A stretch of DNA of 64,000 bases from Mycoplasmatota bacterium (GTDB taxonomy: Bacteria; Bacillota_I; Bacilli_A; Haloplasmatales; Haloplasmataceae), in the NCBI GenBank assembly GCA_018394295.1, contig CP074573.1:868001-932000 (forward strand), given 5' to 3'. Position numbers and translations under genes: made by a program. The notes beneath the pieces were generated by a model. The model made no database searches. It saw only the letters and a list, made by a program, of their open reading frames with translations, and had not been told where the DNA came from. The first letter of the stretch is position 1. Each line of letters starts with the position of its first letter. Below are positions 1-64,000 of this stretch, one piece after another.

Positions 1-641
1 AATTAGGTTTAAGTGAACAAGACATTACTTGTTTTGATTTAAATTCAGGTTGTACAGGGTTAATTTATGCATTGAATGTTGCTGGATCTATGTTAAATAG
101 TGGAAAGTATCAAAGTGCTTTAATTATTGGGGCAGAAGTGATTACTAAAGTAATTGATTTTAATGATCGAAATACTTGTGTCTTATTTGGTGATGGCGCA
201 GGATGTTTAATTTTAGAAAATACAGTAGAAGATAAGTTAGCTTATTTCTATTCAACTAGTCAAGGTGAGTTAAACAAAACTTTATATGTTGATGAATTTA
301 TTCATATGGATGGTAAAAGAGTTTATCAATTTGCTGTTGGTGCTGTAGAAAAAGCAATTAATAAAGTTTTAGATGATAGTGGTATATCATTGGATGAGGT
401 AACAAGAATTATCCCACATCAAGCAAACATACGAATTATTCAGAGTGTTGCAAAAAGTTTAAAAATTGACATGGATAAGTTCTTCCTTAATATTGATCAA
501 TATGGAAACACATCTGCAGCTTCTATTGCGATTGCTTTAGATGAATATATAAATAGTAAAAAAAGTGTAGAAAATGAAAAATTATTACTCGTAGGTTTTG
601 GCTCAGGCTTTACCTATGGAGCAGCTTTAATAACATTATAG
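1..641 (+). CDS. fabH: 3-oxoacyl-ACP synthase III (FabH), 3' part only
   Basis: Condenses acetyl-CoA with malonyl-ACP to start each fatty acid chain in the cytoplasm. The window opens inside the gene: the reading frame runs from base 3 with no start codon in view, so roughly the first third is missing. The catalytic Cys lies in SGCTGLIYAL (Cys codon 51-53), and the His and Asn of the triad lie in IPHQANIRI and YGNTSAAS, in the order expected of FabH. The GFGSGFTYGAALI ending is also typical. It is followed after 9 nt by fabK, so it belongs to the same operon. Assignment is firm; only the 5' end is unknown. Confidence 0.96.
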   Translation, partial: LGLSEQDITCFDLNSGCTGLIYALNVAGSMLNSGKYQSALIIGAEVITKVIDFNDRNTCVLFGDGAGCLILENTVEDKLAYFYSTSQGELNKTLYVDEFIHMDGKRVYQFAVGAVEKAINKVLDDSGISLDEVTRIIPHQANIRIIQSVAKSLKIDMDKFFLNIDQYGNTSAASIAIALDEYINSKKSVENEKLLLVGFGSGFTYGAALITL

Positions 642-650
642 GAGGAGTTT

Positions 651-1583
651 ATGAAAAATATTTGTGAGTTACTAAACATTAAGTATCCAATCATTCAAGG
701 AGGAATGGCTAATATTGCAACTCATGTTTTAGCATCAGCAGTATCAAATGCTGGGGGATTAGGATTGATTGGGGCTGGTGGAAATGATGCAGAAACAGTA
801 CGCCAAGAAATCATTAAATGTAAACAACTAACTGATAAACCATTTGGTGTAAATATTATGTTAATGTCACCTCATGCGAAAGACATTGCCCAAATGGTAA
901 TTGAAGAAGGGGTTCAAGTTGTTACAACTGGTGCAGGAAACCCTGGACCTTATATGGAAAATTGGAAACAGGCTGGAATCGTTGTTATTCCTGTTGTACC
1001 AAGTGTAGCGTTAGCGAAGCGAATGGAAAGAGCAGGAGCTGATGCGGTAATTGCTGAGGGTACAGAATCAGGAGGACATGTAGGAGAATTAACAACGATG
1101 GCTCTTGTACCTCAAGTAGTAGATGCTATTTCTATACCAGTTATTGCAGCTGGAGGAATTGCTGATCAAAGACAAGTTCTAGCAGCATTTGCATTAGGTG
1201 CTAAAGGTATACAAGTAGGAACAATCCTTCTAGCAAGTAATGAATGTCCTATTCATGACAATTATAAAATGAAAGTAATAGATGCAAATGATACGAGTAC
1301 AGTTGTAACAGGTCGCAAGGCAGGGGCTCCTGTACGTGTTTTAAAAAATAGAATGGCAAGAGAATATTTGCGCATGACCGATAAAGGGGCTACCTTAGAA
1401 GATTTAGAAAAATTGACATTAGGGTCATTAAGACGAGCTGTTTTTGATGGTGATGTTGATAAAGGATCATTCATGGCAGGACAAGTGGCAGGGATGATTA
1501 AAGAAGTGAAATCAATTAAACAAATTATTGAAGATTTATTTTTAGAGGTAGATAATTATAAAAATAAATTAGAAATCTTATAG
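651..1583 (+). CDS. fabK: FMN-dependent enoyl-ACP reductase II
   Basis: Reduces trans-2-enoyl-ACP in the last step of each elongation cycle. The 310-residue protein has the 2-nitropropane dioxygenase/FabK TIM-barrel pattern: YPIIQGGMA near residue 12, GGLGLIGAGG near 35, GTESGGHVGE near 135 and AAGGIAD near 165. Length matches FabK. It is preceded by a strong site (ATAGGAGG). FabK replaces the FabI/FabL/FabV type enoyl reductases, which in Bacillota usually means intrinsic triclosan tolerance (family knowledge, not tested here). In streptococci and clostridia an acpP gene often sits between fabH and fabK; here none fits in the 9-nt gap. Confidence 0.96.
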   Translation: MKNICELLNIKYPIIQGGMANIATHVLASAVSNAGGLGLIGAGGNDAETVRQEIIKCKQLTDKPFGVNIMLMSPHAKDIAQMVIEEGVQVVTTGAGNPGPYMENWKQAGIVVIPVVPSVALAKRMERAGADAVIAEGTESGGHVGELTTMALVPQVVDAISIPVIAAGGIADQRQVLAAFALGAKGIQVGTILLASNECPIHDNYKMKVIDANDTSTVVTGRKAGAPVRVLKNRMAREYLRMTDKGATLEDLEKLTLGSLRRAVFDGDVDKGSFMAGQVAGMIKEVKSIKQIIEDLFLEVDNYKNKLEIL

Positions 1584-1591
1584 GTGAAGAT

Positions 1592-2521
1592 ATGAAAACG
1601 TTAGCGATTTTGTTTTCTGGTCAAGGATCTCAATATATTGGTATGGGACAAGACTTTTATGAAAAATACGATGAAGTAAAAGATTTATATAAAAAAGCTA
1701 ATCAAGTTTTAGGTTATGATTTAACCAAAATTTGTTTTGAAGAAAATAAGTTAATAAACCAAACACAATATACTCAACCAAGTGTATTAGTAACATCACT
1801 TGGAATTTATACTGCCATATTAAAAGAGATGAAGATAAATCCCAAGGTTTTAGCAGGATTTAGTTTAGGAGAATATAGTGCCTTATATGCATCAGGAATT
1901 TTTGATTTTGAGAAGATTGTGTATCTCGTAAAACAAAGAGCGAATTACATGGAAAAATGTGCAACCGCATATCCAGGTAAAATGGCAGCGATTATTGGTA
2001 TGAAACAAGATGTTTTAACAAATATTTGTGAGGAAGTTGCCAAAACACATGGCATAGTTCAAATCGCAAATTATAATTGTCCTAATCAATTAGTCATTGG
2101 AGGAAAAAAAGAAGCAGTTGAAATGGTATGTGCACAAGCAAAAGAAAAAGGTGCAAGACGTGCCGTTGTTTTAAATGTAAGTGGTGGTTTTCATACATCA
2201 CTCATGAGTGATGCAGCTAATGAAATGTATGAAGAAGTGATTAAGACTCCTTACAATAAACCAGCTATTGATATCATCATGAATGCAACTGCTGATTATC
2301 TACCGTTTAATCAATTACCACAATTAATGAAAAGACAAATTGAATCCTCAGTTTATTTTGAGGATACCATAAAAAAAATGATTGCTGATGGGATCGATAC
2401 CTTTATTGAAATTGGTCCTGGGAATGTCTTAAGTGGATTTGTTCGAAAAATAGATCGGACTAAAACCGTTATTTCAATTGATAAATTAAGTGATTTAGAA
2501 AGGGTGAAATCATGGATTTAA
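1592..2521 (+). CDS. fabD: malonyl-CoA:ACP transacylase
   Basis: Moves malonyl groups from CoA to ACP to feed elongation. The 309-residue protein shows the entry motif FSGQGSQYIGMG near residue 8, the nucleophile elbow GFSLGEYSAL (Ser about 91) and the catalytic His in SGGFHTSLM (about 201), followed by the usual FIEIGPGNVLSGF. The start is set by AGGTGAAGAT just upstream. It lies 8 nt after fabK and overlaps fabG by 10 nt, so translation is probably coupled. Confidence 0.97.
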   Translation: MKTLAILFSGQGSQYIGMGQDFYEKYDEVKDLYKKANQVLGYDLTKICFEENKLINQTQYTQPSVLVTSLGIYTAILKEMKINPKVLAGFSLGEYSALYASGIFDFEKIVYLVKQRANYMEKCATAYPGKMAAIIGMKQDVLTNICEEVAKTHGIVQIANYNCPNQLVIGGKKEAVEMVCAQAKEKGARRAVVLNVSGGFHTSLMSDAANEMYEEVIKTPYNKPAIDIIMNATADYLPFNQLPQLMKRQIESSVYFEDTIKKMIADGIDTFIEIGPGNVLSGFVRKIDRTKTVISIDKLSDLERVKSWI

Positions 2522-3258
2522 CTAACAAAATTGCGATTGTCACAGGTGGCGCAACCGGTATTGGTCGTGAAATCAGTTTGAAATTAGCATCTTATGGTGC
2601 TACAGTTGTTGTCAATTATAATTCAAGTAGTAATGCTTCAGAATCTTTAGTTGAAGAAATAAAACAAATGGGAAAAGAAGCATATGCGATAAAAGCCAAT
2701 ATCTCTAATTATGATGAGGCACAGATGCTCATTAATTCAACTATTGAAAAATATGGTAAAGTAGATATTTTAGTAAATAATGCAGGAATTACAGCAGATT
2801 CTTTACTATTACGGATGAAAGAAAATGATTTTGATAAAGTCATAGATGTGAATTTAAAAGGTACATGGAATTGTTGTAAACATATAGCAAAGCATATGTC
2901 AAAACAACGTAGTGGTAAAATTATTAATATTTCAAGTGTTGTTGGAATTATGGGGAATATCGGTCAAACAAATTATTGTGCTTCAAAAGCAGGGATTATT
3001 GGTTTAACAAAATCACTTGCTAGAGAACTAGCTAAACGCAATATTTGTTGTAACGCTGTTGCACCTGGATTCATTGAAACTAAAATGACAGAAAGTTTAA
3101 GTGAAGAAATAAGAAAAGAATATACACGAAATATTCCATTAGATAGATTAGGAAAAGCAAGTGATGTGGCTAATTTAGTTGCTTTCTTAAGTAGCCATTT
3201 ATCAGATTATATAACTGGGCAAGTCATCAATTGTGATGGTGGACTTGTAATGTATTAA
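2512..3258 (+). CDS. fabG: 3-oxoacyl-ACP reductase
   Basis: NADPH-dependent reduction of 3-oxoacyl-ACP. A 248-residue short-chain dehydrogenase with the cofactor motif TGGATGIG near residue 12, NNAG near 88, ISSVVG (catalytic Ser about 142) and the Tyr-x-x-x-Lys pair in YCASK (about 155-159). The C-terminal end GQVINCDGG is characteristic of FabG. The start codon lies inside the end of fabD, behind an AAAGGGTGA site. In Bacillus fabD-fabG sits next to plsX; here that pair has been joined to the fabH-K-F-Z operon instead. Confidence 0.96.
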   Translation: MDLTNKIAIVTGGATGIGREISLKLASYGATVVVNYNSSSNASESLVEEIKQMGKEAYAIKANISNYDEAQMLINSTIEKYGKVDILVNNAGITADSLLLRMKENDFDKVIDVNLKGTWNCCKHIAKHMSKQRSGKIINISSVVGIMGNIGQTNYCASKAGIIGLTKSLARELAKRNICCNAVAPGFIETKMTESLSEEIRKEYTRNIPLDRLGKASDVANLVAFLSSHLSDYITGQVINCDGGLVMY

Positions 3259-3275
3259 AAGGATAGGTGATAAAA

Positions 3276-4514
3276 ATGAAAAGACGTGTTGTTGTGACTG
3301 GTTTAGGAGCTGTTACTCCTGTTGGCAATAATGTTCATGATATGTGGAATTCAATTAAAAGTGGTAAAAATGGAATCACTCCGATTACTCAATTTGATAC
3401 ATCTAATATGAAAGTAAAAATTGCTGGTGAAGTTAAAAATTTAGAAATTGAAAAATATCTTGATAAACGATCTGCTAAACGTTTAGACCGTGCGATTGTT
3501 TTGGGTTTAATAGCAGCAGGTGAAGCATATCAAGATGCAAATTTAGAAAATGCTGAAATTGATCCTTACCGTTTTGGGACATTTGTATCAAGTGGTATTG
3601 GAGGATTAGGTACAATTAATGATGAATCAAAAAAAGCACATGAGAAAGGTGGAGACAGGTTATCGCCATTTTTTATCCCAAATTCAATTGTGAATTTAAT
3701 TGGAGGAAATATTGCGATAAAATATGGTGCTAAAGGACCTGCTATACCTGTTGTTACAGCTTGTTCAGCAGCAACAAATTCAATTGGTGAAGCATTCCGT
3801 TATATACGTGATGGGTATTGTGATATCACTTTTGCTGGTGGAGCTGAGGCAGCAATTAATGAGTTAGGTGTCGGTGGATTTACGACAATGAAAGCACTAA
3901 ATACATCAAATGATGTTAATAATGCCTCTATTCCATTTGATAATAGACGTAGTGGATTTGTGATTGCTGAGGGAGCAGGTGTGATTATATTAGAAGAATA
4001 TGAACACGCTAAAAAAAGAGGGGCAAAGATTTACGGTGAAATGGTTGGTTATGGAACAACTTGTGATGCCTTCCATATTACAGCTCCAGATGAAACTGCT
4101 TTAGGAATAGCAAATTGTATTAAAATCGCATTAGATGATGCTAATATTAGCCCAGAACAAGTTGATTATATTAACGCACATGGGACATCAACACCACATA
4201 ATGATAGATTAGAAACACTAGGAATAAAAAAAGCATTAGGTGAGGCTGCTTATCAAATAAATGTTAGTTCAACCAAATCAATGACAGGGCATGCTTTAGG
4301 AGCAATTGGTGGAATAGAAGCTATAATAACGGTTAAAGCAATTGAGAATAATCTTGTACCACCAACTATTAATTATCAAGAAAAAGATGAAAATTGTGAT
4401 TTAAATTATACTCCAAATCAAGCAGTTAATAGAGATATTAATTATGCTTTTAGTAATAGTGCTGGTTTTGGTGGACAAAATGCTTGTATTGTTTTCAAAA
4501 AATTTGAAGATTAA
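3276..4514 (+). CDS. fabF: 3-oxoacyl-ACP synthase II
   Basis: Elongating condensing enzyme. The 412-residue thiolase-fold protein carries the catalytic Cys in VTACSAATNS (about 163) and the two His in INAHGTSTPHND and KSMTGHALGA, then the C-terminal SNSAGFGGQNA. I place the start at the ATG at 3276 because the upstream in-frame GTG at 3267 is part of the ribosome site AGGTGAT; the chosen start gives the usual FabF length and beginning (MKRRVVVTGLG). It follows fabG by 17 nt and precedes fabZ by 9 nt. Confidence 0.96.
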   Translation: MKRRVVVTGLGAVTPVGNNVHDMWNSIKSGKNGITPITQFDTSNMKVKIAGEVKNLEIEKYLDKRSAKRLDRAIVLGLIAAGEAYQDANLENAEIDPYRFGTFVSSGIGGLGTINDESKKAHEKGGDRLSPFFIPNSIVNLIGGNIAIKYGAKGPAIPVVTACSAATNSIGEAFRYIRDGYCDITFAGGAEAAINELGVGGFTTMKALNTSNDVNNASIPFDNRRSGFVIAEGAGVIILEEYEHAKKRGAKIYGEMVGYGTTCDAFHITAPDETALGIANCIKIALDDANISPEQVDYINAHGTSTPHNDRLETLGIKKALGEAAYQINVSSTKSMTGHALGAIGGIEAIITVKAIENNLVPPTINYQEKDENCDLNYTPNQAVNRDINYAFSNSAGFGGQNACIVFKKFED

Positions 4515-4523
4515 GGTCGTGAA

Positions 4524-4955
4524 ATGATGGTATTAAATAGTAAAGAAATTCAAGAAATAATTCCTCATCGTTACCCATTCTTACTTGTTGACCGAATTAT
4601 TGAACTAGAATCAGGAAAAAAAGCGATTGGGATAAAATGTGTATCAAATAATGAAATGCATTATTTAGGACATTTTCCAGAAGAACCAGTAATGCCAGGG
4701 GTTTTAATTATTGAATCATTGGCACAGGTTGGAGCTGTTGCGATTTTATCATTACCTGAAAATAAAGGGAAAATTGCCTATTTTGCTGGAATAAGATCAG
4801 CTAAATTTAGATATAAAGTTACCCCAGGCGATGTTTTAAGATTAGAAACAGAATTAATTAAGGTTCGTGGAAGTATGGGAATCGGAAAAGCGATTGCTTA
4901 TGTAGGAGATAAAGTTGCTTGTGAGGCAGAATTAACATTTGCGATTGGTAAATAA
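4524..4955 (+). CDS. fabZ: 3-hydroxyacyl-ACP dehydratase
   Basis: Dehydrates 3-hydroxyacyl-ACP in the elongation cycle. A 143-residue hotdog-fold protein with [13 protein letters not shown] near residue 13 and the active-site block [16 protein letters not shown], in which the His and the Glu are the catalytic pair. A second ATG at 4527 is equally possible as start. Genes for acetyl-CoA carboxylase, which often follow fabZ in Bacillota, are absent here; a biotin ligase and a biotin transporter come next instead. Confidence 0.96.
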
Positions 4956-4957
4956 AG

Positions 4958-5509
4958 ATGAGAATAGAATTTTTACAGTATTTAATTGAATTTGAAATAA
5001 TTGACTCTACGAATGAATATTTAAAACACAATTATCAAAAATTGCCTAACTTTACGACAGTTAAAGCAAATTATCAGACAAAGGGTCATGGTCAATTCGG
5101 ACGAAATTGGGAGTCTAATTATAATGAAAACTTAATTTTTTCACTCCTAATTAAAAAGGATTTACCTTTTATGTCGGATGATATTAATCCAATTATCGTA
5201 AGTGCGATTTTTAATACACTAGATGAATTTGATATAGATGCTCGTTACAAAGAACCAAATGATATATATATTGGAAATAAAAAAATTGCTGGTATCTTAA
5301 TTGAAACAAAATATGATAATAAACAATTAGAATATATGATTATTGGTGTCGGTTTAAATGTTAACCAAGAAAAATTTGAAACCCCAACTGCCATCTCATT
5401 AAAACAGATTTTAAATAAAGATATAAATATTGACCATGTCTTTAGCAGATTGTTAAAACATTTATCTAATAATGTTTTATTAGCGAATTTAATGAAAATA
5501 GGTGATTAA
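4958..5509 (+). CDS. birA: short biotin-[acetyl-CoA-carboxylase] ligase
   Basis: Attaches biotin to the carboxyl carrier protein through biotinyl-AMP. The adenylate-binding loop is GHGQFGRNW near residue 46, a variant of the usual GRGRxGRxW with His and Gln replacing Arg. NDIYIGNKKIAGILIE near residue 98 contains the conserved catalytic Lys. At 183 residues it has no N-terminal DNA-binding domain, so it cannot be a BirA-type repressor, and it is also shorter than most monofunctional ligases (about 230-250), so the small C-terminal SH3-like domain seems missing. Starts 2 nt after fabZ and abuts bioY. Function is likely; full activity is inferred. Confidence 0.85.
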   Translation: MRIEFLQYLIEFEIIDSTNEYLKHNYQKLPNFTTVKANYQTKGHGQFGRNWESNYNENLIFSLLIKKDLPFMSDDINPIIVSAIFNTLDEFDIDARYKEPNDIYIGNKKIAGILIETKYDNKQLEYMIIGVGLNVNQEKFETPTAISLKQILNKDINIDHVFSRLLKHLSNNVLLANLMKIGD

Positions 5510-5510
5510 G

Positions 5511-6065
5511 ATGACTGTTAGGAGATTGACCACTATACCGCTATTTACTGCATTGATGATTGTATTTACCATTGTATTCTACATCCCAGTACCTATATTA
5601 AATATAAATGTGACGTTACAAACCTTTGTAGTTATACTCGCTGGGTTGCTCTTACGTCCAATAGATGCTTTTATAAGTATACTTTTATATGTATTGATAG
5701 GTGCTTTAGGATTCCCGGTTTTTACTGGGTATAGAGGAGGACTTGAAGCAATATTTGGTCCTACTGGTGGATTTATTCTTTCTTTTCCCATTGCTGCTTA
5801 TTTAATTAGTTTGTTTCATTTTGGGAAGCATACATTTTCTAAAAATTTGATAATATCAACAATCTTTGGGATCATTCTAATCTATTTTATAGCAATCATG
5901 TGGTTAGATTATTACACGAATAGATCACTTGGGAAAATTCTGTATGGAATGTTAATCTATATACCATTTGATATTGTAAAAGTTGTATTGGCTTCAATCA
6001 TTAGTTTACGAATTGAGTCAGTTCAGATGTCTATGACAGAAACTAGTATTAATAGAGCTATCTAA
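5511..6065 (+). CDS. bioY: biotin ECF transporter S component BioY
   Basis: Membrane protein that binds biotin and, with the shared energy-coupling proteins EcfA/A'/T (not in this window), imports it. The 184-residue protein has about six hydrophobic segments and the BioY hallmark around GALGFPVFTG and GGLEAIFGPTGGFI (residues about 65-90). The start is the ATG at 5511, one base after the birA stop; the earlier GTG at 5502 belongs to the AGGTGAT ribosome site. With birA it turns the operon into a fatty-acid plus biotin supply unit, which makes sense because biotin is the cofactor of acetyl-CoA carboxylase. Confidence 0.93.
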   Translation: MTVRRLTTIPLFTALMIVFTIVFYIPVPILNINVTLQTFVVILAGLLLRPIDAFISILLYVLIGALGFPVFTGYRGGLEAIFGPTGGFILSFPIAAYLISLFHFGKHTFSKNLIISTIFGIILIYFIAIMWLDYYTNRSLGKILYGMLIYIPFDIVKVVLASIISLRIESVQMSMTETSINRAI

Positions 6066-6083
6066 TCAAGATAGCTCTTTTTT
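6054..6083 (+). terminator. terminator of the fab-birA-bioY operon
   Basis: Perfect 10-bp stem AGAGCTATCT (6054-6063) with AGATAGCTCT (6069-6078), 5-nt loop, followed by a T run. The stem overlaps the bioY stop codon. Confidence 0.93.
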
Positions 6084-6415
6084 ACTCTATTAAGGGATTA
6101 CTTTAAATTTATTTACATATAAATTACCTTTTTGACGTTTGTTTAATCACTAATCAATAATGTAATTTTTATGTTTGTATATTTTCAAAAAAAATCTAAA
6201 AAATCTTTACTTTTTAAAAGAAAGCGTATAAAATTTAAATGAAAATAATATTCATTTTTTAGTAAAAAATGAAATAAAGTTTCGAAGTGTAAGTAAATTT
6301 TATGGTTAAAAAAAAGAGATGATTTCGATTAGATGTTAGATAAAATTTATCTAATTGCAATTACAAACATTACCACATATTAAATAACTAATATAAAATT
6401 GTTGAGGTGTTTAGG
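6084..6415. other. intergenic region ahead of the DUF4127 operon
   Basis: About 330 bp of very AT-rich DNA without an open reading frame of note. It holds two perfect inverted repeats: TTCATTTTTT/AAAAAATGAA with a 3-nt spacer (6251-6273), and TTAGATAAA/TTTATCTAA with a 1-nt spacer (6336-6354). Between them GAAATAAAGTTTC (6271-6283) is an imperfect palindrome. No clear -35/-10 pair stands out. The repeats are plausible operator sites for the RpiR regulator encoded in the operon (inference). Confidence 0.6.
6336..6354. promoter_or_regulatory. 19-bp palindrome, candidate operator
   Basis: TTAGATAAA and its exact complement TTTATCTAA flank one A, 62 bp before the DUF4127 start codon. The short spacer and lack of a T run make a dimeric-regulator binding site more likely than a terminator. 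Which regulator binds is not shown by the sequence. Confidence 0.45.
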
Positions 6416-7939
6416 ATGAAGAAAATTATTTTTATACCATTAGACGAAAGACCATGTAATTATCATTTTCCTTCAAAATTGTTTGACCAAGAGGAATTAA
6501 ATATTGTAAAACCTGATATATCAATGATGGGAAATAAAAAGGAAAGTGGTGATACAGATAAAATAGCACAATGGCTTTTAAATGAAGTAAAGGAAGCAGA
6601 TGGATTAGTACTTTCAATAGATACGTTACTTTATGGTGGAATTGTACCATCACGCTTACATCATTTATCTGTGGATGAAATTAAATCTAAATTATCAATT
6701 TTAGAAGATATAAAAAAAGTTAATCCCAAATTAATAATATATGCATTCCATCTCATTATGAGATGTCCACGTTATTCAAGTGATGATGAAGAACCAAGTT
6801 ATTATGAAACTTATGGAAAAGAGATTTTTTCATTAGGATATCTAAATCATAGAATCTCTCTAGGACTTGAAAAAGATGAGTCAGCAAAACAGAAAGTAAT
6901 AGAATTAGAAAATTCAATTGATAAAGATGCTTTAGATGATTATTTAACACGTCGTAAAATAAATCTTTTTGCGAATAAAATGAGTATAGATTACTTAAAA
7001 AATAATGTAATAGATTTCTTAATTGTTCCACAAGATGATTCAGCACCATATGGTTACACAGCAATTGATCAAGAAGAGATAAGAAAATATATTTTTGAAA
7101 CAAAACAACAATTAAATGCCTATATGTATCCAGGAGCAGATGAAGTTGGAATGACTTTAATTATGCGTTTACTTAACCAACTCAATCAAAGAAAACCATT
7201 AATCTATGTTAAATATTCAAGTACTTTAGCAGATGTAGTGATACCGAATTATGAAGATCGTATTTTAAATGAAAGTGTTAAGTATCAAATATTAGCAAGT
7301 GGTGGCTTATTGATTGATAATATTGAGATGGCTGATATAATATTAATGATAAATGCCCCAGCAGATTACATAATAGGTGCTAATCAATTTTTCCAGAGAC
7401 ATCAGGGATATACTGTCAAAAGAAATTTAGTTGAATTTGTTGAGTTTATTGATTATGCTATTCATGTGTTGAAAAAACCAGTCGCAATTGGTGATGTAGC
7501 TTTTGGAAATGGATCTGACATAGAATTGATTCAATTATTAAATGATAGAGAGTTATTAATGAAGTTGGCTAGTTATGCAGCTTGGAATACTTCATCAAAT
7601 ACATTAGGAACAAGTATACCGCAAGCGATGTACTATTTATTAACTCAAAAAATAAATAAATCATTTTTAGCACTCCGCTATGTTGAAGATGCAGGTTATT
7701 GTGGTTTTGTTCGACAATACGTTTGTGATCATGACTTAGAACCATTAGGTTTTAATTATTTTGATGTTAAAGAAAAGAGTGGGATAGCATCAAAGATAGT
7801 CCAAAAAAGGTTAGAAACTTTTGTACAAGAACATTTATCAACCATCGAGAAAAACATTAAGATTAAAAGATGTTATATGCCTTGGAGTCGTATGTTTGAG
7901 GTTGGTTTGGACGTTGATTATATTGAAAATGAACGGTAA
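6416..7939 (+). CDS. DUF4127 family protein
   Basis: A 507-residue protein opening with KKIIFIPLDERPCNYHFP, the signature of the DUF4127 family, whose biochemical role is not established. Other conserved-looking blocks are DTLLYGGIVPSRLHH (about 65-80), HLIMRCPRYSSDDEEPSYY (about 113-131), VPQDDSAPYGYTAID (about 205) and YPGADEVGMTL (about 238). Acidic and His residues in these blocks suggest a metal-dependent or sugar-processing enzyme, but that is inference. No signal peptide, so cytoplasmic. Start set by GAGGTG six bases before ATG 6416. It heads an apparent operon with a ROK protein and an RpiR regulator, pointing to amino-sugar or glycan metabolism. Confidence 0.85.
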   Translation: MKKIIFIPLDERPCNYHFPSKLFDQEELNIVKPDISMMGNKKESGDTDKIAQWLLNEVKEADGLVLSIDTLLYGGIVPSRLHHLSVDEIKSKLSILEDIKKVNPKLIIYAFHLIMRCPRYSSDDEEPSYYETYGKEIFSLGYLNHRISLGLEKDESAKQKVIELENSIDKDALDDYLTRRKINLFANKMSIDYLKNNVIDFLIVPQDDSAPYGYTAIDQEEIRKYIFETKQQLNAYMYPGADEVGMTLIMRLLNQLNQRKPLIYVKYSSTLADVVIPNYEDRILNESVKYQILASGGLLIDNIEMADIILMINAPADYIIGANQFFQRHQGYTVKRNLVEFVEFIDYAIHVLKKPVAIGDVAFGNGSDIELIQLLNDRELLMKLASYAAWNTSSNTLGTSIPQAMYYLLTQKINKSFLALRYVEDAGYCGFVRQYVCDHDLEPLGFNYFDVKEKSGIASKIVQKRLETFVQEHLSTIEKNIKIKRCYMPWSRMFEVGLDVDYIENER

Positions 7940-7981
7940 AGTAATTAATTAAATACAAATAAAGATTAGGAAGTGATTATT

Positions 7982-8884
7982 ATTAAAGTTATAGGAATTG
8001 ATATAGGTGGTACACAGATAAAAGGAGCTATCATCGATAATAGCGGGAATTGCAATTATATTACCAAAGTAGATACAAATACATCTCAAGGTAGAGAAGG
8101 ACTATTAAATGGATTGAATCAAGTTATAGAAACCTTACTATCTAAAAACGAATTAGTAGAAGGTATTGGGATAGGTTCTGCTGGTAGAATTGATTATATA
8201 AACGGTGTTGTGTATTATGCAACAGATAATTTACCAGGATGGAGTGGATTTCATTTACAGGAATATGTTGAAGAGACTTACCATCTACCAACAGTTGTTG
8301 AAAATGACGCTAATGCAGCTTTAATTGGTGAAAAGTGGCAAGGAGTAGGTAAAGGTTATAAGGATATCATCATGATCACTTTAGGGACTGGTGTTGGTGG
8401 AGCAAGTATTTTAAATGATCAATTATATCAAGGATCACATTTTAGTGCGACTGAATATGGTCATGTAATATTGTATCCAAATGGATATCCATGTAATTGT
8501 GGGCAATCAGGGTGTGTTGAACAATATATATCAGGAACTGCTTTAGTTAAACGTGTAAAGAAAGCTGGTATTTCAATTAACCATGGTAAAGAACTATTCG
8601 ATCATATTAAACAGGGTAATGAAAAAGCAAAAGATGTTCTAAATGAGTATGTTAATGATATAGCAATAACTATTCATAATATTAATTTAAGTTATGACCC
8701 TAAATTAGTTATCATTGGTGGAGGGGTTGTTGATTCAAAGGATGAATGGTGGCATCTATTACAAGAAAAACTATCATTAAATCCTCAAATACAATCAGAT
8801 GTAAAACCAGCCATTTTAGGAAATAAAGCTGGTTTATACGGTGCTAGTAAACTAGCAATTGACCGATTAACTGAAGGTAAATAA
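7982..8884 (+). CDS. ROK family sugar kinase/regulator, apparent ATT start
   Basis: ROK proteins phosphorylate glucose or amino sugars. Visible: phosphate loop KVIGIDIGGTQIKGAI at the N-terminus, VENDANAALIGE with the catalytic Asp, TLGTGVGGASIL, and the zinc motif CNCGQSGCVEQ. There is no separate DNA-binding domain, so a kinase is more likely than a repressor. Start problem: an in-frame stop (TAG 7967) leaves only GTG 7973, which lies inside the ribosome site AGGAAGTGAT. The codon at the expected position, 4 nt after GTGAT and matching the family N-terminus, is ATT at 7982. Likely acts with the DUF4127 and RpiR genes on one sugar substrate. Confidence 0.85.
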   Translation: MKVIGIDIGGTQIKGAIIDNSGNCNYITKVDTNTSQGREGLLNGLNQVIETLLSKNELVEGIGIGSAGRIDYINGVVYYATDNLPGWSGFHLQEYVEETYHLPTVVENDANAALIGEKWQGVGKGYKDIIMITLGTGVGGASILNDQLYQGSHFSATEYGHVILYPNGYPCNCGQSGCVEQYISGTALVKRVKKAGISINHGKELFDHIKQGNEKAKDVLNEYVNDIAITIHNINLSYDPKLVIIGGGVVDSKDEWWHLLQEKLSLNPQIQSDVKPAILGNKAGLYGASKLAIDRLTEGK

Positions 8885-8924
8885 CCTTAGATTAGGAATA
8901 TTATGATGAAAGTATGGTGGTGAA

Positions 8925-9746
8925 ATGGTTAATAGTATAGCTAGTAGAATAGATGCAGTACAAGATAAAATGACTAAAACAGATAAAATATTTTTAGAAT
9001 ATTTGAAAAGCAGCAATTATAGTGACATTGTTTATCTATCTATAACGGAACTATCAGAATTATCTGGTGTGGGAGAGGCGACTATTTTACGTTTTTGCCG
9101 TAAATTAGGATTAAAGGGTTATCAAGAATTTAAGTTGGTTTTAGCACAAGAATTACCAAAAAATCGCTCCACTGAAAGTGAAGGATTTTTTGGAATAATA
9201 GCTGATAATATGATTTCTGTGATAACAGAAACAAAGGATATTATTGATGAAAAATATATAAATGAGGCTGTTGAAATGTTGGTGAATAGTAGAAGAAAAT
9301 ATTTCTTCGGACTTGGGAATTCAAGAATTGTAGCAATGGAAGCAAAAGCAAGACTTATGAGAATAGGTTTTCATGTAGATGCACTTTTGGATTCGCATTT
9401 TATGTCTATGACTACATCAACCTTAACCTCTGAAGATGTAATTGTTTTAGTAAGTTTATCTGGAAGTACAAAAGATATTTTAGAAGTCGCAGAAATCGCA
9501 AAAGAAAATGGTGTTAAGATTATCGTTATTACTAATTATTCTAAATCACCAGTCATTCGATATGCAGACATTATTTTATACACAGTTAGAAAAGAGGGAC
9601 CTTTAGAAGGTGGGTCTTTAATTTCAAAGATTTCACAACTATATCTAATTGATGTTCTGTGTACAGGTATTACTTTATATATTAATAGTGATGCTAACAA
9701 CATGCTTGAGAAAACAGCAAGAGCTGTAGTCAATAAAATACTATAG
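8925..9746 (+). CDS. MurR/RpiR family transcriptional regulator (HTH + SIS)
   Basis: A 273-residue regulator. The N-terminal RpiR helix-turn-helix is seen in SITELSELSGVGEATILRFCRKLGLKGYQEFK written here in part as GVGEATILRFCRKLGL (about 45-60). The SIS domain (about 110-250) has YFFGLGNSRIVAMEAKARL, VLVSLSGSTKDILEVAE and IVITNYSKSPV, which bind phosphosugars. Such proteins sense a sugar phosphate, here plausibly the product of the ROK kinase, and control their own operon. Start ATG 8925 follows GGTGGTGA. The inverted repeats before the operon and before the glycosidase gene are candidate targets. Confidence 0.93.
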   Translation: MVNSIASRIDAVQDKMTKTDKIFLEYLKSSNYSDIVYLSITELSELSGVGEATILRFCRKLGLKGYQEFKLVLAQELPKNRSTESEGFFGIIADNMISVITETKDIIDEKYINEAVEMLVNSRRKYFFGLGNSRIVAMEAKARLMRIGFHVDALLDSHFMSMTTSTLTSEDVIVLVSLSGSTKDILEVAEIAKENGVKIIVITNYSKSPVIRYADIILYTVRKEGPLEGGSLISKISQLYLIDVLCTGITLYINSDANNMLEKTARAVVNKIL

Positions 9747-9796
9747 AAATAAAGAACTCTTGTTAGAACAGCTCTACCATATTTATATATATTTAA

Positions 9797-9836
9797 AAAG
9801 TTGGAATTTTCATTAAGAAAGTTCTAACTTTTTTTT
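9797..9836 (+). terminator. terminator after rpiR-type regulator
   Basis: Stem AAAGTTGGAA (9797-9806) with TTCTAACTTT (9822-9831), one G-T pair, followed by a run of eight T. Confidence 0.85.
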
Positions 9837-9906
9837 AAAACAGGAATAAATTAAAAGAGTATTCTTTTGTGAATAGTTGATTTTTACTATGGAGATTATA
9901 TCCATT

Positions 9907-9940
9907 ATTTTGGAAATAATTAAGAAATTATTTCCAAAAT
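9907..9940. repeat. 15-bp perfect inverted repeat upstream of the glycosidase gene
   Basis: ATTTTGGAAATAATT (9907-9921) and its exact complement (9926-9940) are separated by AAGA. No T run follows, so a terminator is unlikely. It lies 165 bp before the phosphodiester glycosidase start and contains GGAAAT..ATTTCC half-sites, compatible with a dimeric regulator such as the RpiR protein encoded next door (inference). Confidence 0.7.
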
Positions 9941-10104
9941 GATTGACTAAATGGATGAAAACCTTTACAATTTAAGTATGTTTCTTATTTAATGTATTTT
10001 TATAGGTTTCAGATGAGTGGTAGGTAATATCTGAAATTAATAAATTATTATGATTAGAGGGGATAAACCCTCATCTTTGTTGAGATACTTTGGGAGGTAT
10101 AAGA

Positions 10105-11622
10105 ATGAAATATTTTAAAATTTGTATTATTTTTGTTGCATTATTTCTTTTAAACATCATGATTGTTTCTGCTAGGCCTTTTGATTTAGGCGATCTATTA
10201 AATAAAGAAACAAAGGATGTAAATGGTATTACTTATAAAAGTATAGAGCTAGTAGATTCGAATAATTACCCACAAAAAATATTTTATGCGGATTTTTTAT
10301 CAGGACTTAGCAGTAAATATAAAATGGTTATTCATCACGTTGAAAATAATAATGATAATTTTGTAGGTTCTACAGTCGTGGATATCGCAAATGATTATGA
10401 AACCAAAACTGGTAATAAGGTAATGGCTGCGGTAAACGGTGACTTTTTTATGGGTGACCATACACCATGTGGGTATTATATCAAAGATGGTGTTATCATA
10501 AGAGATGCACCAAATTCTTATATGCATGAAATTGGGTTTGATAATTTAGGAAATGTAGTGGTTGGAAATATTGAAGGTTTTGAATATCAAATCAAAGTAT
10601 ATACAGAAGATGGCGTTGAAAATTTTGTAGTTGATAAGTATAATGAGATTCCAGAGGATGGAGAAATTGCCCTTATGGAACCTTCTAAATTTTCTTCAAT
10701 GGATGAGCCTAATTCAGCGAAGTATCTAATTCAGTTTGAAGATCAACAAGCAACTGAATTTTCATATCCAATGAATGGGATTGCATATCGTTTAGCACGA
10801 GGTAAAGTTGTTAGTGATGAATCATTACCATTACCAGCAGGTCATTTAGGAATTAACATTAAAGGTGATAATGAAATTTCTCAATTCTTTTTTAATAATT
10901 TCAAATATAACACTCAAATTGAAGTAGTCAAAGTTCCAAAAGGTGATTTTAATATGCCATGGGTAATTGGTGGTCGTCATATATTAATGCAAAAAGGAAC
11001 TCTATTACCAAAAGGAGCACCTTCAGCAGATCAATTAGCACCACGTACAACAATTGGTATCACTACCGAAGGAAAATACTTTGTAATGGTTATTGATGGA
11101 AGACAACCTGAATATAGTAAAGGAATTACTATCGCTCAACAAGGCCAATTAGCTAAAGATTTAGGCGCATATACTGCGATAGAGATTGATGGAGGCGGTT
11201 CATCTACGTTCTTATTACGACTTGATGATGTATTAACTGTAATGAATAAACCTTCAGATGGTCATTTGAGAAATGTGTCTAATGCGGTATTGATTGTTGA
11301 AAAAGATGAAGATGAAATTATTACAACGACAACAACAGAAGAAACAACGACAACAGAAGAAACGACAACAACAGAAGAAACAACGACAACAGAAGAAACA
11401 ACAACTGAAGAAATAACAACAACAGAAGAATCGACAACAACAGAAGAAACCACGACAACTGAAGAAACGACCACAACAGAATTGTTGACAACGACAGACA
11501 GTACTAATTTAAATGATGATACTAATGATAAAGATTTTAATGTATTATATATTATCATCCCTCTTGTTGTATTAGGTGGGGTATCACTAACAGTTGGTGT
11601 TATTCGTCATAAACGTGTATAA
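10105..11622 (+). CDS. membrane-anchored phosphodiester glycosidase family protein with Thr-Glu stalk
   Basis: A 505-residue exported protein. Signal peptide: ICIIFVALFLLNIMIVSA, cleavage likely before RPFDL. The catalytic region is the phosphodiester glycosidase (NAGPA, PF09992-like) domain, with AAVNGDFFMGDHTPCGYY near residue 112 and RTTIGIT, VIDGRQPEYSKGIT and EIDGGGSSTFLL near 315-370. Human NAGPA and bacterial relatives remove GlcNAc from phosphodiesters. A stalk of TTTTEE-type repeats (about 405-465) then leads to a C-terminal membrane helix and RHKRV tail; no LPXTG is present, so it is a membrane anchor. Start ATG 10105 follows GGGAGGT. Likely acts on cell-surface glycans; its link with the preceding sugar operon is inferred. 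Confidence 0.88.
   Translation: MKYFKICIIFVALFLLNIMIVSARPFDLGDLLNKETKDVNGITYKSIELVDSNNYPQKIFYADFLSGLSSKYKMVIHHVENNNDNFVGSTVVDIANDYETKTGNKVMAAVNGDFFMGDHTPCGYYIKDGVIIRDAPNSYMHEIGFDNLGNVVVGNIEGFEYQIKVYTEDGVENFVVDKYNEIPEDGEIALMEPSKFSSMDEPNSAKYLIQFEDQQATEFSYPMNGIAYRLARGKVVSDESLPLPAGHLGINIKGDNEISQFFFNNFKYNTQIEVVKVPKGDFNMPWVIGGRHILMQKGTLLPKGAPSADQLAPRTTIGITTEGKYFVMVIDGRQPEYSKGITIAQQGQLAKDLGAYTAIEIDGGGSSTFLLRLDDVLTVMNKPSDGHLRNVSNAVLIVEKDEDEIITTTTTEETTTTEETTTTEETTTTEETTTEEITTTEESTTTEETTTTEETTTTELLTTTDSTNLNDDTNDKDFNVLYIIIPLVVLGGVSLTVGVIRHKRV
11319..11490 (+). repeat. Thr/Glu-coding tandem repeat
   Basis: An imperfect 15- to 18-bp unit built from ACAACAGAAGAA-like words is repeated about nine times inside the glycosidase gene, encoding the Thr-Glu stalk. 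Most variation is at third codon positions (ACA/ACG/ACC/ACT), so the protein repeat is conserved while the DNA drifts. Confidence 0.9.
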
Positions 11623-11673
11623 TGCTAGAAGGTAAAATTTTCTTTTCTAAATAGTTTTATAAATAATAATATA

Positions 11674-11707
11674 AATAATCCAATCGCTTGAATACGATTG
11701 GGTTATT
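11674..11707 (+). terminator. terminator after the glycosidase gene
   Basis: Stem of 13 bp, AATAATCCAATCG (11674-11686) with CGATTGGGTTATT (11695-11707), one G-T pair, then a T-rich tail. Confidence 0.8.
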
Positions 11708-12038
11708 TATTTTGATGTAATCTCTATACAAATCTATAAAAGATATATTTTAAATATATTTGGATAATGGTAGAATTAAGGTAGGGCCACAATAAAATAA
11801 TAAATAAATATGAGATGAACAATTTTATGAGTATTAATAAATTATAGTAGATTTGAATACCGGTTCTTTTTTATAGTGTGTGTGATATATTGAATATATA
11901 AGATTCTATTTTATGGTTATAAAATTGTCGATAGATTAAGTCTGTAGATTTTTCTAATCTACTTTTTTTTACTAAAATATGTTATAATAATTATCATAAG
12001 AGTATATATAGGTGACCAAAAGTAATAGGGATGATAAG
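11708..12038. other. intergenic region before recG, with an orphan terminator
   Basis: About 330 bp with no convincing protein gene. At 11944-11970 a hairpin (GTAGATT, 5-nt loop, AATCTAC) is followed by eight T: a good intrinsic terminator with no gene directly upstream, so a short non-coding RNA or recG leader may end here. A TATAAT box at about 11982 could serve recG. Confidence 0.5.
11944..11970 (+). terminator. orphan intrinsic terminator upstream of recG
   Basis: 7-bp stem 11944-11950/11956-11962 and T8 tail. The nearest upstream gene already has its own terminator at 11674-11707, so this one ends a separate, unidentified transcript. Confidence 0.6.
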
Positions 12039-14081
12039 ATGAATAAATTAAAAACAATAAGGATTGAACAGATTAAAGGAATAAGTAAAAGAATGATTGA
12101 ACATTTACATAATCAAGGGATAGATTCGGTTTATGATTTATTATATTATTTTCCTTATCGATATGAAAACTATGAAGTTATTAATCTGCACCAAGCTGAA
12201 GATAATGAAAAGGTGACGGTAGTTGGTCAAGTGGTGACAGAACCTGTTTTTTATACCTATAAGAGAAATCATAGTCGTTTGACTTTTTGTATATTAGTAA
12301 ATGATTTAGTAATCAAAATCGTTGCATTTAATCGTGATTTTTTACGAAATAAAATAAGTAAAAGTATGTTTGTAACTGTTACTGGTAAATATGAGCAAAA
12401 AAAAGCACAGATTATTGCCCAAAAATTATCGTTAAAATCACTTGATAGTGATCGAATCGAACCAGTTTACTCACTAAAAAATTTACATAAAACTTATTTT
12501 CTAAATATCATGAAGAAAGCTTTACAACAATATCATCATTTAATAGATGAAGATTTACCCTTATCTTTGATGGATAAGTATCGTTTAATTGGTAATCAAG
12601 ACATGATTTCTTTTGTTCATTTTCCGATAAACCATGAGCAAATTAGACAGGTATATAGACGCGTAAAATATGAGGAGTTATTAAAGTTTCAATTAAAAAT
12701 CCTATATTTAAAGAATCGAGAACATAAAAATCAACAAAAAAAGCCCAAATCATTTAAAGAGGAATTAATTAAACAGTTCATTAGTCTTTTACCATTTGAT
12801 TTAACAAATGATCAACATAATGTTACAAAAGAAATATTAAACGATATGAAAGAAACTTATCAGATGAATCGTTTAATTCAAGGAGATGTAGGTAGTGGTA
12901 AAACTGTGGTTGCTGTGATTAGTTTATATGCTAATTATTTAAGTGGCTATCAGGGTTGTTTAATGGCTCCTACTGAAATCCTGGCAGAACAACACTATCA
13001 TTATTTAAATGAAACATTTAAAGATTATTCCCTCAAAATTGAACTTCTAACAAGTTCTATTACAGGTAAGAATAGAAAACAATTACTAAATGCATTAGCG
13101 ATGGGTTCCATTGATATTTTAGTAGGAACTCACGCCTTAATTAGTGAGGGTGTTAACTTTAACCATTTAGGTTTAATAATTATAGACGAGCAACATCGTT
13201 TTGGTGTTAATCAACGTAAAATATTACGTGAAAAAGGACAAACACTCGATGCATTATTTTTAAGTGCAACACCGATTCCTAGAACACTTGCTTTAACTGC
13301 TTTTGGTGATATGGAAGTATCAAGTATTAAAGAAATGCCAAAAGGAAGAAAGCAGATTAAAACTTATTTAATTAAAAGTCAGTTAGAAGAACGGTTGGTA
13401 CAATTTATCGATAAAATTATTCAAGAAAACCAACAAGTCTATATTATTACACCACTTATTGAAGAATCAGAAAAAATTGATTTAGAGAATGCAATAGATA
13501 TTTATGAAAAATATAAAACTTATTTTAAAGATAAATATAAGGTAGGATTGCTACATGGAAAAATGATTAGTAGTGATAAAGAACAAGTGATGAATGATTT
13601 TATGGAGAACAAGACACAAATTCTTGTGTCAACTACTGTTGTTGAAGTTGGTGTCAATGTACTAAATGCAACCTTAATGATTATTGTAGATGCTCATCGT
13701 TTTGGACTTGCACAACTTCATCAATTACGAGGACGGGTCGGAAGAAGTGACAAACAATCTTATTGTATTCTAGTCAGTGATTATGAAAATGATAAAACAA
13801 AAGAACGTCTTGATATTTTAACAAAAACAAATAATGGATTTGAAATTGCGGATGAAGATCTACGATTACGTGGCCCGGGTGATTTTTTTGGCTCAAGACA
13901 GTCAGGATTACCTGAGTTTAAAATGGCGGATTTAGTAAATGATTATCATATATTAGATGTAGCTAGAGAGGATGCTAAAATGATAATTGAAACCAATGAA
14001 TTATTCACAAATCCTGAATATTTTGCCTTAAAATATTATATTGAAAATGAATTAATTGATAATAATGAATTATTTGATTAA
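12039..14081 (+). CDS. recG: ATP-dependent DNA helicase RecG
   Basis: Branch-migrating helicase that rescues stalled replication forks. The 680-residue protein has the N-terminal wedge/OB region (about 55-150), Walker A GDVGSGKT (about 282), the DEQHRFG box, FLSATPIPRTLALT, TTVVEVGVNV and the QLRGRVGRS block, followed by the RecG tail. Start ATG 12039 is preceded by AGGGATGAT and gives the normal family length; the GTG at 12012 would add nine unlikely residues. In Bacillus recG is followed by fapR and plsX; here a GNAT gene takes the fapR place. Confidence 0.96.
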   Translation: MNKLKTIRIEQIKGISKRMIEHLHNQGIDSVYDLLYYFPYRYENYEVINLHQAEDNEKVTVVGQVVTEPVFYTYKRNHSRLTFCILVNDLVIKIVAFNRDFLRNKISKSMFVTVTGKYEQKKAQIIAQKLSLKSLDSDRIEPVYSLKNLHKTYFLNIMKKALQQYHHLIDEDLPLSLMDKYRLIGNQDMISFVHFPINHEQIRQVYRRVKYEELLKFQLKILYLKNREHKNQQKKPKSFKEELIKQFISLLPFDLTNDQHNVTKEILNDMKETYQMNRLIQGDVGSGKTVVAVISLYANYLSGYQGCLMAPTEILAEQHYHYLNETFKDYSLKIELLTSSITGKNRKQLLNALAMGSIDILVGTHALISEGVNFNHLGLIIIDEQHRFGVNQRKILREKGQTLDALFLSATPIPRTLALTAFGDMEVSSIKEMPKGRKQIKTYLIKSQLEERLVQFIDKIIQENQQVYIITPLIEESEKIDLENAIDIYEKYKTYFKDKYKVGLLHGKMISSDKEQVMNDFMENKTQILVSTTVVEVGVNVLNATLMIIVDAHRFGLAQLHQLRGRVGRSDKQSYCILVSDYENDKTKERLDILTKTNNGFEIADEDLRLRGPGDFFGSRQSGLPEFKMADLVNDYHILDVAREDAKMIIETNELFTNPEYFALKYYIENELIDNNELFD

Positions 14082-14152
14082 AATTGTTAAAAAATATTAA
14101 ATATTAAGCCTAAGTTGTGTATAATGAATCTAGGGTAGAAATAGGTGATGTT

Positions 14153-14677
14153 ATGAAATTTATTGTTCGAGAAATAATACGAGCAGATTTACCAATTTTA
14201 TATAAATATGTTTCAGATCGAGAGATTGCCTATCTAACGAATAATTATTTATTTGAAACATTTGAAGATTTTAAATCCACTTATGATTTATATTTAAATG
14301 GTAATAGTGAAGATTTAAAGATTTTTTCAATCCTTTTAGGAGATACTGTTATTGGAAAAATGGAAATTGGTTATGATTTGAGAGATAAAATGGGTTCATT
14401 TGATATAATGATTGGCAAGAAAGAACTTTGGAGACGTGGATTTGGGGTAAAGGCCCTTAATGTATTATTTAGTTATGGATTTAATAATTTAGGATTAAAC
14501 CGATTATCGTGTGAAGTTTATCGATTTAATGAGAGTTCAATACACTTAATGCGTAAGATGAATATGCATGTTGACGGAATGCTTCGTGAGGCACAGTTTG
14601 TACATGGAAAATTCGTTGATATATTTATTTTTAGTTTACTGAGAAAAGAATATGAAGGAGATGTTTATCATGATTAA
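14153..14677 (+). CDS. GNAT family N-acetyltransferase (RimJ/RimL-like)
   Basis: A 174-residue acetyltransferase of the type that acetylates protein N-termini or small amines with acetyl-CoA. It starts at ATG 14153 behind AGGTGAT. The acetyl-CoA loop is in RRGFGVKALNVLF (about 98-110) and the RimJ/L-like block is NRLSCEVYRFNESSIHLMRK (about 122-141). The substrate cannot be told from sequence. It overlaps plsX by 8 nt, so both are co-translated; it occupies the place of fapR, the fatty-acid regulator, in the Bacillus order, but shows no DNA-binding domain. Confidence 0.88.
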   Translation: MKFIVREIIRADLPILYKYVSDREIAYLTNNYLFETFEDFKSTYDLYLNGNSEDLKIFSILLGDTVIGKMEIGYDLRDKMGSFDIMIGKKELWRRGFGVKALNVLFSYGFNNLGLNRLSCEVYRFNESSIHLMRKMNMHVDGMLREAQFVHGKFVDIFIFSLLRKEYEGDVYHD

Positions 14678-15677
14678 AATCGCAGTAGATGCTATGGGAG
14701 GAGATAATGCTCCTAAAATAACTGTTGAAGGCGCAATGCAAGCTATTAGTAAATTTAGCGATATAGAAATCGTTTTATTTGGTGATGAAAATCAAATCAG
14801 ACCATTATTAACCGATAGTACAAGAATAACAATCGAGCATTGTGAAGATTATTTCAGAATGGATGAAAAGGACTTAGCTGCTGGTGTACGGAAAAGAAAG
14901 GAAGCCTCTATGATTAAAGCAATGAAAGCTTGCTTTGATAAGCAATGTGATGCAATTGTTACAGCAGGGCCAACTGGTGCTGTTATATCAGGTGGAACTT
15001 TAATTGTTAAAAGAATTCCTGGATTTTCACGTCCTGCCTTAGGACCTACTATTCCTCAAATTAATGGGGAATATATGATTTTACTTGATTCAGGTGCTAA
15101 TGTTGAGTGTAAACCTGAATGGTTACTCCAATTTGCGCAAATCGCTTCTATTTATAGTGAAAAAGTATTAGGGAAAAAACAACCACGTATTGGTTTATTA
15201 AATAATGGTGAAGAAGAAAAGAAGGGTAGAGAATTTGAAAAACAAACCTATGACTTACTAAAGGACTCTGATTTGAATTTTGTTGGTAATATCGAAGGAA
15301 AAGAAATATTAATGAATGCTTGCGATATATTGGTTACTGATGGTTTTTCAGGAAATATCGCATTAAAGACGATAGAAGGTACCGCTAAAGCATTTGGTGC
15401 AATCCTAAAAAAAGAATTAATGGCTAACTTTACTGGGAAGTTAGGGGCAATCATTGCCAAAAGAAATTTAAAAAATATTAAGAAGAACTTCGATGCAAGT
15501 GAAGTTGGTGGTGCTGTATTATTTGGTTGTAATTCTGTTGTTGTTAAAGCACATGGGTCTAGTGATGGATATGCTTATATGAATGCTATCCGTCAAGCAA
15601 GAAAAACAGTAAAGGAAAATGTGATTCCTAAAATTAGAGAAGTACTAATGGAAACACAAGAAAAAAATAAAAATTAG
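14670..15677 (+). CDS. plsX: phosphate acyltransferase PlsX
   Basis: Converts acyl-ACP to acyl-phosphate, the first step of phospholipid synthesis in Gram-positive bacteria. A 335-residue protein beginning MIKIAVDAMGGDNAP, the PlsX signature, with GPTGAVISGG (about 95-104), LLDSGANVECKPEWL and VTDGFSGNIALKTIEG (about 220). Start ATG 14670 lies 8 nt after AAGGAGAT; the ATG at 14652 is that site itself. It overlaps the rnc coding start region: its stop is TAG 15675-15677. No fabD, fabG or acpP follows, unlike in Bacillus. Confidence 0.96.
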   Translation: MIKIAVDAMGGDNAPKITVEGAMQAISKFSDIEIVLFGDENQIRPLLTDSTRITIEHCEDYFRMDEKDLAAGVRKRKEASMIKAMKACFDKQCDAIVTAGPTGAVISGGTLIVKRIPGFSRPALGPTIPQINGEYMILLDSGANVECKPEWLLQFAQIASIYSEKVLGKKQPRIGLLNNGEEEKKGREFEKQTYDLLKDSDLNFVGNIEGKEILMNACDILVTDGFSGNIALKTIEGTAKAFGAILKKELMANFTGKLGAIIAKRNLKNIKKNFDASEVGGAVLFGCNSVVVKAHGSSDGYAYMNAIRQARKTVKENVIPKIREVLMETQEKNKN

Positions 15678-15688
15678 TGGGTGAAAAT

Positions 15689-16402
15689 ATGAATAACCGT
15701 CAATCATTACAACAATTTTGTAGACAATATCACCTTCATTTTAGTGATTATCGTTTACTTGAGACTGCTTTAACTCATTCTTCTTACGTAAATGAGCATA
15801 AGACAGATGATTTTGAAGATAATGAACGACTTGAATTTTTGGGTGATGCAGTTTTAGAACTGGCAATGTCAGAGTTTCTGTTTAAAAATTATGCACATTT
15901 TGCTGAAGGAGAAATGACAAAAATGCGTGCTCAGCATGTGTGTGAAACAGCGCTTGAAACTTATGCGTTAAATATTAATCTTGGTGACTATCTTCGATTA
16001 GGAAAAGGAGAAGAAATTAGTGGTGGACGAAATCGACCTGCCCTTTTAGCGGATGCATTTGAAGCAGTATTAGGAGCTATTTATTTAGAGTTAGGTTATG
16101 ATAGTGTCTATCAATTTCTTAGTCAAGTTATCTTTCCGTTAGTAATAGATGGTTATTTTAGTAATGTTGATTATAAAAGTAAATTACAAGAATTAGTTCA
16201 AACCGATAATAACCGTTCAATTCGTTATGAAATAGTTAGTGAAATAGGACCTGCTCATAATAAAACATTTATATCAGAAGTTTATATGGATGACATCAAT
16301 ATGGGAACAGGGGAAGGTCGCTCTAAAAAAGAGGCAGAACAAAACGCTGCTAAAGTTGCACTAGATAAAATGGCCTACGAAACTGTTAAAATTGATAAAT
16401 AA
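15689..16402 (+). CDS. rnc: ribonuclease III
   Basis: Cuts double-stranded RNA in rRNA maturation and mRNA turnover. The 237-residue protein has the RNase III signature NERLEFLGDAVLELA (about 46-60) with the metal-binding Glu and Asp, a second acidic site in LADAFEAVLGAIYLE (about 114-128), and a C-terminal double-stranded RNA binding domain from DYKSKLQELVQ (about 168) to the KKEAEQNAAK block. Start ATG 15689 lies behind GGGTGA; GTG 15677 is part of that site. It ends in a strong terminator. Confidence 0.96.
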   Translation: MNNRQSLQQFCRQYHLHFSDYRLLETALTHSSYVNEHKTDDFEDNERLEFLGDAVLELAMSEFLFKNYAHFAEGEMTKMRAQHVCETALETYALNINLGDYLRLGKGEEISGGRNRPALLADAFEAVLGAIYLELGYDSVYQFLSQVIFPLVIDGYFSNVDYKSKLQELVQTDNNRSIRYEIVSEIGPAHNKTFISEVYMDDINMGTGEGRSKKEAEQNAAKVALDKMAYETVKIDK

Positions 16403-16408
16403 AATTAT

Positions 16409-16461
16409 ACCTATAAAATGGATTGGTAATCATTCCGTATATCCATTTTATAGGTTTTTTT
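16409..16461 (+). terminator. terminator after rnc
   Basis: 14-bp perfect stem: ACCTATAAAATGGA (16409-16422) pairs with TCCATTTTATAGGT (16442-16455), then T6-7. Confidence 0.93.
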
Positions 16462-16553
16462 ATAAGAACTGTATTTCTTTTTTTCCTTGACCTTTTCTTA
16501 TGGTGTCAAATATTGTATAATTTAATAGTATGAAAATGAAATAGGTGGTAAAT

Positions 16554-19409
16554 ATGTTATTAAAAAGAATTGAGGCAATTGGTTTTAAATCGTTTGCGGA
16601 AAAAACAAAAATTGAATTTGAGGCAGGAATTACAGCGGTTGTTGGTCCGAATGGTTCTGGAAAATCAAATATTTCTGACGCTATTAAGTGGGTACTTGGT
16701 GAACAATCTAGTAAAAGTTTACGTGGAAGTACAATGGCTGATGTAATATTTAATGGAACCACTGAAAGATCCCCTCTTAATATCGCTGAAGTTACCATTG
16801 TATTAGATAATAGTGATAAAGCATTACCAGTTGATTACGAAGAAGTATCGATAACAAGACGCTTGTTTCGTTCTGGGGAAAGTAACTATTATATTAATAA
16901 GCAAAAGGTTCGTTTGAAAGATATTAGAGAAATGATTTTAGACTCTGGAATTGGAGCTGATTCATTATCAATTATTTCTCAGGATAAAGTTCGTGCAGTA
17001 ATTGAAGGAAAAAGTGATGATAGAAGATCAATTATTGAAGAAGCAGCGGGTGTTTTAAAATATAAAAATCGCAAAAAAGAAACTGTTCGTAATTTAGAAC
17101 ATACGGAAAATAATTTACTACGTGCAGCTGATATTTTGAACGAATTAGAATCTCAATATCAACATTTGGAAAAACAAAGCGTTGTTGCTAAGGAATATCT
17201 TCAAATTAAAGGACAGTTAGAGAATATTGAAGTGGCATTATATGTAAGAGACATTGAAATAGCCTTAACAAAAATTAAGGAATTAGAAAAATCAATGAAA
17301 GAACAATCCATTCAAATCTTTAATTATGAACAAATGGAAAAGAAAAATAGTCAAAAAATTGAAGAATTAGAAACTTTGAAAAAAACACTAGATGAAGATA
17401 TAACAAATGAGCAAAATTCATTGATTGAAGTTACTTCAAAGATTAGTTATACAGAGGGACAACGACGTGCACTAGTTGGAGATAATGAAGAATATCTACC
17501 TTTTGAAGAAATATTTAAAGAAAATTTAAATGAACTTAAGCAACTTGAGGGAAAATATCAGAATTTAAAAAATAAGGTTACAGAGAATCAACAAGTTTTG
17601 GCTTCTAATAGAAGTGAATTGACGAGATTACAAAATTTGTATTATAATAAAAATTCACAAAAACATGCGCTAATCTCAAAAATACAAATGTTAAATGACT
17701 TTTCTAATAGTTATTATGGTGGCGTTAAAAATGTATTAAATGAACGTTTATTAAAAGGTATTCAAGGCACCGTTGAATCTTTAATTAATACCGAAGAGAA
17801 GTATGTCAATGCGATTGAAATTGCCTTAGGTGCTGCGATGCAACATATTGTTGTTGATAAGGTAGAACATGCAAAAGCTGCAATTGAATTTTTAAAACGA
17901 GGAAATTTAGGACGAGCTACTTTCCTACCAATTGAAGCAATGAAATCTCGTTTAATTGATCAAAAAATGCTCAGTTTTTTAAACGGACAAACTGGATTTA
18001 TTAACTTAGGAGTTAATTTAATTCAGTTTGATGATAAGTACTCACGAGTAATGAATAATTTATTAGGAAATGTGTTAATTTGTGATAATCTAAATCATGC
18101 TACTGAGATTTCTCGAAAAATTAATAATGCTTATAGGATAATTACTTTAGATGGAGATGTCATTCATGTAGGGGGTAGTATGACCGGGGGACGTCAAAAA
18201 AATAAGGCTCCAAGATTACTACAACAACGTATAGCCCTAGAGGAAGCTAATGATAAACTATCTAAGTTAGAGATTGAAGTTAAAGATTTATCAAAACAAA
18301 TTGATCAAAGAGAAACAGAGGTTAAGGACATAGATCAATTATTTTATAGTCAAAGAATTGAACTCACTCGTTTAGAGGAATATTTGCGTTCAAAACAGCA
18401 AGTAATTAATCAATTAAAACAAAGTTTAGACCAAGAAAATATACAAGAATTATATCATGAACGTGAAAATATAAATGAGGTATTGCGTGAACTTAGATCG
18501 AAAAACCTTGATTATTTAGAACAAATACAACATTTAGAACGTGAAAATAATGAAATCAAGCGTTTCGTTCGTACGACAACTAATAATTTACATGAAGTAG
18601 ATGTTGAAAAGAATCGTATTGATGTTCGCTATAGTAATTTGATGGATTTCTTAATTGATGAATATCATGTAACGTTTGATTATGCAAAAGAAAACTTTTC
18701 ATTAACCATGGATTATGAAGTGGCTAAGATTAGAGTAAGAAACTTGCGACGTCATATGGATAGTTTAGGAAACGTAAATGTGAATGCAATTGAGGAATTT
18801 GAACAAGTAAAAGAACGTTATGAAACGTTAAAATCGAATTATGAAGATTTAATAAAAGCAAAAGAAAACATCCTATCTTCTATTAAAGAATTAGATGAAG
18901 TCATGGTTGAAAGATTTAAAGAGACATTTGAAAAAATAAATATTGAATTTAACCAAGTTTTTCAACAATTATTTAATGGTGGCTGTGCTGAACTAATCTT
19001 AGAAGATGAAACAGATTTATTAAACACTGGAATTGAAATAAATGCTCAACCTCCAGGAACGCGATTATCAAATTCTAATTTATTATCAGGTGGACAAAAA
19101 ACTTTAACATCCATTTCTTTATTATTTGCGATTTTAAGAGTTAGAACAGTTCCATTCTGTGTATTAGATGAGTGTGAGGCAGCACTTGATGAAGCGAATG
19201 TTTTACGTTATGCTGAGTATCTACGTAAATTTAGTCCCCAAACTCAATTTATAGTAATAACCCATCGAAAAGGAACAATGGAACAGGCTGATATTTTATA
19301 TGGTGTTACCATGCAAGAACGTGGGGTAACAACGATTGTTTCAGTTCGTTTAGAAGATACTGATCAGTATATTGAAAATACACCTGATGGATATGAATCT
19401 TTAGATTAA
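16554..19409 (+). CDS. smc: chromosome segregation protein SMC, short-armed
   Basis: ATPase that organises the chromosome with ScpA/ScpB. Head N-part: MLLKRIEAIGFKSFAEK and Walker A GPNGSGKS (about 31-38). Hinge: about 385-550 (GIQGTVESL to GGSMTGG). Head C-part: signature LLSGGQKTLTSI (about 843) and Walker B VLDECEAALDEANV (about 871). The protein has 951 residues against about 1180 in Bacillus; both coiled-coil arms are shorter by roughly 110-140 residues, the heads and hinge being intact, so this is a real short-armed form rather than a fragment. Start ATG 16554 follows AGGTGGT. Own transcription unit between two terminators. Confidence 0.95.
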   Translation: MLLKRIEAIGFKSFAEKTKIEFEAGITAVVGPNGSGKSNISDAIKWVLGEQSSKSLRGSTMADVIFNGTTERSPLNIAEVTIVLDNSDKALPVDYEEVSITRRLFRSGESNYYINKQKVRLKDIREMILDSGIGADSLSIISQDKVRAVIEGKSDDRRSIIEEAAGVLKYKNRKKETVRNLEHTENNLLRAADILNELESQYQHLEKQSVVAKEYLQIKGQLENIEVALYVRDIEIALTKIKELEKSMKEQSIQIFNYEQMEKKNSQKIEELETLKKTLDEDITNEQNSLIEVTSKISYTEGQRRALVGDNEEYLPFEEIFKENLNELKQLEGKYQNLKNKVTENQQVLASNRSELTRLQNLYYNKNSQKHALISKIQMLNDFSNSYYGGVKNVLNERLLKGIQGTVESLINTEEKYVNAIEIALGAAMQHIVVDKVEHAKAAIEFLKRGNLGRATFLPIEAMKSRLIDQKMLSFLNGQTGFINLGVNLIQFDDKYSRVMNNLLGNVLICDNLNHATEISRKINNAYRIITLDGDVIHVGGSMTGGRQKNKAPRLLQQRIALEEANDKLSKLEIEVKDLSKQIDQRETEVKDIDQLFYSQRIELTRLEEYLRSKQQVINQLKQSLDQENIQELYHERENINEVLRELRSKNLDYLEQIQHLERENNEIKRFVRTTTNNLHEVDVEKNRIDVRYSNLMDFLIDEYHVTFDYAKENFSLTMDYEVAKIRVRNLRRHMDSLGNVNVNAIEEFEQVKERYETLKSNYEDLIKAKENILSSIKELDEVMVERFKETFEKINIEFNQVFQQLFNGGCAELILEDETDLLNTGIEINAQPPGTRLSNSNLLSGGQKTLTSISLLFAILRVRTVPFCVLDECEAALDEANVLRYAEYLRKFSPQTQFIVITHRKGTMEQADILYGVTMQERGVTTIVSVRLEDTDQYIENTPDGYESLD

Positions 19410-19433
19410 GGCACTTAAATTGTGCCTTTTTTA
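19408..19433 (+). terminator. terminator after smc
   Basis: Stem AAGGCAC (19408-19414) with GTGCCTT (19422-19428) and a T run; the stem overlaps the smc stop codon. Confidence 0.88.
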
Positions 19434-19450
19434 AATCTATTAAATAGCTT

Positions 19451-19479
19451 TTGTATATTAATATGTTATATGGTATAAT
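19451..19479 (+). promoter_or_regulatory. promoter of ftsY-ylxM-ffh
   Basis: TTGTAT (19451-19456), 17-nt spacer, TATAAT (19474-19479), 37 bp before the ftsY start and just after the smc terminator. Confidence 0.75.
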
Positions 19480-19515
19480 ATAAAAGTTATAGAGTTATAA
19501 TTAGGAGTGTGCCAA

Positions 19516-20523
19516 ATGGGATTATTTAATAATATTAAAAATATATTTAATAAAAATAAAAATCAAATGTCAAATGAAGAAATACAAGTATTAGAAAAAG
19601 CAGAAAAATATAAAAAGGGAATGGAAAAATCACGTGGTACAATGATGTCACGATTAAAAGCATTATTTGAATCTTATGATGTTATTAACGATGACTTATT
19701 TGACGAATTAGAAGAAATTTTTATTATGGCTGATATTGGGGTTAATACTGTTTTAGAAGTGGTTGATCAATTAAAATCAGATGTCAGACTACGTAATATA
19801 GAAGATATGAAGACCTTTCAAAGTATTATCATAGATAAGATGTTTGAAATATATGTTAAAGATGAAATCGTTAATACTAATTTAAATCTAAATGAAGAAG
19901 GGTTAACTGTTTTACTCTTTGTAGGAGTTAATGGTGTTGGTAAGACGACATCTATTGGAAAAATAGCTCATAAATTACAATTAGAAGGAAAAAAAGTTAT
20001 GATGGCAGCTGGCGATACATTTAGAGCTGGGGCTATTAATCAATTAAAGGTTTGGGCTGAACGTGTCGGATGTACTTGTATCTCTAAACCAGCTGGAAGT
20101 GATCCTGCCTCTGTTATGTATGAAGCAATTCAAGAAGCAAAAAAAGAAAAAGTAGATGTGCTATTATGTGACACCGCAGGAAGGTTACAAACAAAACTTA
20201 ATTTAATGAAAGAACTTGAAAAAGTATATCGTGTTATTAATCGTGAGGTACCAAATGCTCCACATGAAACATTATTAGTAATTGATGCAACAACTGGTCA
20301 AAATGGCATGAATCAAGCGAAGGCCTTTGCTGAAGCCACCAATGTAACTGGGATTGTATTAACAAAATTAGATGGTACTGCTAAAGGTGGAATTGTCCTC
20401 GCAATTCGTAATGAATTAGGATTACCAATCAAATTTGTTACAATGGGTGAAGCAATAACTGATTTAGAATATTTTGATATTGAACAATATATATATGGAT
20501 TATTTTCCGATATGTTTGAATAG
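19516..20523 (+). CDS. ftsY: signal recognition particle receptor FtsY
   Basis: GTPase that docks SRP-ribosome complexes at the Sec translocon. The 335-residue protein has an N domain (about 30-115) and a G domain with GVNGVGKTTSIGKIA (G1, about 136), DTFRAGA, DTAGRLQTK (G3) and TKLDGTAKGG (G4). The acidic A domain of other FtsY proteins is reduced to a short Lys/Asn-rich start. ATG 19516 is chosen because AGGAG sits 8 nt upstream; GTG 19507 lies in the ribosome site. First gene of an operon with ylxM and ffh, i.e. the whole targeting pathway except the SRP RNA. Confidence 0.96.
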   Translation: MGLFNNIKNIFNKNKNQMSNEEIQVLEKAEKYKKGMEKSRGTMMSRLKALFESYDVINDDLFDELEEIFIMADIGVNTVLEVVDQLKSDVRLRNIEDMKTFQSIIIDKMFEIYVKDEIVNTNLNLNEEGLTVLLFVGVNGVGKTTSIGKIAHKLQLEGKKVMMAAGDTFRAGAINQLKVWAERVGCTCISKPAGSDPASVMYEAIQEAKKEKVDVLLCDTAGRLQTKLNLMKELEKVYRVINREVPNAPHETLLVIDATTGQNGMNQAKAFAEATNVTGIVLTKLDGTAKGGIVLAIRNELGLPIKFVTMGEAITDLEYFDIEQYIYGLFSDMFE

Positions 20524-20534
20524 ATGGTGATTCC

Positions 20535-20861
20535 ATGATTGATTTTGATAAAACCATTCGAATTAATATGTTACTTGATTTTTATTCAGCATTACTAACA
20601 AAAAAACAACTTGATTATATGCTGTTGTATTTTAAGGATGATTTAAGTTTACAAGAAATTGCTAATTTATATCAAGTTAGTCGTAATGCGATTTATGATA
20701 ATATTCAAAGAACAATCAAACAATTAAATAAATATGAAGAAAAACTTCAATTATTTAATAAGTTTACTAGAAAACAAGAAATTTTAGATCAAATGAAAAT
20801 TGACTTCTCATCGAATAGTCAATTAATTCAATATATTTATCAATTAGAAGAATTAGAATAG
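20535..20861 (+). CDS. ylxM: YlxM/p13-like SRP-associated HTH protein
   Basis: A 108-residue protein with a sigma-70 region-4-like helix-turn-helix: LLTKKQLDYMLLYFKDDLSL, then EIANLYQVSRNAIYDNIQR (about 37-55). YlxM homologues are encoded beside ffh in most Bacillota and influence SRP GTPase activity. Start ATG 20535 follows GGTGAT. Lies 11 nt after ftsY and 14 nt before ffh, the usual order. Confidence 0.93.
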   Translation: MIDFDKTIRINMLLDFYSALLTKKQLDYMLLYFKDDLSLQEIANLYQVSRNAIYDNIQRTIKQLNKYEEKLQLFNKFTRKQEILDQMKIDFSSNSQLIQYIYQLEELE

Positions 20862-20875
20862 AGAGGAGATTCCCT

Positions 20876-22300
20876 ATGGCATTTGATAGTTTATCAGATA
20901 GATTGCAATCAGCACTAAAAAAAGTAACCAGACGAGGTGCATTAACTGAAAACGACATTGAGACCATGATGCGCGAAGTCCGATTATCACTACTTGAGGC
21001 AGATGTTAATTATCGAGTTGTTAAAGAGTTTACAAATGAGGTAAAACAAAAAGCTTTAGGAGAAAAAGTATTAAAATCAATTACTCCAGGACAACAAGTA
21101 GTGAAGATTGTTCATGAAGAATTGAAAAAAGTTATGGGAAATGTTAGTGAAAATTTAACTTTTAAAATTCATGGAATTACTGTTTTTATGATGGTTGGTT
21201 TAAATGGTGCTGGGAAAACGACCCATTCAGGAAAGCTAGCATTATACTGTCGTAAAAAATTGAATAAAAAACCATTACTTGTTGCTGCTGATGTGTATCG
21301 CCCTGCTGCAGTTGACCAATTAGTGACAATTGGTAAACAACTCAATGTACCAACTTTTGAAATGGGTACTACAGTGACGCCAATGGAGATAGTAAATAAA
21401 GCATTAGATTATGCAAAAGATAATCAGTTTGATGTTGTGATTATCGATACGGCTGGTCGTTTTCATATTAATGAAGAATTAATGCTTGAATTAGAAAAGA
21501 TAAAAGAAATCGCAAAACCTGATGAAATATTATTAACTGTTGATGCGATGACTGGTCAAGACGCTGTGAATGTTGCACAGTCTTTTCATGAACAATTAGA
21601 TGTAACAGGTGTTGTATTAACAAAGCTTGATGGAGATACGCGTGGTGGTGCTGCCCTATCTATCAGAAAAGTTACTGGTGTTCCAATTAAATTTATGGGA
21701 CTTGGTGAAAAATTAGATCAATTAGAAATATTTCATCCTGAACGTATGGCAGATCGTATATTAGGGATGGGAGATGTGCTTACTTTAATAGAAAAAGCAC
21801 AAGATGCTATTGATGAAGAAGAAGCAGAATTAATGGCTAAGAAGTTTAAAAATGCTACTTTTGACTATAATGATTTCTTGAAACAAATTAAACAGATAAA
21901 AAAATTAGGAAATATAAAAGGAATTCTTAAATTGATCCCTGGTTTAGGTTCTCAACTTAAGAATATTGATATAGATGAAAATCAATTTAATTACATCAGT
22001 GCAATTATTAATTCAATGACAGAAAAAGAAAGAAAAAATCCAGATTTAATTAACTCGGCAAGAAAGCATCGTATCTCAAAAGGGTCAGGTAGAGACATTT
22101 CTGAGGTTAATCGTATGACTAAACAATTTGAAGAAATGCGAAAAATGATGCGACAAATGATGAACATGAATCCTAGAGATATGGAAAGAATGATGAATAA
22201 TATGAATCGACCAGGTGGTATGAGTTCAAGTGGAAATGTAGGTTATTCAAAAGGAAAAGGGAAAGGAAAAAATCGTGGGAATAGAGCCCCATGGCATTAA
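20876..22300 (+). CDS. ffh: signal recognition particle protein Ffh
   Basis: SRP54-type GTPase that binds signal peptides and SRP RNA. The 474-residue protein has an N domain, a G domain with GLNGAGKTTHSGKLA (about 107; Gly-Ala-Gly-Lys-Thr loop), DTAGRFHINEE and TKLDGDTRGGAAL, and a Met-rich M domain (about 300-440) with the RNA-binding SGRDISEVN...MTKQFEEM segment. The extreme C-terminus is a Gly/Lys tail (SKGKGKGKNRGN), likely disordered. Strong site AGAGGAGAT. Last gene of the operon; terminator follows. Confidence 0.97.
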   Translation: MAFDSLSDRLQSALKKVTRRGALTENDIETMMREVRLSLLEADVNYRVVKEFTNEVKQKALGEKVLKSITPGQQVVKIVHEELKKVMGNVSENLTFKIHGITVFMMVGLNGAGKTTHSGKLALYCRKKLNKKPLLVAADVYRPAAVDQLVTIGKQLNVPTFEMGTTVTPMEIVNKALDYAKDNQFDVVIIDTAGRFHINEELMLELEKIKEIAKPDEILLTVDAMTGQDAVNVAQSFHEQLDVTGVVLTKLDGDTRGGAALSIRKVTGVPIKFMGLGEKLDQLEIFHPERMADRILGMGDVLTLIEKAQDAIDEEEAELMAKKFKNATFDYNDFLKQIKQIKKLGNIKGILKLIPGLGSQLKNIDIDENQFNYISAIINSMTEKERKNPDLINSARKHRISKGSGRDISEVNRMTKQFEEMRKMMRQMMNMNPRDMERMMNNMNRPGGMSSSGNVGYSKGKGKGKNRGNRAPWH

Positions 22301-22315
22301 TTTAATAATAAAATA

Positions 22316-22349
22316 AATAAATGCTTTTCAGTTATGAAAAGCATTTATT
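22316..22349. terminator. bidirectional terminator between ffh and the original ybjQ end
   Basis: 14-bp perfect stem AATAAATGCTTTTC (22316-22329)/GAAAAGCATTTATT (22336-22349). Before the ISL3 insertion it lay 22 bp from the convergent ybjQ-like gene and probably served both. Confidence 0.88.
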
Positions 22350-22370
22350 GTATTTTACTTGTAATATTAA

Positions 22371-22378
22371 GTTAATTT
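22371..22378. repeat. 8-bp target site duplication, left copy
   Basis: GTTAATTT here is repeated at 23866-23873, directly outside the two ends of the ISL3 element. Eight bp is the duplication length typical of the ISL3 family. Confidence 0.92.
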
Positions 22379-23865
22379 GGCTCTTTGTCAAGTAGTGTGG
22401 GTAGAGAATATCCAATAAACTGACATTAAATCAATTACGAGGATTAAGCTGAATGACTTAGTCCTCTTTTCATTGTTCCCATTCCATGAGAAATGAGAAT
22501 TCGTAGTTTAAAATGATGATAGCTTCTATAACCAAAAGCTATACGCTTGATAACTTTTATTTTATTATTTATACCTTCAATTACACCATTTGTATAATTA
22601 GTAGACATTAGATTTAGAATATAGGATTTATTCTTACGAATAGATTTAACTGATGTTTTCATATAAGCTGATATGTTTGGGTATTCTTGTTCAATTTGAT
22701 CAAGAGTAGTTGTAAAGAGTTCTGGATTTTTGTTTTTAATACTATGTAAAAGGTCCTGATATAGTTCATATGTATCTCTAAGTTCATTACTTTGATCTAG
22801 TAAATAATTTATAATATCTTCTTCACACATCATTTGTTTAAAACAATAAACTTTTCTATAATTTTTGATGTCTAATTTAGCCCGATCTTTCAATATAAGC
22901 TTCCAATAACGTTTAAACTTATTGTAGTTCTTTTTATCTTGATTCATAATTCTAACTCTAGTTTTATTTAATGAGCGAGAGATTAATTGAATAATATGGA
23001 ATTTATCCATAACTATTTTAGCGTTAGGAAAGAGCATCTTTATAAGTTGAATGTAGGGCTTGTACATGTCGATAACGATTAATTTTACACTTCTCCTTGC
23101 TTTTTAGTGTATCGTTGGAAATATTTGATTAATGAATTTAAGCGTCTATCTTCAACGATATCAATTATGCTTCCATTATGAGCATCACAAAAAGAAAAGA
23201 CATAGCCCCTACTGATGATTTAACTGATTTAAATTCATCAAAACAAAGTTGTTCAGGTAAATAATTATAATTAGGCTTATGCACTTCATAGAAACTGTTT
23301 ATAACACGATTTACAGTGGAATGTGATACATTATGTTCTTTGGCTAAATCACACTCAGAAATCTTATTAGAAGCTGCAAGAGCAACAGCTACTTTAGTAT
23401 TATTAGATATATAACAATGCTGATTAACAATAGATGTCTTGAGAGTAAAGGTACTATTACAATGATGACATTTATAACGTTGTTTTCTAAGTTTTAAATA
23501 AGCATTCATATTAGATACTTTAGGTAAAGTTATTGTAGATGTCTTAAAGCCATGCTTTTCAAACTGGTTATCAAATACACAACCACATGAATAACAATAT
23601 TGAGGCTGATATGTGAGAGTTCCATAATAGATTTGTGATCTAACACCCTTAATAATTTCTTCTGAGTAAAAGTTTTCATTAAAAGAAATATTTTCATCTT
23701 TTAAATTTAGTACTTTTACGATACAATTGTATTGAGACATATTTCCAATCCTTTCATTAGTGATTTCGTCGTTATTAATTGTATCAGGATATTGGAAATC
23801 TGTCTCATTTTTTTATGCAAATTAAATGGTGTGAGTTTATTACCCACACCAAATATTATAGAACC
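22379..23865 (-). mobile_element. ISL3-family insertion sequence, 1487 bp, transposase broken
   Basis: The left end starts GGCTCTTTGTCAAGTAGTGT and the right end, read inward on the other strand, starts GGTTCTATAATATTTGGTGT; both continue GGG TA and are ISL3-like imperfect inverted ends. Flanked by the 8-bp direct repeat GTTAATTT. Carries one transposase gene on the minus strand, disrupted by two frameshifts, so the copy is probably immobile by itself. The insertion sits at the stop codon of a ybjQ-like gene. Confidence 0.93.
22444..23740 (-). pseudogene. ISL3-family transposase, two frameshifts
   Basis: The N-terminal piece (23740-23165) has the zinc-finger block YCYSCGCVF and CHHCNSTF and the HTH region; the C-terminal piece (23067-22444) has the DDE domain with IVMDKFHIIQLI and ends YTNGVIEGINNKIKVIKR, the ISL3 signature. 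Between them the frame changes twice: after MSF the run of five A (23189-23193, plus strand) is one short of what restores FCDAHNGSIIDIVEDRRL, and the run of five T (23101-23105) is one short of what restores TKKARRSVKLIVIDMYKP. Repaired, it gives about 430 residues, the usual ISL3 length. Both faults lie in homopolymers, so real decay and sequencing error are both possible. Confidence 0.9.
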
Positions 23866-24191
23866 GTTAATTTTTTATCTTCTATGACTACCGCTGTTCC
23901 ATAAGCAATCATTTCTGTAGCTCCTTGCATAATTTGTGATGTTTGCAATCGAACACAGATGATCGCATTTGCGCCTAATTTACTTGCTTCATCAGTCATC
24001 CTTTGTATCGCAATATCTCTTGCCTCATCTAGTGCTTGTTTATAAACTTTAATTTCTCCCCCAACTATCGTTTTAAGCCCAGCTAATAAATCTTTTCCAA
24101 TATGTTTAGCACGAATAGTTGCGCCTTTTACAAATCCTTTATGCTCCATAATGTCTTTGCCTGGTATAAAATCTGTTGTACTTAAAAACAT
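23856..24191 (-). CDS. YbjQ/UPF0145 family protein
   Basis: A 111-residue cytoplasmic protein of the YbjQ (DUF74) family, small proteins that form ring-shaped oligomers and have no settled function. Visible: FLSTTDFIPGKDI at the start, GATIRAKHIGKDLLAGLKTIVGGEI, then RMTDEASKLGANAIICVRLQTSQI and TEMIAYGTAVVIE. Strong ribosome site AAGGAGGTAGG. The last two codons (Val-Leu) and the stop come from the ISL3 end: without the insertion the gene would read KKLT and stop, so the insertion changed only the last residues. Confidence 0.92.
   Translation of the reverse strand: MFLSTTDFIPGKDIMEHKGFVKGATIRAKHIGKDLLAGLKTIVGGEIKVYKQALDEARDIAIQRMTDEASKLGANAIICVRLQTSQIMQGATEMIAYGTAVVIEDKKLTVL
23866..23873. 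repeat. 8-bp target site duplication, right copy
   Basis: GTTAATTT, identical to 22371-22378, inside the last codons of the ybjQ-like gene. Confidence 0.92.
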
Positions 24192-24623
24192 TTTACCTAC
24201 CTCCTTCTAACTTAATTATAATAAGATAGAAGTAAAAATATTATCAAAAAAAGTGGATTCAAAAAAAAGTGACCATCTTTCGATGGTCTTGAAGTGATAG
24301 GATGTGACATAAGTCACTAAGTAAGTATATGTGAAAGGGAGAGGAGAAGTATGATAGAAGAATAGGGGGGGATTCATTATGAAATTGTGCAACTTTTTCG
24401 TTGCAGTAATATTATGAGTTGAAAGGTTATCCTTTATGCAAAAAATGTTAATTTTTTTTGAAAAATTGATATTTAACAAAAATATTAAAGATTATGTTCA
24501 TCTATTTTAAATACATAAAGAATAAATTCATGAAATAATTGTATAATGATGAAGAATCATGTAAAATAGTAGGAGGATTAATATAAAAACTATTGGATAA
24601 AACAATATACAAGAGGGATGAAT
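24192..24623. other. intergenic region with a minus-strand orphan terminator
   Basis: About 430 bp. GACCATC (24271-24277)/GATGGTC (24282-24288) with a 4-nt loop is followed, on the minus strand, by eight T (24268-24261): an intrinsic terminator for a transcript coming from the right, where no gene is visible. GTGAC/GTCAC (about 24305-24320) and TGCAAC/GTTGCA (about 24388-24405) are further small inverted repeats. A TATAAT at 24542-24547 may serve the next gene. A minus-strand reading frame at 24216-24479 crosses the terminator and looks spurious. Confidence 0.45.
24261..24288 (-). terminator. orphan minus-strand terminator
   Basis: 7-bp stem with T8 on the minus strand. It lies 70 bp upstream of the ybjQ-like start, so it ends another, unidentified transcript, perhaps a small RNA. 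Confidence 0.6.
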
Positions 24624-25505
24624 ATGTTAGAATACTTTAATGAAGAAGACCAACAATACTATAATCAATTTATTAGTGAACGTGTAGTAGAAATAAAACA
24701 TAATAAAGAAGAGTTGCTACAAGTATGTGACTCTATTATTCAAGTTTTTAGTAATGATAAAGATAAATCTAAGTACTTCAAATACATATTAGGAGATAAT
24801 CATTTAAAATTTATTAAATTAGATGATATAAAATTAATACAGAAATTATCTTTAGAATTATTAATTGTTTTAGTTAAAGAAATGAATGATAATGATTATA
24901 ATGACATTGTTATGAAACTTATAGAAAATGAAGTTGATCAAGAAATAATCTCTCATATTGAAAAATGTAGAGCTAAACAAATAAAAGATGAGAGTATCAT
25001 TTATTTTATTTTAAATATGATATCAATTATTGGTGCATTTTTATTATATTATTTAGATTATTATAAAATAGATTTTATCCCTATATTGACTCAAATTATT
25101 GTGATTGTAGCGTCTTTACGACTCAATCGAGTGAATGCGATAAAATCAGGATTACTTCTAACACTTTTGAATTTCACTTTAGTTCTTCCTTTAAAAGATG
25201 TCATTTATAGGTATGATTATCAATTAACTAGCTTTTTATTTATCGGGTTTATTTTACTTGGATTAATTAGTTCGATTTTACCCAATTATTTAAATAAACG
25301 ATTTACTATTATAAAAAGTACCTATAGACGATTCTTTTCTGTTTTTATAACATCATTTTTGTTTACCTTTATCTTACTATTAGGAAATATTTATTATACA
25401 AAAAGCATGAATTTATCATATCATTTTAATCCTCTTTATAAACTAATTGAGCCATTATTTATTGCTATAATTAGTATTCAAATAGTTGATTCTTTGAAAA
25501 AATAA
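24624..25505 (+). CDS. multi-pass membrane protein of unknown function
   Basis: No family recognised. The first about 125 residues are hydrophilic and helical (Glu/Lys-rich, LEYFNEEDQQYYNQFI), then about six hydrophobic segments follow (about 128-148, 152-170, 175-193, 205-225, 238-260, 275-292). The ATG at 24624 is preferred over 24618 because AGAGGG lies a normal distance upstream. Stands alone between an upstream AT-rich gap and its own terminator. An N-terminal cytoplasmic domain on a membrane bundle resembles small sensory or anti-sigma-like proteins, but that is speculation. Confidence 0.75.
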   Translation: MLEYFNEEDQQYYNQFISERVVEIKHNKEELLQVCDSIIQVFSNDKDKSKYFKYILGDNHLKFIKLDDIKLIQKLSLELLIVLVKEMNDNDYNDIVMKLIENEVDQEIISHIEKCRAKQIKDESIIYFILNMISIIGAFLLYYLDYYKIDFIPILTQIIVIVASLRLNRVNAIKSGLLLTLLNFTLVLPLKDVIYRYDYQLTSFLFIGFILLGLISSILPNYLNKRFTIIKSTYRRFFSVFITSFLFTFILLLGNIYYTKSMNLSYHFNPLYKLIEPLFIAIISIQIVDSLKK

Positions 25506-25544
25506 AGATAATAAGGAATTTATAAATTTAATATGTGTTAAATG

Positions 25545-25584
25545 AGTATATTTGATTCTATTGTTTCAAATATACTTTTTTTTT
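25545..25584 (+). terminator. terminator after the unknown membrane protein
   Basis: 11-bp stem AGTATATTTGA (25545-25555)/TCAAATATACT (25566-25576) and nine T. Confidence 0.9.
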
Positions 25585-25672
25585 ACAGATGTTTTTTAGT
25601 TATTAAAAATAATTAATAAAAACTTTAAAATATTGTAAAACTATTAATTTATAATTTAATTTAAAAAAAGTA

Positions 25673-25701
25673 TTGCCTAATGGACGAAATGATAGTATAA
25701 T
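25673..25701 (+). promoter_or_regulatory. promoter of the ABC exporter pair
   Basis: TTGCCT (25673-25678), 17-nt spacer, TATAAT (25696-25701), 44 bp before the first ABC gene. Confidence 0.72.
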
Positions 25702-25745
25702 ATTAGTGTAACAAAACAATGTTCTATTAAAGGAGTATGATATAT

Positions 25746-27515
25746 ATGGAGAAGAACAGAGGGACAATAAAAATTATTCATTCATTATTTAAGATGTTAC
25801 CTAAAAGGCAGTGGTTTATATTAGCAATCATTTTTATTTTAGCTGTATCTACAACAGAAATAGCGTCAGCTTATTTTATACAAGTGATGACAGACTCAGC
25901 TATATCAAAAGATCTTAGTCAATTTTATTACACGTTAATTTTTCTATTAATATTAACTGTTTTTGAAATTTCTTTTATTTATTTTAGAACGAAATTATTA
26001 GGCAATTATTCAGAGTCAGGGTTAAAATTTATAAGAGAAAAATTATCTAATCAATATAACCAGTTAGATATGGAAACATTTACCACAAATCATACAGGAG
26101 ATTATGTATCAAGAGCAACTAATGATGTCAATAAAGTAAAAAACTTTTTAAACGATACATTTGCTGGTTTAATTTGGTATCCACTTACCGGAATAGGTGC
26201 ATTTGTCTATTTATTAATTTTTAGTTGGAAATTAACATTAGTTTCATTAGCTGTTATTCCAATCGTTTTTATCGGTGTTAATTTGTTAAGTAAGCCATTA
26301 ACATTAGTTAGTAAAAAATTACAAGAAAAATTAGGTGTGGCTAATTCACACATTCAGGATTATATTAAAGGCGTTGAGGTAAGTAAGGCTTATCAGCTAG
26401 AGGGGGTTTTAGGAGAAAACTATTATGAGATAATTGATGAAAGTGTAGGACAGGGTAAAAAAATTGCGAAAAAAAGAGCTTTGATCAATTCATTTTCGAA
26501 TCTATTTTCACTTATACCTTTCTTTATTACCTTTTCTTTTGGAGGATATTTAGTTATTAATGGAGAAATGTCAGTTGGAGACTTGCTAGCTTTTATAAAT
26601 TTATTAAACTATGTGACGAATCCGATTATAGTCCTTCCAAGATTATTTACAACGGCAAAAGTTGATTTAGCAGCTTGTAGTCGAATATTTGATATGTTAG
26701 ATAGTAAAACAGAACGAACAGATGGGCAAATCCACAAAATAAATAATCATTCGCCAATCATTGAATTTAAAAATGTAGATTTTAAGTATTCAGATCAAAC
26801 CGATTTAGTATTAAAAGATATAAATCTTAGTATAAACAGGGGTGAATCAATCGCTTTAGTAGGACCAAGTGGGGGAGGGAAATCAACCATTATGCGAATG
26901 CTTTTAGGCTACTATAACCATTATGAGGGATCAATTAATATCTATGGAGAAGAATTAAAAACGTGGAATTTAACTGAATTAAGAAGACGATTATCACTAG
27001 TATCTCAAGATACATACCTCTTTCCTGATAGTATAGAAGAAAATATAAGTTATGGAAAATTAAATGAAGAAATTTCATTTGATGAGATACAAAACGCAGC
27101 TAAAATAGCTAATGCGCATCATTTCATTGAATCACTGCCAAATCAATATCTAACACCTATTGGAGAGTTAGGAAACCGATTATCAGGCGGAGAGCGTCAA
27201 AGACTATCCATTGCACGAGCGGTTATAAAAAATTCAGAAATTTTACTTCTAGATGAAGCAACCTCAAGTTTAGATAACGAATCAGAAAGTTTAGTTCAGG
27301 AAGCACTAGAACGATTAATGAAAAATACAACAAGTATCGTTATCGCACACCGTTTATCAACTATTAAAAATGTTGATCGTATTTTAGTGATTGATGATGG
27401 TAAAATTGTAGAAGTGGGTACACACCAACAACTATTATCTAAAGATGGAATATATAAAGGTCTTTATCAAAAGCAAATGAAAATTGAAAATGAAGAAGAG
27501 GGGAAGGTCGCATAA
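25746..27515 (+). CDS. ABC exporter, half-transporter subunit A
   Basis: A 589-residue ABC half-transporter: six membrane helices (about 25-320) fused to a nucleotide-binding domain with Walker A GPSGGGKST (about 375), Q-loop SLVSQDTYLF, signature LSGGERQR (about 480), Walker B ILLLDEATSSLD and H-loop IAHRLST. All catalytic residues are present. ATG 25746 is chosen because the ATG at 25737 touches the AGGAG site. Overlaps the next half-transporter by 1 nt (TAATG), so the two probably form a heterodimeric multidrug- or lipid-type exporter (YfiBC/LmrCD-like). Substrate unknown. Confidence 0.92.
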   Translation: MEKNRGTIKIIHSLFKMLPKRQWFILAIIFILAVSTTEIASAYFIQVMTDSAISKDLSQFYYTLIFLLILTVFEISFIYFRTKLLGNYSESGLKFIREKLSNQYNQLDMETFTTNHTGDYVSRATNDVNKVKNFLNDTFAGLIWYPLTGIGAFVYLLIFSWKLTLVSLAVIPIVFIGVNLLSKPLTLVSKKLQEKLGVANSHIQDYIKGVEVSKAYQLEGVLGENYYEIIDESVGQGKKIAKKRALINSFSNLFSLIPFFITFSFGGYLVINGEMSVGDLLAFINLLNYVTNPIIVLPRLFTTAKVDLAACSRIFDMLDSKTERTDGQIHKINNHSPIIEFKNVDFKYSDQTDLVLKDINLSINRGESIALVGPSGGGKSTIMRMLLGYYNHYEGSINIYGEELKTWNLTELRRRLSLVSQDTYLFPDSIEENISYGKLNEEISFDEIQNAAKIANAHHFIESLPNQYLTPIGELGNRLSGGERQRLSIARAVIKNSEILLLDEATSSLDNESESLVQEALERLMKNTTSIVIAHRLSTIKNVDRILVIDDGKIVEVGTHQQLLSKDGIYKGLYQKQMKIENEEEGKVA

Positions 27516-29242
27516 TGAAAAGAAATTGTTTTATAAGAATTTTATCATACATGAAAAAAAACATATTTATTTATTTGATCAGTTTATTAATCCTCGGGCT
27601 ATGTGGCTTCGCGGTTCAAGCATTTCTTGCAACACTATTTAATGAAATGTTTGATGCAATCGAGAGAGGAAATATAAATCAAATGTTACAATCGGTTAAA
27701 TTTTATGCGCTCCTTATTGTTGGTATTTTTCTTATCTTCCCAATATTTGCATATATCGTTAATAAAATAATTTATATAACAACAGGAAATATTAGAAAAG
27801 CTGTTTTTCAAAAGTTAGAAAAATTACCTGTATCATTTTTTAAAAATAACCATAGTGGTGATATTGTTTCAAGAATGACAAATGATATATCTGAAACTGA
27901 AAAAGTATATGATACTATTTTTACAGAAGTGGTGGTTACATTAATAATTGCAATAGGTGGAATCTTTTATTCATTCTATCTAGATTGGCGCTTAGCCATA
28001 ATTTCTATTATTGGTGCAGGACTTACCTTATTTGTGAACTTATATTATGTTAAAATATTGCGGGTTTTAGGTAAAAAAGTTCAAGAAAACTTAGCTTTAT
28101 TAAATAAAACTTTAACAAATTTGTTAGATGGAGTCCATGTTATTCGCGTGTTTAATTTACAAAAATTAATGATGAAGAAAATTGGCAATAATAATCAAGA
28201 TGTTTATGATGTTTCTGTTAAAAGAGTTAATACTCAAGCTGTGATATCAGCATTAAATGCACTTAGTGGATTTATTAGTTTTGGTGGGTTAATGTGTGTC
28301 GGCGTTTATTTATCAATACAAGGTAGTACGACTATTGGAGCAATTGTTGCGATTGCCCAACTACAGAATGGGATTAGAAATCTTGCAAGATTATTAGGGA
28401 CATTTATAACGAATATGCAATCATCACTAGCTGCTTCTGAGCGTGTTTTTGAAGTACTCGATGAAGAAGAAGAACCAGTTAGTTATACATTAGAAACAGA
28501 AAATAACAAGACAAATCACATTATAGATATGGAGAATTTGTCATTTAAATATGATGATAATCTTGTATTGGAAAAATTATCTTTAAGCATTCCTAAAGGG
28601 AAAGTATATGCTTTAGTTGGTCCGAGTGGTGGGGGGAAATCTACAGTATTTAAGTTGATTCTTAATTTCTACAAGCCTAGTAGTGGAGATTTATTAATAA
28701 ATGGTGAATCAATAAGTCAACAGAAAATTACTGATATTAGAAAACAAATGGCTTATGTTCCACAAGATGCCTATCTATTTACAGGGTCAATAGAAGATAA
28801 TATTCGTCATGGTAATAAAGACGCCACACAAGAGGAAATAATACAAGCAGCAAAAGCAGCTAATGCACATGAGTTTATAATAGAAATGGAAAATGGATAT
28901 AATACTAAAGTAGGAGAACGTGGTACACAATTATCAGGAGGCCAGCGTCAAAGAATTGCGATTGCTCGAGCAATTTTAAAGAATGCGCCTATTCTACTGT
29001 TAGATGAAGCCACATCAGCCCTTGATACAGAATCAGAATGTCTTGTACAAGAAGCTTTAAATCAATTAATGATAGGTAAAACAACACTTGTTGTTGCCCA
29101 TAGGTTACAAACAATACAGAATGCAGATCAAATACTCGTTCTAAAAGATGGTCACATTGTAGAACAGGGTACACACGATGAGTTATTAACACTTGGGAAC
29201 GTTTATAAGAATTTATATAATAAACAATTTAAAGTTGCATAA
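27515..29242 (+). CDS. ABC exporter, half-transporter subunit B
   Basis: Partner of the preceding gene: 575 residues with six membrane helices (about 15-300) and an ATPase domain with Walker A GPSGGGKST (about 367), MAYVPQDAYLF, LSGGQRQR, LLLDEATSALD and VAHRLQT. Both subunits keep the catalytic Glu, so both ATP sites look competent, unlike many heterodimers with one degenerate site. Start overlaps the stop of subunit A. No regulator is encoded directly beside it. Confidence 0.92.
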   Translation: MKRNCFIRILSYMKKNIFIYLISLLILGLCGFAVQAFLATLFNEMFDAIERGNINQMLQSVKFYALLIVGIFLIFPIFAYIVNKIIYITTGNIRKAVFQKLEKLPVSFFKNNHSGDIVSRMTNDISETEKVYDTIFTEVVVTLIIAIGGIFYSFYLDWRLAIISIIGAGLTLFVNLYYVKILRVLGKKVQENLALLNKTLTNLLDGVHVIRVFNLQKLMMKKIGNNNQDVYDVSVKRVNTQAVISALNALSGFISFGGLMCVGVYLSIQGSTTIGAIVAIAQLQNGIRNLARLLGTFITNMQSSLAASERVFEVLDEEEEPVSYTLETENNKTNHIIDMENLSFKYDDNLVLEKLSLSIPKGKVYALVGPSGGGKSTVFKLILNFYKPSSGDLLINGESISQQKITDIRKQMAYVPQDAYLFTGSIEDNIRHGNKDATQEEIIQAAKAANAHEFIIEMENGYNTKVGERGTQLSGGQRQRIAIARAILKNAPILLLDEATSALDTESECLVQEALNQLMIGKTTLVVAHRLQTIQNADQILVLKDGHIVEQGTHDELLTLGNVYKNLYNKQFKVA

Positions 29243-29266
29243 AGTGAGTCATATGACTCACTTTTT
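29241..29266 (+). terminator. terminator after the ABC exporter
   Basis: 10-bp perfect stem AAAGTGAGTC (29241-29250)/GACTCACTTT (29255-29264) with T5; overlaps the stop codon. Confidence 0.92.
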
Positions 29267-29347
29267 ATTTGTATAACCAAGAGAGGATTCTTTGTTTATC
29301 TTTCTAAAAATGATATAATAGTGTTATGATTTTTAAAGGAGCAGATT

Positions 29348-30010
29348 ATGAAATTAGTTAAATTCCATTCAATCATGAGTTTTTATGGACTAACCTTAGT
29401 GATTATGTTTTTATCTATCGGTTCAACTGTTTACGATCTAATTCAAACTCACTCATATTGTTTTTGGTTGATAATAATACTTGAAATTGGAATCTCCATA
29501 AAGTTAATTATTCAAATTTTTAAGTATGACTATTTTCCATATTCAGATTTACTTAATCAATTTATCATATTTATTGTCATGATTTATGCATTTGAGTATA
29601 AAGGATTTTACTTTTATTTTTTTATTTTGTTGACAATACTTTTATTATATTTATTAAATAGGTTGCATCGAAAAATATTAGTTAGAAGTGGTACTAAATA
29701 TTTTTATCAATTAGAAATTAGAAATAATTTCTTACTAACTGTCATATATATTGGATATGGGGCCTTTTGTTATGGTACATTTATTCTTACTCATCATGAC
29801 TATATGGAGATTTTAAATCAGATTGAAAATGCACTCTATTATGTTATTTATCCCTATTTAATTATTATCCTTATTTTATTTAAACTACAATATGATAATA
29901 AAACGGATAAATATAACACAAAGCAAAAATATAGTAAAGATCATTTAAAATCGATATTGAAAAGAAATATATTCTTAAATGGGCTTAGTTTATTATTGTT
30001 ATTTTTGTAA
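29348..30010 (+). CDS. membrane protein paired with an XRE regulator
   Basis: A 220-residue protein with about six hydrophobic segments (about 10-30, 37-57, 70-105, 125-146, 163-180, 207-220) and no soluble domain. I do not recognise a family. Strong site AAAGGAG and a TATAAT at 29314-29319. It is followed after 23 nt by a small XRE-type regulator; pairs of this shape (membrane protein plus 65- to 70-residue regulator) are common in Bacillota and usually are self-regulating, but the trigger is unknown. Confidence 0.75.
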   Translation: MKLVKFHSIMSFYGLTLVIMFLSIGSTVYDLIQTHSYCFWLIIILEIGISIKLIIQIFKYDYFPYSDLLNQFIIFIVMIYAFEYKGFYFYFFILLTILLLYLLNRLHRKILVRSGTKYFYQLEIRNNFLLTVIYIGYGAFCYGTFILTHHDYMEILNQIENALYYVIYPYLIIILILFKLQYDNKTDKYNTKQKYSKDHLKSILKRNIFLNGLSLLLLFL

Positions 30011-30033
30011 ATAAGTTGCGTAAGGTGAGACTA

Positions 30034-30228
30034 TTGAAAAATATTAAAATGAAGTTATCCCGAATTGAAAAAGATTTATCACAGGAAGATTTATCAATTA
30101 TTGTTGGAGTGACGAGACAAACAATTGGTATGGTTGAAAATGGAAAGTATAACCCTACACTAAAATTATGTCTTAAAATATGTAAGGCACTAGATAAATC
30201 TTTAAATGACTTGTTCTGGTCTGAATAA
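30034..30228 (+). CDS. small XRE-family transcriptional regulator
   Basis: A 64-residue helix-turn-helix protein: LSRIEKDLSQEDLSIIVGV, then TRQTIGMVENGKYNPTL and LKICKALDKSLNDLF, the YgzD/XRE pattern, with nothing beyond the DNA-binding domain. The start is TTG 30034, five nt after AAGGTGA; this gives the family-typical MKNIKMKLSR beginning. Co-transcribed with the membrane protein before it, which it probably controls. Confidence 0.88.
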   Translation: MKNIKMKLSRIEKDLSQEDLSIIVGVTRQTIGMVENGKYNPTLKLCLKICKALDKSLNDLFWSE

Positions 30229-30251
30229 GTCTTTATTATAAAAAAGAAAAA

Positions 30252-30282
30252 AATAGGAAGCGGATTAAGTATGCTTCCTATT
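30252..30282. terminator. bidirectional terminator between XRE regulator and methyltransferase
   Basis: 10-bp stem AATAGGAAGC (30252-30261)/GCTTCCTATT (30273-30282), A run to the left and T-rich to the right, placed between convergent genes. Confidence 0.85.
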
Positions 30283-30299
30283 ATTATTTTTGGTTATAT

Positions 30300-31076
30300 T
30301 CACCTTTTATTTCCTACTATAAGCCCATGTGAACTGTATCCTAAAATCGATTTATCTTCACAAGTTCTTAAGTGATAGTAAAACCAATTATTAAATGTCC
30401 TATCATTAAAGTTATTTATGCTATCTTTTAGTGTATAATTTAATCCATCCACTGCAATATGGTGCTTAATCACAAATGGAAAGTCATTTAGGAGTAATTC
30501 TATTTTATCTGGATTTAGAAAACAGAAATGTCCGCCGATTGAGAAGTTATCTAACATATTGTCAATATTTTCAATCGTAAGGAAACGGTTGTCATATAAC
30601 GCCTCATTAATGAAAGCCATATAATTATTAATATAACTAAATGCAACCAATCCATTGGGTTTTACTACCTTTAAACATTCATTTATACATTGTTTTTTAT
30701 GTTTATCACTATGAAGATGATAAAGTGGTCCTAAACACAAAACTACATCAAAATGATTCTCTTTAAAAATAGATAGATCACGGGCATCTCCTTGAATAAT
30801 TTCAATAGGTGCGTTATATTGAAGTTTTTCATTCAATATATTAATGTTTTTATCTACTAATTCAAAGGCAGTTACTTGAACGCCTTTATTTGCATAATAG
30901 TAAGAATAAATACCAGTACCAGCACCTACCTCTAGAACACGCATATTAGGTTTTATGAACTGATCTAGATAGTGAACGGTTGTTAAAAATTCTATTTTAT
31001 GTGCATTATCCCTAAATAAACGTTTGTCTTCTTCGTATTCCTGATAATAATCAATAACAAGTTTTAAATCATCCAT
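30300..31076 (-). CDS. class I SAM-dependent methyltransferase
   Basis: A 258-residue methyltransferase. Motif I is VLEVGAGTGIYSYYYA (about 47-62), the acidic residue after strand 2 is FELVDKN, motif II is GDARDL and motif IV DVVLCLGPLYHL. The last block resembles enzymes acting on small molecules, but the substrate cannot be named. The start is ATG at 31076 because GGGAGGAT lies just upstream; the longer frame to 31115 has no site. Divergent from the acetyltransferase gene with about 100 bp between. Confidence 0.88.
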   Translation of the reverse strand: MDDLKLVIDYYQEYEEDKRLFRDNAHKIEFLTTVHYLDQFIKPNMRVLEVGAGTGIYSYYYANKGVQVTAFELVDKNINILNEKLQYNAPIEIIQGDARDLSIFKENHFDVVLCLGPLYHLHSDKHKKQCINECLKVVKPNGLVAFSYINNYMAFINEALYDNRFLTIENIDNMLDNFSIGGHFCFLNPDKIELLLNDFPFVIKHHIAVDGLNYTLKDSINNFNDRTFNNWFYYHLRTCEDKSILGYSSHGLIVGNKR

Positions 31077-31179
31077 CTTATCCTCCCATTGGTTAAATAT
31101 ATCTTTATTATACACTATTTATTTGATTTTTTGCCCACATATGGTAAAATATAGAAAATTGTAGGTGAAGGAGTCAAAT

Positions 31180-32043
31180 ATGAAAATTAAAGTATATGAT
31201 ACCTTAACAGAGTATATGAATGAAACCTTTTCATTTTTAGCTCAGTATGAACTTCAAAATAATTTGATAATTGGAAATTGTATTCGTGCGAAAGAATATC
31301 ATCAAGATACAAGAAACTTTTTTTTAGCAACAGTTAAAAATGAAAATGATGACATAAAAACCATTGTTATGCAAACGCCACCCTTTCCACTTTTAATCTT
31401 TGAAGTGGGAAATAAAGCTTGTAATGAGGGATTAGAATGTTTAATCGATTATCTATTACAACAAAAAATAGATATACCTGGGATTGTTACTGAAAAACAA
31501 TTATCAAAAAGATTTCTTGATCGCTACATAAAAAAAACAAATATTAGTACCAAGGTAAATATGAATATGCGTATCTATCGTTTAGATAAAGTTCAATATA
31601 GAGAAAATGATAAAGGTTATTTACGAAAAGCAACAATGGATGATTTATACTATATTCCTTACTGGAATGATGCGTTTGCACATGAATGTGACATTGAAAT
31701 TAGAACATCTGATTTTTTATTAAGAGTTGATAAATTTAAAAAACAAATTGAATTTGGTTATTTATATGTTTATGAAGATAACATACCAGTTAGCATGATA
31801 GCTGCAGGTCGGAAGACTTTAAACGGGATTATCTTAAATAATGTATATACACCACCCCACTATAGAAAAAAGGGATATGCCACTAATATGGTATCAGATG
31901 TTTGTACGCAATTGTTAGACGATGGCTATCAATTTTGCGGTTTGTTTACTGATTTAAAAAATCCAATATCTAATAGTATCTATCAAAAAGTTGGTTTTTA
32001 TCCTGTATGTGATTATGATGAAATAGCTTTTATAAGAAAATAA
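31180..32043 (+). CDS. GNAT family N-acetyltransferase, two-domain
   Basis: A 287-residue protein. The C-terminal half is a GNAT domain: LRKATMDDLYYIPYW (about 150), PVSMIAAGRKT, then the acetyl-CoA signature VYTPPHYRKKGYATNM (about 222-237) and NPISNSIYQKVGF (about 263). The N-terminal half (about 1-140) is a divergent lid-like domain seen in similar Bacillota acetyltransferases. Start ATG 31180 behind GAAGGAG. Substrate unknown. Confidence 0.85.
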   Translation: MKIKVYDTLTEYMNETFSFLAQYELQNNLIIGNCIRAKEYHQDTRNFFLATVKNENDDIKTIVMQTPPFPLLIFEVGNKACNEGLECLIDYLLQQKIDIPGIVTEKQLSKRFLDRYIKKTNISTKVNMNMRIYRLDKVQYRENDKGYLRKATMDDLYYIPYWNDAFAHECDIEIRTSDFLLRVDKFKKQIEFGYLYVYEDNIPVSMIAAGRKTLNGIILNNVYTPPHYRKKGYATNMVSDVCTQLLDDGYQFCGLFTDLKNPISNSIYQKVGFYPVCDYDEIAFIRK

Positions 32044-32089
32044 TATCTAATTTTATGATAAAGTTATTAAAAAATGACAATTTTAAAAG

Positions 32090-32119
32090 AATTCTATTGA
32101 AGTTTCAATAGGATTTTTT
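32090..32119 (+). terminator. terminator after the GNAT gene
   Basis: 11-bp stem (32090-32100/32105-32115, one G-T pair) and a T run. Confidence 0.83.
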
Positions 32120-32233
32120 GTTTTTAAATTTTATCGGTTTATTTGTAGGTTGAAAATTAAAAAAATAACTTATATATTAATAAAAACATGAATATATATT
32201 TATAAGATTAGTAATATTTGAAAGCGTGATGAT

Positions 32234-33592
32234 ATGAATACACATCAAATATATGAAATACTTCCCGAACATTTTTTTAGTGTATTGGCTTGTACAAATC
32301 AAGTAGAATATGCTGATTGTTTATTTTTGATGTTTCATTATTTAGGAAAAGGAAATTCATTTGGTGGAAAGAAAGAATCAATCATAGAATTATTATCTAC
32401 TTATTTTAATCAATCGAATAATGATAATAAGCAAATACCACGTGAAAAAGCAATTGGTGTATTGAGGAGACTTAGACAATGTGGATGGATTTTTGAAGAA
32501 GAAGATGCAAACTATGAAGTAATTGTTAATTTCACATCTTATGCAATTCCTTTACTTAAAACATTAAGTGATTTGAAAAAGAGTGAAGCCCTTGAATATT
32601 TAGGATATATTTTTATCATTTATTCAGCCGTCAAAAATATGGAAATAGATTCTTTAAGTGATATATTAGATCAAATTTATTATAATACCACAATTGTGAT
32701 GAACAAACTAAAGTCATTAAATGCAAATATAAAAAAATATATTCAAGATTTATTAAATAAAAAGGATGTTAATGATCTTAAGAGTATCGTAAGTAATCTA
32801 TTTGTTGACTATAAAAAAAATATTATAGACAAGCATTACCAACGATTAAAGACATCTGAAAATATTAGTAAATATCGCCCCTTTATAATTAGTAAATTAA
32901 ATGAAATTAGTATGAATGAGTCGATTATAAAAAAAGTAAGTTATGATTTAGTTAAAAAAGAGAAATATTCTGAATTGTCAAAAGCAAAGTCTCATATTTA
33001 TGATCAGATTGACTATATCATTTCTAGTTTTGAGAATTTTGAACACATTATGTCAGAAATTGATAAAAAAAATTCAAAGTATATTCACACATCAATTTCT
33101 AAAATTTTATTTATCGTTAATAATAGTCAAGATTTACAAGGGAAAATTAATCTAATCTTACGACATTATGTGAAACAGAAAAAAATGAATCAAGGTGTTA
33201 AAGAAGAATGTGTATTTAATTTATTTCCACAGAAATATTTAGCACCAAATTCATTATATACAATGCCGGATAAAACTTATGTGAATTCTGTACAGACAAT
33301 TGAATCTGAAATATCTTTATCATTTGAAGAAAAACAAAAAAAGTTTAAAAACTTTTTTGAAAGTAATGTTTATAACTTAAAACATATTAATTCCTATGTA
33401 AAACAATTATTAAATAAAAAGGAAAGAATATTGGCTTCTTCTTTGCCATTAAATAATTATGTGGATTATACGAAATTGATTTTAATATATATGTATTCAG
33501 GAAGTGATGTAGATTATAGCGTTGATAAACTTAATCAGATATATCAAAATCAAGGGTATCTTTTTTATGACTTTGAAATAAGGAGAAAGTGA
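32234..33592 (+). CDS. jetA: Wadjet/MksF-like kleisin subunit JetA
   Basis: First gene of an SMC operon. The 452-residue protein looks like JetA (DUF5716): an N-terminal winged-helix-like part with VEYADCLFLMFHYLG (about 24-38), the hallmark LRRLRQCGWI (about 78-87), a helical middle, and a kleisin-like C-terminus. In Wadjet it bridges the two SMC heads and holds JetB. Start ATG 32234 behind GCGTGAT. It is followed 1 nt later by jetB. Family call rests on recognised motifs and gene order, not on a search. Confidence 0.85.
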   Translation: MNTHQIYEILPEHFFSVLACTNQVEYADCLFLMFHYLGKGNSFGGKKESIIELLSTYFNQSNNDNKQIPREKAIGVLRRLRQCGWIFEEEDANYEVIVNFTSYAIPLLKTLSDLKKSEALEYLGYIFIIYSAVKNMEIDSLSDILDQIYYNTTIVMNKLKSLNANIKKYIQDLLNKKDVNDLKSIVSNLFVDYKKNIIDKHYQRLKTSENISKYRPFIISKLNEISMNESIIKKVSYDLVKKEKYSELSKAKSHIYDQIDYIISSFENFEHIMSEIDKKNSKYIHTSISKILFIVNNSQDLQGKINLILRHYVKQKKMNQGVKEECVFNLFPQKYLAPNSLYTMPDKTYVNSVQTIESEISLSFEEKQKKFKNFFESNVYNLKHINSYVKQLLNKKERILASSLPLNNYVDYTKLILIYMYSGSDVDYSVDKLNQIYQNQGYLFYDFEIRRK

Positions 33593-33593
33593 T

Positions 33594-34226
33594 ATGGATA
33601 ATGGACAAGTTTTATGCTTTTATAATAACTATATTGGGTTACATGAAAAAGATAAAACAAACTTTTCGCGTATCGTTAATAAATTACTATATGTCAATTA
33701 TTTAACGAATCAAAAAGAAAGTGATATCAACGATTACTATTTTATTACAAGTCATTTTGATTTATTTAAATTATATTTTATGTTGATGGAATGTGAATTA
33801 TTATTTGATACGACAAATCGTCTTATTTCTTTATTTAATAAACAAGGACGTAATCGGCTAAATTTAAAATTAAATGAAAGTATCGTATTATTAATATTAA
33901 GGTTATTATATGATGAAAAAATGCGAGAAGTATCATTAATGAATCAAGTAATTATTCATCTAGAAGAAATACATGATAAATATTTATCAATCGGTTTACA
34001 AGATAGACGGATTAGTAAAACTGAATTAAAACAAATTTTAGGATTATTTAGTCGCTATAACTTACTTAACATTCTTGATCATCAAATCAAGGATGATAGT
34101 AGTCGGATAATGTTATATCCATCACTTCTATATGCAGTGCATATTAAAGATATCAATGAAATATTTGATAAATTAACATCTTATCAAAAAGTAGGTGCAA
34201 TTTGTGAAGAAATTAGTTCGAATTAA
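33594..34226 (+). CDS. jetB: Wadjet/MksE-like KITE subunit JetB
   Basis: A 210-residue DUF4194-type protein. The block LNLKLNESIVLLILRLLYDEK (about 82-102, given here only as key words: NESIVLLILRLLYDEK) is the family hallmark; winged-helix segments follow (ISKTELKQILGLFSRYNLL, about 142-160). In Wadjet and MukE-like complexes two copies bind the kleisin. Site AAGGAGAAAGTGAT overlaps the jetA stop. Its end overlaps jetC by 23 nt. Confidence 0.86.
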   Translation: MDNGQVLCFYNNYIGLHEKDKTNFSRIVNKLLYVNYLTNQKESDINDYYFITSHFDLFKLYFMLMECELLFDTTNRLISLFNKQGRNRLNLKLNESIVLLILRLLYDEKMREVSLMNQVIIHLEEIHDKYLSIGLQDRRISKTELKQILGLFSRYNLLNILDHQIKDDSSRIMLYPSLLYAVHIKDINEIFDKLTSYQKVGAICEEISSN

Positions 34227-37200
34227 ACTAATTAATTGGCATCTTTTTACTAATCAAACCGTTAATATTCATGATAATTGTTTGCTTTCAGGAGAGAACG
34301 GAGCTGGTAAATCAACATTTTTAGATGCAATACAATATGTGTTAACTGGAGGAAAGGCAAAATTTAACTCTGCCGCAAATTTACAAGCTAAACGAAACTT
34401 AGAAGGTTATTTAAGATGTAAATTAGGAATAGAAAATAAAACATATTTACGTAATAAAGATGTGATAAGTCATATTGCTTTAGAATTTTTTGATGATAAT
34501 TCTTCTAAAGTTTTTATTATTGGGGCTATTTTAGAAATCAATAAATCGGGGAGAATTTATGAGCGGTTTTATGTATTAAAAAATAATGAAATTCAAGATA
34601 CATTATTTGTTGAAGATAATATGATTAGAGGGTATGCTTTATTCAAAAAGAATTTATTAAAAGAAAATGAAGAGGTTGTTTTCTGTGATACGAAGGAGCA
34701 AACCAGAAAACTATTCTTAGATACATTAGGCATTAAAAATGACAAATATATTGAATTAATTCCAAAAGCACTTGCCTTTAGACCAATTGATGAATTAAAT
34801 AAATTTGTATTTGATTTTTTATTGAATGAAAAAAACGTTTCTATTGATGAATTAAGACAAAATGTAAGAAGTTATCGTGAGTTTGAAAACTTAATAGAAT
34901 CTTTAAGTCAAAAAGAAGCGATATTAACTGATATTGCCAGTATATACAAAAATTATAGAAATTACGAGGATAAGGAAGGGTTACTAAATCAATTAATGGA
35001 ATATAGTGGCTATAAACAGCTAGTCGATAAAGAAAATAGAATTGAAAATGAATTAGAAAGGATTAAAAAAAATATTAATAAGACACAACAAGAAGAATTA
35101 TTATTAGAAAAACAGCTACTAGTCATTCAGGAAGAGATTGAAAAAATAAATCACGGATTAAATAAAAATACTTCCTATCAGTATTATCAAGAATTAGAAC
35201 GTTTGATAAAAGCTAAGGAGAATGAGAAAAAACAATTTTTAAGTGTTGTGAATGATTTAAATATTATAGTGAATCATGAAAAGAAATTGGCAATGTATGT
35301 TTTTCAGCATATTAAAAAAGAGGACTGTTTTTTACATCATTTCAATATTAATCAAGCATTTGAAGAAGAAAATATGAAAAATCAAATGAAAGAGATAAAG
35401 AAAAGTTATGAAAAGATAAAAGAAAAGTTATTGATAGAAATCAATGATTTAAAAAAAGAAAAATCCGATTATGATAGCGAATTAGATAAAGTAAACGATA
35501 CAATTTATCATTTAGAAAAAAATCAAATGAAGTTTGATCATCGTGTGACACGGTTGAAAACATTGATTGAAGCTGAAACAAGAAAAATCGGAGATAAGAA
35601 TTGCCGTGTATATGCCTTATGTGAATTAATTGAAGTTAAAGATGAAGCATGGCGTTATGCTTTAGAAGGATATTTAAATACGCAACGTTTTGATTTAATC
35701 GTAGACCCAATTTATTTTGATCAAGCACTATATATTTATGAAAAATATAAAAATAAAGAACATTTATATGGGGTAGGATTGGTGAATACAAAGGAGTTAG
35801 AGCGTTATAAAGAAACAAAAGAAAAATCTTTAGCTTCAAAAGTTATCTCGAAGCACAGTGATGCAAGATGCTATGTCAATATGTTACTTAATCGTATGAT
35901 ATGTTGTGAGCATGTAAGTGAATTAAAACAATATAAATCAGCAATTACAAAAACATGTATGGTATATAAAAATTATACAGCAAGACAAATTAATCAAGAG
36001 ATATATAGTAAACCATATATAGGAATGGAAGCAGTAAAGTTACAGTTAATTAATCAAAAAAAGTTAAACAAAGAATTAGTAAATAAGCGTAATTTTTGTG
36101 TAAAAACAATCTCTTTAAAAGAATTTTATTTAGAACGTCTTAAAGCAAGTCAATTAGATTATGTGATTCAAAATTTGAAATCAGTTACGATATTACATCG
36201 AATAAATAATGAATTAAAAGTTATGAGAGATAAATGTCAACATTTTAAAATTAATCCAGAGGTACATAATTTATATAATGAATTAAAACAGAAAAAAGAA
36301 GCATATATTAAAATTGAAGAAAAGAAGAAAAATTGTTTTTTAAATGAAGGGAAATTGTCTAGTGATTTAGAAAATAAAAAGAATGAGTTAACAATAATTC
36401 ATGAAGAAAAATTAAAACATCATAAGGAAGTTGATTCATTGATTAAAGATTATTTTGATGATTTAATGAAACAATTACACAATAGTATTACTAAAGTAGT
36501 TACTTATTGTCAAAGTGAGATAAAAAGTAACGAAGAAAAAATGAAAGAGTCACGAGTAAATCTCATGTCAAAAATGAATCAGTTTAATATCAAATATCAT
36601 GTTGGTTTTAGTCCTACGATAGATGGAATTAATAATTATTTAGATGAATTAAACAAAATTAGAAACTACGAATTAATAAAATATCAAGAGCAAGCTAAGG
36701 AAGCACGATTAAATTGTGAAATTGCCTTTAAAGAACAATTTATTTACAAACTAAGGGAGAATATTATAATAGCACATGAAGAATTAAATTATCTTAATCT
36801 TGCATTAAAAAATAAAAGGTTTGGTGGAGATGAATATGAATTTATTTATAAAGCAAGTCCTCATCATGAATATGGTCGATATTATCAGTTAATTATGAAA
36901 GAGGGAGAATGTTATGAGGATACATTATTTACAGAGTCAATAAGCGATCAAAACAAATTAATTCTTAAAGAGTTATTTGATAAACTAGTCATTGATCGTA
37001 ATGACCAAGAGGCGTATACAACACTTGCCAAATTCTGTGACTATCGTAATTATATGAGTTATGATATTAAAATTAATCATCAAAATGGAGAATCTACTTA
37101 TTTTTCAAAAGTAAGTAGAGAAAAGAGTGGTGGAGAAACCCAAACACCTTTTTATGTGGTTATCGCAGCTAGTTTTGAACAACTTATGAATGATAAAAAA

Positions 37201-37437
37201 CGGGATTCACCTGCTTGTTTTGTGTTGTTTGATGAAGCATTTAACAATATGGATGATTCTAGAATAAACGCAATGATGGAATTCTATCATCAATTAAATA
37301 TACAATTGATGATTTCTGTACCACCTCAGCGTGTTGAAACCATTATTGAACATGTAAACACAACATTAGTGGTTATGAAAGATGAAGATAAGTCCTTTAT
37401 TGAATCATTTTCATATTATGAGTTAGGAAATGATTAG
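34204..37437 (+). CDS. jetC: Wadjet SMC-like ATPase JetC
   Basis: A 1077-residue MukB/JetC-type SMC protein. Head: RIKLINWHLFTNQTVNI and Walker A SGENGAGKSTFLDA (about 27-40). Two coiled-coil arms (about 230-465 and 620-880) surround a hinge with VYALCELIEVKDEAWRYAL (about 468). Head end: signature REKSGGETQTPFYVV (about 973), Walker B CFVLFDEAFNNMD (about 1003) and SVPPQRVETI. In Wadjet it extrudes plasmid DNA and delivers it to JetD. The start is GTG 34204, six nt after AGGTG. The operon ends here: a terminator follows and no jetD is present. Confidence 0.92.
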   Translation: MKKLVRIKLINWHLFTNQTVNIHDNCLLSGENGAGKSTFLDAIQYVLTGGKAKFNSAANLQAKRNLEGYLRCKLGIENKTYLRNKDVISHIALEFFDDNSSKVFIIGAILEINKSGRIYERFYVLKNNEIQDTLFVEDNMIRGYALFKKNLLKENEEVVFCDTKEQTRKLFLDTLGIKNDKYIELIPKALAFRPIDELNKFVFDFLLNEKNVSIDELRQNVRSYREFENLIESLSQKEAILTDIASIYKNYRNYEDKEGLLNQLMEYSGYKQLVDKENRIENELERIKKNINKTQQEELLLEKQLLVIQEEIEKINHGLNKNTSYQYYQELERLIKAKENEKKQFLSVVNDLNIIVNHEKKLAMYVFQHIKKEDCFLHHFNINQAFEEENMKNQMKEIKKSYEKIKEKLLIEINDLKKEKSDYDSELDKVNDTIYHLEKNQMKFDHRVTRLKTLIEAETRKIGDKNCRVYALCELIEVKDEAWRYALEGYLNTQRFDLIVDPIYFDQALYIYEKYKNKEHLYGVGLVNTKELERYKETKEKSLASKVISKHSDARCYVNMLLNRMICCEHVSELKQYKSAITKTCMVYKNYTARQINQEIYSKPYIGMEAVKLQLINQKKLNKELVNKRNFCVKTISLKEFYLERLKASQLDYVIQNLKSVTILHRINNELKVMRDKCQHFKINPEVHNLYNELKQKKEAYIKIEEKKKNCFLNEGKLSSDLENKKNELTIIHEEKLKHHKEVDSLIKDYFDDLMKQLHNSITKVVTYCQSEIKSNEEKMKESRVNLMSKMNQFNIKYHVGFSPTIDGINNYLDELNKIRNYELIKYQEQAKEARLNCEIAFKEQFIYKLRENIIIAHEELNYLNLALKNKRFGGDEYEFIYKASPHHEYGRYYQLIMKEGECYEDTLFTESISDQNKLILKELFDKLVIDRNDQEAYTTLAKFCDYRNYMSYDIKINHQNGESTYFSKVSREKSGGETQTPFYVVIAASFEQLMNDKKRDSPACFVLFDEAFNNMDDSRINAMMEFYHQLNIQLMISVPPQRVETIIEHVNTTLVVMKDEDKSFIESFSYYELGND

Positions 37438-37459
37438 TATAAATTTATATGTATTATAA

Positions 37460-37488
37460 AACGCTCTCGATGATAGAGAGCGTTTGTT
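37460..37488. terminator. terminator closing the jetABC operon
   Basis: AAACGCTCTC and GAGAGCGTTT form a 10-bp stem around GATGATA (about 37459-37486), T-rich on the right; it lies between jetC and a convergent gene and can serve both. Confidence 0.88.
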
Positions 37489-37521
37489 TATATAATACAA
37501 TAAAAGATTTTTAGTACCTTT

Positions 37522-38409
37522 TTACAAATTCACATCGACAATTTCATCTAGATTGATTACTTCAAATTCATCGTGATCATATTCTGGTAATTCATAAAAA
37601 CGTTGATTTGTTTTCTCATCATCTGTTGAATGAAACAAATAACAATCTAATTCATGGTCAATTTTCTCTAACATGTCTGAAAATATATCTATCACTTCAT
37701 CAAATGGTATCAAACTTGTTTTATGTTTTTTAAGACCTAAAAATCCTTTGTAGGTTCTTGTAATGAATACATAGTCACATTTAGGAATGAGGCTTCCTTT
37801 TAGATTATCCCATGAAAATACAGTATAAATTGATTGATTATTTATATTTTTGATAAAAGAAATATCAGGGACATCTATATTAAAGATTTGGTTTAGTTTT
37901 TTCTTTTCAAGTGAATAAAAATAATAATAATTCGATTTTTCTTTAGTAGTTGACAGTAATGGATATTGTTTATTAAATTCAATACATGTTAATTCATTAT
38001 TTTTAATATACGAGTCGATTAATTCTTCTGTAGTATATAATTTTATGGTATTCTTTTCTTCTGTTAAACTTTGAATATCGTTTATGTACAAATCAAAAGT
38101 TTTTGATAAGTTTTCAATAATTGGCATAGCTTCTAGGGCATAAAAAGAAGGACGTAAATAATTAATGGAGAAATAAGTGTAACAAAATTCATAAGCATCA
38201 TCAAAAGAAATATCCGTAAACAATTCATTTTTTTCATTATAAATGATAGAAAAAGAAACACTTGTTTCATTATTTTTGTACACAAATTGATATAAATCAA
38301 CATCTAGGGGTTTAATTGTAAAGTTTTTTTGCTTGGTAAAAAATGAAACAACATTGTCTAAAGTAATTTTTGAATTTTTATTTTTAAAAAATATTAAATC
38401 AAATGACAT
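37522..38409 (-). CDS. hypothetical protein, possible cytoplasmic effector or stress protein
   Basis: A 295-residue acidic protein that I do not recognise. It starts MSFDLIFFKNKNSKIT, has no signal peptide or membrane segment, is rich in Asp, Glu, Phe and Tyr, and ends in an acidic tail (HDEFEVINLDEIVDVNL). It is not JetD: no TOPRIM acidic pattern or DUF3322/DUF2220 blocks are visible. Good site AAGGAG. Convergent with jetC and followed on the other side by divergent thioredoxin-like genes; any link with either is untested. Confidence 0.7.
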   Translation of the reverse strand: MSFDLIFFKNKNSKITLDNVVSFFTKQKNFTIKPLDVDLYQFVYKNNETSVSFSIIYNEKNELFTDISFDDAYEFCYTYFSINYLRPSFYALEAMPIIENLSKTFDLYINDIQSLTEEKNTIKLYTTEELIDSYIKNNELTCIEFNKQYPLLSTTKEKSNYYYFYSLEKKKLNQIFNIDVPDISFIKNINNQSIYTVFSWDNLKGSLIPKCDYVFITRTYKGFLGLKKHKTSLIPFDEVIDIFSDMLEKIDHELDCYLFHSTDDEKTNQRFYELPEYDHDEFEVINLDEIVDVNL

Positions 38410-38617
38410 AATTATTCTCCTTATGTTTTTATTTATTTTACCATAAAATTTTTAATAAAAGTTAATAAATATCTACTTTTTTATAAAATTAGTTAGTTTA
38501 TATGGTATTAGTTGCGGGCATGATGGATAATTATACAAATTTACATTAATTTGGTTCAGTGGTATAATTGAAGACGAAATTTTAGTAATTTTCTTTTAAA
38601 GTAATGGAGGAAATATC

Positions 38618-39181
38618 ATGAATAAAAAAAATATTTTTTTAGTGAGTATCATTATCTTATTATTCGCTGCAATAGTTGGTATAATTAATATTCAAATTAA
38701 AAAGAATAAAGAGGATAGTAATTATCAACCATTTACTTATTTACCAACATTAAATTTTAATCAATTTAAAACATTATATGATAATAAAGATGAATTCTAT
38801 GTTTATATAGGGCGACCTGATTGTGGTGATTCTCGTCAATTCGAAAATGAATTCGCAAAGTATTTTGTTGATTTTGATAAAGAAGGTAATTTTGTACAGT
38901 TAAGATATGACTTAGGAGATAATCCGTTTTATTATTTTGATGTATCAGAAATCATTGAATCAACGAAGTCTATAGAACAAAGAAAGACATATAAATCTTA
39001 TGGTTTTTATTATACCCCATCACTTATCCATTACAAGGAGGGTAAAGTTGTCAATATAGCTGAATGGGATCCTGTTTTCGGATTTGATGTAACTGATTAT
39101 TTAAAGTGGTTTTATGATAATCAATTAATTGCTTCTAAAGATGAAGTTTATCATAAGGGACCTACAGATAGAAATGATTAA
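38618..39181 (+). CDS. membrane-anchored thioredoxin-like protein with CxxS-type site
   Basis: A 187-residue envelope protein. The N-terminal helix (about 5-27, FLVSIIILLFAAIVGIINI) is an uncleaved anchor or signal. The following domain has a thioredoxin-like active-site position, YIGRPDCGDSRQFENEF (about 64-80), with one Cys only (Cys-Gly-Asp-Ser), and a cis-Pro loop YTPSLIHY (about 130). Redox chemistry would have to be monothiol. Strong site TGGAGG. First of three thioredoxin-like genes in 1.7 kb. Confidence 0.82.
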   Translation: MNKKNIFLVSIIILLFAAIVGIINIQIKKNKEDSNYQPFTYLPTLNFNQFKTLYDNKDEFYVYIGRPDCGDSRQFENEFAKYFVDFDKEGNFVQLRYDLGDNPFYYFDVSEIIESTKSIEQRKTYKSYGFYYTPSLIHYKEGKVVNIAEWDPVFGFDVTDYLKWFYDNQLIASKDEVYHKGPTDRND

Positions 39182-39212
39182 AAGAAGCTATAGTCTCACC
39201 TATAGCTTCTTT
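39181..39212. terminator. bidirectional terminator between thioredoxin-like genes
   Basis: 13-bp perfect stem AAAGAAGCTATAG (39181-39193)/CTATAGCTTCTTT (39200-39212) between convergent genes. Confidence 0.9.
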
Positions 39213-39219
39213 AATCTTC

Positions 39220-39696
39220 TTAATTTGTAAAATTTATAAGTGTTTTTTGAGGTTTTTCTGAACCTGGCATTTTATCTATAATGTATTTTCCTTCTGATAC
39301 TTTTTTAATGTAAATAACTGTAGGGGTAGCTTTAAGTCCAATATCGCTAGCTAATTGACCACCTTCTGTTTCGTTAACGTTAATTTTATACATTCTAATT
39401 TTAGGATTTTTAATGAAGTTTTGATAAGCAGCACTTTGCATTAACACTTGACAATGTCCGCAATTAGGGGAATAGAAGTAAACAAAATATTCTTCTTCAT
39501 TTTCACTATTACCATATCTCATTGATGCGGCATGATTTACATTCGTTTCTTCTAGTGCTGTAGGAAGACTTCGAGGTTTAATTTTAGAGTCTTTAACTGT
39601 TAAAGAAATTATTCCGACAATTAGTAAGGTAGCAACTATTAATATACCTATAATAAAATATTTAAACGTGTTATCTCCACTTGTATATTTAATCAT
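39220..39696 (-). CDS. membrane-anchored thioredoxin with CGHC site
   Basis: A 158-residue protein with one N-terminal membrane helix (about 11-33) and an external thioredoxin domain: FYSPNCGHCQVLM (about 80-92) holds the CxxC pair and GLKATPTVIYI (about 124) the cis-Pro. The dithiol site suggests a true oxidoreductase at the cell surface. Good site AAAGGAG. Convergent with the CxxS-type protein and divergent from the lipoprotein version. Confidence 0.88.
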   Translation of the reverse strand: MIKYTSGDNTFKYFIIGILIVATLLIVGIISLTVKDSKIKPRSLPTALEETNVNHAASMRYGNSENEEEYFVYFYSPNCGHCQVLMQSAAYQNFIKNPKIRMYKINVNETEGGQLASDIGLKATPTVIYIKKVSEGKYIIDKMPGSEKPQKTLINFTN

Positions 39697-39851
39697 TGTT
39701 TTACTCCTTTGTTATTAAGTCTATTATGTATTATAACCCAATATTTATAGAAAGTAAATAATTTATATTTACCAGGTATTTTATTTAAAAACTTGTTAAT
39801 ATATAGAATATACAATATAATAATAAATAGAAAAAACATAAGGAGTCAATT

Positions 39852-40310
39852 ATGCAAATTAGATTAAATCGTATTATTATTTTAGTTATAGTTCTTGTAG
39901 GGTTATTAGGATGTACAAAGGATGAAAAAATAGAAGTTAAACTGAATTCTTCTGAGGAAGCAATACAGAAATTTGAAAATAAAGATTCTTTTATTATCGT
40001 GATTGGTGAAAGTTTATGTGGAGGATGTCAAGAATATAAAGAGGGTACCATCACAAAATATGTTAATAAACATACACAAGATGATTTAATCTACATATAT
40101 TCTGATAAAAGTTTTGCTAATACAACAGAATTTTATAATTTTTTAACAACATATGAAATAGATTATAATTCTTCTCCTACAACTTATTTTATCAAAAATG
40201 GTGAATATATTAAGACTAATGAAAATTCAGATGTTCAAACAAAATCTGAAGATATTATGACATTAAAACAATTAGAAGAATTTATTTCAAAAAATGAAGC
40301 ATCAGAGTGA
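39852..40310 (+). CDS. thioredoxin-like lipoprotein with CGGC site
   Basis: A 152-residue lipoprotein. Signal IIILVIVLVGLLGC ends in a lipobox (Cys about 21). The thioredoxin-like domain has VIGESLCGGCQEY (about 50-62) with a Cys-Gly-Gly-Cys pair and SSPTTYFI (about 112) as cis-Pro loop, the arrangement of PedC/BrcD-like bacterial thioredoxins. Strong site AAGGAG. Third of a compact group of envelope redox proteins. Confidence 0.86.
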   Translation: MQIRLNRIIILVIVLVGLLGCTKDEKIEVKLNSSEEAIQKFENKDSFIIVIGESLCGGCQEYKEGTITKYVNKHTQDDLIYIYSDKSFANTTEFYNFLTTYEIDYNSSPTTYFIKNGEYIKTNENSDVQTKSEDIMTLKQLEEFISKNEASE

Positions 40311-40320
40311 TGCTTTTTTT
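40297..40320 (+). terminator. terminator after the thioredoxin-like lipoprotein
   Basis: 8-bp stem AAGCATCA (40297-40304)/TGATGCTT (40308-40315), loop GAG, T7; the stem covers the last codons and stop. Confidence 0.9.
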
Positions 40321-40574
40321 ATCCAAACAAAATCATTACAATTTAGAATCAATAATTTACGCAAATAAAAAATATGATTTATTTAAACTTAACTTAAATT
40401 ATAAAACATTCCTAAATGGTGTAAAGTGAAAAATTAATCATTAAAGAAAATTTACAAAACTGTAGAATTATTTAAATTCATCTTATACAGAAAAGAAATT
40501 AAGGATTATCAAAAAAAATATTTAAATATGTAAAGAAAAAATGGTATAATCAACTTAGAACAAGGAGGGAATAC

Positions 40575-41132
40575 ATGGGAAAAATATTAATCTATTTATA
40601 TAATCAAATGGCTGATTTTGAAATGACTTTTGCGACAACAACGATGATATGGTTAAAAAAAGAAGTGATAACTATTAGTAATGAAAATAAGACAGTAAAA
40701 GCTTATTCAGGACTTCAGTACCAACCGCATATGACAGTTTCTGAGGCGTTATCTTTAGAAGATATCGATGGTTTAATTATCCCAGGTGGTTGGGAGCGAG
40801 AATTAACACCAAATCTTAAAACGTTAATTGAAAAGTTAAATACAGAAAAGAAACTTTTATGTGCAATATGCGCAGGACCGCAATTTTTAGCAAATGCAGG
40901 TGTATTAAATGAGGTACAATTTACAACAACTCTTACAAAAGAATCTTTAGCAAATGATAATCTAGAAGATTTCTTTAATTGGGACCACTTCATTAGAGAA
41001 AAAGTAGTAAGAGATCAAAACATTATTACCGCATTAGGGAATGCATTTATAGATTTTGCGATTGAAATTCTTGACTATTTTAATGCATTTGAAGATGCTA
41101 ATCAAAAAGAATTTTACCGTAAACAATATTAA
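40575..41132 (+). CDS. DJ-1/PfpI family protein
   Basis: A 185-residue class I glutamine amidotransferase-like protein. The acid residue lies in YNQMADFEMTFA (Glu about 17), the glycine turn in IIPGGWERE (about 72-80) and the nucleophile in LLCAICAGPQFLA (Cys about 100), the DJ-1/PfpI elbow. Members act as glyoxalase-type deglycases, proteases or chaperones; the specific role is open. Site AAGGAGGG; TATAAT at 40545-40550. Its terminator hairpin has been split by an IS3-family insertion. Confidence 0.9.
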   Translation: MGKILIYLYNQMADFEMTFATTTMIWLKKEVITISNENKTVKAYSGLQYQPHMTVSEALSLEDIDGLIIPGGWERELTPNLKTLIEKLNTEKKLLCAICAGPQFLANAGVLNEVQFTTTLTKESLANDNLEDFFNWDHFIREKVVRDQNIITALGNAFIDFAIEILDYFNAFEDANQKEFYRKQY

Positions 41133-41133
41133 T

Positions 41134-41145
41134 AATAAAAGGAGC
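41134..41145 (+). terminator. left arm of a terminator split by IS3
   Basis: AATAAAAGGAGC here is the exact complement of GCTCCTTTTATT at 42641-42652. Joined across the AAT target site they form a 12-bp stem with a 3-nt loop and a T-rich tail, a normal terminator for the DJ-1 gene. The element now separates the arms by 1.5 kb. Confidence 0.82.
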
Positions 41146-41148
41146 AAT

Positions 41149-42637
41149 TGAACTTACACCTGTCAAGTAGACAGAAATAAAAAAAGTAAAAATTTCATTA
41201 AGCTGCTTTAAGATGGTTTCTATATTGAGTAGGGGCCATCTTATTTAATGTCCATTGATATCTCTTACAGTTATAATATCTCATATAGTTATCAACAATT
41301 TTATATAACTCATAAAAGTCTTTAGCCTGTTGATAATCACATTCATCTTTGAAATGACCAAAGAATGTTTCCATTTTAGCGTTATCCAGGCAATTACCTC
41401 TTCTAGACATAGATTGTATTATATTTAATTCTTTCAATTTATTTACATATGACGGATTTGTATAATGAACACCTTGGTCTGAATGAATCATGGTGTTTTT
41501 CAACTTTTTCTTTCCGTATTTTTTAACAAGTTGATCAATTATTTCAAGTGATAAATTTAAACTTAATCCTCTAGATAGCTTCCAAGCCACTATTTCTCTC
41601 GTACAAAGCTCTTTAACGACAGATAAATAATATCTTTGGTTACCATAGATTAAATAAGTTATGTCGGTCACAAATACAGTATCTGGCTCTTTAACATCAA
41701 ACTGTCTATCTAATTTGTTTTCAAAATAATTGTGTTCCTTATTTGCCTGCATAATCCCTAAATAAGGGTTTACCTTACGTATTTCAGCTCGTATTCCATA
41801 TTTCTTCATTAGTCTATAAATCTTCTTAGGATTCATGACAATGCCTTCATCGTTTTTTAAATCCATATTTATTCTTAAGTATCCATGCTTCTTATTATGT
41901 TTTAACCATGTTTTTTATAACTACAAAATCAGCGTAATCCTGTTCTTCTCTTTTTTGTCTATTAGGTATTGTTTTAACCCACTTATAATAACCTGATCGA
42001 GATACTTCATAATATTTACATAATAACTCAATGGATATTTTAACTTGATCTTTTAATTTATGTATATAACGGAAAATATCTTGAGTAGGCTTAATTTTAA
42101 ACTCATTTCCGCTTTGTTTCACTTCCTTTCCTAGCCTGTATTCTTTTTTTAATTCTTCATTTTCTTTTCTTAGGACTTCTATTAATTTCTCTTGGATCAG
42201 TACTTTTTCATCACTAGATAATTCTATTTCTTTCTTTGGTCGTCCTGATTTGCCATTTTTATTACGACCTCTATTTTTCTTATAGAAGGATTCTTTTCCT
42301 TGTTCATCATATTGCTTTATCCACTTTAGTACATACATATCATTTTTATCTTTATTAAATGGTAGTTTATTTAGTTCGAATATTTCCCTCATTGGATATC
42401 CTTGTTTTCTCATCTCTACAGCCTTAATCTTAAATTTAGGGGTATATTGAAGTATCTTACCTACCTTAAGCACATTAGGATTCTGTTCCAATTCTTGACG
42501 ATGTTCTTTAATATATTCTTTAATACTTATTTTACTCATTATTATTACTCCCGTCTTCAACTTTCTCTATTATAAAATAAAATACCTACATAACCAACAC
42601 TTTTTTATTTCGTGTCTACTATATAGGTATAATATCA
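41149..42637 (-). mobile_element. IS3-family (IS150-like) insertion sequence, 1489 bp
   Basis: Ends are TGAACTTACACCTGTCAAGT (left) and, read inward, TGATATTATACCTATATAGT (right); both go on with AGACA..AAATAAAAAA. The first bases TG and last bases CA fit the IS3 family, as does the 3-bp target duplication AAT (41146-41148 and 42638-42640). One minus-strand transposase frame, interrupted by a single-base insertion. Confidence 0.93.
41198..42539 (-). pseudogene. IS3-family transposase, one frameshift
   Basis: The 5' piece starts at ATG 42539 behind GGGAG and contains an OrfA-like HTH (YTPKFKIKAVEMRKQGYP), a Lys/Glu leucine-zipper-like part and the OrfB start (ISIELLCKYYEVSRSGYYKW). The 3' piece is the integrase core with FVTDITYLIYGN, THSDQGVHYTN-like IHSDQGVHYTNPSYVN and ETFFGHFKDECDY (DDE). 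OrfA and OrfB are fused in one frame. The break is an extra A in the AAAA after ATGGTT (about 41911, minus-strand reading); with three A the protein reads MVKHNKKHGYLRINMD, the normal IS3 sequence. A -1 programmed shift would not restore it. Confidence 0.9.
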
Positions 42638-42640
42638 AAT

Positions 42641-42652
42641 GCTCCTTTTATT
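42641..42652 (+). terminator. right arm of the split terminator
   Basis: GCTCCTTTTATT, complement of 41134-41145; see that entry. Confidence 0.82.
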
Positions 42653-42739
42653 TTCTCTAAAGGATTATAAATTATCAAAATGATGGGCATTCATGGTGAA
42701 TTATGGTAAAATAGATAATAATAAAAGCGTGGTGATTTT

Positions 42740-43306
42740 ATGAGAATTGTATCCGGTACATTACGTGGAAGGACTGTCAAAGCAGTTCCGGGAAAGAAAA
42801 CTAGACCAACACTAGATAAAGTAAAAGAATCAGTTTTCAATGCATTGGGTCAGTATTTTACAGGAGGCATTGGTCTTGATTTATATGCAGGTAGTGGAAA
42901 TTTAGGGATTGAAGCAATCAGTCGGGGTCTAGATTCTTGTGTATTTATTGATAGAGATTTTTTAGCTCATCAAGTAATCAAAGATAACATTAAAACATTA
43001 AATATTGAATCACAATGTGAAATATTTAAAATGGATTCCTTTAAAGCACTCACGATGTTATCTAATAAAAAATATCAATTTGATTATGTTTTTCTAGATC
43101 CACCTTATCAAAAACAAAAAATAAATGAAGTATTAACTAAATTAGAAGATTATGATTTATTAAACGATGAAGCGACGATAATAGTAGAATGTTTGAAAGA
43201 ATCAGAACTTTTAGTTAAGTATAAAGGATTACAATTAGAAAAAGAGTATATTTATGGGATAACCAAAATATCAATATATAAAAAGTGTGGTGATAGAATT
43301 GAATAA
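42740..43306 (+). CDS. rsmD: 16S rRNA (guanine966-N2)-methyltransferase
   Basis: Methylates G966 of 16S rRNA during ribosome assembly. The 188-residue protein has the RsmD start MRIVSGTLRGRTVKAVPG, the TRPTLDKVKESVFNAL block, motif I DLYAGSGNLGIEAISRG (about 48) and the catalytic FDYVFLDPPYQK (about 115). Start ATG 42740 follows GTGGTGAT. Overlaps coaD by 8 nt, the usual Bacillota pairing. Confidence 0.96.
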   Translation: MRIVSGTLRGRTVKAVPGKKTRPTLDKVKESVFNALGQYFTGGIGLDLYAGSGNLGIEAISRGLDSCVFIDRDFLAHQVIKDNIKTLNIESQCEIFKMDSFKALTMLSNKKYQFDYVFLDPPYQKQKINEVLTKLEDYDLLNDEATIIVECLKESELLVKYKGLQLEKEYIYGITKISIYKKCGDRIE

Positions 43307-43781
43307 AATTGGAATGTATCCAGGATCATTTGATCCTTTAACTTATGGACATTTAGATTTAATTGAAAGAGGAAGTAAAATATTTGATACTTTATTAATT
43401 GCGATTTCTAAAAATATCTCAAAAGATAGTTTATTTTCTATTGATGAAAGAAAAGCTATGTTAGAAAAAGCAACGGTTAATTATCAGAATGTTAAAGTGG
43501 TTGTTTGTGATCAATTGATTTCATCTTTCGCTAAAGAAATGAAAGCAACTTCTTTATTAAGAGGGTTAAGAGCTGTCACTGATTTTGAATATGAATTACA
43601 AATGGCATCAACAAATTTACTATTAAATCCTGAGGTAGATACAGTATTTATGATGACTAAAACTGAGTATTCCTATTTTTCATCTAGTATGGTAAAAGAA
43701 ATTGCTCGGTTTAACGGTGATATATCTAAGTTTGTTCCACCGTTTGTTGCTAATCAAGTGTATCAAAAATTAAATAAATAG
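43299..43781 (+). CDS. coaD: phosphopantetheine adenylyltransferase
   Basis: Makes dephospho-CoA from phosphopantetheine and ATP, the fourth step of CoA synthesis. The 160-residue protein has MYPGSFDPLTYGHLDLI (nucleotidyl-transferase motif TxGH, here TYGH), RGLRAVTDFEYELQM (about 88) and YSYFSSSMVKEIA. The start is TTG 43299, four nt after GGTGAT; the GTGs at 43287 and 43290 fall in that site. This gives the exact family length. Followed by a terminator. Confidence 0.96.
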   Translation: MNKIGMYPGSFDPLTYGHLDLIERGSKIFDTLLIAISKNISKDSLFSIDERKAMLEKATVNYQNVKVVVCDQLISSFAKEMKATSLLRGLRAVTDFEYELQMASTNLLLNPEVDTVFMMTKTEYSYFSSSMVKEIARFNGDISKFVPPFVANQVYQKLNK

Positions 43782-43783
43782 TT

Positions 43784-43820
43784 AAAAATCCAATCTATAA
43801 ATTTAATAGATTGGATTTTT
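43784..43820. terminator. bidirectional terminator between coaD and ylbJ
   Basis: 14-bp perfect stem AAAAATCCAATCTA (43784-43797)/TAGATTGGATTTTT (43807-43820), A run left and T run right. Confidence 0.93.
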
Positions 43821-43824
43821 ATTA

Positions 43825-44970
43825 TTATACTTTTTTTATATTTTTCTTTAGTGTAATTAAAACAAAATATGTTATTAATAATAATAATATTGAGAGTAAA
43901 AGTATATTTTTTTCTTCAATATGTAAATGATATATATAGAAAGTACTGATAATTTTCTCTTGATAGAAATATGGAAATAAATAATAAGCAATAACCCCAC
44001 TAAATATCATTTGAGCTAATCGTGATATAAAGAATGGAAGATACTTTAACTTGATTTTTAATAATATACTTTGAATTTGTGAATGTATCGATAAACCACC
44101 AAAGGAGATTAACATTGTGATAAAGGTTGTTGCAATTCGAGTAGGAAATGAACTTTTTATCACATTATCAACCCCTAATACCATTTCAAAAATACCGATA
44201 AAAAAAGCATTATATGTTTTATATTGAATATCAAATAAATGAAAAATATACTGATAAGAATATTTAATAAATTGTGATGAGGTAATCATTACAATGATGA
44301 GGTTATAAAATATCATGAATCCTCCGATTAAAAACATGGTGTTCATTCCACTTTGCAAAATAGTAGTAATCGTTTCACCAAAACTTGTTTTATGTTTATT
44401 TTTATGTTTTACCATTTTAGCATAGGCTTCTTTTAGAGAATATTCATCTTGATAATTTGTTTTTATATTATAACGCATGAGAATTCCAATTAAAATATTA
44501 GCAGCTATATGGCTTATTAAAATAACATATCCAATCGTTACATTATGAAAATAAGCATATCCAATCGTACCAATGCAAAAAATAGGATTGACAAAGACAC
44601 AAAAAGATAATAAATGTTGTGCTTCTGTTTTTGTTATCGAACCATCCTCATAAACTTGAGAAATAATAATCGCACTAGAGGGATTACCTGATAATAAAGA
44701 CATGAAAAAAATAAAACCGCTAATTGATGATGTTTTAAATAATCTCCTTGTAATAGGTTTGATTAAATCGCCTATCAAATGTGCAACACCATAGCGAACA
44801 GCTAAAGAACTAAATATATAAAATGGAAAAAGAATAGGGAATACCCGTGTTGCCCATAACATTATCGCAGTTTTAACACCAATCATAACATATTCTGTTT
44901 CAATAATCATAAATATAATAGAAAGAATTATAAACAATGCAACCGTTAAGTTTTTAAGGATTTTTATCAT
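43825..44970 (-). CDS. ylbJ: YlbJ-like integral membrane protein (Gate/nucleoside recognition family)
   Basis: A 381-residue multi-pass protein. Blocks typical of YlbJ: TAIMLWATRVFPILFPFYI (about 30-48), FFMSLLSGNPSSAIIISQ (about 82-99), CVFVNPIFCIGTIG and the repeat-like second half with GETITTILQSGMNTMFLIGG. In Bacillus YlbJ is needed for sporulation, but homologues also occur in non-sporulating species, so sporulation is not implied. Start ATG 44970 behind GGTGAT; the longer frame to 45033 lacks a site. Encoded next to rsmD-coaD as in Bacillus, but inverted here. Confidence 0.88.
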   Translation of the reverse strand: MIKILKNLTVALFIILSIIFMIIETEYVMIGVKTAIMLWATRVFPILFPFYIFSSLAVRYGVAHLIGDLIKPITRRLFKTSSISGFIFFMSLLSGNPSSAIIISQVYEDGSITKTEAQHLLSFCVFVNPIFCIGTIGYAYFHNVTIGYVILISHIAANILIGILMRYNIKTNYQDEYSLKEAYAKMVKHKNKHKTSFGETITTILQSGMNTMFLIGGFMIFYNLIIVMITSSQFIKYSYQYIFHLFDIQYKTYNAFFIGIFEMVLGVDNVIKSSFPTRIATTFITMLISFGGLSIHSQIQSILLKIKLKYLPFFISRLAQMIFSGVIAYYLFPYFYQEKIISTFYIYHLHIEEKNILLLSILLLLITYFVLITLKKNIKKV

Positions 44971-45058
44971 ATTATCACCATATTTTATTAATCTTATATT
45001 AATGTATATAAGAAAAAGATTTGCCTCATGCATTTAATATAGAAAATTTCTGATATTG

Positions 45059-45088
45059 TTTGACATTAAGGGAAATAATCACTATAAT
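45059..45088 (+). promoter_or_regulatory. promoter of feoAB
   Basis: TTGACA (45059-45064), 18-nt spacer, TATAAT (45083-45088): two perfect hexamers, 42 bp before feoA. Confidence 0.85.
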
Positions 45089-45099
45089 ATAGTAGTAAA

Positions 45100-45114
45100 T
45101 GATAACCATTATCA
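45100..45114. promoter_or_regulatory. Fur box in front of feoA
   Basis: TGATAACCATTATCA matches the 7-1-7 Fur motif TGATAATnATTATCA with one mismatch and lies just downstream of the -10 box, where bound Fur-Fe would block transcription. Predicts induction of feoAB under iron limitation. Confidence 0.85.
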
Positions 45115-45129
45115 GTTAGAGGTGGTAGA

Positions 45130-45372
45130 ATGAACCAATATAAATCAATTTTTAATATGTCAATCGGTGAAACAGGGATAATAATTGATATGGAAACGAT
45201 CGATAAATCAACTCGCCATCGTTTTATGGATTTGGGTATAGCACCTTATGCGAAAATTAAATTACTTAATAAAGTAAATTTTAATCAATTATATATTATT
45301 GAAGTTGATGATGTAGAAATATGCATACGACAAAAATATGCAAGGATGATTATAGTTCAAAATAATAATTAA
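45130..45372 (+). CDS. feoA: ferrous iron transport protein FeoA
   Basis: Small SH3-like cytoplasmic partner of FeoB. The 80-residue protein has the FeoA pattern MSIGETGIIIDM, RHRFMDLGIAPYAKIKLL and a final CIRQKYARMIIV. Strong site AGAGGTGG. First gene of the Fur-box operon; feoB starts 13 nt after it. No feoC is present. Confidence 0.94.
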   Translation: MNQYKSIFNMSIGETGIIIDMETIDKSTRHRFMDLGIAPYAKIKLLNKVNFNQLYIIEVDDVEICIRQKYARMIIVQNNN

Positions 45373-45385
45373 AAAAGGTGATGTT

Positions 45386-47368
45386 ATGCAGTATTTATTA
45401 ATTGGAAACCCTAATGTCGGAAAATCATCAGTATTTAATTTAATGAGTGATACCTATGCCCATGTAGGGAATTATGGTGGAATTACAGTTGACAAAAAAA
45501 TTGGAAAATTTAAATATGGTCAGTTAATTGATTTACCTGGAACATATAGTGTTTCTCCAAATAGTGAAGATGAGGGAATCGTCACCTATTCATTATTAAA
45601 CGATACATATGATGGAATTGTTAATATTGTAGATTCAACCCATTTAAAAAGGAACCTTCATTTAACAATTCAGTTGTTAGAATTAGGAAGCCCAGTTGTT
45701 ATTGGACTTAATATGATAGATGAATTAAAACAATCTGGAAAAAAAATTGATCATTTAAAATTAAGTGAAAAATTAAAATGTCATGTATTTAGTTTATCAG
45801 CAAGAACAAAAGAGGGTGTTGATAATCTAGTAAATCACTTAGAAGAAATAGAAAAACAAGAACCATTTCAATTATACTATGGAAAAACGATTGAAAATGC
45901 GATTTCAGAATTAATGGATCTTATGAAAAAACAAGATAATAAAATATTAAATCGGTGGTTAGCGATTCAAATATTAGAGGGAAATCAAGGGATATTAGAA
46001 AATATTGAAGGTATAAACCCACTTCAAGTTGAATTGATTACAAAAAATTGTGAAGAAGAGATTATTAGTAATAAAGATGCTTTTTCATTAAAAGGTGCTA
46101 TTTTTAACTATCGTCGCGAATTTATTAATAAAGTAGTTCAACAAAGTTTAATGACTGTAAATGATATAAATCAAAAGAAAATGATTAATCATCGTATAGA
46201 TGATTGGGTAACACATCCCATCTTAGGTTTTTTCTTTTTTCTTTTTGTAATGTTCAGTATATATTTTCTAACATTTGATTTTTTTGGAACTTATTTAAGT
46301 GATGGAATTGACTACCTAATATCTAATCACTTATCACCACTCATCTCCAATTTACTTCTTATTATGGGTGCTAAAGAAGATGGAATGGTTATGAGTCTAG
46401 TTTTAGATGGAGTTATTAGTGGCGTGGGTGGCGTTCTAGTATTTGTTCCTCAAATTGGAATTTTATTCTTTCTATTAGCTATTTTAGAAAGTACTGGATA
46501 CATGACGCGGGTAGCAATAATGCTTGATACCCTATTATCTAAATTTGGTTTAAATGGGAAATCAATTGTTCCTTTAGTAACAGGGATTGGATGTAATGTT
46601 CCTGCGATTATGGCGACTAGAACAATTTCTGATAAAAAAGAAAGATTGCTTACCATCTTAATTATCCCTTTTATGAGTTGTTCAGCAAGAATTCCTGTCT
46701 ATGCATTACTTGCCTCAATTTTTTTCAAACAACATAAAGCGTTAGTGATATTAAGTATGTATGTAATTGGAACCCTAGTTGCACTTATTTCTGCTAAACT
46801 ATTATCACTTTCAATATTCAAAAATTCTACAAATCAATTTATTATAGAAATCCCACCTTATCGTCTTCCTAGTGGTCGTAATGTCTATCGTCAAACAAAG
46901 TTAATGATTATGGATTTTATAAAGAAGGCTGGTAAATTTATATTATTAGGAACCATCATGTTATGGTTTTTACAATACATTGGACCCTCAGGTGTTGCCC
47001 ATACGCAAGATAGTAGTTTTTTAGCGTATTTAGGTAATTTTTTTGCACCATTATTTATCCCAATTGGGTTTGGTTCTTGGGAGGCAACTAGTAGTCTAAT
47101 TGTTGGCTTTTTAGCGAAGGAATTAATTTTCTCTTCTATGATAGTTATTTATGGAGGAGAAGCAGCTGTATCTACTGCGTTTACAGGATTAAGTGCGTTT
47201 AGTTTTATGGTATTTAGTTTATTATATTTACCATGTCTAGCAACAGTCGGAACCATTCACCAAGAGACAAAATCTTTACGATTTACTCTATACTCTTTGT
47301 TATTTACTTTTTCGATTGCTTATTTTGTCAGTTTCTTGGTTTACCAAATCGGCTTACTATTTATCTAG
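45386..47368 (+). CDS. feoB: ferrous iron transporter FeoB
   Basis: GTP-dependent Fe2+ importer of the cytoplasmic membrane. The 660-residue protein has an N-terminal G domain: GNPNVGKSS (G1), GNYGGITVDKK (G2), DLPGTYS (G3), GLNMIDE (G4) and LSARTKEGV (G5), a helical GDI region (about 170-270), then two Gate domains with about eight or more membrane helices, including VPLVTGIGCNVPAIMATR (about 390-407) with the conserved Cys motif. Start behind AAAGGTGATG. Long terminator hairpin follows. Confidence 0.96.
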   Translation: MQYLLIGNPNVGKSSVFNLMSDTYAHVGNYGGITVDKKIGKFKYGQLIDLPGTYSVSPNSEDEGIVTYSLLNDTYDGIVNIVDSTHLKRNLHLTIQLLELGSPVVIGLNMIDELKQSGKKIDHLKLSEKLKCHVFSLSARTKEGVDNLVNHLEEIEKQEPFQLYYGKTIENAISELMDLMKKQDNKILNRWLAIQILEGNQGILENIEGINPLQVELITKNCEEEIISNKDAFSLKGAIFNYRREFINKVVQQSLMTVNDINQKKMINHRIDDWVTHPILGFFFFLFVMFSIYFLTFDFFGTYLSDGIDYLISNHLSPLISNLLLIMGAKEDGMVMSLVLDGVISGVGGVLVFVPQIGILFFLLAILESTGYMTRVAIMLDTLLSKFGLNGKSIVPLVTGIGCNVPAIMATRTISDKKERLLTILIIPFMSCSARIPVYALLASIFFKQHKALVILSMYVIGTLVALISAKLLSLSIFKNSTNQFIIEIPPYRLPSGRNVYRQTKLMIMDFIKKAGKFILLGTIMLWFLQYIGPSGVAHTQDSSFLAYLGNFFAPLFIPIGFGSWEATSSLIVGFLAKELIFSSMIVIYGGEAAVSTAFTGLSAFSFMVFSLLYLPCLATVGTIHQETKSLRFTLYSLLFTFSIAYFVSFLVYQIGLLFI

Positions 47369-47390
47369 TGTTTTTATAAATTGTTTAAAT

Positions 47391-47457
47391 AGTCTATTGA
47401 TATCTCTATTATTTTATGATTGAATATTGTAAAATAGAGATATCATAGACTTTTTTT
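47391..47457 (+). terminator. long-hairpin terminator after feoB
   Basis: About 22 base pairs: 47391-47417 with 47430-47451, interrupted by small bulges (AGTCTAT, GATATCTCTAT and TTTA segments pair), then T7. Confidence 0.9.
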
Positions 47458-47501
47458 CATATAGATTGATAAAATTGAGAATAATAATAAGGTGGGGAAA
47501 T

Positions 47502-48155
47502 ATGAAATTATTGAGTAACTTTGACTTAAAAATTTTTGCGTTATTATTCATGACTATTGACCATATTGGATTAATTTTTGAATTTGGAGATATTTTTAGA
47601 ATTATTGGTAGACTTGCTTTTCCTATATTCGCTTTTCTCATCTATCAAGGATACAATTATACAAAGAGTAAGATACATTACTTTTTGAGATTATTAATAT
47701 TTGGATTATTAATAGAAGGTGCCATGCAAGGTATATCTTTATTTGTTGAAATAGATGCTTCTAGAAATATTTTTTTTACACTAAGTTTTGGTTTGTTAGT
47801 ATTGCTTATTTCTGATAGTAAATTCCATTTTATCATAAGAGTTTTATCGATTTCAATAGTACTTTTAATTGCATCTCTATTAAATTTTGATTATGGTTGG
47901 TATGGCATTTTATTTATTTTCAGTTTTCATTTTTATCGACATGGTTTTTATATTCCAATTATTTTACAAGTGATACTTTCTTTTATATATAATTATATTT
48001 ATGATTCACCAATACAATATTATGCTTTATTAAGTTGGATTTTAATCATTCTTTATAATAATCGAAGAGGATATCGTATTAAGTACTTATTTTATATATA
48101 CTATCCCCTTCATCTAGTTGTTTTATATATTGTGTTTCTAATACTCTATCAGTAA
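47502..48155 (+). CDS. TraX-like integral membrane protein
   Basis: A 217-residue protein with about seven membrane helices. It opens LLSNFDLKIFALLFMTIDHIG and continues IIGRLAFPIFAFLIYQGY, the TraX family pattern (related to membrane acyltransferases). Plasmid TraX acetylates pilin; chromosomal homologues have unknown targets. Start ATG 47502 behind AAGGTGGGG. Monocistronic, after the feoB terminator. Confidence 0.88.
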   Translation: MKLLSNFDLKIFALLFMTIDHIGLIFEFGDIFRIIGRLAFPIFAFLIYQGYNYTKSKIHYFLRLLIFGLLIEGAMQGISLFVEIDASRNIFFTLSFGLLVLLISDSKFHFIIRVLSISIVLLIASLLNFDYGWYGILFIFSFHFYRHGFYIPIILQVILSFIYNYIYDSPIQYYALLSWILIILYNNRRGYRIKYLFYIYYPLHLVVLYIVFLILYQ

Positions 48156-48193
48156 AAATTGATTAAATTATTCTAAAAAAGAAGGAAGTTAAT

Positions 48194-49741
48194 ATGAAAA
48201 AAAGATTCTTATTACTCTTTTCATTCTTGAGTATATTTATTTTAGTCTCATGTTATCCTCGTACAACTGTTCAATCACATGAAGGTAGAGTATATTATGA
48301 AATTTTTGTTCGATCATTCGCTGACTCTAATAGTGATGGGATAGGAGATTTTAATGGAATTACACAAAAATTAGATTATCTAAAAGACTTAGGGATAAGA
48401 GGTATATGGTTAATGCCAATTTTTCCTTCTCCTAGTTATCACGGATATGATGTAACTGATTATAAAAATGTTAATAGTCAATATGGTTCAATGAGTGATT
48501 TTGAAAATTTAATTAAGGAAGCACATAATAGAGATATAAAAATTATTATTGATTTTGTGATTAACCATACTAGTAGTAAGCATCCATGGTTTATACAGGC
48601 AAAAAATACTAACAGTTCATTTCGTGATTTTTATCGTTTTAAATCAAAAACAGAAACAAAAACAGGACCATGGTATTCTAATCGTATAAATGCTGGCTTA
48701 ACCGATGATTATTACTATGCTTATTTTTGGGATCAGATGCCAGATTTAAATTTTGATAACCCTGAAGTACTAAAAGAAATGGTAGAGAGTGCGAAATTTT
48801 GGTTAGACAAAGGTGTCGATGGATTCCGCTTTGATGCTGCATTACATCTATTTACAAGAGATGAACTATACAATAAGAGTGAAGATTTATTAAGTGCGAA
48901 TATTAATTTTTGGAAAGAATATCGAAATGAGTTACGTAAAATTAAAAAAGATGTTTATCTAGTAGGAGAGGTTTGGACATCTCAATCAACTGTTGCTGCG
49001 TTCTATCAAGGAATTGATTCTAATTTTAATTTCGATTTAGCTGAAAAAATAATCAGTACGACCAAAAAGTCTGGTGATTTGTATTATGCTAAACAGATTC
49101 AACAAATGCTTGAGGCGATAGAGAATTTTTCAGACCAAGGAATTGACGCACCATTTTTAACCAATCACGATCAAACAAGACTCATGACAAAACTTAATAG
49201 TATAACATTAGTTAAATTAGCATCAGAAATGTTATTTACTTTAAAAGGTAATCCCTTCATATATTATGGAGAGGAAATCGGTATGAAGGGTGATAAGCCT
49301 GATGAATATATTCGATTACCATTTAAATGGACTGATAAAGAAACAGGATATAATACCCATTGGATTAGTAGTGAGATTAATCAAGATATTCCAAGTGCTA
49401 ATGAGCAAATAAAAGATTCAGATTCTATTTATAATCATTATAAAACCTTAATAGAAATGCGAAATGATCATAAAGCTTTATCAAAGGGTGACTTTTTCGC
49501 TGTAAAATCTAGTAGTGCGAATATGGTTATGTTTTTAAGAGTCAGTGAAGAAGATAAAGAAGCCTTACTAATTGTTCATAATTTAGCTACTAAGGATGAC
49601 ACAGCTACAATTGATACTAAAAATTTAAAATTACTTTATCAATCAAAGACAAACGAGGGGAAAGAAAAAGATGTATTCTCCCGTAAATCGACAAAAATAT
49701 TTGAGGTACCGTTTAAACAATATCAATCATTTCTAAAATAG
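48194..49741 (+). CDS. GH13 alpha-amylase family lipoprotein
   Basis: A 515-residue surface lipoprotein (signal FLLLFSFLSIFILVSC, lipobox Cys about 20) with a GH13 barrel: YYEIFVRSFADSNSDGIGD (about 37-55), DFVINHTS, GVDGFRFDAALHLF with the nucleophile Asp (about 214), LVGEVWTS with the acid/base Glu (about 258) and FLTNHDQTR with the third Asp (about 325). GDFNGI and GIGD calcium-site residues are present. Degrades alpha-glucans or maltodextrins outside the cell; the exact specificity (amylase or oligo-glucosidase) cannot be read. Strong site AAGGAAG. Confidence 0.93.
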   Translation: MKKRFLLLFSFLSIFILVSCYPRTTVQSHEGRVYYEIFVRSFADSNSDGIGDFNGITQKLDYLKDLGIRGIWLMPIFPSPSYHGYDVTDYKNVNSQYGSMSDFENLIKEAHNRDIKIIIDFVINHTSSKHPWFIQAKNTNSSFRDFYRFKSKTETKTGPWYSNRINAGLTDDYYYAYFWDQMPDLNFDNPEVLKEMVESAKFWLDKGVDGFRFDAALHLFTRDELYNKSEDLLSANINFWKEYRNELRKIKKDVYLVGEVWTSQSTVAAFYQGIDSNFNFDLAEKIISTTKKSGDLYYAKQIQQMLEAIENFSDQGIDAPFLTNHDQTRLMTKLNSITLVKLASEMLFTLKGNPFIYYGEEIGMKGDKPDEYIRLPFKWTDKETGYNTHWISSEINQDIPSANEQIKDSDSIYNHYKTLIEMRNDHKALSKGDFFAVKSSSANMVMFLRVSEEDKEALLIVHNLATKDDTATIDTKNLKLLYQSKTNEGKEKDVFSRKSTKIFEVPFKQYQSFLK

Positions 49742-49750
49742 AAAAATAAA

Positions 49751-49790
49751 AAAACCTATAGATGACACAATGGTATACCATTTGAATCTA
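49751..49790. terminator. terminator after the GH13 gene
   Basis: 13-bp stem AAAACCTATAGAT (49751-49763)/ATCTATAGGTTTT (49776-49788), with an inner AATGGTATACCATT palindrome; convergent with the CPBP gene. Confidence 0.9.
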
Positions 49791-49833
49791 TAGGTTTTTA
49801 TAATGTAGTTTATATTGTTTTTTACATTTGAAT

Positions 49834-50643
49834 CTATATTATATGAATAAGTTGTGCTAAAATATAAACAATTTTTGTTGGTGGTTCTGTCTGAAGTAAT
49901 GGATATAAGAGAATAATAATGACTGAAAAACTATTTTGAATAAAATGCATTAGCATAGGTACAAATATATTATTAGTTAGATAATATACAAGGGTTAATA
50001 CAAAACCAGCTGCAGCATAGGATATTCCTAGAAGTAACTCAGATGAGTCACCGGTTGATAAATAAGCGCTAAAAACATGAATTAAACCAAATAGAGTAGA
50101 ACTAAGAATAAACGCTAAAATAATATTTATTTTATAAGGAAGTTTTAAATTTCTTGCAAAGTTGAAGATGACACCTCTAAAAATGGTTTCTTCAACAATA
50201 GGAGCACCAAAAATAATCATTGGGATTGCTAGTAAAGGATATTTAAAAGATTCAATAATCGCTTCTTGATTTTGTGATGCTCTTGATTTAAAATTCAATA
50301 ATTCCATTATTTGTTCAATAACAACATTTAGGAATAGACTACATATCCAACTTGCGATAGCTATAGCAAGGAAAAAAGCAAATTTCTTTTTAAATGCTTG
50401 AAACTGATTTGAATAGTAATTTTTTAAAATAAATATAAAAATGAATGACATGATGGCATAAACCAACAAATTAGTTAAAGTAAGCATCAATGTTTTATTA
50501 TTAGGATTATTAGGATATAGGGTTCTTAATGTAAAAAATGTTATGGTTCCAATAACAATGGCTAAAATATACATTGAAAAAAAGTAGGTAAGTATTAGTA
50601 AAAGTTTATTTGGAACATCATTTGTTTTTAATTCGTTATTCAT
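49834..50643 (-). CDS. CPBP family intramembrane metalloprotease
   Basis: A 269-residue protein with about seven to eight membrane helices and the CPBP (Abi/CAAX protease) motifs: EETIFRGVIFNFARN (Glu-Glu and Arg, about 147-161), FGLIHVFSAY (His, about 190) and MLMHFIQNSFSV (His and Asn, about 234). These residues bind the catalytic metal. Members process prenylated peptides or act in bacteriocin immunity; the target here is unknown. Good site GGAGG. Single gene. Confidence 0.9.
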   Translation of the reverse strand: MNNELKTNDVPNKLLLILTYFFSMYILAIVIGTITFFTLRTLYPNNPNNKTLMLTLTNLLVYAIMSFIFIFILKNYYSNQFQAFKKKFAFFLAIAIASWICSLFLNVVIEQIMELLNFKSRASQNQEAIIESFKYPLLAIPMIIFGAPIVEETIFRGVIFNFARNLKLPYKINIILAFILSSTLFGLIHVFSAYLSTGDSSELLLGISYAAAGFVLTLVYYLTNNIFVPMLMHFIQNSFSVIIILLYPLLQTEPPTKIVYILAQLIHII

Positions 50644-50772
50644 AATTACCTCCGTTAAATAATTATATTATAACATATTATATAATTATTTGTACATTCT
50701 CTTTTTTAAAAAGACTATAATTTTAATTGAACATTTAGTATAATATAAAATAGGTATTTATTATCTATTCTG

Positions 50773-50802
50773 ACAGAATTTTACAGAATTTGATGTTATA
50801 AT
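50773..50802 (+). promoter_or_regulatory. direct repeats and -10 box upstream of the histidine kinase
   Basis: ACAGAATT occurs twice (50773-50780 and 50783-50790), exactly 10 bp apart, directly upstream of TATAAT (50797-50802). Same-face direct repeats in the -35 region suggest an activator site. Confidence 0.5.
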
Positions 50803-50847
50803 AGACAATAAAGTGTCAAATGGTAGCATAATATTGGAGGGGTTGTT

Positions 50848-53025
50848 ATGCGTAGTATTCATAAGCATTTAAATAGAACAATGTTTATACAGATTGTCAT
50901 TATTTATACTGTATTTTTAATATCCTTTTTTATCATTAACTGCTTCAATGAATTAGATAATGCAAAACGTAAATTACAACAACAAAATCAAGTTGCTCAA
51001 AATATTATTGATAAACATATCGACCATTTTAGCTCATATAATACACAAGTTCATGAATTAATCGGATTTAAACTTAGTGTAGTCATTCCAGGAAAAAACA
51101 CTCCTTTTTTAACAGAAACCGACGAACAGTTATTAGACATTTTTTTCAAAGAAAATCATTATTTTAATAATTTCCTTATAGTGAATTCTCAAGAAAAACT
51201 TGAATATGCCTACATTAAAGATACCTCAATCGAAAATTATAATTTTGATATTTTAAATAATTTAAATTTACAGAATCAAAATATTCTTACCAATCAATTA
51301 GATAAGAATTATTTAACGATTATTAATAAATATAATTCAAATGAGTACTTTATTTATTTTATTTCTCAAGGTAGTATGGATGATCTACTTGATAATCAAT
51401 TCATTATTCAAGGGGTAAGTGAAAACAATCTTATACATATTTCTAATAACGTAGACATTCCTGAAAATAAAGAAGCAGGATTTACTCCATTTTTTAAAGG
51501 TGAGTGTTTTAATTATTATAATAAAGTGGATTATTTTAATCAATCCTACTATTTTATTACACAAATGTCACAAAATGAAGTATTTAATAACGTTATTTCT
51601 AGTTCTATTATTCCCATCGTAATTTCTTTAGTTACTCTAGTTATTTTATTTTTCTTATATTATTTTAAAAGTATTCAAATTATTAGGAAACCATATGAGC
51701 GTTTTATCTATGAAGTTGAGAGCTTAGAAGATAAAGATCATAATTATATAAGTTCTATTAATGAATCTCAGGCAGATTATATGGAATTTGCGGCAATCTT
51801 AGTTGAGTTTAAAAAAATATTCTCATATAATAAAAAGAATTATGAAAACATAATTCAAGGAATGAAAAATGATTTAAAACAAGCACAAGAAAGTAATAAA
51901 TCTAAATCCTTATTTTTAGCGAATATGTCACATGAAATGAGAACTCCATTAAATTCAATTATTGGATATGCTCAATTAACAAAGAAAATAGGATTCAATA
52001 ATCAAAAAAAAGTTGAAGAATATTTTGATTGTATTAATAATTCTTCAGATATACTATTACAAAAGGTTAATGATATATTAGATTTATCAAAAATTGAATC
52101 TAAACAATTTGAGCTACATGAAAAGCCAACACAAATTGTTCAAGTTATTAAAGAAATGTATGATTTATTAAGCATACAAGCTGAAAAGAAGAATATTGAA
52201 TTTACCTATTCAATTGATCCTCAAATTCCACACTATTTAGAGATTGATAGTACAAGATTAAAACAAATCTTAATTAATTTATGTAGTAACGCGATTAAAT
52301 TTACCAATAAAGGTAGTGTTAAATTAGAAGTTGAGGCGTTTGGTTATACAAATGATTCAATTTTACTTGACTATATCATCACTGATACTGGAGTTGGAAT
52401 TCCAAAAGATAAAATAGATACAATTTTTATACCTTTTGTTCAAGTAGATAATCATAATAGTAAACAAATTGGAACTGGTTTAGGTCTAACAATTGCCCGT
52501 GACTTAATTCGTTTAATGGGTGGAGATATCAATGTAACAAGTAAAGAAAATGTAGGTTCTATTTTCTCATTTATTACGAAATTTAAAATCAGTAATCAAG
52601 AAAAAACAAATATAACAAGTATTGTAGATGTCGATAATGAAGAATTTATTGAAAAAATTAGAGATAAACGAATTCTTGTAGCTGAGGATAATTTGATTAA
52701 CCAAATCTTTATGAAAGAAATCTTTTCTGTATTCAATAAGAAAGATATCGATATAGCCTCTGATGGACAAGAAGCGGTTAATATGTGTAGAGATGGAGAA
52801 TATGATCTTATTCTGATGGACATTCAAATGCCAAATATGAATGGTATTAAAGCAACAAAAATTATTAAATCGATGAGTAGATATAAAGATATTCCTATTA
52901 TTGCATTAACAGCTAATGCATTTTCTGAACAAATTGATGAATATTTATTTATTGGGATGAAAGATTATTTACCAAAACCCGTTGATATTAAACGTTTTAA
53001 AAGCGTAATTGTTAATAATATATAA
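50848..53025 (+). CDS. hybrid sensor histidine kinase with receiver domain
   Basis: A 725-residue membrane kinase: membrane helix about 12-30, an external sensor about 31-255 of no recognised type, membrane helix about 257-278, HisKA domain with phospho-acceptor MSHEMRTPLNS (His about 361), HATPase with LINLCSNAIKFTNKG (N box), DTGVGIPKDKI and GTGLGLTIARDLI, then a receiver domain with VAEDNLINQ, LMDIQMPNMNG (phospho-Asp about 657) and LTANAFSEQ, KPVD. No HPt domain and no separate response regulator next door; the output must be elsewhere or via the adjoining GGDEF-EAL protein (inference). Confidence 0.94.
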   Translation: MRSIHKHLNRTMFIQIVIIYTVFLISFFIINCFNELDNAKRKLQQQNQVAQNIIDKHIDHFSSYNTQVHELIGFKLSVVIPGKNTPFLTETDEQLLDIFFKENHYFNNFLIVNSQEKLEYAYIKDTSIENYNFDILNNLNLQNQNILTNQLDKNYLTIINKYNSNEYFIYFISQGSMDDLLDNQFIIQGVSENNLIHISNNVDIPENKEAGFTPFFKGECFNYYNKVDYFNQSYYFITQMSQNEVFNNVISSSIIPIVISLVTLVILFFLYYFKSIQIIRKPYERFIYEVESLEDKDHNYISSINESQADYMEFAAILVEFKKIFSYNKKNYENIIQGMKNDLKQAQESNKSKSLFLANMSHEMRTPLNSIIGYAQLTKKIGFNNQKKVEEYFDCINNSSDILLQKVNDILDLSKIESKQFELHEKPTQIVQVIKEMYDLLSIQAEKKNIEFTYSIDPQIPHYLEIDSTRLKQILINLCSNAIKFTNKGSVKLEVEAFGYTNDSILLDYIITDTGVGIPKDKIDTIFIPFVQVDNHNSKQIGTGLGLTIARDLIRLMGGDINVTSKENVGSIFSFITKFKISNQEKTNITSIVDVDNEEFIEKIRDKRILVAEDNLINQIFMKEIFSVFNKKDIDIASDGQEAVNMCRDGEYDLILMDIQMPNMNGIKATKIIKSMSRYKDIPIIALTANAFSEQIDEYLFIGMKDYLPKPVDIKRFKSVIVNNI

Positions 53026-53124
53026 TCGAAAATTTTCTTATTTTTTTCCATGTAATTTTGATTTTAGTAAATTTAGTTTAGTATATATATTATGATAATA
53101 TCAAATTAACTAAGAGGTGATTGT

Positions 53125-54831
53125 ATGAAAGTTGCAAAAGAAAGCACAATAGAGATTATCGATTTTCTTAAAGAATATCATCATGATTTCGATAAAGAAT
53201 TAATTGAAGTAATTGATTGTAGTGATAATGGTGTTTATTTCGTTAATGAACAATCTATTTCATTTTCTGAACAAGCAAAGAGACTATTATGTGTCAATCA
53301 ATGTATTTCTTTAGATAATTTTTATCAACAGATTAATTTACAAGACCGTAAAAAAATGATTCAAGTACTAGAAAATAAACGTAAGGATAACAAAACTTAT
53401 GAAGTAATTTATCGGTTCAAAGTAAAAAATAAATTAATCTGGGTGAAAGAGTATGGTATTTTTAGTTTTAGAAATAAAAATATGCGTTTGGCCCTAATTA
53501 GGAATATTACAAAACAAGTAGAACTTGATAAAAAATTACATCTCTTAGCTTATTATGATAGTACCACTCATTTGAAAAATAGGAATTATTATGAGAAAGA
53601 TATTCAATTTTTAATTAGTTATCAAGTCCCCTTTTCTTTATTTTTAATGGACCTTAATAGTTTTAAAATCATCAATGATAATTTTGGACATTTATTCGGT
53701 GATTACATCCTAAAAGAATTTTCACAAAGAATTAAGAATGAGTTAGAAAGGCTTTATGATTTTGATTTTTATCGCTTATCCGGGGATGAATTTGCGTTGA
53801 TTTTTCCATACTTAACAACTATTAAAGAAACTGATAAAGTGATTAATTTAATTTTTGAATGTTTGGAACCGCCTTTTAATCATGATAATTACCAGATTAT
53901 AATTACCCCAAGTATTGGGATAGCATTTTATCCTAAAGATAGTAAAAATAAAACAACTTTATTAAAACGTGCGGATATTAGTATGTATAGAGCGAAAAAT
54001 GATAATTTTCTAAACTATAGTTATTTTGATAAAAATTATTATAAAATTCTTTTAGATGAAAAGAAAATTGAGAATTATCTCGAAAAAATAATTAAAGAAG
54101 ATTTAGTCCCTTTAAGATTTCAACCAATTTATGATATCACAAAAAATGAAATCGTTTCTTTAGAAGCGTTAATTTATACTGAAAAGTTTCCATTAGATAA
54201 AATATTTGAAACTGCGCTTAAATCAAAGTTAATTATCTTATTAGAAAGAAAAATTATTGAAAAAGTTATTTACTATATAAATAAATATCAAGATAGGATT
54301 CCTTCTTCTATCAGATTTACAATAAACTTAACCCCGAAAACAATTGAGTATATTGATGTTTATGCAGAAATTAAATCATTATTAATAAAATATGACATTA
54401 GCGGGAATCAAATTGGTATAGAAATCACAGAGCAATATTTTATTAAAAATGAATCTAAAATAAATAAATTGATTGAAAATTTACAAGCACTAGGGATTGA
54501 AATATACTTAGATGATTTTGGAATGGGGTTTTCTTCAGTTCGTAATTTAACCTATCTTTCTTATGATCATATTAAATTAGATAAGCGATTTATTTCAAGT
54601 GCATTTAATAATCAAAAATGTCAGTTGTTTATTAAAAGTATTCTTCAATTTTCTAAAGACATAGGATGTGATGTAATTGTTGAAGGAGTTGAAACCAAAG
54701 AGCAATTGGATTATCTTCAACAATTAGGTGCTATGTATATACAAGGATTTTATTTATCTAAACCGATTGACATTAAAGATTTTCTATCACTAATAAATAG
54801 AAGTGAAGAAGATATAATCCAATTAAGTTAG
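53125..54831 (+). CDS. PAS-like, GGDEF and EAL domain protein
   Basis: A 568-residue cytoplasmic c-di-GMP protein. N-terminal PAS-like part about 25-130. GGDEF domain about 140-305 with LMDLNSFKIINDNFGH and RLSGDEFAL: Ser replaces the first Gly, a variant that can still be active. EAL domain about 320-565 with SLEALIYTE, INLTP, IEITEQ, LDDFGMGFSS, IKLDKRFI, EGVETKEQ and QGFYLSKP, so all metal and catalytic positions are kept. Phosphodiesterase activity is likely, cyclase activity possible. Starts 100 bp after the hybrid kinase, behind AGAGGTGAT. Confidence 0.94.
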   Translation: MKVAKESTIEIIDFLKEYHHDFDKELIEVIDCSDNGVYFVNEQSISFSEQAKRLLCVNQCISLDNFYQQINLQDRKKMIQVLENKRKDNKTYEVIYRFKVKNKLIWVKEYGIFSFRNKNMRLALIRNITKQVELDKKLHLLAYYDSTTHLKNRNYYEKDIQFLISYQVPFSLFLMDLNSFKIINDNFGHLFGDYILKEFSQRIKNELERLYDFDFYRLSGDEFALIFPYLTTIKETDKVINLIFECLEPPFNHDNYQIIITPSIGIAFYPKDSKNKTTLLKRADISMYRAKNDNFLNYSYFDKNYYKILLDEKKIENYLEKIIKEDLVPLRFQPIYDITKNEIVSLEALIYTEKFPLDKIFETALKSKLIILLERKIIEKVIYYINKYQDRIPSSIRFTINLTPKTIEYIDVYAEIKSLLIKYDISGNQIGIEITEQYFIKNESKINKLIENLQALGIEIYLDDFGMGFSSVRNLTYLSYDHIKLDKRFISSAFNNQKCQLFIKSILQFSKDIGCDVIVEGVETKEQLDYLQQLGAMYIQGFYLSKPIDIKDFLSLINRSEEDIIQLS

Positions 54832-54851
54832 TATAATAATTTAGCATAAAG

Positions 54852-54883
54852 AAAACAGGTCATTAGTGATGACCTGTTTTTTA
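54852..54883 (+). terminator. terminator after the GGDEF-EAL gene
   Basis: 12-bp stem AAAACAGGTCAT (54852-54863)/ATGACCTGTTTT (54869-54880), T run. Confidence 0.92.
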
Positions 54884-54981
54884 TTATGAAAGTAGATAAT
54901 AGAGATATTAATTAAATTACTTGATTACTAAGAAAAAGAGGTTAATTAGTCTATACATGCCAAATAGTCTTTTTAATGATT

Positions 54982-55692
54982 TTATTTAGCTAGTATATCA
55001 GGGTAATTTGAGATTATCGCATCCACACCCATTTTATCCATTGTAGTAGCAGTGTTTTTGTCATTAACCGTATAACATAATATCTTATAATTATTTTTAT
55101 GCGCATTTAAAACAAAATCTTCATTCAAATATTCTTCAGCTGGATGAATACTGTATGCATCAATACCACATTTCTTAAAATACGTCCAAGGTTCAAGTAG
55201 GTATGAATAAATTAAGAAACCAATCTTGATATCCTTATTAATTTCCCTAACAGTCTTTAAACTTAAATGATCAAATGATGAAATAATAACATCATCCATA
55301 CGATTATGTTTTAAAACTAAATCTACAACTTTTTGTTCAATATCTCTTCTTTCTTTTGCTAGATTCTTTATTTCGATATTCATTAAAATACCTGGTGGTA
55401 CAATTTCGAAAACTTCTTCTAAAGTAGGTATTTTTTCACCAGTAAATTTTTTATCAAACCAAGAACCAGCGTCAAGTGTTTTAAGTTCAGATAGTGTTAA
55501 ATCCTTAATATGTCCTGTGCCGTTTGTAGTTCTGTCTACCCTATAGTCATGACAAATAATGATTTCTTCATCCTTAGTCATTTGCACATCAAATTCTAAT
55601 CCATCACATTTTTGTTCAAGTGCTAATTTAAATGCTGCCAATGTGTTTTCAGGAGCATAGCCTGAAGCTCCTCTGTGAGCAATAATTTTCAT
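54982..55692 (-). CDS. glycerophosphodiester phosphodiesterase
   Basis: Hydrolyses glycerophosphodiesters to glycerol-3-phosphate and an alcohol. The 236-residue protein has IIAHRGASGYAPENTLAAF (catalytic His about 6, metal Glu), GLEFDVQMTKD with metal-binding Glu/Asp (about 36-46) and IICHDYRVDRTTNGTG (second His about 52), the GDPD pattern. No signal peptide, so cytoplasmic (UgpQ-like). Site GGGGAT. Second gene of an apparent minus-strand unit after the MgtC-like gene, 29 nt apart. Confidence 0.95.
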   Translation of the reverse strand: MKIIAHRGASGYAPENTLAAFKLALEQKCDGLEFDVQMTKDEEIIICHDYRVDRTTNGTGHIKDLTLSELKTLDAGSWFDKKFTGEKIPTLEEVFEIVPPGILMNIEIKNLAKERRDIEQKVVDLVLKHNRMDDVIISSFDHLSLKTVREINKDIKIGFLIYSYLLEPWTYFKKCGIDAYSIHPAEEYLNEDFVLNAHKNNYKILCYTVNDKNTATTMDKMGVDAIISNYPDILAK

Positions 55693-55721
55693 TAGATTAT
55701 CCCCTTGCTTTTGTTAATTCT

Positions 55722-56588
55722 TTAAGTAATTATTAAGTTTTCACATACTTCTACATCGATAGAATCATCAAGTCGTTTTATTTCTTCGAGCATGAAATCT
55801 GTATTGACTGTATAAGGTACCATAAGTGTAAATGTTATTAAGATTTCCTCTTCATCTAAATCATTTTCATTTTCATTATATCTTTGAATCTCAATATTTG
55901 CTATTTTAATATTTAATCGTCCAAGTACATTCCCAATTTCTCCGATTTGACCAGATTTGTCCTTAGTTAATACATTTATTTTCATATTTGAATTCTTCAT
56001 CATATGTCTTAATTCAAAGTTTCCTAAAGCAAACAAGGTAAAATAAACAATAATCGCTGCTGAAATACTTATCAAATACATCCCAGATCCAACAGTTAGA
56101 CCTATACAAGCAACAACCCATAGGCTAGCTGCTGTCGTTAATCCTTTAACATTAATACCATTTCTAATAATAGTACCAGCGCCTAAAAATCCTATGCCAC
56201 TAATTACTTGTGCTCCTAATCTTGCTGGATCAAAATTCCCAAGGTGATGGTATCTTTCGAAAATATCGAAAGAGGTAATCATTACGATACAAGCACCAAC
56301 TGAAACTAAAGTATGTGTTCGTAAGCCAGCAGGTCTATTTTTATTTCCTCTCTCTAATCCAATTAATCCACCCAAAATTGCTGCTATAAGTATTTTGAAA
56401 ACATTTTCAAGATAATCAGTGAAATTTATATTATTAATTCTTTCTCTTCCATTAGGAAACCATATAAAGATTGCTACAAATAATATTACGACACCGATTA
56501 ACATGCCTATTAAAACAGGATCTTTTAATAACTCTAAATAAAAATTTCTTGTTTTTTTAAATTTTTTGCTCTTTTTTTCTTTACTCAT
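55722..56588 (-). CDS. MgtC/SapB family membrane protein
   Basis: A 288-residue protein with about five membrane helices and a C-terminal ACT-like domain (about 205-288). Conserved MgtC blocks: LGGLIGLERGNKNRPAGLRTHTL (given in part as GLERGNKNRPAGLRTH, about 78-93), VSVGACIVM, AQVISGIGFLGAGTIIR and GLTTAASLW. An extra about 40 residues and one helix precede the usual start. MgtC proteins are linked to growth at low Mg2+ and in some cases inhibit ATP synthase. ATG 56588 sits 7 nt after GGGAGG. A long leader (about 250 nt) lies upstream. Confidence 0.9.
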   Translation of the reverse strand: MSKEKKSKKFKKTRNFYLELLKDPVLIGMLIGVVILFVAIFIWFPNGRERINNINFTDYLENVFKILIAAILGGLIGLERGNKNRPAGLRTHTLVSVGACIVMITSFDIFERYHHLGNFDPARLGAQVISGIGFLGAGTIIRNGINVKGLTTAASLWVVACIGLTVGSGMYLISISAAIIVYFTLFALGNFELRHMMKNSNMKINVLTKDKSGQIGEIGNVLGRLNIKIANIEIQRYNENENDLDEEEILITFTLMVPYTVNTDFMLEEIKRLDDSIDVEVCENLIIT

Positions 56589-56874
56589 CAAATGCTCCTC
56601 CCTTTTTCACATTTTGTTTACTTCTCAAATAATCAAATTTTTCTTTATAGTATTTAACAGTTTTGATAGTAAGCGCTTTCAATACCATTTATTGAAGATG
56701 GTGAAATATAATAAAGAAAGAACATAAAGATTCATCCTAAAAGAATATAGTTTGAATCGCATGTTCTTCATCTCTTTTTTACTTCTATATTAAGTTCTTG
56801 ATTACCTTTGATACATGCTTTAATTATATTAATTCAATTTCAAAAAGTATATCATACACTACTCCTTAAGTCAA
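56589..56874 (-). promoter_or_regulatory. long leader region of the MgtC-like gene with promoter, hairpin and cre-like site
   Basis: Minus-strand promoter: TTGACT (56874-56869), 17-nt spacer, TATACT (56851-56846). Transcription from about 56840 gives a leader of about 250 nt. It holds a two-part hairpin (AAGAACAT 56718-56725 with ATGTTCTT 56761-56768; GATTCA 56729-56734 with TGAATC 56753-56758) and a CcpA cre-like site TTGAAAGCGCTTACT (minus, 56682-56668). I found no M-box riboswitch conserved blocks. Confidence 0.55.
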
Positions 56875-56999
56875 ATATTATACATTTTAAATGAGACTTA
56901 GTGAAAGATAAAGCTCTTTTCAGATTTTTATTACTTTTATTAGTTTTTTATCAAATTTTTGTTATAATATAGTTGAAAAAACATGAAAGAGTGATTTAT

Positions 57000-58598
57000 T
57001 TGTTAAGATTATTATCATTAAAAATTAAAGTAGAAGAAGAAAATTTGGAAAAGAAAATTTGCGAATTCCTGAAAATAAATCAACGTGATTTAATACACTA
57101 TAATATCATAAAAAAGTCGATTGACGCTAGGAGAAAGGATCAAATATATTTTGTTTATGTACTAGATGTCTCTTTAAAAAATGAAAAGAAAGTGTTAAAT
57201 AAGGTAAAAAAGAATTTAGTTAAATCACCACAAGTTAATTACTGCCTACCCCCTTATGGAAATAAACCACTTCATCATCGTCCAGTTATTATCGGATTTG
57301 GTCCTTCTGGAATGTTTGCAGGATTATTGCTTTCACAGATGGGATTAAAACCAATTATTTTTGAACGAGGAGAGGAAGTCAATTCAAGAATTAATACAAT
57401 TCAAAATTTTTGGGAAAATAGAGTACTTAACCCTGAATCAAATATCCAATTTGGTGAGGGAGGAGCTGGAACTTTTTCTGATGGGAAATTAAACACGCGT
57501 GTCAAAGATTTAAGAAGTCAATACGTCTTACAAGCCTTTGTTGATCATGGTGCTAATCCTGATATATTAACTGCTTATAACCCGCATATAGGGACAGATG
57601 TATTAGTGGGGGTAGTTAAGAATATCCGAGAGAAGATCATTTCAAATGGTGGAGAAATCTATTTTAATTCAAAATTAAATGATATCTTAATAAAGAATGG
57701 AAAAATACAAGAGATTGTTGTTAATAATGAAACAATCAAAGTTAATGATCTAATTTTAGCGATTGGTCATAGTGCTCGAGATACTTTTTCGATGCTTTAT
57801 CAAAAAGGAATTCATATCAAACAAAAAGCTTTTGCGGTAGGGGTACGTATTGAACATCCTCAATTATTAATTAATAAAGCCCAATATGGTAATAAATATT
57901 GTCAATATCCTAAATTAGGTGCTGCTGAATATAAATTAACATACCATGCTTCTAACAGGAAAAGTGTTTATACTTTCTGTATGTGTCCAGGTGGTATGGT
58001 TGTTCCAAGTAGTAGCGAGGAAAATACGGTTGTTGTTAATGGGATGAGTGAATACAAACGGGATCAAGTCAATGCGAATAGTGCATTAGTTTGCACAGTA
58101 GACTCAGAAGATTTTGAAGATGATCATCCACTTAGTGGGATGTATTTTCAGCAAAAGTTAGAAGAAAAGGCTTTTCATCTAGGTGGGAATGATTATAATG
58201 CACCGATACAACTTGTAGATGATTTTTTGAAAAACAGATCTTCAATTAAATTAGGTTTCGTTAAACCAAGTTATCCAATTGGGTATAAATTTAGTAATTT
58301 AAATACCTTATTTTCTGAAAACATTGCTTTTGCACTTCGAGAAGCAATTATTGAGTTAAATAAAAAATTACACGGTTTTTCTTTAGAAGATGCAGTACTA
58401 ACAGGGGTTGAAACAAGAACTTCTTCACCAATTCGAATCCTTAGGGATGTCCATAATTTAGAAAGTATTAATGTTTCAGGATTATATCCAACTGGTGAAG
58501 GTGCTGGTTATGCTGGTGGGATAACATCAAGTGCAATAGACGGAATTAAAGTAGCTGAAAAAATAATTAGTAAATATCGATTAGATGATAAAAATTAA
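57000..58598 (+). CDS. FAD-dependent dehydrogenase (COG2509-type)
   Basis: A 532-residue flavoprotein. An N-terminal domain (about 1-85) precedes a Rossmann fold with PVIIGFGPSGMFAGLLLSQMG (here GFGPSGMFAGLLLS, about 96-109), IFERGEEV, and QFGEGGAGTFSDGKLNTRV (about 150-168), then GAEYKLTYH and YPTGEGAGYAGGITSSAIDG near the end: the uncharacterised NAD(FAD)-utilising dehydrogenase family. Electron donor and substrate unknown. Start is TTG 57000, four nt after GTGAT; the earlier frame start at 56973 lies directly behind the TATAAT (about 56962) and is unlikely. Confidence 0.88.
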   Translation: MLRLLSLKIKVEEENLEKKICEFLKINQRDLIHYNIIKKSIDARRKDQIYFVYVLDVSLKNEKKVLNKVKKNLVKSPQVNYCLPPYGNKPLHHRPVIIGFGPSGMFAGLLLSQMGLKPIIFERGEEVNSRINTIQNFWENRVLNPESNIQFGEGGAGTFSDGKLNTRVKDLRSQYVLQAFVDHGANPDILTAYNPHIGTDVLVGVVKNIREKIISNGGEIYFNSKLNDILIKNGKIQEIVVNNETIKVNDLILAIGHSARDTFSMLYQKGIHIKQKAFAVGVRIEHPQLLINKAQYGNKYCQYPKLGAAEYKLTYHASNRKSVYTFCMCPGGMVVPSSSEENTVVVNGMSEYKRDQVNANSALVCTVDSEDFEDDHPLSGMYFQQKLEEKAFHLGGNDYNAPIQLVDDFLKNRSSIKLGFVKPSYPIGYKFSNLNTLFSENIAFALREAIIELNKKLHGFSLEDAVLTGVETRTSSPIRILRDVHNLESINVSGLYPTGEGAGYAGGITSSAIDGIKVAEKIISKYRLDDKN

Positions 58599-58619
58599 TT
58601 TAATACCACTATTCATCTC

Positions 58620-58639
58620 AAAAAATGGTCACATTTTTT
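58620..58639 (+). terminator. terminator-like hairpin after the FAD gene
   Basis: AAAAAATG (58620-58627)/CATTTTTT (58632-58639), 4-nt loop. AT-rich but ends in T6, 22 bp after the stop. Confidence 0.6.
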
Positions 58640-58709
58640 GCATAAAATCATTATTTGATTACTTGTATAGTAGACCAATCATTTTTTTATGCTAGTACGT
58701 TTAAAATGG

Positions 58710-58738
58710 TTGTTTTATTTCAAATGGTGTTTTATTAT
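58710..58738 (+). promoter_or_regulatory. promoter of a possible mini-gene
   Basis: TTGTTT (58710-58715), 17-nt spacer, TATTAT (58733-58738), followed at once by GAGGGGTGGAG and an ATG at 58753. Confidence 0.5.
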
Positions 58739-58752
58739 AGTGAGGGGTGGAG

Positions 58753-58803
58753 ATGAAAATTCATCCAAGAGGGTATTTTATTATATATTTTAATTTATTA
58801 TAA
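58753..58803 (+). CDS. possible 16-residue peptide
   Basis: MKIHPRGYFIIYFNLL, a short peptide with a hydrophobic end, preceded by the purine-rich GAGGGGTGGAG and followed 4 nt later by a clean terminator. A promoter lies directly upstream, giving a transcript of roughly 90 nt. Whether it is translated, or the RNA itself matters, cannot be decided. No family recognised. The short distance between the possible ribosome site and ATG weakens the call. Confidence 0.35.
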   Translation: MKIHPRGYFIIYFNLL

Positions 58804-58807
58804 AAAA

Positions 58808-58836
58808 GCATAAATCAATGGATTTATGCCTTTTTT
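58808..58836 (+). terminator. terminator of the mini-transcript
   Basis: 9-bp stem GCATAAATC (58808-58816)/GATTTATGC (58821-58829), loop AATG, C then T6. Confidence 0.9.
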
Positions 58837-58934
58837 ATATTCGAAAATTTTTATTTAAATACATAACTTTATCTTTATTTACTTAATATTATATATAAAG
58901 AAAAAAATAAATTTACGATATGTGTTATACTTTC

Positions 58935-58962
58935 TTGACAATAAATGTATTTCAGTTATGAT
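58935..58962 (+). promoter_or_regulatory. promoter of the TPR gene
   Basis: TTGACA (58935-58940), 16-nt spacer, TATGAT (58957-58962), leaving a very short leader before ATG 58979. Confidence 0.7.
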
Positions 58963-58978
58963 TAAATGGGTGATACTT

Positions 58979-59884
58979 ATGAATCTTCAAGAACTCCTTT
59001 TAAACGCTCAAAAAGCTTATAAAAATAAACAATTACATCTTGCTTTAAATTACTATTTAGAGGCGGAAAAGATTATTAATCATTCTCAAAGCTTACTAAT
59101 TGATATCGCATTGATTTATGATGAACTAGGGGATTATGAAAATGCAAAGCGATATTATCATAAAGTGTTAGATTATGATGTAAATAATCCAATAGCTTAT
59201 TATGGATTAGCAACCATATTTGATAATATGAAACAATTTGACGAAGCAATTGCTTATTATAAAGAAGCAATTCGACTTGATGAACATTATTACCAAGCAC
59301 ACTTCTTTCTAGCGAATCTTTATGATGAACAAAAAGAGACAATGCTAGCGATTTATCATTATCAAAATGTTATAGAACAAAATCCTACTTACTTTTATGC
59401 CTATTTAAATTTAGGTTCTTTATATGAAAGTTTAAATCAAGATGAATTAGCTCTATCCTTATTTAAAAAAGCAGAAACATTAAACACTGAAAATCATCTC
59501 CTATATTTCAATTTAGGGGTAGTTTATAGAAAACTTAATCAAATTGAATTAAGTGAAGAAAATTATTTAAAGTCAATCGAATTGTCTACTAAACATGCGT
59601 TTACTTATTTAAATTTAGCAATTCTATATAAAGACGATAAAAACGATTTAAAAGAAGCAGTTAAGGTCTATTCTATGGGAATACGTTCTCATCCAAAAGT
59701 AGCGGTATTGTATTATAATCGTGCATGTAGTTATGCTTTATTAGAAGAAAATAAAAAAGCGGTGGATGATTTAGTTCAAGCAATATCTTTGGATGCTTCC
59801 TTATATGATTATATGAAAAAAGATGAAGAATTAACTTATTTAAGAAAGACATCGATTTATCTTCAAACTTTTGTCAATAACTAA
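58979..59884 (+). CDS. tetratricopeptide repeat protein
   Basis: A 301-residue cytoplasmic protein made almost wholly of TPR units (about eight, residues 5-285), e.g. ALNYYLEAEKI, NAKRYYHKVLDYDVNNPIAY, EAIAYYKEAIRLDEHYY, LALSLFKKAETLNTENH. No catalytic domain, so a protein-binding scaffold. Start ATG 58979 is four nt after GGTGAT; the longer frame from 58922 would begin upstream of the promoter's -35 box. Partner unknown. Confidence 0.9.
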   Translation: MNLQELLLNAQKAYKNKQLHLALNYYLEAEKIINHSQSLLIDIALIYDELGDYENAKRYYHKVLDYDVNNPIAYYGLATIFDNMKQFDEAIAYYKEAIRLDEHYYQAHFFLANLYDEQKETMLAIYHYQNVIEQNPTYFYAYLNLGSLYESLNQDELALSLFKKAETLNTENHLLYFNLGVVYRKLNQIELSEENYLKSIELSTKHAFTYLNLAILYKDDKNDLKEAVKVYSMGIRSHPKVAVLYYNRACSYALLEENKKAVDDLVQAISLDASLYDYMKKDEELTYLRKTSIYLQTFVNN

Positions 59885-59890
59885 TTTTAA

Positions 59891-59917
59891 TGCCTAAGCG
59901 GATTTTTCGCTTAGGCA
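59891..59917 (+). terminator. terminator-like hairpin after the TPR gene
   Basis: 10-bp perfect stem TGCCTAAGCG (59891-59900)/CGCTTAGGCA (59908-59917), tail only partly T-rich. Confidence 0.75.
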
Positions 59918-59959
59918 TATTGTATTATAGAGAGATTGTAAAAGGGGATTGTATATGTA

Positions 59960-60307
59960 GTGAGTAGCTTATACAAAACAAAACCTGGTGATACTATTCA
60001 CAAGATTATCGAAAAATACAATTCTTCATTTAAAGAATTTGAGCAACTAAATGATCTCAAAAAATTTAAGTTATTAAAAGGACAAAAGGTATTCATACCA
60101 ACAACTAATAATAGTAGTATTAAACTCAAAGAACTAATGATAAAAAATAATGAAACCATTGATGTTTTTATTTCTAAGTATAAAATATCTTATGAAGAAT
60201 TTAAATATTTTAATAATCTCTTACAGTTAATTCTTGAAAAAAATCAAGGGATTAACATTGTATATCAAGTTATATCACCAGTAGCGAATGAATTTGAAGA
60301 TGAATAA
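59960..60307 (+). CDS. small LysM-domain protein without signal peptide
   Basis: A 115-residue protein with one clear LysM unit, YKTKPGDTIHKIIEKY to KGQKVFIPT (about 5-48), and a weaker second one (about 56-100, NNETIDVFISKYKISYEEF). LysM binds GlcNAc-containing polymers such as peptidoglycan, but no signal peptide is visible, so the protein is either cytoplasmic, released by lysis or coat-like. The start is GTG 59960; an ATG at 59955 is directly followed by TAG, overlapping that GTG, so start choice is uncertain. Confidence 0.78.
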   Translation: MSSLYKTKPGDTIHKIIEKYNSSFKEFEQLNDLKKFKLLKGQKVFIPTTNNSSIKLKELMIKNNETIDVFISKYKISYEEFKYFNNLLQLILEKNQGINIVYQVISPVANEFEDE

Positions 60308-60372
60308 TATCATAATGTACGATTAAAAATAGGGCTATTGGCAAATGAAACACCTTAAAGCCCAATAATAAA

Positions 60373-60426
60373 AAAGAGGTTGTAAATCCATTAAAATGTT
60401 ATTTTTGATGAATTTACAACCCTCTT
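60373..60426. terminator. bidirectional terminator between LysM and BCCT genes
   Basis: AAAGAGGTTGTAAAT (60373-60387) pairs with 60412-60426 with one bulged base; A run left, T-rich right. Confidence 0.8.
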
Positions 60427-60539
60427 TATATTCTAGAAGATAAGTTTCCCATAATGGATAACTCTTTTATAATTTATATTATAAAAACATAAATACCAAT
60501 AAAGAATAAAAACTTATGAAATCAAGAGTTTCCTTATGA

Positions 60540-62141
60540 TTAATCTGTATTTTTATTCTGAAACTTCAGTTTCGTTGTAATGAGTGATTGTTCTACTGGG
60601 TAATCTTCTCTTAGTTGTTTTACTAATGATATTAAGATTGTTACTATCATTATTGAGAAAGGTAAACCAGTTATAATAATGATTGATTGTAATGTGTTAA
60701 GTGCTTTACTACCACCCAAAACTAAAACAGCTGCAGCAATAAATCCTTCCATACACGCCCAAAATACTCGTTGGGTTTTTGGAGAATTCAGCTTACCTCC
60801 ACTTGTTAAGTTATCAACAACTAAACTACCAGAATCACTTGAAGTAACAAAGAATAGAATGATTGCAAATAATGCAACTAAGCTTAATAAAGTGATTAAA
60901 AAATTATTTGTTGTTAAATTATTAATCATAACAAATAAACTAGTTGCTAAGTCATTGTTAATTGCTTCAGTCATAATACCATCTTTTATTTCATTTAAGT
61001 ATAAACCAGATGAACCAAGAATTGTCATTACGAATGTAATTACTATAGTTGGAATAATAGTTACACCTAAAACAATTTCTCTAATAGATCGACCTCTAGA
61101 AATTCTAGCGATAAATAATCCCACAAAAGGACTCCAACTAAACCACCATGCCCAGTAAAATATTGTCCATCCACTTTGCCAAATAATATCTTGTGTATCT
61201 TTTGCAACATAAGTTCCTATTTTGAAAAATTCTAAAATATATGTCGTAAATGCAAAAATATAATCTTTTAAAATAAAACCTGTTGGACCAATTATTAAGA
61301 TTATAAACAATAAAACTGCACTTAATCTTATATTAATTTCACTAAGTAACTTAATTCCCTTTGAAATACCACTAACAACAGATAATGTTGCAACAAATGT
61401 AATTATAATAATTAAGATTATCTGTACATTACTTGATATAGGAAGATTAAAAACGGAATTAAACCCAGCATTAATCTGTCTTGCACCAAGCCCTAGAGAA
61501 GTAGATAGTCCAAATAGGACACTTAATACTGCAATGGTATCAATAATATCTCCCCAAATACCATATATTTTTTCTTTTATTACTGGATAGAATAAACTTC
61601 TTATCGTTACAGGTAATCCTTTATTAAAACTAAAGTAACCAATACCAATTGCAACTAGTGAATAAATAGCCCAAGGATGGAATCCCCAATGTAAAAACAT
61701 TACTTTTAAAGGATCATAATTTCCTGATTGAAGTCCCTTTGGAATATTTAAATGGTAAATTGGCTCAGCAATACCATAAAAGAATATACCAATACCAATC
61801 CCTGCACTAAATAACATTGCGTACCATGAAAAACGACTGAATTGAGGTTTATCACCTGGATAACCTATGATGATTTTTCCATATCTTGTAAATGTAAGAA
61901 ATATTAATAATATCAATGTTGTATTCAACACCATAATAAACCATAGATTAAATTTGGTAGTAACCCACGTTTTCGCAATATCAAAACTATTAGCTGTAGA
62001 TTCAGGGAACATCACTGTAATAAAAATAAAGGTAAATACTAACATAGCGGATATAACAGATACAAAAATATTCATATCTAATCCATATTTTTTAAAATTT
62101 CTCTCGTGTAATTTTTCAACTGCGTTTGTGATTTTTTTCAA
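60540..62141 (-). CDS. BCCT family transporter, glycine betaine type
   Basis: Na+-coupled uptake of betaine or related osmoprotectants. The 533-residue protein has about twelve membrane helices, the Gly-rich SAGIGIGIFFYGIAEPIYH (about 91-109) and the BCCT hallmark WTIFYWAWWFSWSPFVGLF followed by ARISRGRSIREI (about 325-355) with the aromatic betaine cage. TTG start at 62141, eight nt after AAGGAG. The gene is preceded by a long leader with an intrinsic terminator, which suggests control by attenuation. Confidence 0.93.
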   Translation of the reverse strand: MKKITNAVEKLHERNFKKYGLDMNIFVSVISAMLVFTFIFITVMFPESTANSFDIAKTWVTTKFNLWFIMVLNTTLILLIFLTFTRYGKIIIGYPGDKPQFSRFSWYAMLFSAGIGIGIFFYGIAEPIYHLNIPKGLQSGNYDPLKVMFLHWGFHPWAIYSLVAIGIGYFSFNKGLPVTIRSLFYPVIKEKIYGIWGDIIDTIAVLSVLFGLSTSLGLGARQINAGFNSVFNLPISSNVQIILIIIITFVATLSVVSGISKGIKLLSEINIRLSAVLLFIILIIGPTGFILKDYIFAFTTYILEFFKIGTYVAKDTQDIIWQSGWTIFYWAWWFSWSPFVGLFIARISRGRSIREIVLGVTIIPTIVITFVMTILGSSGLYLNEIKDGIMTEAINNDLATSLFVMINNLTTNNFLITLLSLVALFAIILFFVTSSDSGSLVVDNLTSGGKLNSPKTQRVFWACMEGFIAAAVLVLGGSKALNTLQSIIIITGLPFSIMIVTILISLVKQLREDYPVEQSLITTKLKFQNKNTD

Positions 62142-62438
62142 ATAATCAACTCCTTATGAAAATAAAAAGCACCCTAACTCTTTATGTAAAGAGTTAGAGT
62201 GCTTAAGTTTCGCATTAAAAATACTCACATTATATCACTAAAAGTAATATAGTTCATTACCTATTATTGATCCTGAACAAGCCCCAGTTCTTATAAAAAC
62301 GATTTTCATTTCTGATTTCTCTATTAAGAGTAGACTTATATATCTCCGCATAATGCATAGATATACTCATATACCAGATACTCACAGATTTTACTTCTCT
62401 ACCTTAATAATTATAACATATGTGAAAGTAAATAGCAA
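62142..62438 (-). promoter_or_regulatory. BCCT gene leader: promoter, structured RNA and terminator
   Basis: Minus-strand promoter TTGCTA (62438-62433), 17-nt spacer, TATAAT (62415-62410); start near 62403. About 260 nt of leader follow, with paired segments (TATATCT/AGATATA; GTAGA/TCTAC) and end in a strong hairpin just before the ribosome site (see the terminator entry). This is the layout of a riboswitch or attenuator. I could not match it to T-box, lysine, SAM, purine or ydaO-type consensus blocks. Confidence 0.6.
62160..62205 (-). terminator. intrinsic terminator inside the BCCT leader
   Basis: On the minus strand AAGCACTCTAACTCTTTA and AAAGAGTTAGGGTGCTT form a stem of about 17 bp with one mismatch, followed by TTTTTATTTT and then, 9 nt later, the BCCT ribosome site. 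Confidence 0.85.
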
Positions 62439-62441
62439 ACT

Positions 62442-62690
62442 ATCCTATTGAAGTACAGTCGTAGTTAACTAAAACATCCATTTTATAGTCATTATATATC
62501 AATAAATCATATTGTCTATTTCCACCAAAAATAACTGTTTTTATGTGGTATCTAGAAGGGAAGAGTGCATTGATCCACAAAAGTAATAGTAGATTGAATA
62601 TAGGGAAAGCCAGCGTCTTAGGCGCTGGCCAGTAATAGAGGCTATAAGCAAATTTAAATTAGTTGTTTACCACAACCCTATTATTATAAT
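62442..62690. other. intergenic region between BCCT and DUF2922 genes
   Basis: About 250 bp without a gene. A GC-rich hairpin GCCAGCG (62609-62615)/CGCTGGC (62623-62629) probably ends the minus-strand DUF1659-DUF2922 unit, though its T tail is weak. Nothing else seen. Confidence 0.6.
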
Positions 62691-62911
62691 TATGGTAAAG
62701 TAATTTCATCAACGGTTCTTGTTACAAAATAAGCACCTTTGATTGCGACTAAAGCACCATTTTTACTATTAATCACATCATTAGTGATGATAGTATTCAT
62801 CGCTTGTTTTATGCTTAGTTCATCAATTGGTTCTTTTGGTTCATCAATGTTGAGTGTGAATGTTTTATTATTTTCAGCCATAAAAACTAATTGTAATTTT
62901 TTGTCTGTCAT
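62690..62911 (-). CDS. DUF2922 family protein
   Basis: A 73-residue protein with LQLVFMAENNKTFTLNIDEP at the start and GALVAIKGAYFVTRTVDEI at the end, the DUF2922 pattern. Such proteins are found in Bacillota beside DUF1659 proteins, as here; no function is known. Site AGGAGGTGAG. No signal peptide. Confidence 0.9.
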   Translation of the reverse strand: MTDKKLQLVFMAENNKTFTLNIDEPKEPIDELSIKQAMNTIITNDVINSKNGALVAIKGAYFVTRTVDEITLP

Positions 62912-62947
62912 TTATTCTCACCTCCTATTCATTAATTAATTAAGAAA

Positions 62948-63166
62948 TTAAATTGCAGCTAAAACGTAATCTTCATCAACACAAATGTTAGAAATAGGTT
63001 GTGAAAATAAAGGAGCTAAACTATTACCAACATCATATATTTGTTGTTCAGTTGCAGTCTCACGAATATTTTTGATTGATTTTCTTGAGTAGACTGGATT
63101 TCCTTTTCCATCAACACCATTATCTAGTACTAAGATTAATGTTTTGCCATCAAACTCTTTATTCAT
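62948..63166 (-). CDS. DUF1659 family protein
   Basis: A 72-residue protein with LILVLDNGVDGKGNPVYSRK, the DUF1659 hallmark, then IRETATEQQIYDVGNSLAPL. Start at ATG 63166 behind GGGAGGTGG (ATG 63169 is also possible). First gene of a two-gene unit with the DUF2922 protein, 36 nt apart. Function unknown; co-occurrence suggests a joint complex. Confidence 0.9.
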   Translation of the reverse strand: MNKEFDGKTLILVLDNGVDGKGNPVYSRKSIKNIRETATEQQIYDVGNSLAPLFSQPISNICVDEDYVLAAI

Positions 63167-63324
63167 CATCTCCACCTCCCTTCATACTATAAATAAATCA
63201 TTTTTCATAAAATGGGGAAAAAACTTTAAAAAATATTAGTAAATGATAAAATATGATTATAACTATACAAGTTAGTTTTGGTGATTTTCTTTAGGAAAAA
63301 TTAGATTATGTTATAGTAAATTTG

Positions 63325-63333
63325 TGTTATAAT
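63325..63333 (+). promoter_or_regulatory. extended -10 promoter of trmFO
   Basis: TGTTATAAT (63325-63333) is an extended -10 box (TG, one base, TATAAT), 34 bp before the trmFO start. No good -35 box is seen, which is usual for extended -10 promoters. Confidence 0.6.
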
Positions 63334-63366
63334 AATAGATAGATTTATAAATTAGGAGATGTATAT

Positions 63367-64000
63367 ATGGACACAGTTGTAAATATCATTGGGGCAGGAC
63401 TTGCTGGTAGTGAAGCCTGTTATCAGTTAGCTAAACGAGGTATAAAGGTACGTTTATATGAAATGAGACCTAAAAAGAAAACGGAGGCCCATCAAACAGG
63501 TTTTTTCGCAGAACTTGTATGTAGTAACTCCTTACGAGCAAATAGTTTAGAAAACGCTGTAGGCGTTTTAAAAGAAGAAATGCGTTTATTAGATTCTTTA
63601 ATCATTCGAGTAGCAGATAAAACACAAATTCCTGCTGGGGGTGCATTAGCTGTTGATAGAGAATCATTTCCAAAAATGGTGACGGATATATTAAATGAAT
63701 TCCCTAATGTTGAAGTTGTTTCAGAAGAAGTTGAAGACATTCCAAGTGGTTTAACGATTATCGCATCGGGTCCATTAACTAGTCCTAAACTGCATCATAA
63801 AATTCAAGAAATGTTAGGTAGTGAATACTTTTATTTTTACGATGCAGCAGCACCGATTGTTGATAAAGAATCCATTAATTTTGATAAAGTTTATTTGAAA
63901 TCACGCTATGATAAAGGCGAAGCAGCTTACTTGAATTGTCCAATGACTGAGGATGAGTTCAATCGATTTTATGATGCTTTGGTGAGTGCTGAAGTTGTAA
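63367..64000 (+). CDS. trmFO: tRNA m5U54 methyltransferase TrmFO, 5' part
   Basis: Folate- and FAD-dependent enzyme making ribothymidine at tRNA position 54. The gene runs off the window; 211 codons are seen. Visible: dinucleotide fold [17 protein letters not shown] at the start, [35 protein letters not shown] and [10 protein letters not shown], then [10 protein letters not shown] and YDAAAPIVD, all TrmFO hallmarks. Start ATG 63367 follows TTAGGAGAT. In many Bacillota it is followed by xerC and hslV or codY, outside the window. Confidence 0.95.

What the first reader, a model, noticed from the sequence alone, without database searches (positions are those of the whole stretch)
32234..37488. 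Wadjet-type jetABC operon without the jetD nuclease gene
The three genes match JetA (LRRLRQCGWI block), JetB (DUF4194 block) and JetC (SMC head, hinge and REKSGGE signature). Known Wadjet systems add JetD, the TOPRIM-type endonuclease that cuts extruded plasmid circles. Here the operon is closed by a terminator 20-50 bp after jetC and the next gene is convergent and not JetD-like, so jetD is missing from the locus, not just outside the window. Either jetD is elsewhere, or the complex works as a loop extruder without cutting (condensin-like, as MksBEF without MksG), or an unknown nuclease is used.
Basis: partly seen in the sequence, partly recalled or inferred. Interest (0 to 1): 0.72.

Follow-up and report, generated by a model that had tools for sequence, protein, structure and literature searches.

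The report
Plasmid-cutting machine without its nuclease
This bacterium keeps the DNA-loop-making motor of the Wadjet plasmid-defence machine but has no gene for its DNA-cutting part, and in several relatives, including Acholeplasma laidlawii, the same motor is the only recognisable chromosome-organising complex of its kind, which suggests that a defence machine was turned, more than once, into a chromosome organiser.

Summary
Window 32234-37437 holds an intact jetA-jetB-jetC operon (type I Wadjet kleisin, KITE, SMC), closed by a 10-bp-stem terminator 22 bp after jetC, with an unrelated convergent gene beyond. The genome (3.29 Mb, 2 contigs, 98.75% complete) has no JetD over cut-off; the same search finds JetD in all seven other genomes of the family. 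This is not a one-strain deletion: in the window's family the jetD-less operon occurs in five genera, at a syntenic site in three or four, alongside separate, complete jetABCD systems in some of them. The window's genome also has SMC-ScpAB (smc at 16545-19409). Beyond the family, all 25 JetABC genomes in seven class-level families (including Acholeplasma laidlawii) lack SMC and ScpA, and 24 of 25 lack any JetD. There jetABC sits among housekeeping genes under strong purifying selection (dN/dS 0.01-0.06). JetD presence/absence is polyphyletic (AU p = 9e-5). Best reading: Wadjet cores that lost the nuclease act as condensins, auxiliary to SMC here and the sole recognisable condensin elsewhere. 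The principle is known for Pseudomonas MksBEF; the Bacilli/Acholeplasma case, its repetition and the SMC-ScpAB-less context were not found in the literature searched. Function itself is inferred.

The parts
32234..33592 (+). jetA: kleisin subunit (452 aa)
   Evidence: PF18982 JetA E 2.5e-89; PADLOC JetA1 393 bits
33594..34226 (+). jetB: KITE subunit (210 aa), DUF4194
   Evidence: PF13835 E 1.1e-24; PADLOC JetB1 206 bits
34195..37437 (+). jetC: SMC/MukB-like ATPase subunit (1080 aa), overlapping the end of jetB
   Evidence: PADLOC JetC1 PDLC00519 1007 bits over 5-1076; Walker A G33/N35/G38-K39-S40, signature S978-GG-E981 and Walker B D1013/E1014 conserved in 25 aligned JetCs
37459..37485 (+). 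intrinsic terminator after jetC; no room for a jetD before the convergent gene
   Evidence: 10-bp stem with 5 GC pairs, tail GTTTATATAA
37522..38409 (-). convergent neighbour (295 aa), conserved beside jetC in three other genomes of the family (G001, G005; part in G003); not JetD and not a recognisable nuclease
   Evidence: no Pfam/PADLOC match; 54%, 36% and partial relatives; AF2 pLDDT 73.5, no PDB match at E<=0.001; no JetD-profile match
16545..19409 (+). smc (954 aa): the genome's canonical SMC, 13 kb upstream of jetA; ScpA is at G000:C1:1921764-1922426
   Evidence: SMC hinge PF06470 E 2e-32 at G000:C1:885754-886113 = window 17754-18113; ScpA E 8.7e-37

Best explanation
The operon encodes a complete JetABC SMC motor (kleisin, KITE, SMC ATPase) descended from a type I Wadjet system that no longer has the JetD nuclease. 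It most likely acts as a chromosomal condensin that loads on DNA, extrudes loops by ATP hydrolysis and does not cut. In the window's organism it works alongside SMC-ScpAB, as MksBEF does in Pseudomonas aeruginosa. In Acholeplasmataceae and at least six other family-level lineages of the same class the same kind of complex is the only recognisable SMC complex and probably does the main chromosome-folding job. Shown: gene content, intact ATPase motifs, absence of JetD, absence of SMC/ScpA in those relatives, purifying selection, more than one change of JetD state. Inferred: loop extrusion, chromosomal role, loss rather than gain of jetD.
For: JetA/B/C identities; ATPase residues invariant or nearly so in 25 JetCs including the jetD-less ones. 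No JetD in G000. jetD-less operon in G000, G001, G003, G004, G005 and a further jetD-less copy in G006; syntenic flanks in G000, G001, G004 and in part G005. Of 120 relatives, 25 JetA+ genomes in families f3, f7, f9, f18, f20, f21, f22 have no ScpA and no SMC hinge (two hinge hits lie inside JetC), and 24 of 25 have no JetD_C. Among JetABC+ genomes, JetD goes with SMC+ (8/10) and not with SMC- (1/25); Fisher p 1.6e-5, not corrected for relatedness. Near-universal retention in Acholeplasmataceae: 50 of 54 outside the two smallest-genome genera, 18 of 29 in the phytoplasma-sized genus. jetABC lies next to ptsI, a C1-family peptidase, sepF, rsmE-like and MiaB-like genes, with leuS close by in two genomes. 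dN/dS 0.012-0.064 in SMC-less pairs; 0.16-0.19 for G000/G001. Precedent: P. [quoted passage not shown]
Against: No functional data. About 30 of the 120 relatives have neither SMC-ScpAB nor JetABC by these searches, so lack of SMC does not always require JetABC. In the window's own organism SMC-ScpAB is present, so the condensin role is not forced there, and dN/dS is higher (0.16-0.19) than in the SMC-less lineages. A non-homologous nuclease acting in trans cannot be excluded. C. glutamicum MksBEFG, which has the nuclease, does not act on the chromosome (PMC7083940).
Confidence: 0.68

Rival explanations
1. JetABC is still an anti-plasmid defence core that recruits a different, non-JetD nuclease encoded elsewhere or beside it.
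For: In two MAG loci (L008, L009) a ~1990-aa helicase/MTES_1575-endonuclease protein related to the Hhe and PDC-S37 defence models lies ~50 bp upstream of a jetD-less jetABC. G006's jetD-less copy is followed by a Cas3-HD-like HD-domain gene.
Against: In the window clade no nuclease gene is next to the operon and no extra gene is conserved in it. The operon is retained at one site across genera, and in SMC-less lineages it evolves like a housekeeping gene and sits with housekeeping genes.
Confidence: 0.12
2. JetABC sequesters, silences or mis-segregates plasmids by loop extrusion without cutting (defence without a nuclease).
For: JetABC alone is the circle and size sensor of Wadjet and Smc5/6 restricts extrachromosomal DNA without a nuclease (PMC10586767). 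G000 carries a second, 98-kb contig that may be a plasmid.
Against: Long-term retention in reduced genomes (18 of 29 in the phytoplasma-sized genus) and lack of SMC-ScpAB in 25 carriers suggest a host function. [quoted passage not shown]
Confidence: 0.1
3. A decaying remnant of a Wadjet system in the window's family.
For: jetD is gone; SMC-ScpAB is present so jetABC could be dispensable; dN/dS of G000/G001 is 0.16-0.19.
Against: All three reading frames are intact with full ATPase motifs across the family at 50-65% JetC identity; the syntenic position is kept; dN/dS stays far below 1.
Confidence: 0.06
4. JetD is present but too divergent to detect, or lies in the unsequenced 1% of the genome.
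For: Completeness is 98.75%, not 100%; type II and III JetDs score near the PF09983 cut-off.
Against: Type I JetDs of the same family score 104-120 bits with the same model. The absence repeats in G112 and in 24 of 25 SMC-less JetABC genomes of other families. A type I JetD profile at maximum sensitivity finds nothing credible in the jetD-less loci.
Confidence: 0.04

Closest known systems
Wadjet type I (JetABCD; MksBEFG/EptABCD)
   Same: JetA kleisin, JetB KITE, JetC SMC ATPase, same order, overlapping genes; best PADLOC models are JetA1/JetB1/JetC1
   Different: No jetD at the locus or over cut-off in the genome; family-wide retention at one chromosomal site; relatives in other families without SMC-ScpAB and with the operon among housekeeping genes
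MksBEF of Pseudomonas aeruginosa (nuclease-less condensin)
   Same: SMC-like motor with kleisin and KITE and no MksG/JetD, coexisting with SMC-ScpAB as in the window's genome; reviewed as a JetABCD derivative that lost JetD (PMC10586767)
   Different: Different phylum; JetB matches DUF4194 and only weakly MksE (16 bits, below the 27-bit cut-off); in Acholeplasmataceae and others no SMC-ScpAB coexists
MukBEF
   Same: A MukB-like complex that has replaced SMC-ScpAB in a lineage (enterobacteria and relatives; PMC10586767)
   Different: JetC is ~1080 aa and scores only 16 bits with the MukB N-terminal model (cut-off 23); the replacement here is in Bacilli/mollicute relatives
SMC-ScpAB
   Same: Likely the same job
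   Different: Non-orthologous; present in the window genome separately, absent from 25 JetABC-bearing relatives

Membership tests
Wadjet type I | jetA (DUF5716/PF18982) kleisin | tested here: met
   300 bits
Wadjet type I | jetB (DUF4194) KITE | tested here: met
   87 bits against a 32.7 cut-off
Wadjet type I | jetC SMC ATPase with intact Walker A, signature and Walker B | tested here: met
Wadjet type I | jetD Toprim nuclease in the operon or genome | tested here: not met
   so not filed as a Wadjet system
Wadjet type I | Restriction of small circular plasmids | not testable with these tools
   needs a transformation assay
MksBEF-type nuclease-less condensin | kleisin-KITE-SMC operon without MksG/JetD | tested here: met
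MksBEF-type nuclease-less condensin | Match to the MksE family | tested here: not met
   JetB 16.2 bits against a 27-bit cut-off; sequence membership is with the Jet1 families, the likeness to MksBEF is functional
MksBEF-type nuclease-less condensin | Chromosome binding/organisation | not testable with these tools
   Indirect only: sole SMC-type complex in 25 genomes
SMC-ScpAB | SMC hinge PF06470 and ScpA PF02616 | tested here: not met
   the genome's hit is the separate smc at 16545-19409, not jetC
Loss of JetD as a single event | All jetD-less JetABC form one clade | tested here: not met
   AU test p 9.4e-5; at least 3 changes on well-supported branches
Loss of JetD contacts | Residues conserved only in JetD+ systems | tested here: inconclusive
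   One JetA column (window residue 375): K/R in 8/8 JetD+ and 0/21 JetD-; 12 of 600 random groupings do as well, and Erythrobacter (JetD+, Leu) breaks the rule

The most novel reading that the evidence does not exclude
The motor of a plasmid-defence SMC complex was converted into a housekeeping condensin several times within one bacterial class by loss of JetD, and in Acholeplasmataceae (Acholeplasma laidlawii and part of the phytoplasmas) and at least six other families it has fully replaced SMC-ScpAB; the window's family, with SMC-ScpAB and jetD-less JetABC side by side, represents the intermediate state.
Probability: 0.5. Interest if true: 0.85.

Novelty: new variant of a known kind. Interest (0 to 1): 0.64.

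Why it matters
It would make the proposed route from defence SMC complex to chromosome condensin (speculated for MukBEF/MksBEF) directly testable, with several independent cases, paired jetABCD and jetABC paralogues in the same genomes (G001, G004, G006), and a culturable host (A. laidlawii) in which a Wadjet-derived complex is the only recognisable condensin. A 2011 review calls the phytoplasma partitioning gene set 'sparse' (PMC3322544); this supplies a candidate for those phytoplasmas that carry it. It also warns that defence-finding software that scores jetA/B/C may call housekeeping condensins 'Wadjet'.

Tried and rejected
JetD elsewhere in the genome: none over cut-off; the 12-bit hit at C1:368401 is in a 61-aa frame with a stop. 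A replacement nuclease as a conserved fourth gene: none in the window clade; the 184-aa ORF overlapping jetC in G005 (L040:9518-10072) has no relative in the other loci and no Pfam match over cut-off. The convergent gene as a nuclease: no family or fold match. JetB N-terminal IFDR motif, a JetD contact in P. aeruginosa (PMC10586767), as a discriminator: no literal IFDR seen in either set here, so uninformative. Solved structures by sequence: only MukB at E 2e-5 for JetC, none for JetB. Papers joining Wadjet with phytoplasma: none; with Haloplasma: one, an ordinary jetABCD in Bulleidia.

Full report
Observation. The window holds jetA (32234-33592), jetB (33594-34226) and jetC (34195-37437), tightly packed on the + strand. 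Pfam and PADLOC place all three firmly in the type I Wadjet families. jetC ends 22 bp before a 10-bp-stem intrinsic terminator (37459-37485), and the next gene (37522-38409) is convergent. There is no room for jetD.

JetD in the genome. The window is G000:C1:868001-932000 of a 3.29-Mb, two-contig, 98.75% complete genome. The JetD_C model finds nothing over cut-off and DUF3322 nothing at all. The same JetD_C search detects JetD in all seven other genomes of the family, five with 104-120 bits; in G003 and G005 the weaker hits are type III and type II JetDs in separate systems. JetC occurs once in G000.

The window's family. Every genome checked in family f1 (8 of 8) has JetC. There are two kinds. 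The first, like the window, has no jetD: G000, G001 (65% identical JetC), G005, G003 and G004, plus a more distant jetD-less copy in G006. In G000, G001, G004 and, for the downstream block, G005, it lies between the same neighbours. The second kind is a complete jetABCD at other sites in G001, G002, G004, G006 and G007. So the jetD-less operon is a long-lived, vertically kept chromosomal locus, not a recent deletion.

SMC-ScpAB. The window's genome has canonical SMC, whose gene is in the window (16545-19409, hinge at 17754-18113), and ScpA. JetABC is therefore an extra SMC complex here.

Wider survey. In 120 relatives of the class, JetA was found in 34 genomes, ScpA in 65 at E <= 0.01 (64 over the cut-off), SMC hinge in 65 and JetD_C in 13; a JetC profile found 35 genomes. 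Outside families f1 and f13, all 25 JetA-positive genomes (families f3, f7, f9, f18, f20, f21, f22) lack ScpA and a true SMC hinge; the hinge hits of G056 and G067 lie inside their JetC. Of these 25, 24 also lack JetD_C; the exception, G071, has a separate, broken JetA plus JetD on another contig. Among JetABC-positive genomes JetD goes with SMC-positive (8 of 10) and not with SMC-negative (1 of 25), Fisher p 1.6e-5, uncorrected for relatedness. About 30 SMC-less relatives have neither complex, so the correlation is not absolute.

Acholeplasmataceae. Family f9 includes Acholeplasma laidlawii PG-8A: G095 contig 1 is 1,496,992 bp, the published chromosome size (PMC3322544). JetA is in 68 of 88 genomes of the family. 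Leaving out g97 (0.3-0.9 Mb genomes, evidently phytoplasmas; 18 of 29 positive) and g99 (low completeness; 0 of 5), 50 of 54 are positive. SMC, ScpA and JetD were tested only in the f9 genomes of the 120-genome set, A. laidlawii among them, not in the further 77. Neighbours of jetABC in the SMC-less genomes are housekeeping genes: PTS enzyme I, a C1-family peptidase, sepF immediately after jetC in G080, RsmE-like and MiaB-like genes, with leuS close by in G035 and G046.

Selection. dN/dS is 0.012-0.064 for JetA/B/C pairs from SMC-less genomes and 0.16-0.19 for G000/G001. In a 25-sequence JetC alignment the Walker A, signature and Walker B residues are conserved throughout.

History. Concatenated JetABC trees place jetD-less lineages in several places: f3 beside the family's own jetABCD (SH-aLRT 96), f1a with f9 and a jetD-positive G105 in one clade, and f20-22 and f7+f18 apart. 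One clade of jetD-less systems is rejected (AU p 9.4e-5). At least three changes of state are needed; the counts do not tell loss from gain, but loss is the simpler reading because type I Wadjet in distant outgroups has jetD.

Mechanism. Shown: a full SMC motor core with intact ATPase and no nuclease. Inferred from the Wadjet, MukBEF and MksBEF literature: ATP-driven loop extrusion on chromosomal DNA without cleavage. A review states that P. [quoted passage not shown] The principle is therefore known. New here, as far as the open-licence library shows, are the Bacilli/Acholeplasma occurrence, its repetition, and the absence of SMC-ScpAB from the carriers outside the window's family and f13.

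Membership. It is not a Wadjet system, because JetD was tested and not met. By sequence it is a type I Jet core; by likely function it resembles MksBEF condensins. A specific sequence mark of JetD loss was sought and is inconclusive.

Noticed in passing
L008:587-6556 and L009:1978-7956: A ~1990-aa protein (DUF4011, SF1 helicase, MTES_1575 endonuclease, DUF3320; PADLOC PDC-S37 ~960 bits, Hhe ~450-475 bits) lies ~50 bp upstream of a jetD-less jetABC in two MAG loci: a possible alternative effector for a Wadjet core.
   Followed up: partly
window 16545-19409: The canonical SMC is only 954 aa; SMC open frames of ~930-1000 aa are usual in most families of this class against ~1195 aa in family f11, suggesting shortened coiled-coil arms.
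   Followed up: no
120-genome survey (G011, G013, G018, G024, G026, G029, G033, G040, G044, G051 and others): About 30 genomes of the class, several at least 97% complete and some in one contig, show neither SMC-ScpAB nor JetABC by these searches; what organises their chromosomes is unknown.
   Followed up: no
family f9, genus g97 (phytoplasma-sized genomes): JetA is kept in 18 of 29 genomes of 0.3-0.9 Mb and absent from 11, a patchy loss within an obligate-parasite genus.
   Followed up: no
L123 (Agathobacter rectalis 252-kb replicon, NZ_CP143948.1): jetABC without jetD next to gamma carbonic anhydrase, an MFS transporter and ppk1; a further, divergent jetD-less case in Clostridia.
   Followed up: no
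L116 (G112, family f13): jetABC of another JetC subfamily (best PADLOC model PDLC00516, 1446 bits) with no JetD, followed by an iron-type alcohol dehydrogenase family gene, in an SMC-positive genome.
   Followed up: partly
L058:3042-10804 (G003) and L059:1864-9769 (G005): Separate Wadjet systems of type III (JetD3, JetC3) and type II (JetC2, JetD2) coexist with the jetD-less type I operon.
   Followed up: yes
window 39220-40310: Thioredoxin-like small proteins (CGHC, CGGC motifs) follow the operon region and recur near it in relatives.
   Followed up: no
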